20,099 bases of DNA, from IMG/VR virus record IMGVR_UViG_3300042991_000579, positions 1-20,099 of that record; one strand, given 5' to 3'. Shown here one piece after another: positions 1-20,099 of the stretch. This DNA comes from a virus. Under the pieces are notes generated by a model, which saw only the letters and a list, made by a program, of their open reading frames with translations, was not told where the DNA came from and did not search any database. The position numbers and the translations under genes are program-made. Position 1 is the stretch's first letter. Every line of letters starts with the position of its first letter.

Positions 1-153
1 TGTTTTTATGCTATTATTTAAATATTCTTTTAATTGATTTTCTAACTTTTCTGCAATTTTTAATAAAGCAATTGCTTCTTTCATACCTGTTACGGTAACT
101 CTATTTAATAGAGTTAATAGGTCTTGAATTTCGTCTTGTGTTAATTTGTTCAT
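1..153 (-). CDS. Small hypothetical protein, truncated by the window edge
   Basis: An open frame of 51 codons starts at an ATG whose complement is at 151-153 and runs off the left edge, so the C-terminus is missing. The visible protein starts MNKLTQDEIQ and is mostly charged and helical in character, with regularly spaced leucines and isoleucines that suggest an amphipathic or coiled-coil helix. It lies 11 nt downstream of the fibre gene stop and is probably co-transcribed with it. I do not recognise the family. Small helical proteins after a fibre gene can be chaperones or virion accessories, but nothing here proves that. Confidence 0.6.
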   Translation of the reverse strand, partial: MNKLTQDEIQDLLTLLNRVTVTGMKEAIALLKIAEKLENQLKEYLNNSIKT

Positions 154-164
154 TTTATTTATTT

Positions 165-1901
165 TTATACGGTTATTGTTTTCACTCCATTTATTACTCT
201 AACATATAACGGACTATTATTTGCCGCATATACTAATGCGTTTTTATCAATTGCTAAATTTCCACCTATCAATACTTCATTTGTAGAGGAGTTGCCTAAC
301 AGAACTTGATTGTCTTTTGTAGGGTGCACACCCGAACCTATTGATATTGTATTTTCATAAGCAAATTGAGGTGTAAGTCTATGCCCTGTTCCTGTACCTG
401 CACTAGTAATGTCTGTACCGTGATATACAGTGCCACTTATCAACTCTCTAAAAGAAAGAGTATTATCATCAATTATCTTAACCTGATAAATTGAATTATT
501 GGTTAAACCCCCAATTTCTGACGAGCCTTGTGTATATTTTACGTTTATCCATGCTCCTCCACTATTATAACCAAAACCATGATTATTTATAGTAATTCTA
601 TCGGTTCCTGTATTAATATTATTATTATCAAAAGTCTTACTTCCTGCATAATTATCTAAGAAATTAGCATATGCATAATTACCAATTGCTATATTATTAT
701 TTTTTTGATTGTATTCTAATGACCTACTTCCAATAGATATAACATAGTTACCTGTGTTATTCCTACCTGCATAGCTACCACTCATAAGTCCGACATCATT
801 ACCTGTATTATTCTGACCTGAATAATAACCACTTATAAGTCCAATACCACCACCTGTGTTATTCTGGCCTGCCAAAACACCACTCATAAGTCCAATTTCA
901 CTACCTGTGTTATTATAGCCTGCATAATAACCACTTATAAGTCCGATATAACTACCTCTGTTATCATGTCCCGCATAACCACCACTCATAAGTCCGATAT
1001 AACTGCCTATGTTATTATGTCCTGCATAACTACCACTCATAAGTCCGATATAATAACCTGTGTTATTATAACCTGCTTTATAACCACTTATAATTCCTAT
1101 ATTATTACCAAAGTTATAATTACCTGCTTCATAACCACTTATAAGTCCTATATAACTACCTCTGTTATTATGACCTGTCCAATAACCACTTATAAGTCCG
1201 ATATAACTACCTAAGTTATCGTAACCTGCTTCATAACCACTTATAAGTCCTATCTTACTACCTGTATTATTCTGACCTGATTGATAACCACTTATAAGTC
1301 CGATATCACTACCTGTGTTATTATAACCTGCACTTTTTCCTAAACAAAATAATCCAGAATTTCTATTAATACTTAATACATTAGAAAAGACAGAACTATA
1401 AACTTTATCCAATTTCAAGTTTCCTCCTGAGTCTAATCTAAATGAAAAGAGTGGATTTGTACCGTCACTACCAAGTCCAATAGTACCGTTATTTGTATTA
1501 ACCGTATCTGATGGGCTCTTTTTTGCCCAAATCATATTATTAAAAGTCTTAATACCTGCAAAAGTTTGAGATATTGTATTAACAAATCCGCGAGTTGTTG
1601 CAGATGCATCTGGTATTATAGCACTTAATTGTTCTGCCGTTGGTAAGGCAGACGACCCTGCCGAACTAAAATTTAACGACAAGAACTCTATTAATGTTTC
1701 TGTAGTATATTGCACGCCAACATCATTAATCACATCACTACCATCTATTTTTATTGTAACACTTAAACCACTAATACTGTGTTCTAATATGTAAGATTTA
1801 TTTATTTGTCTAAATGTAGAATGATTTTTTGACAAATAAAAAGGGTCTGCATTTTCTTGTTCAAAAACAACAGTGTTATTTTTTAAATATAATTTATTCA
1901 T
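165..1901 (-). CDS. Tail fibre / receptor-binding protein with 17-residue beta-solenoid-like repeats
   Basis: This 578-residue protein is probably a virion surface fibre. Residues 1-80 form an N-terminal attachment-like part. Residues 88-122 carry a stretch (ATTRGFVNTISQTFAGIKTF at 101-120) of a kind common in phage tail fibres. Residues about 190-395 are about twelve copies of a 17-residue unit of the form NNTGSxIGLISGYxAGx, a glycine-rich repeat reminiscent of YadA-head-like beta solenoids. A non-repetitive C-terminal region of about 180 residues with further glycine/asparagine-rich strands follows and may form the tip. The leader before the ATG is A-rich, as expected for a Bacteroidetes phage. 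It follows another repeat-rich structural gene by 22 nt. Receptor binding is inferred from repeat type and position; the exact role is uncertain. Confidence 0.75.
   Translation of the reverse strand: MNKLYLKNNTVVFEQENADPFYLSKNHSTFRQINKSYILEHSISGLSVTIKIDGSDVINDVGVQYTTETLIEFLSLNFSSAGSSALPTAEQLSAIIPDASATTRGFVNTISQTFAGIKTFNNMIWAKKSPSDTVNTNNGTIGLGSDGTNPLFSFRLDSGGNLKLDKVYSSVFSNVLSINRNSGLFCLGKSAGYNNTGSDIGLISGYQSGQNNTGSKIGLISGYEAGYDNLGSYIGLISGYWTGHNNRGSYIGLISGYEAGNYNFGNNIGIISGYKAGYNNTGYYIGLMSGSYAGHNNIGSYIGLMSGGYAGHDNRGSYIGLISGYYAGYNNTGSEIGLMSGVLAGQNNTGGGIGLISGYYSGQNNTGNDVGLMSGSYAGRNNTGNYVISIGSRSLEYNQKNNNIAIGNYAYANFLDNYAGSKTFDNNNINTGTDRITINNHGFGYNSGGAWINVKYTQGSSEIGGLTNNSIYQVKIIDDNTLSFRELISGTVYHGTDITSAGTGTGHRLTPQFAYENTISIGSGVHPTKDNQVLLGNSSTNEVLIGGNLAIDKNALVYAANNSPLYVRVINGVKTITV
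719..1328 (-). repeat. About twelve tandem 51-bp units encoding 17-residue repeats
   Basis: Within the fibre gene a 51-bp unit recurs in frame about twelve times, visible on the plus strand as variants of ccacttataagtccgatat followed by ctacctgtgttatt. Units differ mainly at codons for the x positions of NNTGSxIGLISGYxAGx, while the glycine, isoleucine and serine codons are nearly invariant. The last copies towards the C-terminus are more diverged. Such an array can gain or lose units by recombination, so copy number may vary between related phages. Confidence 0.85.
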
Positions 1902-1923
1902 TTTAAAATATTTTTATTAATTA

Positions 1924-3282
1924 TTATAGCATTAGTGTTATTAAAGCATAGCCTCTTATTACAGTTGTATCTTGATAAGCTATGAAATTATTAGAATCTA
2001 AAATGTCAATATGCAATTCTACTTCTCCTGTTGTATCATTGAATATAACATATTTTTCTTTTATTAATTCAGTATCTCTAACATATTTTTGATTTGTAAA
2101 ATAATCATCAGGACGTATAACAACATTTATTCCAACTATTTTATCTATATCAGCAACACTTATAGAAGTTGTTATTACTTGTGAATAATTAAAATTAACA
2201 TCCATATTCCAATTATCAAGTTGATACCATATTTGCCTAACATTACCTGTGGATATAATAGGTTTATTTAAAATATAATCAGGAGATAATGGGTTATTTT
2301 GATTCCAATCAGCATTAATTAATGTGGGTATTGTAGGTTTATTTTTGATATAATCGGGTTCTACATTATTACTTTGATTCCAATCGGGTTGAATTTGAAT
2401 AGGTATTGTAGGTTTATTCTTAATATAATCAGAAAGAGTATTGTTATTTTGTAACCAATCAGGTTGTAATACAATTGGTATTGTAGGTTTATTTTTGATA
2501 TAATCAGTAGCCGTATTAACATTTTGGGTCCAATCTGACTGTATTTGCGTAAAGCTTTGTAATCTGGGTTTATTTTTAATATAATCCGGTTTTAAAGAAT
2601 TTACTTGATTCCAATCTCCTTGTACATTATCTATTCTCTTCCATTCTGTAAAACCATGAAATTGCCCATTCATATACATTCTTTCATAATAAATACCATT
2701 TTTAAAATCACCTATTCGTTGTGTTACAGCGGTTTCATCTTCTGATATAAAAATATTTCTAATTTCAAGCGTTAAATAATTTACAAATGTTCCTGTGTTA
2801 TTAAATAATTCTGTTAAATTATGCTCAATACCATCTTGATAATATCTTTCTGTATTATATTTTATATCACTAAGCTGTAATCCTTCTTCAATAGAAGAAA
2901 ACTTATATTTTTTATAAATTATATTACTACCCAATAAATAATTTAAAATAGTTGGTTTAATAAATAATATTTCAATATCATTTTCTATATCTATAAAATT
3001 AAAATGTCGCAAACTATAATCTATATTATTAGCAATAACACCACTTTCATAAGTGAAATCTTGATATAAAACACCTATTTGTGTTGTTCTCTCTTTCCAA
3101 TAATATTTTTTAAAAGTTTGTAAGCAAAATACTTCCATACCCTCATAATAAGTATATGCAAGATTGTTATTCAATCCCAAATTACGCATATCATCTAATG
3201 TTAGAAAATACAATTTATTATCTAAAATAAATTGTCCCGCCACATTTAATGCTTTTATTAAATCTGATTTTGGTATTGCCAT
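1924..3282 (-). CDS. Tail or fibre-associated structural protein with five W/DYIKNKP repeats
   Basis: I start this protein at the ATG at 3282 (MAIPKSDLIK, 452 residues) because it begins 1 nt after the upstream stop. A longer frame to 3342 would overlap the previous gene by 59 nt and add 20 residues of unlikely sequence. Residues about 1-215 are non-repetitive. Residues about 221-343 contain five repeats of about 24 residues, each with a tryptophan motif such as DWNQ followed by DYIKNKP. This repeat type occurs in phage tail and virion proteins, where it probably links domains. The C-terminal 100 residues look like a compact beta-rich domain. Its place between connector genes and the solenoid fibre fits a tail or fibre-adaptor role. 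The function is inferred, not shown. Confidence 0.7.
   Translation of the reverse strand: MAIPKSDLIKALNVAGQFILDNKLYFLTLDDMRNLGLNNNLAYTYYEGMEVFCLQTFKKYYWKERTTQIGVLYQDFTYESGVIANNIDYSLRHFNFIDIENDIEILFIKPTILNYLLGSNIIYKKYKFSSIEEGLQLSDIKYNTERYYQDGIEHNLTELFNNTGTFVNYLTLEIRNIFISEDETAVTQRIGDFKNGIYYERMYMNGQFHGFTEWKRIDNVQGDWNQVNSLKPDYIKNKPRLQSFTQIQSDWTQNVNTATDYIKNKPTIPIVLQPDWLQNNNTLSDYIKNKPTIPIQIQPDWNQSNNVEPDYIKNKPTIPTLINADWNQNNPLSPDYILNKPIISTGNVRQIWYQLDNWNMDVNFNYSQVITTSISVADIDKIVGINVVIRPDDYFTNQKYVRDTELIKEKYVIFNDTTGEVELHIDILDSNNFIAYQDTTVIRGYALITLML
2254..2622 (-). repeat. Five ~72-75-bp units encoding W/DYIKNKP repeats
   Basis: Five in-frame direct repeats lie within the structural gene. The conserved codons read DWNQ or DWTQ/DWLQ, then about ten variable residues, then DYIKNKPTIP. 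The first (PRLQSF ending) and last (DYILNKP) copies are the most diverged, while the middle three keep the TIP ending. Confidence 0.8.
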
Positions 3283-3283
3283 T

Positions 3284-4321
3284 TTACAAAGTTTTAATTT
3301 TAAATAGGATATTGCTGTATGAATAATGTTCATTAGAAACATATATAGTAGTATTTAAGTTTGCATTATATATTTTTGTAAATACAACATCTGTAATATC
3401 TTGTTCCATTATATCATAAATTCTATATTGCTCAATAGTGCTATTTTTAATTGCAAATCCTATTCTTCCAATAGAAGTATATGATATTAATATTCCATTT
3501 GAAAAATTTTCAGGTGTATTAAATAATTGAACATTTAAAAATTCTTGTGTGATATTATTTATTTCACTTGTTTGTATGGATGGATTAGTATATTGCCAAT
3601 AATAAATAATAGTCCCACTTGGAATAATACCAACAGGGTTATAACCACTTAAAACACATTGTACATTTGGCGTATCATAATGATTATTTCCATTATCATC
3701 TGAACTCATATAAGCATCTAATGCTGATTGCTTAAGTATGTTTCCAATTTTCTCAAAATCCTTCCAACTATTTGGAAAAGCATCATGCCCTCTTGAAGCA
3801 TCACGCTTATCTTCCCAATTTAATTGTAATTGATAAGTGTGATTTTTATTACCTCTACCTATATCTAAAAACGATTTAACACCATATAATTTCCAAACGA
3901 TATAAGCTATTATTGCTTCTTCATGGTTACGTGTAGTAAATGGATTTCCATGCCCATCGCAAATCATTCCTGTATAAGTAAGGAATATATTGCTTTTTTC
4001 TTTTTGTTGTAAATTCAGATGTACGAAATTTACGTTAGCAGTAAAAGATTCAGGTTTAAAATAATTTTCATCATTACCATAGCTTATACCCTCAAATTCT
4101 ACAAAATCTTCCGGTAACTTAAAACTTATTCCGTTAAATACACCATTTTCTTCCTTATATTCAATTCTTTTTCTAATAACAGAACCACCATAGCCAATAA
4201 GTCTTTCGGCTTTAAATATCATTCTTTTAATACGTTCATAGTATGGAACAAGATTTGTTATTCCTGTTTCATCCTTAACGCTTAAAACAATTTCTTCAAA
4301 TGGAACTATACCGGAGATCAT
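3284..4321 (-). CDS. Virion connector/tail-stabilisation-type protein
   Basis: This protein has 345 residues. Residues about 1-200 contain the pattern HEEAIIAYIVWKLYG (near 132-146) followed by a helical segment with NHTYQLQLNWEDKRDA. It recalls the helical core of head-to-tail adaptor (gp4/ring-type) proteins of podoviruses. Residues about 200-345 appear to be an added beta-rich domain. The start codon overlaps the stop of the upstream gene in an ATGA arrangement, implying translational coupling. Its position after three other small connector-type genes and before the fibre genes supports a neck, ring or muzzle component. The assignment is from context and overall pattern; I cannot name the exact family. 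Confidence 0.55.
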   Translation of the reverse strand: MISGIVPFEEIVLSVKDETGITNLVPYYERIKRMIFKAERLIGYGGSVIRKRIEYKEENGVFNGISFKLPEDFVEFEGISYGNDENYFKPESFTANVNFVHLNLQQKEKSNIFLTYTGMICDGHGNPFTTRNHEEAIIAYIVWKLYGVKSFLDIGRGNKNHTYQLQLNWEDKRDASRGHDAFPNSWKDFEKIGNILKQSALDAYMSSDDNGNNHYDTPNVQCVLSGYNPVGIIPSGTIIYYWQYTNPSIQTSEINNITQEFLNVQLFNTPENFSNGILISYTSIGRIGFAIKNSTIEQYRIYDIMEQDITDVVFTKIYNANLNTTIYVSNEHYSYSNILFKIKTL

Positions 4322-4797
4322 TCGTTTCTATTTTTAATTTTTTTATAATACTTTATATTTAGTGTATCAGGATCGTTCATATTTAAAAATTTTATTTTTT
4401 CTTGTAAATAAAAATTAGCCCATGAACCACGGTTCAAAGTTAATACAAAATAATTAATAAAATACAATAATTCTCTATTAAACCATTGCATTACTATTGG
4501 TAAATATTTTTGATTATTAACTTTATACTTAGAAAGTGTTTGTTTACTATATAACTTCTTTTGAGTTAAACCACCGATTGGAAAGTATAATTTTTCTGAC
4601 CAAAAAAAATCTCTAATCCAAATTTTTAAATATAGAGATATTATTTTATTAAATAAAGAATAAGACATAATAACTCTTTTGTTAGATTTACTTTCAGAAA
4701 TTAATCTTTTTGAATTAAAAGTAATCTTACTTGGATTTATATCTCTATACACATCATGTATATTCCATTGTACACTATTCTTTAAAATTCTCGGCAT
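4318..4797 (-). CDS. Hypothetical basic protein in the connector operon
   Basis: A 159-residue, lysine- and aromatic-rich, strongly basic protein. The middle region has SLFNKIISLYLKIWIRDFF (about 47-65) and then EKLYFPIGGLTQKKLYSK. This resembles a small conserved phage protein type in which a helix precedes a glycine-containing beta turn, but I cannot name it. The 5' end overlaps the upstream gene by 23 nt and the 3' end overlaps the next by 4 nt, so it is part of a tightly coupled cluster. The charge could suit DNA or capsid-interior contact. Function unknown. Confidence 0.6.
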   Translation of the reverse strand: MPRILKNSVQWNIHDVYRDINPSKITFNSKRLISESKSNKRVIMSYSLFNKIISLYLKIWIRDFFWSEKLYFPIGGLTQKKLYSKQTLSKYKVNNQKYLPIVMQWFNRELLYFINYFVLTLNRGSWANFYLQEKIKFLNMNDPDTLNIKYYKKIKNRNE

Positions 4798-5446
4798 TGT
4801 TATCTCCTATTTTATCTGATCCTGTACTAATAATAATATTAAATTTTACAGAAAGTATATTTCTAATTAAACTTTCAATATATTCAGGTGGGAATGGAAA
4901 TGGCGTTTTAGTCCAATCATAATTAATATCATCACTTGGATTTACTAAAACTATTTGTAATTCGGCACTTGGTTTATTACTTTGAAAATGATTTATTAAA
5001 GTTACTTGAATTGATGTATCATTAATACAACAATTTTTATTTCCTTTATAAAGTTTAAGATAATTATTTTCTACCGTGGCCTTTACTTGTGCTTTACCAT
5101 AATTTGTTTTTATAGTTGATCTAAATTCTTCTGAACCTATTATTGGAATGTATTCTCCATATTTAGACATTTTAAGACCAAAATTTTCTTCAAATGATAT
5201 AAAGTGTGGTAAAGCGTGTTTTAATTCCGTAGGACTTACTATTTCAAATGAATTAAGCGTAATAAACTGAAATACTTCATCCGTAATTGTCATTCCATAA
5301 AAAAACTTATTATACAAAATAGCCGCTCTTTGCTCTTGAATATAAGAACGAATAAGCCTTTCTGAAACAGGCTCATCATTATTTATTTGAGCACCTCTTA
5401 CAGTATTTAATATTTGATATACTATTTGTTCTTCTGTTTTTATCAT
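4775..5446 (-). CDS. Probable head-tail ring/connector protein
   Basis: This 223-residue protein begins with IVYQILNTVRGAQINNDEPV and has SERLIRSYIQEQRAAILYNK at about 28-47. This N-terminal pattern (short helix, acidic loop, long helix ending in an RA-hydrophobic segment) is typical of ring or adaptor proteins in podoviruses of Bacteroidetes, to my recollection. The rest is beta-rich. It ends with TAG and shares its start ATG base with the stop of the upstream gene, so the two are translationally coupled. Likely located in the neck below the portal. The ring assignment is inference from pattern plus synteny. Confidence 0.55.
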   Translation of the reverse strand: MIKTEEQIVYQILNTVRGAQINNDEPVSERLIRSYIQEQRAAILYNKFFYGMTITDEVFQFITLNSFEIVSPTELKHALPHFISFEENFGLKMSKYGEYIPIIGSEEFRSTIKTNYGKAQVKATVENNYLKLYKGNKNCCINDTSIQVTLINHFQSNKPSAELQIVLVNPSDDINYDWTKTPFPFPPEYIESLIRNILSVKFNIIISTGSDKIGDNNAENFKE

Positions 5447-6066
5447 TAAAACTCAGTATTTGGAATTTGAACTCTTGTATCTGCAATTGTTGCGAATAAT
5501 TGTTTTACGGTTATCTCTATAATATTTTCAATAACATTATCAGATAAATTCACTATTCTTGTTGTTGGCTGATTTAAAGCGGCGAAAATAGGCTTTTTGA
5601 TATACATTATTAAAGCATAATTCGCATTAACAATTGAACCGGTATTTACATTTATATAATTCTCATATTGAGATACTACCGGATATTCGGGTGTTGGTTT
5701 ATTGAATGGATCTATTTCAATAACTTGATTTTGTCCCGTTCTAATAATAGTAACTTGTCTTGGCAATATACCATTATTAATAAGTGGTTTAATACTTAAT
5801 AAATGATAATAATCATTTGGTAAAGGTCCTTTTACACCCCCTAAATCAGTATCAATAATTAATGGGAATTTCTTTGGAACTATTAATGGTTTTACATCAT
5901 CAGAAACTTTTTGAGTTAATTCTATTTCTTTAATTTTAGAATTTAAAAACTCAAAAGTAGCAGATTGAAATCGACTCAAAATAACGGGTAACTGAAAAAA
6001 ATCAGAACCTATTTTATCTGCTTTTTCTAAAATATAATAATATGTTTGTTCCAAAGAATAATCCAT
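5446..6066 (-). CDS. Probable head-tail ring/connector protein
   Basis: This 206-residue protein starts MDYSLEQTYYYILEKADK, then has a helix containing RFQSATFEFLNSKIKEIE, then a beta-rich middle with PNDYYHLLSIKPL and a C-terminal helix. The organisation (N-terminal helical hook, PxDYYHL segment, Tyr-rich strand, final amphipathic helix) fits small ring/adaptor proteins in podovirus-like and crAss-like neck modules. It overlaps the next gene by 1 nt and lies 4 nt after the previous one. The role is inferred; another small virion protein is possible. Confidence 0.55.
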   Translation of the reverse strand: MDYSLEQTYYYILEKADKIGSDFFQLPVILSRFQSATFEFLNSKIKEIELTQKVSDDVKPLIVPKKFPLIIDTDLGGVKGPLPNDYYHLLSIKPLINNGILPRQVTIIRTGQNQVIEIDPFNKPTPEYPVVSQYENYINVNTGSIVNANYALIMYIKKPIFAALNQPTTRIVNLSDNVIENIIEITVKQLFATIADTRVQIPNTEF

Positions 6067-6070
6067 TTAA

Positions 6071-6901
6071 TTATAAATTTTCTTGTTCTTGTTTTACTGC
6101 TATTTCATTTTTAATAAAAGCATATAAATCCGGATTATTTACAAAATATTTAATAACGCCATCCATGTCAATTGCTATTGCTTCATTTTTATATTTATAT
6201 GCTCCATATGTATATATGAGCATATCAAAACGTATCATTTCTTTAACAAATAAAATGTGTTCTACTTGTGCAATATCTTTGATGATTTCTTCAACACGTT
6301 TAGCATTTTCTGTATTTTGCCTTACGAATATTTTTAAATTTGAAATAAGAATTTTTTTCTCAGCGGACTTATCATTATGATAACGTCTATTTATATAGTT
6401 AAGATTTAATGTAGCCATTATACCTCTAATTTTTTCCAAAGATAATGCTTGTGGACCTTGTGCTATTATTTTTGCAATAACACGGTCTATAATATCATCA
6501 TCATCTATTTTTTGTAAGTGTTGTTTATCAACAGCTACTAATTTGTAAATAGGATTTGATGATTTTCTACTTCTTGCTTCCGGCACTAAATCAATACCAT
6601 CAACTTTAACTTCGGGATGTCCTAATAAAAAATTTACAGCATATCTATCATCAAATTTTGTGTCAGGACTTAATATAACCTTTTGAGTAGTCATTGTATA
6701 TCCTAATAACATCATTCCATTTGAACTCATTAATCCTCTTGTTACACCGGGGACAAAAGGATCAGGATAGTTAGATATTAAAGCAGATGAAAAACCTTCA
6801 ATACCTAATGTATTTGTTAGTTTTCTTGTCAATATCCATTTTCCTGAAATTTCTGTTTCAACAAAACGTTTACCCTCTTTTTTTTCTACTGAATTTGTCA
6901 T
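6071..6901 (-). CDS. Hypothetical protein between capsid and connector genes
   Basis: I do not recognise this 276-residue protein. Residues 1-100 look like mixed alpha/beta sequence with LGIEGFSSALISNYPDPF and glycine-containing turns. Residues about 120-276 are predominantly helical and charged. It is the first gene after the capsid terminator, so it probably has its own transcription start or depends on read-through; I found no TAnnTTTG box in the 70-nt gap. Its place suggests a head-completion, decoration or connector role, but no motif proves it. Confidence 0.6.
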   Translation of the reverse strand: MTNSVEKKEGKRFVETEISGKWILTRKLTNTLGIEGFSSALISNYPDPFVPGVTRGLMSSNGMMLLGYTMTTQKVILSPDTKFDDRYAVNFLLGHPEVKVDGIDLVPEARSRKSSNPIYKLVAVDKQHLQKIDDDDIIDRVIAKIIAQGPQALSLEKIRGIMATLNLNYINRRYHNDKSAEKKILISNLKIFVRQNTENAKRVEEIIKDIAQVEHILFVKEMIRFDMLIYTYGAYKYKNEAIAIDMDGVIKYFVNNPDLYAFIKNEIAVKQEQENL

Positions 6902-6927
6902 TTGTTTATATATTTTTGGTTTAACAT

Positions 6928-6969
6928 TAAAAACAGGGGATTTTTAAATCCCCTGCTTTTTTTTATAAA
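6928..6969 (-). terminator. Bidirectional-looking terminator after the capsid gene
   Basis: The stem CAGGGGATTT (6934-6943) pairs with AAATCCCCTG (6946-6955), with flanking A and T tracts. On the minus strand five U follow the stem, just after the capsid stop at 6973. On the plus strand nine U follow, so it could work in both directions. It separates the highly expressed capsid gene from the connector genes. Confidence 0.85.
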
Positions 6970-6972
6970 TAA

Positions 6973-8649
6973 TTAGAAATAAAAACTTGAAACGCCTCTA
7001 TTATCATTTAGCCAAGTGCTACCTGATAAAGCACCACCATTATAAGATTCTGTATTTCTTAAAATACCACAAGATTTTTGTGCATATACCATCGCCATTT
7101 GCTCTGAATATAAATGTACTTTACCACCTGCAAAACCTGAAGATACTTTTGAACTTTCACCAGAGGGATCAAACGAAAATAAGCCATCTTCATATTTTTT
7201 GATATAACCTGAACCTTTTCTATTTAAAATATCAAAGTTAGAAACACCATCGACAGTTGTTCCATTGATAATATAAATGTTTCCGGTACCTGTTATACCA
7301 CCATTTGTTGGATATAAAGCAGGGTTATTCAACAATTCATCTTCAAATACAACAATATCATTACCTAAATAGTGATATTTATTAAAAGAGAATCCTACGG
7401 TGTTTTCTTTACCTGTTTGAATATTTACAATAATATTTGAAGCTTGATTAGTTGTACTTGATTGAGACCATCCCGTCAATTTTTTTAAGGATTTGTCAAT
7501 TACCATAGTTCCAAGTCTATCTGTAACCATAATAAATAAGTTTCCAGAAGAACCGGTTATAGAACGTTGAGCCAATACATTCATAATTGCTTCAACATAA
7601 GCAACTTCTAACCCTGAATTGATATTATATTCAAAATCATTAGCATCTTCAATTTGTGGAATCCAACCATCACCAGACATTGGGGCAGCCAATCCTGATT
7701 GAGCAGTAAAACCATTAATTGTTAATAAATTAGTTCCATAATTTTCAAACCAAGAATGATTTGTTGCATCCATAGTTGAACGAGAAACACGTAAACCCTG
7801 TTCTAAACCAAGTTTAAAGATTTCTTCCGCTTCTGTAACAGCTGCAAATTCCCATAATCCTTGTTTTTCAGAAGTGCCTGATTCGTAAAGATAGGCTATT
7901 TTTTGCTTAGATGCTTCTAAAGTCATCGTAAGTGTCATACGCTGAATGTGAGAATAGTTAATTCTCCATTTGTTAGTTTTGGTTTTTTGATTTCCATAAA
8001 GAGAACCCTCTCCAAAACGAGTACCGCCATAAGTAAGCACAGAATCTTCAGCGAGATGTTCTTCTTTAAATTTATTTCCACCACCACCAACTTTACAATC
8101 ATAAACAACGTGATCTCCGGTTGAAGCCATACGTCCTGGTCTTGCAACAATAAATTCAGTACCAAGGTTATTGCCTAAAATAATTGATTCATTGGGTTGA
8201 ATTTTTGTTCCATCTATACCATTTAAAGGTTCGTGTTTTACGGCTATTGATGCTAATTGATTAATAGCAACGGTTGTAGCGGTAACACCACCGAAATAAG
8301 TAACAATTGTTACGGTAGTCATGTCTGGTGTTGGGTTTGCTGAATCATACCATCCTCCTATTAAAGCACCACCGGTTGTATAAGATGGTTGTAATGCACT
8401 TCCTTCATAAGATACGCGATACGCATTATCTAATATTTGATTATCTTCTTTTACTCTACCTGCTCTTACACCGGAATTAATCATCCCTGCTGAATCCGCA
8501 AATGATGTTAGTTTATTGTATCTTGCAGTTAAGTTAAATGATTTCTTACGCACTTGCATGTGTTTTGCCATCATGTGCGTTAAACTATTAGCCTCAGTAT
8601 GAATTTGAGGATTAAAGTTATACTGTGAACTTCTTAATAATGTTCCCAT
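6973..8649 (-). CDS. Major capsid protein
   Basis: This 558-residue protein has the size and place of an HK97-fold major capsid protein: it follows the portal and scaffold-like genes and is followed at once by a strong terminator. Residues 1-90 are a basic, alanine/serine-rich N-arm. Residues about 90-240 include a glycine-rich beta region (VARPGRMASTGDHVVYDCK) that could be the E-loop or an inserted domain. Helices with EAEEIFKLGLEQGLRVS and a strand NLFIMVTDRLGTMVIDKS (about 371-388) suit the P and A domains. The C-terminal part is rich in G/S/Y and ends SSFYF. Base composition is slightly less AT-rich than its neighbours, as expected for a highly expressed gene. The identity rests on synteny, length and pattern; no homology search was possible. 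Confidence 0.75.
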   Translation of the reverse strand: MGTLLRSSQYNFNPQIHTEANSLTHMMAKHMQVRKKSFNLTARYNKLTSFADSAGMINSGVRAGRVKEDNQILDNAYRVSYEGSALQPSYTTGGALIGGWYDSANPTPDMTTVTIVTYFGGVTATTVAINQLASIAVKHEPLNGIDGTKIQPNESIILGNNLGTEFIVARPGRMASTGDHVVYDCKVGGGGNKFKEEHLAEDSVLTYGGTRFGEGSLYGNQKTKTNKWRINYSHIQRMTLTMTLEASKQKIAYLYESGTSEKQGLWEFAAVTEAEEIFKLGLEQGLRVSRSTMDATNHSWFENYGTNLLTINGFTAQSGLAAPMSGDGWIPQIEDANDFEYNINSGLEVAYVEAIMNVLAQRSITGSSGNLFIMVTDRLGTMVIDKSLKKLTGWSQSSTTNQASNIIVNIQTGKENTVGFSFNKYHYLGNDIVVFEDELLNNPALYPTNGGITGTGNIYIINGTTVDGVSNFDILNRKGSGYIKKYEDGLFSFDPSGESSKVSSGFAGGKVHLYSEQMAMVYAQKSCGILRNTESYNGGALSGSTWLNDNRGVSSFYF

Positions 8650-8787
8650 GTTAAAAAATGTTTTTTAATTAATAAAAATTTTACTTTTTGTTTTGTGTTT
8701 TGTGTTTTAAATATTATGGCTTTGCCATTCTTTATTACACGGGATTGTAACATTTCAATCAGTAATTAAAAGTTTTACTGCTTTGCA

Positions 8788-9816
8788 TTATTCTTTTAAC
8801 CAAAATTCTGAAAGTCCATTTACAGTATCTTTTTTAATTGTATTTCCACCTCTGGATTGATTTAGACCTTGATTTTTTGATGAATTAGGTATAAGTTCAT
8901 CAAGTATCTCTTTTCTTCCTAAATCGGCTGTTGGTCTTGTTGTACGCTTGTTAATTTCTTCTTTATAAGCATACATCATAGCCAACTCAACTAATAATTT
9001 TGGATTGGTAGATAGTGTATTTGAAAAGCTGTTACTTACTATGTCATTATATACTTGATTTATTTTTTCTTTTTCCGGTTTTATGCCAAAAAAAGATTCT
9101 TCTTTGAATATATCAAGTAATGTGTTTTTTATCATTTCTTCATTTTCTTTTTCTTTTAAAATTTGTTCTGAATTTTTAATACTTTCTAATTTCTTGTTTT
9201 CATCTTTCAAGCGATCTAATTCAGATTTAATTTGATCTTTAACAGTATTAGCATTAAAATCAAGAGTACCATTATTTTTCCAATTGTTTAATCTTTCTTT
9301 TATATCTTCTACAGCCATATCATAATCAAAATGTTCTCCTAATTCATTTTTTTCTAAACCTAAATTATGCATAAGTAATATATCATAATTAGATTTACTA
9401 AGGGCATTTTCAAGAGCAGAAATATATTTCCCGTTTTCAATAAAAGATTGTTCTTGCTCCGGTGTAAGTTTTGAAACTTTTTCTACCGGTTTTTCCATTG
9501 CTTGTTTTAATTCTAATTCATCTTTAAAAGAAGTCCCAAATTTTTTATTATATTCTTTTATAAAATCATTTTCTGCAACTTCTTTATTTGATTTTTCAAT
9601 TTCAAGTAATGGATCTATTTTTTCAATTTTAGTATTTGTTTTAGCATCATAATTCAATCCATCAATTTTAATATTATTATCATTTTCTAAAAAAGAACTA
9701 ATATTACTATTATCTACAAAAGTAGATATATTTAAATCTTCTTCATTATCAACTTCTACATCAATAAGATTACCTTGTGTTCCTAAATCTTTAAATATGT
9801 CGTCATTTACGTCCAT
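8788..9816 (-). CDS. Scaffold-like acidic coiled-coil protein
   Basis: The 342-residue sequence is very acidic at the N-terminus (DVNDDIFKDLG, then repeated E/D/N runs). It continues as lysine- and glutamate-rich helix, with a long coiled-coil-like segment around residues 180-230 (ELDRLKDENKKLESIKNSEQ). A short C-terminal tail ends GLSEFWLKE, and such tails in scaffolds often bind the capsid protein. Its place between portal and capsid genes is the usual place for a scaffolding or internal cargo protein. A -7 box lies 30 nt upstream of the ATG, so it can be transcribed separately from the portal. Scaffold and cargo protein are both possible. Confidence 0.6.
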   Translation of the reverse strand: MDVNDDIFKDLGTQGNLIDVEVDNEEDLNISTFVDNSNISSFLENDNNIKIDGLNYDAKTNTKIEKIDPLLEIEKSNKEVAENDFIKEYNKKFGTSFKDELELKQAMEKPVEKVSKLTPEQEQSFIENGKYISALENALSKSNYDILLMHNLGLEKNELGEHFDYDMAVEDIKERLNNWKNNGTLDFNANTVKDQIKSELDRLKDENKKLESIKNSEQILKEKENEEMIKNTLLDIFKEESFFGIKPEKEKINQVYNDIVSNSFSNTLSTNPKLLVELAMMYAYKEEINKRTTRPTADLGRKEILDELIPNSSKNQGLNQSRGGNTIKKDTVNGLSEFWLKE

Positions 9817-9846
9817 AATATTTATTTTTTAATTGGTTTAACGAAA

Positions 9847-9854
9847 CAAAAGTA
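9847..9854 (-). promoter_or_regulatory. Bacteroidetes-type -7 box before the scaffold-like gene
   Basis: The minus strand reads TACTTTTG followed by T, matching TAnnTTTG plus pyrimidine, about 30 nt before the ATG at 9816. No good TTTG -33 box is seen at the usual distance. A 17-nt inverted repeat touches its upstream edge. Confidence 0.5.
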
Positions 9855-9870
9855 ATCAATTAAATTGATT
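9854..9870. repeat. 17-nt perfect inverted repeat upstream of the scaffold-like gene
   Basis: AATCAATT, a central A, then AATTGATT form a perfect 8-1-8 inverted repeat directly upstream of the -7 box. It could be an operator for a dimeric regulator, or a chance palindrome in AT-rich DNA. No T-tract follows, so it does not look like a terminator. Confidence 0.4.
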
Positions 9871-9884
9871 CCATGTTATTTTGT

Positions 9885-12110
9885 TTATTTTTTTTTATCA
9901 ATGTAATTATTTTTAGCTTGTAAAAATTCTTTTTCTATTTGTGCAAGAGTTCTATTATTTTCAGAACCTTGTTTTATTTGTTCTATTTGTGCTTTATTTT
10001 TAGCATAAATATCAGCCACCATAATATCTTTAAGATGTCCTTCACGAGATACTTCTCTATCTTTATCTTTTTCAGCTATTTGAGCTTGCGATTGTTCTTG
10101 CATCGCTTGTGATTGAGATTGTTGCATTTGCTCTTGAAGTTTATTTTTTGCTTTAATTGCTTTCTGTATCATTGCTTCTGCCTCTGATGCTGTATCTTCA
10201 TTCATTATTCTTATAGCAGACAAAATCATATCTTCTGTTTGAGCATTTGAAAGTAGCATTTCTGCAGCACGATTTAAAATACTTTTTTTATGTTGATCCA
10301 ATGAGGGATAGCCAAAATACATTCCATAATCTGCTAAAAAGAATTTTTCAGAAAAATGTATTAATTTAGATTTTAAATCTCCAAAAACAAATTGTTCTAC
10401 TTCACTATCTTTATATACTTGTTTAGATTTTATAAGTACTTTATCAAGTAAAGATTGTATAAAATTATCAAAAGGCATAAATATATTCTCTAATCGCATA
10501 AGAGAACCTTTAATAGATTTTTCTGTTCCGGATGCTGTTTGATATTGACCTACATTTCCTTGTGCTTCTGGGCTTAAACCTATCCATTTGTCAGCCAATG
10601 ATTCAATAGTCAATAAAGCATTAATAATGTCTTGTAGGGCTTCTTTTGTACTTAAATCAATAGATGAAAATTGATTATAACTTTGTCTTTGAGATTTATC
10701 TTTAGAATTGATAAATATCATGCTATCTTTAACAGCATGATGCAACATTCTACTTATAGCCGTATTGTTATCTCCATTCTTAAAATATTCACGTGGTGTT
10801 TGAGCAACGTCATATACCATTACTCTACCTTTATTTTTTTTAGAAGTAAGTCTTAATGTAAAGAGCAACTCCGATGCAAAATCTTGAAGTTTTAAAAGTA
10901 ATGCAGCAATAGATTGATTGCCACTTGTCCCAAGTGTATTATTTAATTTTAAAGATACTGTATCAAGAATAATATCACGTGGATTATTTTTTCTTGAATT
11001 TCTATAATCTCTTTCTCCATAATCTAAAACAATATCAGGACCAAGCATTATACAAAAACGATGTTCAAAGATTTCTAATTTTCTTAATCGTTCTTTATCT
11101 CTGCCTTTTTCCTGATAATCATCATCAAGTTTTTTTACTATTGGTTCTCCGGTGTGTTTATTTTCATCTTGGATGTATTTTATTGTCTTTTTTGACTTCC
11201 AATCCATTTCTATTACATAAACCTTATCCTCATCACTATTAGAAACAAACCATCCATTCGCATCTATATTACTTGCATTTTTATTTAAACTTAAATTATT
11301 TTTAACAAAATATGATTTTATTTTATTTTTAGTAACATTATCTAAAGAAAATGTATTTAAAATTTCATTTTCAGACATTGCAATATATTCAATAAAATAA
11401 TTTGGATTTTCATTTACATTAGACTTAGGATCTAAATCTGTTATTACATTATTGGGATGAATAAATCTCCATTTTATAATACCGTTATCATTATAAACTT
11501 TTGCATGTACTTCTTCTGAAATAAGAACAGATTGTAATAATGTACTTATCAATCTTTTTTGTTTTTCAACATCAAGAAATTTATCCACAATATCATTAGC
11601 AATTTCTTCTTCAACCATTTTATAATCCTTTTCCATAAATTCCTGAATATCTTCCGGTAATTCTATCTGTGGATTTTCTGTATCTAACTCTATTCCGGTA
11701 GCATTTTTAAATTCTTCATTTAAAGATCTAAATATTTCTTCTGTTATTAAATCAAGTTTGTGTTCTAATTTCTTCGATACACTTTCTTTATCAACAGCAT
11801 AAGCTCTTTTTTTTATTGGTCGTTCTAAATATATACCAACTATCTGATCTATTTTCATTTTTATTAATGGATAAATCATATATGGAATACCAAGGTTTTC
11901 TCCAAACGGCTGTAAAAGAGTTTTTTTAATTATTTCAGTTTGCTTTTGAGTAAGCACCCCAAGGTATGCATTAAAAAGATCTGTAAAAGATTCGGTTTCT
12001 CTTAAATAGTCATTGCCTTTAATGTAAGAAATAACATTGAGAATATGATCTTTATGCCATTCTTCATTTTTTTTTGTTTTAGGAATATCTTGTTCTGGAA
12101 ACTGATACAT
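9885..12110 (-). CDS. Portal protein
   Basis: This 741-residue protein has the length and layout of a podovirus-like portal: an N-terminal helical clip/wing region that is acidic and aromatic, a central region with EIDxDWKSKK-type strands, and long helices (LLLKLQDFASELLFTLRL around 415-432) suited to the crown and stem. It includes SLADKWIGLSPEAQGNVGQY and AEMLLSNAQTEDMILSAIR, typical of portals of this class. The last ~105 residues are a Q-, K- and E-rich tail (MQQSQSQAMQEQSQAQIAEK) of a kind common in portals of Bacteroidetes phages. It forms the dodecameric DNA gate at one capsid vertex. Its own -7 box lies 16 nt before the ATG. It follows TerL and precedes the scaffold-like gene, as expected. 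Confidence 0.85.
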   Translation of the reverse strand: MYQFPEQDIPKTKKNEEWHKDHILNVISYIKGNDYLRETESFTDLFNAYLGVLTQKQTEIIKKTLLQPFGENLGIPYMIYPLIKMKIDQIVGIYLERPIKKRAYAVDKESVSKKLEHKLDLITEEIFRSLNEEFKNATGIELDTENPQIELPEDIQEFMEKDYKMVEEEIANDIVDKFLDVEKQKRLISTLLQSVLISEEVHAKVYNDNGIIKWRFIHPNNVITDLDPKSNVNENPNYFIEYIAMSENEILNTFSLDNVTKNKIKSYFVKNNLSLNKNASNIDANGWFVSNSDEDKVYVIEMDWKSKKTIKYIQDENKHTGEPIVKKLDDDYQEKGRDKERLRKLEIFEHRFCIMLGPDIVLDYGERDYRNSRKNNPRDIILDTVSLKLNNTLGTSGNQSIAALLLKLQDFASELLFTLRLTSKKNKGRVMVYDVAQTPREYFKNGDNNTAISRMLHHAVKDSMIFINSKDKSQRQSYNQFSSIDLSTKEALQDIINALLTIESLADKWIGLSPEAQGNVGQYQTASGTEKSIKGSLMRLENIFMPFDNFIQSLLDKVLIKSKQVYKDSEVEQFVFGDLKSKLIHFSEKFFLADYGMYFGYPSLDQHKKSILNRAAEMLLSNAQTEDMILSAIRIMNEDTASEAEAMIQKAIKAKNKLQEQMQQSQSQAMQEQSQAQIAEKDKDREVSREGHLKDIMVADIYAKNKAQIEQIKQGSENNRTLAQIEKEFLQAKNNYIDKKK

Positions 12111-12126
12111 CTTTAAAATTTTTTCG

Positions 12127-12134
12127 CAAAGATA
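12127..12134 (-). promoter_or_regulatory. -7 box for the portal gene
   Basis: The minus strand reads TATCTTTG followed by C, 16 nt before the portal ATG at 12110. The upstream region is a nearly pure T/A tract with no TTTG -33 box, so strength is uncertain. The predicted leader is only about a dozen nt. Confidence 0.6.
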
Positions 12135-12135
12135 T

Positions 12136-12242
12136 AAAAAAAAAAAATAAAAAAAAAATTTTTTTGCCTATATATATATAATATTATTAATATATTAATT
12201 TTTTAATATATTATATTACAATTTTTTCTCTTGCATATAGGC
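12136..12242 (-). terminator. Long AT-rich hairpin with U-tract at the end of the ncRNA
   Basis: On the minus strand GCCTATAT (12242-12235) can pair with ATATAGGC (12173-12166). Inside it is an 11-bp AT hairpin (around 12188-12198 with 12203-12213). After the outer stem come seven A and then a U tract of ten or more. This could end the noncoding transcript before the portal promoter. The stem is AT-rich and the A run lies between stem and U tract, so it is an imperfect terminator. Confidence 0.4.
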
Positions 12243-12540
12243 TTTGCAAAAGTTTAAGTTTCTTTTTTTAATTTGAAACATCTTACCTACTTACGGTACT
12301 ACTCTTGTTGAGTTTGCATTTTGACCGAGTTGTCATGTCTGGACATTGCTCGGATTTTGACCGCTTTCACTGTATTCTCCTAATACGAACTTCGGAGTGT
12401 CGTTTGAGTTTATAACATTACTGTTATTAGGTCTAACCGTAAAAAACACCTAAACAAGAAATCCCCCATGTACTTGACAGGCACTTGTCGTTCCATGGAG
12501 GATTATAATGTGTATATTTTAAATCCAGTGCCGAATTGTT
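12166..12540 (-). ncRNA. Candidate structured noncoding RNA between terL and portal
   Basis: This 375-nt block has no convincing ORF yet is clearly less AT-rich than its surroundings: 93 G/C of 240 by hand count over 12301-12540 (39%), against about 23% in a sampled terminase line. It starts just after a good -7/-33 promoter. Possible stems on the minus strand: GGCACT (12532-12527) with AGTGCC (12485-12480); CCTCCATG (12501-12494) with CATGGGGG (12470-12463), which would make a pseudoknot with the first; TTAGGT (12453-12448) with ACCTAA (12432-12427); GTATT (12386-12382) with AATAC (12376-12372) inside CACT/AGTG; CCGAG (12353-12349) with CTCGG (12329-12325). A 10-nt direct repeat CGGTCAAAAT occurs at 12363-12354 and 12327-12318. 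No known RNA family is recognised. Confidence 0.6.
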
Positions 12541-12544
12541 GATG

Positions 12545-12575
12545 CAAAGATATAACAATATTTTTAATTACCAAA
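12545..12575 (-). promoter_or_regulatory. Strong Bacteroidetes-type promoter for the ncRNA
   Basis: The minus strand has TTTG (12575-12572), a 19-nt spacer, then TATCTTTG (12552-12545) followed by C. This matches the -33 TTTG and -7 TAnnTTTG consensus of Bacteroidetes. It is the only promoter here with both boxes. The -33 box is made by the U-tract end of the preceding terminator. Confidence 0.75.
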
Positions 12576-12607
12576 AAAAAACCCGCATTTTTTTAGAATG
12601 CGGGTTT
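12573..12607 (-). terminator. Rho-independent terminator (GC stem, U9)
   Basis: On the minus strand AAACCCGCATT (12607-12597) pairs with AATGCGGGTTT (12589-12579), followed by a run of U. It ends the short transcript that starts near 12657. Its U tract runs into the -33 box of the next promoter. Confidence 0.9.
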
Positions 12608-12658
12608 AATTAACCTGACAATAAGCAATAGTAATGCAAGAAACTACAACTTAATAAT
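12575..12658 (-). ncRNA. Candidate ~80-nt small RNA unit
   Basis: A -7 box (12672-12665) and a strong terminator (12607-12573) bound a transcript of roughly 80 nt with no ORF. Before the terminator stem the RNA is AU-rich with TTGTAGTTTCTTGCATTACT, without an obvious internal hairpin. It may be a small RNA, or simply a spacer between terminator and promoter. Only the flanking signals support it. Confidence 0.35.
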
Positions 12659-12664
12659 GAAATA

Positions 12665-12672
12665 CAAAGATA
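12665..12672 (-). promoter_or_regulatory. -7 box between the two terminators
   Basis: The minus strand reads TATCTTTG followed by T. The -33 position is TTTT rather than TTTG. The 14-nt upstream tract TAATTAAAAATATT is identical to that of the ncRNA promoter, indicating that the terminator-promoter unit was duplicated. Confidence 0.5.
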
Positions 12673-12691
12673 CAATAATATTTTTAATTAT

Positions 12692-12723
12692 AAAAAAACC
12701 CACATTTCAAAAAAATGTGGGTT
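12692..12723 (-). terminator. Terminator of the terminase gene
   Basis: On the minus strand AACCCACATTT (12723-12713) pairs with AAATGTGGGTT (12707-12697), followed by a U run. It lies about 45 nt after the TerL stop at 12769. Stem and loop resemble the second terminator at 12573-12607, with several compensatory changes (CCCAC/GTGGG versus CCCGC/GCGGG). Confidence 0.9.
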
Positions 12724-12755
12724 CAAATAATTATAACTCATGAAACAAAGTTTTG

Positions 12756-12763
12756 CAAAAATA
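12756..12763 (-). promoter_or_regulatory. Possible -7 box just after the terminase stop
   Basis: The minus strand reads TATTTTTG followed by C, matching TAnnTTTG plus pyrimidine. It would drive only a ~60-nt RNA to the terminator at 12692-12723. It may be chance in AT-rich sequence. Confidence 0.3.
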
Positions 12764-12768
12764 CAATA

Positions 12769-14925
12769 TTATGTCATTTTACCAAGCATTATTATATTAA
12801 ATTGATCTTCTCCATATTTCTCTTTTAATTCTATTAATAATTTATCTGCTTCATTTTTTTCTTTTTCACGATGTTCTTTTATTTTATTGTAATGTTCGTA
12901 ACCACTATCATTATAATCTGTTTCAGGATTAAATTTTTCTAACTTTATTGAATAATCTTCATTTCCAAAGTTAGTCATTTTTAATTTGCCATCTATATCT
13001 ACATAATAATAGTCAATATCAAAATCATTTTTTTGTGTATCATCAAATTCAACGCCATCAGATATATCATTAAATATTTCAAGTTTAAATAATAAACACA
13101 TACCTAATGCCATGGATATATCGGTATTCTTATCCCCATAATCAGTTAAATCAAGTAACATTTCTTGAAACCAATACTTATCATAGTTTTCTCTTATTTC
13201 TGCCTTTAAAAGTCTTGTTACGAGTATTTTTGCTTCTCCTGTCATTCTTTGTCCAAACTCATTTTGTGCTTTTGAATTTAAATGACCTCTCAAATCGGGT
13301 TTATTTTTAAGATATTTTTCCGCATTAACATCTATAAAATATTTTATAATATCAATCTTTGAATACTCAACAAGAATTTCCATATTTCTATATACAGCCA
13401 TTTTAAGAGTATTCTCATAAAAAGTATCATCATTACTTGAATCACCCCTTTCGGATAAATAAGCGGATGGATAATTATATTTTGAAGATGGTCCCGAATA
13501 AGTTCTATAAGACACCGTGGCACCATTACTTCCTTTACCCTCTATCGCTTCTTCATCATAACTATCACAACCCCCAATATCAGGTTTGTGTTGCATATCA
13601 TCCCTATTTATAGGGGGATCTATTTCATAATATAATCCATAATTTTCATCTTTTATAAATTCTACTTTTGAATTATTAGCAATTCTTATTTTCGCTTTTT
13701 CCTTAGTATCTTTTGCTCTTAAAAGCATTTTTTTTGTCTTTTCATCATCCACCCATTCTAAAGAACCTCTTTTTATTTGCACCGGAATATCATCTTCATT
13801 GATTCTTTGTAACTGTATATTTAATTTTATAATATCTAATACACCACCGGAAGTTTTTTGAAAAATATGACTTTCTTTTAATGGGTAAGTCTGAACTACT
13901 TTTATATAACCCTCAATATCTTTTTTAGCACGTTCTAATTCTTTTAAAATAAAATCACGAGCCTTATCTTGATGTGTTTGTCCTGTTTCATAATTAAAGA
14001 AGTCTATGATTTTACCTTCATCATCAATTATTTCGCCGGGGAAAAATTCTGTTGCAGGTATAAATACTTTTTTCATCTTAAAAGGGGTTTGCATAAATCC
14101 TTCATATTTTGCTGCATCCCACATAGACTTATAATCTTTTGAACGACCTGCAATTTCTCCACCTGTACCAAAGACTATTGATATACCAAATTGTGTAGCT
14201 CCTGATTTTGTACCTGGCTCTGTTGCTCTATATGCTGCTTTTAAGTTTTTAAACAAACCAGCTTCTTCATACAAAACCTTTCTAAAGGTTTTTCCTTCAA
14301 AAGAACCAGCATCTTGAAACATCGTTTGTATGTAAACAGATGAATTTAGTCCACCTATTAAACTTTGCTTATTTTCATTATAAAGGTAATTATACTTAAA
14401 TTCTTCATCGGTTTTTTTAGACAACGAAACAGCGTATTCAGGACGCATATTAAATTCTAATTTGCGTAATTTATCTGCAAATTCATCTCCCTTATTTTGA
14501 ATACCTACTGCAACACCTGTATTATTATCAAGATTGAATTTAGAATCATAAGATACTTCTTTAACCGCAAACCAAGATAACCCTACCTGTCTGGGTTTTC
14601 CTATAATAAGATTGTAACCATAATCTTCTGCATTTTTAAATTCATAACTTAAACGCCTGTCAAGTTCTCTATAAAAAGGGTAATCATATTTTTTTTTCTT
14701 TTCCCCACGTGGAAGCAAATACATCTTACAAGCATTAAGATAATAATAGTGAGAACCTGTAATAAAAGACATCCCATTAGGTGTATAACCCTCTATCATT
14801 CTTCTATCTTGTTCATCCCAAAAATCATCATATAATAAAGTACCAATATCAACATCAGGTATTTCATCATATACTAATGGTTGGAATAATTTAGATTTAT
14901 TTATATTTGTATTGTAAATAATCAT
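12769..14925 (-). CDS. terL: Terminase large subunit
   Basis: This 718-residue protein is the ATP-driven packaging motor and headful or site-specific nuclease. A Walker-A-like motif IIGKPRQVGLSW is at residues 107-118, in the RQxGxS form common in TerL. A Walker-B-like motif KVLYEEAG is at 216-223, where the usual aspartate is replaced by YEE. A coupling-type motif VFGTGGE is at 251-257. The C-terminal nuclease domain starts near 449 with DIGGCDSYDEEA, supplying acidic metal ligands (Asp449, Asp454), and ends with a helix containing ISMALGMCLLFKLEIF. Length is on the long side for TerL. The gene lies between two terminators, so it forms a single-gene transcript. Its -7 box is only 5 nt before the ATG. 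Confidence 0.93.
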   Translation of the reverse strand: MIIYNTNINKSKLFQPLVYDEIPDVDIGTLLYDDFWDEQDRRMIEGYTPNGMSFITGSHYYYLNACKMYLLPRGEKKKKYDYPFYRELDRRLSYEFKNAEDYGYNLIIGKPRQVGLSWFAVKEVSYDSKFNLDNNTGVAVGIQNKGDEFADKLRKLEFNMRPEYAVSLSKKTDEEFKYNYLYNENKQSLIGGLNSSVYIQTMFQDAGSFEGKTFRKVLYEEAGLFKNLKAAYRATEPGTKSGATQFGISIVFGTGGEIAGRSKDYKSMWDAAKYEGFMQTPFKMKKVFIPATEFFPGEIIDDEGKIIDFFNYETGQTHQDKARDFILKELERAKKDIEGYIKVVQTYPLKESHIFQKTSGGVLDIIKLNIQLQRINEDDIPVQIKRGSLEWVDDEKTKKMLLRAKDTKEKAKIRIANNSKVEFIKDENYGLYYEIDPPINRDDMQHKPDIGGCDSYDEEAIEGKGSNGATVSYRTYSGPSSKYNYPSAYLSERGDSSNDDTFYENTLKMAVYRNMEILVEYSKIDIIKYFIDVNAEKYLKNKPDLRGHLNSKAQNEFGQRMTGEAKILVTRLLKAEIRENYDKYWFQEMLLDLTDYGDKNTDISMALGMCLLFKLEIFNDISDGVEFDDTQKNDFDIDYYYVDIDGKLKMTNFGNEDYSIKLEKFNPETDYNDSGYEHYNKIKEHREKEKNEADKLLIELKEKYGEDQFNIIMLGKMT

Positions 14926-14929
14926 TAGG

Positions 14930-14937
14930 CAAAGATA
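14930..14937 (-). promoter_or_regulatory. -7 box immediately before the terL start codon
   Basis: The minus strand reads TATCTTTG, then CCTA, then ATG. With transcription normally starting about 4 nt after this box, the mRNA would begin at or within 1 nt of the start codon, giving a leaderless transcript. The upstream side abuts the U-tract of a terminator; no TTTG -33 box is seen. Confidence 0.6.
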
Positions 14938-14940
14938 TGT

Positions 14941-14972
14941 AAAAAAAAGAGTGAATAATAATACCCACTCTT
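14941..14972 (-). terminator. Terminator of the groEL-containing operon
   Basis: On the minus strand AAGAGTG (14972-14966) pairs with CACTCTT (14953-14947), followed by a run of U. It lies 39 nt after the stop of the last operon gene and directly upstream of the terL promoter. Confidence 0.85.
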
Positions 14973-15010
14973 AGTGCTTGATATTACAAGCGTTAAACCA
15001 AATATAAAAG

Positions 15011-15466
15011 TTATTTCTTTTCAGAAAGAAGTTTTCTTAAATCTGCATTTGATTTTTTAAGTTCTGAAATAAGATTGTAATCAATTTCTTTTTGTTGATA
15101 GACTCTCTTATATTCATAAAGTTGCATTTCAAGTTGTTTGTACTTTCTTTTTAAAACCTTATATTCATCTTCATAAAAAGTAGAATTATTTTTAGTATCA
15201 ATATCACCATCAATATCAGAACCATCATTATTTTTTGTAAATACTGATCCATTAGGATTCATAGGTAAAACATCATTTGTTTGCATAACATCCACAGTAA
15301 CATAAATATCAGTCAAATCTTCTAAATCCGGTTGCTCTACAATCAATACATCAGCAGTTTCTACATCATCTTGTGTAGTTTCCTCTACCGTATTTTCTAA
15401 TACAGTAAAATCTTTTGTTTCTTGTTCAGATATTAAATCCGAATCTTTAATTTGTTTTTTTGCCAT
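15011..15466 (-). CDS. Hypothetical acidic protein with C-terminal coiled coil
   Basis: This 151-residue protein has a strongly acidic, low-complexity N-terminal half (ETTQDDVETADVLIVEQPDL). The basic C-terminal half (about 96-151, EDEYKVLKRKYKQLEMQLYE) has leucine/tyrosine heptads typical of a coiled coil. It is the last gene of the operon, overlaps the previous gene by 20 nt and is followed by a terminator. The coiled coil next to terL could suggest a small-terminase or scaffold-type partner, but I see no DNA-binding motif. Function unknown. Confidence 0.6.
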   Translation of the reverse strand: MAKKQIKDSDLISEQETKDFTVLENTVEETTQDDVETADVLIVEQPDLEDLTDIYVTVDVMQTNDVLPMNPNGSVFTKNNDGSDIDGDIDTKNNSTFYEDEYKVLKRKYKQLEMQLYEYKRVYQQKEIDYNLISELKKSNADLRKLLSEKK

Positions 15467-15998
15467 AATAAAATGAATTTTTATTTATAATTTTTACTTC
15501 TAATCGCGATAAAGAATATCCATTCTTTACCGGAGATTGTGCAAATATATCACGATTTTTATTATCATTATCATATTTTTTTATTAAATTGTTTATTTCT
15601 CCCAATTCTTTAAATAAACCCGCTTTGATAATAGTACTTCTTTCTTCCTTAATTTTAATTAATTGTTGCTCTTTTAAATCCTTTAAAAGCATCCCTTCTT
15701 CAAGAACCTGATCTTTTTGTAATTCAAGATAATCATTCATTGCTTCTTGAATTATATCCTGCTCCCATACAAAAGCATTTTTCTTCCCCGTTACAAACCG
15801 CATTGCTGCATAAGGCCTGTCTTTCATTGAATAATACCTTAAAGGACTTTGATAATCACAAGCCAACGCTATTATTGTCAATGCTTCTAATCCTAAAGTA
15901 TCTACAATAATCTTAAAAGACTTTATAGCATTATAACCATCTAATAATGGGTCTTCTTTTATTAATCCTGTCCTATTTGATATTTCAACTAAATACAT
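15447..15998 (-). CDS. Hypothetical protein upstream of terL
   Basis: This 183-residue protein has an N-terminal domain with LGLEALTIIALACDYQSPLR (about 35-54) and DRPYAAMRFVTGKKN. A long charged helix (about 85-145, LKDLKEQQLIKIKEERSTI) follows, then a short basic tail. A hydrophobic helix followed by DYxSP is distinctive but I cannot assign it. It overlaps the genes on both sides (14 and 20 nt), so it is translationally coupled. Lying two genes before terL it could be a packaging or head protein. Function unknown. Confidence 0.6.
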   Translation of the reverse strand: MYLVEISNRTGLIKEDPLLDGYNAIKSFKIIVDTLGLEALTIIALACDYQSPLRYYSMKDRPYAAMRFVTGKKNAFVWEQDIIQEAMNDYLELQKDQVLEEGMLLKDLKEQQLIKIKEERSTIIKAGLFKELGEINNLIKKYDNDNKNRDIFAQSPVKNGYSLSRLEVKIINKNSFYYGKKTN

Positions 15999-16320
15999 TT
16001 TCTTTTTTTAATACAAAATCTACTACTTGTACATAATCCTTATTAATAAGTTTTATTTTCTTTTTTACCGAAAAAAGATATTTTTCACGTTGATCTAAAT
16101 CATCTAATGCAAATATATCTATTTCATGTCTTGTAAACCCATTCTCAATTTCTTTTGAAAATACATCACAAGATCTAATATCTCTTTCTGCTATCAATAA
16201 AGTTAAACTGCTATTGAAATTTTCTTGAATAACAGAATCCATTATTTCAAATGTTTTTAAAATATTCTGATTAGAATTTATAATATTATTAAATACAATA
16301 TGTTTAAAGATGATATCCAT
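15985..16320 (-). CDS. Hypothetical protein in the groEL operon
   Basis: A 111-residue protein with alternating hydrophobic and charged segments and no recognised motif. It includes ERDIRSCDVFSKEIENGFTR and a lysine-rich C-terminal region. Its ATG shares one base with the stop of the previous gene and its end overlaps the next by 14 nt. The tight packing argues that it is a real gene. Function unknown. Confidence 0.55.
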   Translation of the reverse strand: MDIIFKHIVFNNIINSNQNILKTFEIMDSVIQENFNSSLTLLIAERDIRSCDVFSKEIENGFTRHEIDIFALDDLDQREKYLFSVKKKIKLINKDYVQVVDFVLKKENVFS

Positions 16321-16718
16321 TATTTCATTTTTAAAATTTTAGTTTCACCTTTTGCTGCCGGTTTCCTCGTTTCTTTATCAAAAGAAATCATATTATCCCT
16401 CGCATTAAATACAAACGTAAATAAATCCCTTGCTTTATATTTTAATCCAATTTCAGAAAATACCTTATCTGCTAATATCTCATCAATATGAATATATAAA
16501 TCAACTATCTCATTGTCATTCCCTAAAAGAACCTTTAAATCGCTTTCTATTCTTTTAATTATTTCATTATTCTCATTCTCCTTTTCTCTCTCTAATAAAG
16601 AATTACCATATCCAACAAGCTCCTGCGTTCTTTGACTTATTGACATTAATACTCTTTGCATTTCCCCAAGTTCAATTATACTCTTTCCTGTTAATCTTTT
16701 CTTTAATTCTGGTGTCAT
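16320..16718 (-). CDS. Hypothetical helical protein downstream of groEL
   Basis: A 132-residue, mostly helical and charged protein. Residues 1-60 have KSIIELGEMQRVLMSISQRT followed by a glutamate-rich helix. A mixed segment FTFVFNARDNMISFDKETRK leads to a basic C-terminus. It starts 24 nt after the chaperonin stop and is coupled by one base to the next gene. Function unknown; it could be a client or partner of the chaperonin only by proximity. Confidence 0.55.
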   Translation of the reverse strand: MTPELKKRLTGKSIIELGEMQRVLMSISQRTQELVGYGNSLLEREKENENNEIIKRIESDLKVLLGNDNEIVDLYIHIDEILADKVFSEIGLKYKARDLFTFVFNARDNMISFDKETRKPAAKGETKILKMK

Positions 16719-16742
16719 ATATATTAGGTTTTTAATTAATAT

Positions 16743-18404
16743 CTAAGGCTGTCTTAATCCAAATTCTTTCTTCATGTCAACTTCCTCATCTTCATAAATT
16801 ACCGCTTCAGTTGTCAATATAGTTTTTGTTATCGATACCGAATAATTCAATGCAGTTACCGCTACCATATAAGGATCTATAACTCCATTACTTATTAAAT
16901 CACATGTAGTTATTTTTTTTAAATCAATACCAATAAAATGATATTTATCACCTTCCCCCAACGAAATAAAATAATCTTTTTTGTAATCATCAAAATTTAA
17001 TCCCGCATTTTTAAATAATTTATTTGGCTGCTCTATTAAAGAACCTATTACCGTATCATAACCAAATAAATAGTTTTTATTCGTAGTTTCTGATTTTTTA
17101 AATGCTTCTGATATAGATGCTTGATAATATACAAATCCAGCTCCCGGAAGATAACCATGCGTAATTGTATTTTTAACAGCTTTTAACGCATCTTCTAATC
17201 GGTATTTTTTCTCCGTTAATTCTACTTCTGAATAAGCTCCTAATTTTATTAACGCTATTCCACTTGAAAATTTACCAAACCTCTCATTATACATAGTTTT
17301 GTAATAATTGTCCGTTTCATTTTCTTCCATTATTTTAAGCTCTTTACGCCTATCATCTATTGCCTTTTGACTCCCATGTCCACCAAGTACTAAAAAGTTT
17401 CTTAAACTCGCCTCTACCTTGTCTGCCCTACCTAATATCTCTATACCCATTTTCTCTATCTCCATATTCTTCTCGGGTATTACAGCAATACCACCTGTGG
17501 CAATAGCCAAATCTTCTAAATTCTCTTTTTGATTTATTCCAAAACCCGGAGAGATTACTAAAATAATGGGTATTTTATGTAAATAATTGTCTAATGCTAC
17601 TTTTATAAATTCATCCGAATATTCATTAGCAACTATTACTAACGTTTTCGGCTTATTATTATTACTAAATAATGGATTTAATATATTGCTTATTTGCATA
17701 AAACGCTCAAACTTCCCACCATAAAATAATAAATTTACATCACTCTCCTCAAATTTCATATTTGAACTATCATTATAAAAATAAGGACTTGCTAATCCAC
17801 TAACATAATGCATCCCATCCTTTCTCTCTACTACCGTTTTATGTGTGCCTGATTCTACTATTTTAAATATCCCATTTTTCCCTACTAAATTTAACCCATC
17901 CATTACCGCATTCGTTATTTCTTCATCCCCATTACTCGATATTAACGATATGTTCCTTATCATTAACTTCCCTTCTTCTCTATCAAAATCTATTTCCTGC
18001 CTTAACGTCTCTAAAAAGTCTATTAATTCCGTTTTCGCATCCTCCATACCTCGCATATAATCATAAATTGACGTTACTTCGTCCATATACTTAAATCCTC
18101 GCTTTACCATTTCTGACGCTAATAATAATGAGGTCGTGGTTCCATCCCCTACCTCTACATCACTGCCATGACTTACTTTCTTTAATAACTGTACTGCCAT
18201 ATTCTCTACCGGATCCTTAAAGTAAATACTCCTCGCTACCGTTACTCCATCCTTAGTTACCTGAATGCCATCCATCCCCCCCGTATCTATCATAACATTT
18301 CTTCCACCAGGACCCAAGGTCGATGAAACCGTGTCCGATAATAAAGTTATAGCCTTTATTAATTTTGTTTTCGCCTCTACTCCTCTGTTTATACTACTTC
18401 CCAT
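16743..18404 (-). CDS. groEL: Phage-encoded GroEL-type (group I) chaperonin
   Basis: This 553-residue protein is near full length for GroEL (E. coli 548). ATP-site motifs are intact: TLGPGGRNV at 29-37, TKDGVTVA at 50-57 with Asp52, GDGTTT at 86-91 with Asp87, and RLEDALKAVKN near 402-412, where Asp405 matches the catalytic Asp398 of E. coli. GAG at 421-423 replaces the usual GGG. The apical domain is recognisable (GMHYVSGLASPYF at 197-209, SPGFG at 285-289, LATGG-like IATGG at 301-305). The apical and intermediate domains are diverged, and the C-terminus ends EFGLRQP without the GGM repeats. It should form an ATP-driven ring that folds phage proteins. It follows a small gene by 7 nt, mirroring groES-groEL order. 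Confidence 0.95.
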   Translation of the reverse strand: MGSSINRGVEAKTKLIKAITLLSDTVSSTLGPGGRNVMIDTGGMDGIQVTKDGVTVARSIYFKDPVENMAVQLLKKVSHGSDVEVGDGTTTSLLLASEMVKRGFKYMDEVTSIYDYMRGMEDAKTELIDFLETLRQEIDFDREEGKLMIRNISLISSNGDEEITNAVMDGLNLVGKNGIFKIVESGTHKTVVERKDGMHYVSGLASPYFYNDSSNMKFEESDVNLLFYGGKFERFMQISNILNPLFSNNNKPKTLVIVANEYSDEFIKVALDNYLHKIPIILVISPGFGINQKENLEDLAIATGGIAVIPEKNMEIEKMGIEILGRADKVEASLRNFLVLGGHGSQKAIDDRRKELKIMEENETDNYYKTMYNERFGKFSSGIALIKLGAYSEVELTEKKYRLEDALKAVKNTITHGYLPGAGFVYYQASISEAFKKSETTNKNYLFGYDTVIGSLIEQPNKLFKNAGLNFDDYKKDYFISLGEGDKYHFIGIDLKKITTCDLISNGVIDPYMVAVTALNYSVSITKTILTTEAVIYEDEEVDMKKEFGLRQP

Positions 18405-18411
18405 TGTTAAT

Positions 18412-18798
18412 CTATTTTATATTATTTACTCTATTTACATTTAAAATATCCCTCGCCTCTAATACCTTTATCGCATATCGCTTGTCGCCTATGCTAATAT
18501 CACCCAAATAAACATCATATCCACTCATCGGTATTATATTGCAACTTACCCAAATTGATTCCTTAACATTTAAATAATAACCATCATAATAATTTGTCCT
18601 CTCTCCAAAAAAAACACCACCATGACTATTATCATAAAAATCTATTATCATCTTTTCTGATACATAATAAAATCTCTTTAAATCAAAATTATCAGGTATC
18701 TGCGATTCTAATGACTTAAGCATTTCGCTAATATCATCTAAAAATGATGCCCTGAACAATAAATATTCTTCCGAATAACCATATCTTTTAATATCCAT
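18412..18798 (-). CDS. Hypothetical protein, possible divergent GroES-like co-chaperonin
   Basis: This 128-residue protein is the first gene of the operon, 7 nt before groEL. Residues about 43-120 show a GroES-like order: a strand MIIDFYDNSHGGVFFGERTN (compare VxVxxx..sGGIvlp), a middle strand YYLNVKESIWVS, then GDISIGDKRYAIKVLEARDI (101-117) with ILNV, which resembles the GroES C-terminus (Gxxylxxx-E-x-DILAV). Residues 1-42 are an extra helical extension absent from GroES. Sequence similarity is weak and the mobile loop cannot be defined, so this is a hypothesis from position and pattern. Otherwise it is an unknown protein. Confidence 0.6.
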   Translation of the reverse strand: MDIKRYGYSEEYLLFRASFLDDISEMLKSLESQIPDNFDLKRFYYVSEKMIIDFYDNSHGGVFFGERTNYYDGYYLNVKESIWVSCNIIPMSGYDVYLGDISIGDKRYAIKVLEARDILNVNRVNNIK

Positions 18799-18824
18799 TA
18801 TTATAATTTTTATGTTTAACTCTA

Positions 18825-18832
18825 CAAAAGTA
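18825..18832 (-). promoter_or_regulatory. -7 box for the chaperonin operon
   Basis: The minus strand reads TACTTTTG followed by T, 26 nt before the ATG at 18798. The -33 region is AT-rich without TTTG. Same TACTTTTGT sequence as the box before the scaffold-like gene. Confidence 0.6.
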
Positions 18833-18857
18833 ATACTTTTTTTTATATTATCTAATA

Positions 18858-19061
18858 TTACCTATTTTTATTTAACATCCAACAATAAATAAATAATACC
18901 GAATAGCTCAAACTATACCATAACATCATCATAACACCCGACAATTTTTTAATATAATACATTAATGCTTGGGGGGGACTATACTCGTAATTCCCCCCTG
19001 CCCTCTTTCCATTTTCGGGTACCCCAGTGGTATTTTTTGCCACTGAAAAAGAGAGTTCCAT
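18858..19061 (-). CDS. Possible small membrane protein (doubtful)
   Basis: A 67-codon frame whose C-terminal part (about residues 41-62, GVMMMLWYSLSYSVLFIYCW) is hydrophobic enough for one membrane helix. Its N-terminal half is read through the hairpins at 18971-19092, including a G/C homopolymer pair, which argues against a coding role there. I see no promoter box upstream. It may be chance. Confidence 0.25.
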   Translation of the reverse strand: MELSFSVAKNTTGVPENGKRAGGNYEYSPPQALMYYIKKLSGVMMMLWYSLSYSVLFIYCWMLNKNR

Positions 19062-19092
19062 TTCATTGTGGTATTATGCCACAGAAATGGAA
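18971..19092. other. Cluster of three hairpins in the divergent intergenic region
   Basis: Three hairpins fill the space between the minus-strand operon and the plus-strand genes. (a) GGGGGGGA (18971-18978) with TTCCCCCC (18991-18998). (b) CAGTGG (19025-19030) with CCACTG (19040-19045), preceded by the palindrome GGGTACCC (19017-19024). (c) TTCCATTTC (19056-19064) with GAAATGGAA (19084-19092), enclosing TGTGG (19067-19071) with CCACA (19079-19083). The loop regions of (b) and (c) are related: GTGGTATT then T/A-rich then GCCAC. No U-tract follows them. Possible roles are an insulator, a regulatory leader or a replication site. Confidence 0.6.
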
Positions 19093-19098
19093 TTAATG

Positions 19099-19147
19099 AT
19101 TAGTAGTGTTGCGATAGCATTACTAATTATTTGAATAACACTATCGC
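19099..19147 (+). ncRNA. H-type pseudoknot leader, copy 1
   Basis: Stem 1: ATTAGTAGTG (19099-19108) with CATTACTAAT (19118-19127), ten pairs with one G-U. Loop 1 is two nt. Stem 2: GCGATAG (19111-19117, in the hairpin loop) with CTATCGC (19141-19147), seven pairs. Loop 3 is 13 nt. These lengths suit a classical H-type pseudoknot. The element lies 42 nt before the ATG of the first plus-strand gene. Copy 2 at 19935-19983 keeps the geometry with a compensatory change. Confidence 0.75.
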
Positions 19148-19163
19148 ATAACTTTTTAAATAC

Positions 19164-19179
19164 GCAGGTTACACCCTGC
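19164..19179 (+). promoter_or_regulatory. Start-proximal hairpin, copy 1
   Basis: GCAGG (19164-19168) pairs with CCTGC (19175-19179), loop TTACAC. The stem ends 10 nt before the ATG at 19190, where a ribosome would bind. After the stem comes ATTCTTTATT. Same element before all three plus-strand genes. It is probably a translational control or mRNA 5' element. Confidence 0.7.
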
Positions 19180-19189
19180 ATTCTTTATT

Positions 19190-19429
19190 ATGACACTCAA
19201 CTTCTGTTACAAAAACAAAGAAAGTGTCCTTTTATCAATCGATGAATATAAAATCATGTTGGTTGGTAATGGGCTAAAATTGTTTATTGAAAAGGAAAAA
19301 GAGATGGATACAAGAGATGCAAACTCTGATGCTTGGGGAAATAAACCAAGCACTTTGAGTGTATTCTTTGAGGCGAGAAAACAACTAAAATTCAAAGAAG
19401 TACGTAAGAACTTCTTTGTAAATAGATAA
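19190..19429 (+). CDS. Hypothetical small protein, first gene of the plus-strand RNA-structured array
   Basis: This 79-residue protein starts at the ATG 10 nt after the start-proximal hairpin and ends with TAA inside the 5' strand of hammerhead helix II. The N-terminal half (ESVLLSIDEYKIMLVGNGLK) is hydrophobic and beta-like; the middle has EKEMDTRDANSDAWGNKP; the C-terminus is basic (ARKQLKFKEVRKNFFVNR). I recognise no family. The antisense frame in the same place is a shadow, because the RNA elements on both sides fix the plus-strand reading. Function unknown. Confidence 0.7.
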   Translation: MTLNFCYKNKESVLLSIDEYKIMLVGNGLKLFIEKEKEMDTRDANSDAWGNKPSTLSVFFEARKQLKFKEVRKNFFVNR

Positions 19430-19505
19430 TAGCCGAAATGCCACTTTAAAAGGTGGCATCTACATAGGATAACCTCTATGTACTGATGATGGCAGGTACT
19501 ATCTA
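19423..19505 (+). ncRNA. Hammerhead ribozyme, helix-II-open form, copy 1
   Basis: All core elements are present. GCC (19432-19434), then GAAA (19435-19438). Helix III: ATGCCAC (19438-19444) with GTGGCAT (19453-19459). C17 is at 19460, with cleavage predicted between 19460 and 19461. Helix I: TACATAG (19461-19467) with CTATGTA (19476-19482). Then CTGATGA (19483-19489), one extra T (19490), and GGC (19491-19493) closing helix II with GCC. Outer helix II is TAGATA (19423-19428) with TATCTA (19500-19505). Loop I ACC (19472-19474) can pair with GGT (19495-19497) in the helix II internal loop. The stop codon of the upstream gene (19427-19429) is in helix II. Confidence 0.88.
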
Positions 19506-19514
19506 ATTAAACAC

Positions 19515-19530
19515 GCAGGGTACAACCTGC
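19515..19530 (+). promoter_or_regulatory. Start-proximal hairpin, copy 2
   Basis: GCAGG (19515-19519) pairs with CCTGC (19526-19530), loop GTACAA. It ends 9 nt before the ATG at 19540 and begins 9 nt after the hammerhead. No pseudoknot precedes this copy; the ribozyme takes that place. Confidence 0.7.
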
Positions 19531-19539
19531 ATTCTTTTT

Positions 19540-19815
19540 ATGGAAACTGGATCTGTTGTTAAATACAACAATAAGCCATACTTATTTCTTGGCTTAAACA
19601 AAAGTAATAAGTCAAGATTGTTAACAGTTGACTTATTAAAATACTCGGGAACACCAAATCCCGAGAAGTTAGAATTCTTATATATGACAGCTATACGAAA
19701 GTATAATGGTCATATATATTCGAAAACTAAACATGGTGTAATCAGTCTAACGACTGGTGACGTCATGAGTGCAAAGTTTGTTGAGGATATCAATAGACTT
19801 GGTGAAATGATATAG
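19540..19815 (+). CDS. Hypothetical small protein between two hammerhead ribozymes
   Basis: This 91-residue protein starts METGSVVKYNNKPYLFLGLN. That pattern (short strands with G-S-V-V-K-Y and Y-L-F-L-G) looks like a small SH3-like beta barrel, but this is only an impression. Residues 30-60 are strand- and turn-rich; the C-terminus has GVISLTTGDVMSAKFVEDIN. It ends with TAG, the last base of which starts the GCC of hammerhead helix II. It is wholly contained in the 378-nt RNA that the two ribozymes would release. No family recognised; function unknown. Confidence 0.7.
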   Translation: METGSVVKYNNKPYLFLGLNKSNKSRLLTVDLLKYSGTPNPEKLEFLYMTAIRKYNGHIYSKTKHGVISLTTGDVMSAKFVEDINRLGEMI

Positions 19816-19881
19816 CCGAAACGCCTTTACAAGGCGTCTATGTAGATTTATCACTACATACTGATGATGGCAGATACTATC
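19809..19881 (+). ncRNA. Hammerhead ribozyme, helix-II-open form, copy 2
   Basis: GCC (19815-19817), then GAAA (19818-19821). Helix III: ACGCCTT (19821-19827) with AAGGCGT (19831-19837), loop TAC. C17 at 19838 gives a GUC cleavage triplet, with the cut between 19838 and 19839. Helix I: TATGTAG (19839-19845) with CTACATA (19854-19860). Then CTGATGA (19861-19867), extra T (19868), GGC (19869-19871). Outer helix II: GATA (19809-19812) with TATC (19878-19881). The loop contact is ATC (19850-19852) with GAT (19873-19875), homologous to copy 1 with one swapped pair. Helices I and III differ in sequence from copy 1 but keep pairing. Confidence 0.9.
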
Positions 19882-19934
19882 TAACAAACACTATTGGGAA
19901 CAGGATATAAAAACAACACTGAACACAACACATA

Positions 19935-19983
19935 ATTAGTAGTGAAACGATAGCATTACTAATTATCTGAATAACACTATCGT
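19935..19983 (+). ncRNA. H-type pseudoknot leader, copy 2
   Basis: Stem 1: ATTAGTAGTG (19935-19944) with CATTACTAAT (19954-19963). Stem 2: ACGATAG (19947-19953) with CTATCGT (19977-19983). Lengths are identical to copy 1 (49 nt), and the outer pair of stem 2 changes from G-C to A-U, keeping pairing. It lies 44 nt before the ATG of the third plus-strand gene. The 50 nt between hammerhead copy 2 and this element show no clear promoter. Confidence 0.75.
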
Positions 19984-20000
19984 AATAATTTCTTAAGTAC

Positions 20001-20019
20001 GTAGGACTGTACACCCTAC
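20001..20019 (+). promoter_or_regulatory. Start-proximal hairpin, copy 3
   Basis: GTAGG (20001-20005) pairs with CCTAC (20015-20019), loop of nine. Relative to copies 1 and 2 the second pair has changed from C-G to T-A, a compensatory change. It ends 8 nt before the ATG at 20028. Confidence 0.7.
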
Positions 20020-20027
20020 ATTTTTTC

Positions 20028-20099
20028 ATGAAAACAATAGACGCGAAACTAACAGAAATAGACCAAACAGATGAAATTTGTTTGGCTGCTGTTAAACAA
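20028..20099 (+). CDS. Hypothetical protein, truncated by the right window edge
   Basis: An ATG 8 nt after the third start-proximal hairpin opens a frame of 24 codons (MKTIDAKLTEIDQTDEICLA...) to the edge. It has the same leader arrangement (pseudoknot plus hairpin) as the first plus-strand gene, which supports the start. Too little is visible for a functional call. Confidence 0.65.
   Translation, partial: MKTIDAKLTEIDQTDEICLAAVKQ

Follow-up and report, generated by a model that had tools for sequence, protein, structure and literature searches.

A tandem pair of type II hammerhead motifs, predicted to self-cleave, at the ends of small genes in a crAss-like phage fragment

Phage identity and layout of the locus

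The window, i.e. the whole 20,099-nt stretch of viral DNA that was analysed (IMG/VR record IMGVR_UViG_3300042991_000579), encodes tail-like proteins, a major head protein, a portal, a large terminase and a Cpn60-like chaperonin on its minus strand, and the two putative ribozymes sit beyond these genes on the plus strand. The window is part of the genome of a distant crAss-like phage, and its large terminase (TerL) is 24% identical to Crassvirales. A DNA similarity search against annotated phages gave no match, and the same held for a tblastn search with the MCP. In the collections searched no orthologous locus for the two hammerheads was found; the sole near relative (L003, 97%) has a sequence that ends before the ribozyme region. 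Among the minus-strand genes, the GroEL/Cpn60-like chaperonin gene (16743-18404; PF00118, 167 bits; phrog_5725) lies beside the capsid genes, and a tail-like protein (165-1901) carries many GLISGYxAGxNNxGxxI repeats, for which PHROGs gave no match.

On the plus strand a pseudoknot-like element, a leader hairpin, ORF 1, a hammerhead, a leader hairpin and ORF 2 follow each other, succeeded by a hammerhead, a pseudoknot-like element, a leader hairpin and the truncated ORF 3:

19096-19160, plus strand: repeated 65-nt element, H-type-pseudoknot-like, first copy (the two copies are 83% identical)
19164-19180, plus strand: leader hairpin, 5 bp, GCAGG/CCUGC
19190-19429, plus strand: small ORF 1, 79 aa, with a UAA stop ending 2 nt upstream of stem II in hammerhead copy 1
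19430-19503, plus strand: type II hammerhead copy 1 with 3' tail (RF02276 match, MFE three-stem fold)
19515-19530, plus strand: leader hairpin, 5 bp, GCAGG/CCUGC
19540-19815, plus strand: small ORF 2, 91 aa, with a UAG stop that shares its G with stem II of hammerhead copy 2
19813-19881, plus strand: type II hammerhead copy 2 with 3' tail (RF02276 match, MFE three-stem fold)
19932-19996, plus strand: repeated 65-nt element, second copy
20001-20019, plus strand: leader hairpin, 5 bp, GUAGG/CCUAC
20028-20099, plus strand: third small ORF, start only, cut at the contig end, its ATG following a leader hairpin of the same kind

The original prediction had placed the ribozymes at the 3' ends of adjacent small genes. 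Their position flush with both stop codons bears this out, while coding support is weak for ORF 1 and moderate for ORF 2. ORF 1 has neither a Pfam nor a PHROGs match, no relatives were found for it, and its single weak NCBIfam match lies far under the cut-off; family and relative searches with ORF 2 likewise returned nothing. Codon scores of both are low, with a weak z of 0.9 for ORF 1 and a z of 2.4 for ORF 2, which scores best in its own frame and below the other genes of the phage. ORF 3 reached z 1.6 over 24 codons.

The leader hairpins lie about 10 nt upstream of the ATG of each small ORF, at the usual Shine-Dalgarno position, and the third differs from the other two by a compensatory change. 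Terminator prediction on the plus strand called these same hairpins preceding the ATGs; they are more likely leaders than terminators. The 65-nt element consists of a 10-bp stem whose loop (GCGAUAG or ACGAUAG) pairs with a downstream CUAUCGC or CUAUCGU; both the stem and the loop pairing are preserved in the two copies, with one compensatory pair. Rfam gave no match for it, and the viral contigs contain no exact relative. The repeated RNA cassette of the original prediction is thus real, as the genes are flanked by repeated leader hairpins and by a repeated pseudoknot-like element.

Two type II hammerheads

The elements assigned within the two copies are as follows:

19432-19434/19491-19493 (copy 1) and 19815-19817/19869-19871 (copy 2), plus strand: stem II (open), GCC/GGC
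19435-19438 (copy 1) and 19818-19821 (copy 2), plus strand: G12 A13 A14 and A15.1
19438-19459 (19438-19446/19451-19459), plus strand: stem III hairpin of copy 1, AUGCCAC/GUGGCAU
19821-19827/19831-19837, plus strand: stem III hairpin of copy 2, ACGCCUU/AAGGCGU
19460/19461, plus strand: predicted cleavage site of copy 1, after C17 = 19460 (U16.1-C17 after stem III, alignment to the hammerhead consensus)
19838/19839, plus strand: predicted cleavage site of copy 2, after C17 = 19838 (alignment to the hammerhead consensus)
19461-19482 (19461-19467/19476-19482), plus strand: stem I hairpin of copy 1, UACAUAG/CUAUGUA
19839-19845/19854-19860, plus strand: stem I hairpin of copy 2, UAUGUAG/CUACAUA
19483-19489 (copy 1) and 19861-19867 (copy 2), plus strand: CUGAUGA
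19490 (copy 1) and 19868 (copy 2), plus strand: extra U between A9 and stem II
19471-19498, plus strand: loop I/3'-tail pseudoknot of copy 1, ACCU 19472-19475/AGGU 19494-19497
19849-19876, plus strand: loop I/3'-tail pseudoknot of copy 2, UAUC 19849-19852/GAUA 19873-19876

Both copies exceeded the gathering score of 37 bits of the Rfam Hammerhead_II model (RF02276), copy 1 with 40.2 bits (E 2.1e-6, 19431-19501) and copy 2 with 38.0 bits (E 7.6e-6, 19814-19879), so that the covariance-model check proposed along with the original prediction came out positive. The same two matches were obtained again in an independent search of the viral record, in which 14 control genomes gave none. An Rfam scan of the whole window under default filters listed neither hammerhead and a scan with a permissive E-value gave both, which we take to be due to the speed filters. 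A permissive descriptor (at least 4 bp in stems I and III, at least 2 bp in stem II, 0-2 extra nt) matched twice in the window, compared to 0.01 matches per window-sized Markov sequence, both strands included. The unconstrained MFE fold was the hammerhead three-way junction for copy 1 (z -2.57) as well as for copy 2 (z -2.98), and in MFE and centroid folds alike, both copies have loop-closed stems I and III and an open stem II. Stem II is short (3 bp) and stem I is A/T-rich in both hammerheads.

Base-by-base pairing revealed an intact core in both copies, namely C3 U4 G5 A6 N7 G8 A9, G12 A13 A14, A15.1-U16.1 and H17. CUGAUGA, GAAA, helix III, the C at the cleavage site, the hairpin helix I and the open helix II were all found where they had been claimed, and the predicted cleavage positions 19460/19461 and 19838/19839 agree with the alignment to the hammerhead consensus. 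The element list holds as far as every named element is present; it left the extra U before stem II unmentioned. The original prediction that helices I and III differ between the copies and yet remain paired throughout is confirmed by five compensatory double changes, three in stem III and two in stem I, with no pair broken in either stem; stem II and the core are invariant.

A loop I/3'-tail pseudoknot, absent from the original prediction, comprises 4 bp in identical register in each copy, with one compensatory change from C-G to U-A. A pseudoknot of this kind has a published precedent in type II hammerheads (Perreault et al. 2011, PMC3088659). Cognate pairing of loop I and tail over at least 4 bp occurred in 77% of the viral hammerheads among the matches listed, compared to 35% with swapped tails. 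The G-C pair N10.1-N11.1 of stem II is present in both copies, but one U separates it from A9. For 68 hammerheads among the matches listed the search pattern had left the core free; 26 of these 68 have one extra nucleotide after A9, which is a U in 24 of the 26. The extra U is a frequent variant of phage type II hammerheads and therefore not a sign of decay. In the CChMVd (+) viroid hammerhead, which likewise has an extra core nucleotide, this nucleotide reportedly adjoins A9; that ribozyme differs in its viroid origin, in being type III and in the nucleotide itself. The extra core nucleotide of CChMVd (+) is described by De la Pena & Flores (2001). By sequence, structure and covariation, the two elements are genuine type II hammerheads, with self-cleavage as a prediction.

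Type II hammerheads in other viral contigs

For comparison, viral contigs were picked by sequence pattern, which yielded at least 120 stretches from one scan, a sample that may contain related phages; parsing all fetched loci gave at least 180 distinct type II hammerhead candidates, 172 of them with enough flank. Among the matches listed, 78% of these 172 start within -8 to +15 nt of a same-strand stop codon (controls: 15% on the opposite strand, 15% at random positions), 84% have a downstream ATG within 60 nt (16% opposite strand, 31% random) and 75% have both (8% opposite strand, 12% random), with ORFs of at least 40 codons used for the stop-codon and ATG counts. Also among the matches listed, hammerheads are confined to one strand in 101 of 102 loci, two of them lie within 2 kb on 35 locus-strands of these 102 loci (about a third), consecutive hammerheads enclose exactly one ORF in 50 of 76 pairs, and the genes in the corresponding slot mostly have Shine-Dalgarno-like sites (131/180). 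Single records hold up to nine RF02276 matches in 6.1 kb (G036), eight in 7 kb and seven in 4.2 kb, again among the matches listed. Five phage contigs (L041, L101, L073, L127, L037) contain dense arrays of type II hammerheads, mostly at gene boundaries. The exact pattern of the two copies had no match in the viral contigs.

Clustered type II hammerheads that flank single phage or prophage genes were already reported in 2011, together with the proposal that they process transcripts into single-gene mRNAs (Perreault et al., PMC3088659). Tandem phage and prophage hammerheads cleaved in vitro, and a trio from Agrobacterium cleaved in E. coli (PMC3088659). A tandem pair at successive gene ends, which the original prediction had called unusual, is typical for phage type II hammerheads according to both the viral sample and PMC3088659, and the locus represents new hammerheads in an already known arrangement. 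With the type II hammerheads of RF02276 (PMC3088659) the pair shares the permutation, the core, the C at the cleavage site, the loop I/tail pseudoknot, the short stem II and the phage context; it differs in the additional U that separates stem II from A9, the 3-bp stem II, the A/T-rich stem I and the low bit scores. The prophage clusters (PMC3088659 Fig. 3; Agrobacterium tumefaciens ardA trio) likewise place several hammerheads of one strand around single small genes, whereas the present pair lies in a crAss-like phage fragment and has leader hairpins before the ATGs instead of Shine-Dalgarno sites.

No RF02276 match was found in the whole records of 32 TerL-relative loci (terminases 38-50% identical) or in five annotated records with related terminases (four Crassvirales, one unclassified Caudoviricetes). 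As no type II hammerhead was detected in these relatives, the presence of such ribozymes in this crAss-like lineage looks sporadic, and the locus adds a lineage in which these two sets of records gave no other example.

Predicted intercistronic self-cleavage

The two hammerheads very probably are intercistronic self-cleavage sites that would split a polycistronic plus-strand phage transcript into single-gene mRNAs. Each ribozyme begins at the stop codon of the preceding gene, and its core (GAA...UC...CUGAUGA) would fold after transcription of its 3' strand, with the loop I/tail pseudoknot holding stems I and II together. The chain would then be cut after C17 (19460, 19838). This permutation closes stem I as well as stem III into a hairpin, so each new end would carry one: the upstream mRNA would end in hairpin III and the downstream mRNA start with hairpin I, so that at the first site gene 1 RNA would receive stem III (19438-19459) as its 3' end and gene 2 RNA stem I (19461-19482) as its 5' end. 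The two predicted cleavage sites are separated by 378 nt (19461-19838) with one ORF inside, and gene 2 would be released as a single-gene RNA of this length. The hairpins may protect the new RNA ends, and a ribosome on either stop codon would cover the 5' strand of stem II and the GAA core, by which upstream translation could delay cleavage. Hairpins on either side of the cut and the anchoring at stop codons are consistent with intercistronic processing and protected ends. Points against this reading are the low bit scores, barely past the gathering score, the shortness of the 4-bp pseudoknot, the extra U as a departure from the consensus core spacing, the negative search for an orthologous locus in the collections covered and the weak coding status of gene 1.

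A 2017 review (PMC6155905) notes that prokaryotic hammerheads flank ORFs of small, non-conserved proteins and that their role is an open question. The stop-codon-anchored, ATG-followed placement makes one answer testable, namely that phages use hammerheads as protein-free, gene-separating cutters on long transcripts.

RNA structure of the cassette and alternative readings

RNA structure in the window peaks at 19020-20000, with z of -7 to -9 at its strongest compared to -1.1 (sd 1.8) on average over the whole window. Within it, the region before ORF 1 (19020-19190) folds at z -8.9, the predicted 378-nt released RNA at z -8.5, and the coding RNA of ORF 2 (19540-19815, plus strand), a string of stem-loops, at z -7.8. 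That hammerhead-flanked genes are generally over-structured was rejected (mean z -0.68 compared to -0.76 for controls, p 0.88); the strongly structured plus-strand cassette, including the ORF 2 coding RNA, is a local oddity in comparison with other hammerhead-flanked genes. The cassette may have a role as a structured RNA.

This structure would suit a locus that is chiefly a structured non-coding RNA processed by two hammerheads, in which ORFs 1 and 2, with no relatives and low codon scores, are incidental. We regard this as unlikely, considering that each ORF spans exactly the distance from leader hairpin to ribozyme, that the codon score of ORF 2 peaks in its own frame and that in other phages genes fill the same slot, most with the Shine-Dalgarno-like sites counted above among the matches listed. 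It is similarly doubtful that the pair frees a compact RNA of 378 nt, extremely structured and under selection for this structure, either as a self-excised mini-mRNA or as a circle, with stem-loops throughout the coding sequence and with each cassette unit controlled by the repeated leader hairpins and pseudoknot elements. Another reading is that the excised gene 2 RNA (378 nt) is joined at its ends, by reversal of the ribozyme or by a host RtcB-type ligase, to give a stable circle comparable to those of retrozymes and viroid-like elements. RtcB joins 5'-OH and 2',3'-cyclic-phosphate ends, and the ends expected here would suit such joining; a single ORF bracketed by two predicted cleavage sites on the same strand and the exceptional folding of the excised RNA and of ORF 2 alone also favour it. 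Perreault et al. (PMC3088659), however, searched for circles or spliced RNAs generated by phage hammerheads and detected neither, other phages have long arrays instead of pairs among the matches listed, and other hammerhead-flanked genes lack unusual structure, which makes circularization very improbable. Retrozymes and viroid-like circular RNAs share with the locus a unit RNA bracketed by two same-sense hammerheads; theirs are of type III or I and occur in repeats or circular replicons, whereas the present locus has no signs of repeat spread.

Alternatively, the hairpins could be ordinary structural elements of gene ends that have lost cleavage, serving to stabilise the mRNA or representing degenerate ribozymes. 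Scores barely over the cut-off, the extra U at stem II and the short pseudoknot would fit such decay, but the core is intact in two copies with compensated stem divergence, the pseudoknot covaries and the extra U is common in phage type II hammerheads, so that we consider the loss of cleavage quite unlikely. An assignment of the ribozymes as intrinsic terminators was rejected, as neither is followed by a T-run.

Upstream of the cassette, 19020-19095 on the plus strand contains two strong hairpins, CAGUGGUA.../...GCCACUG and the longer UUCCAUUUC...GAAAUGGAA.
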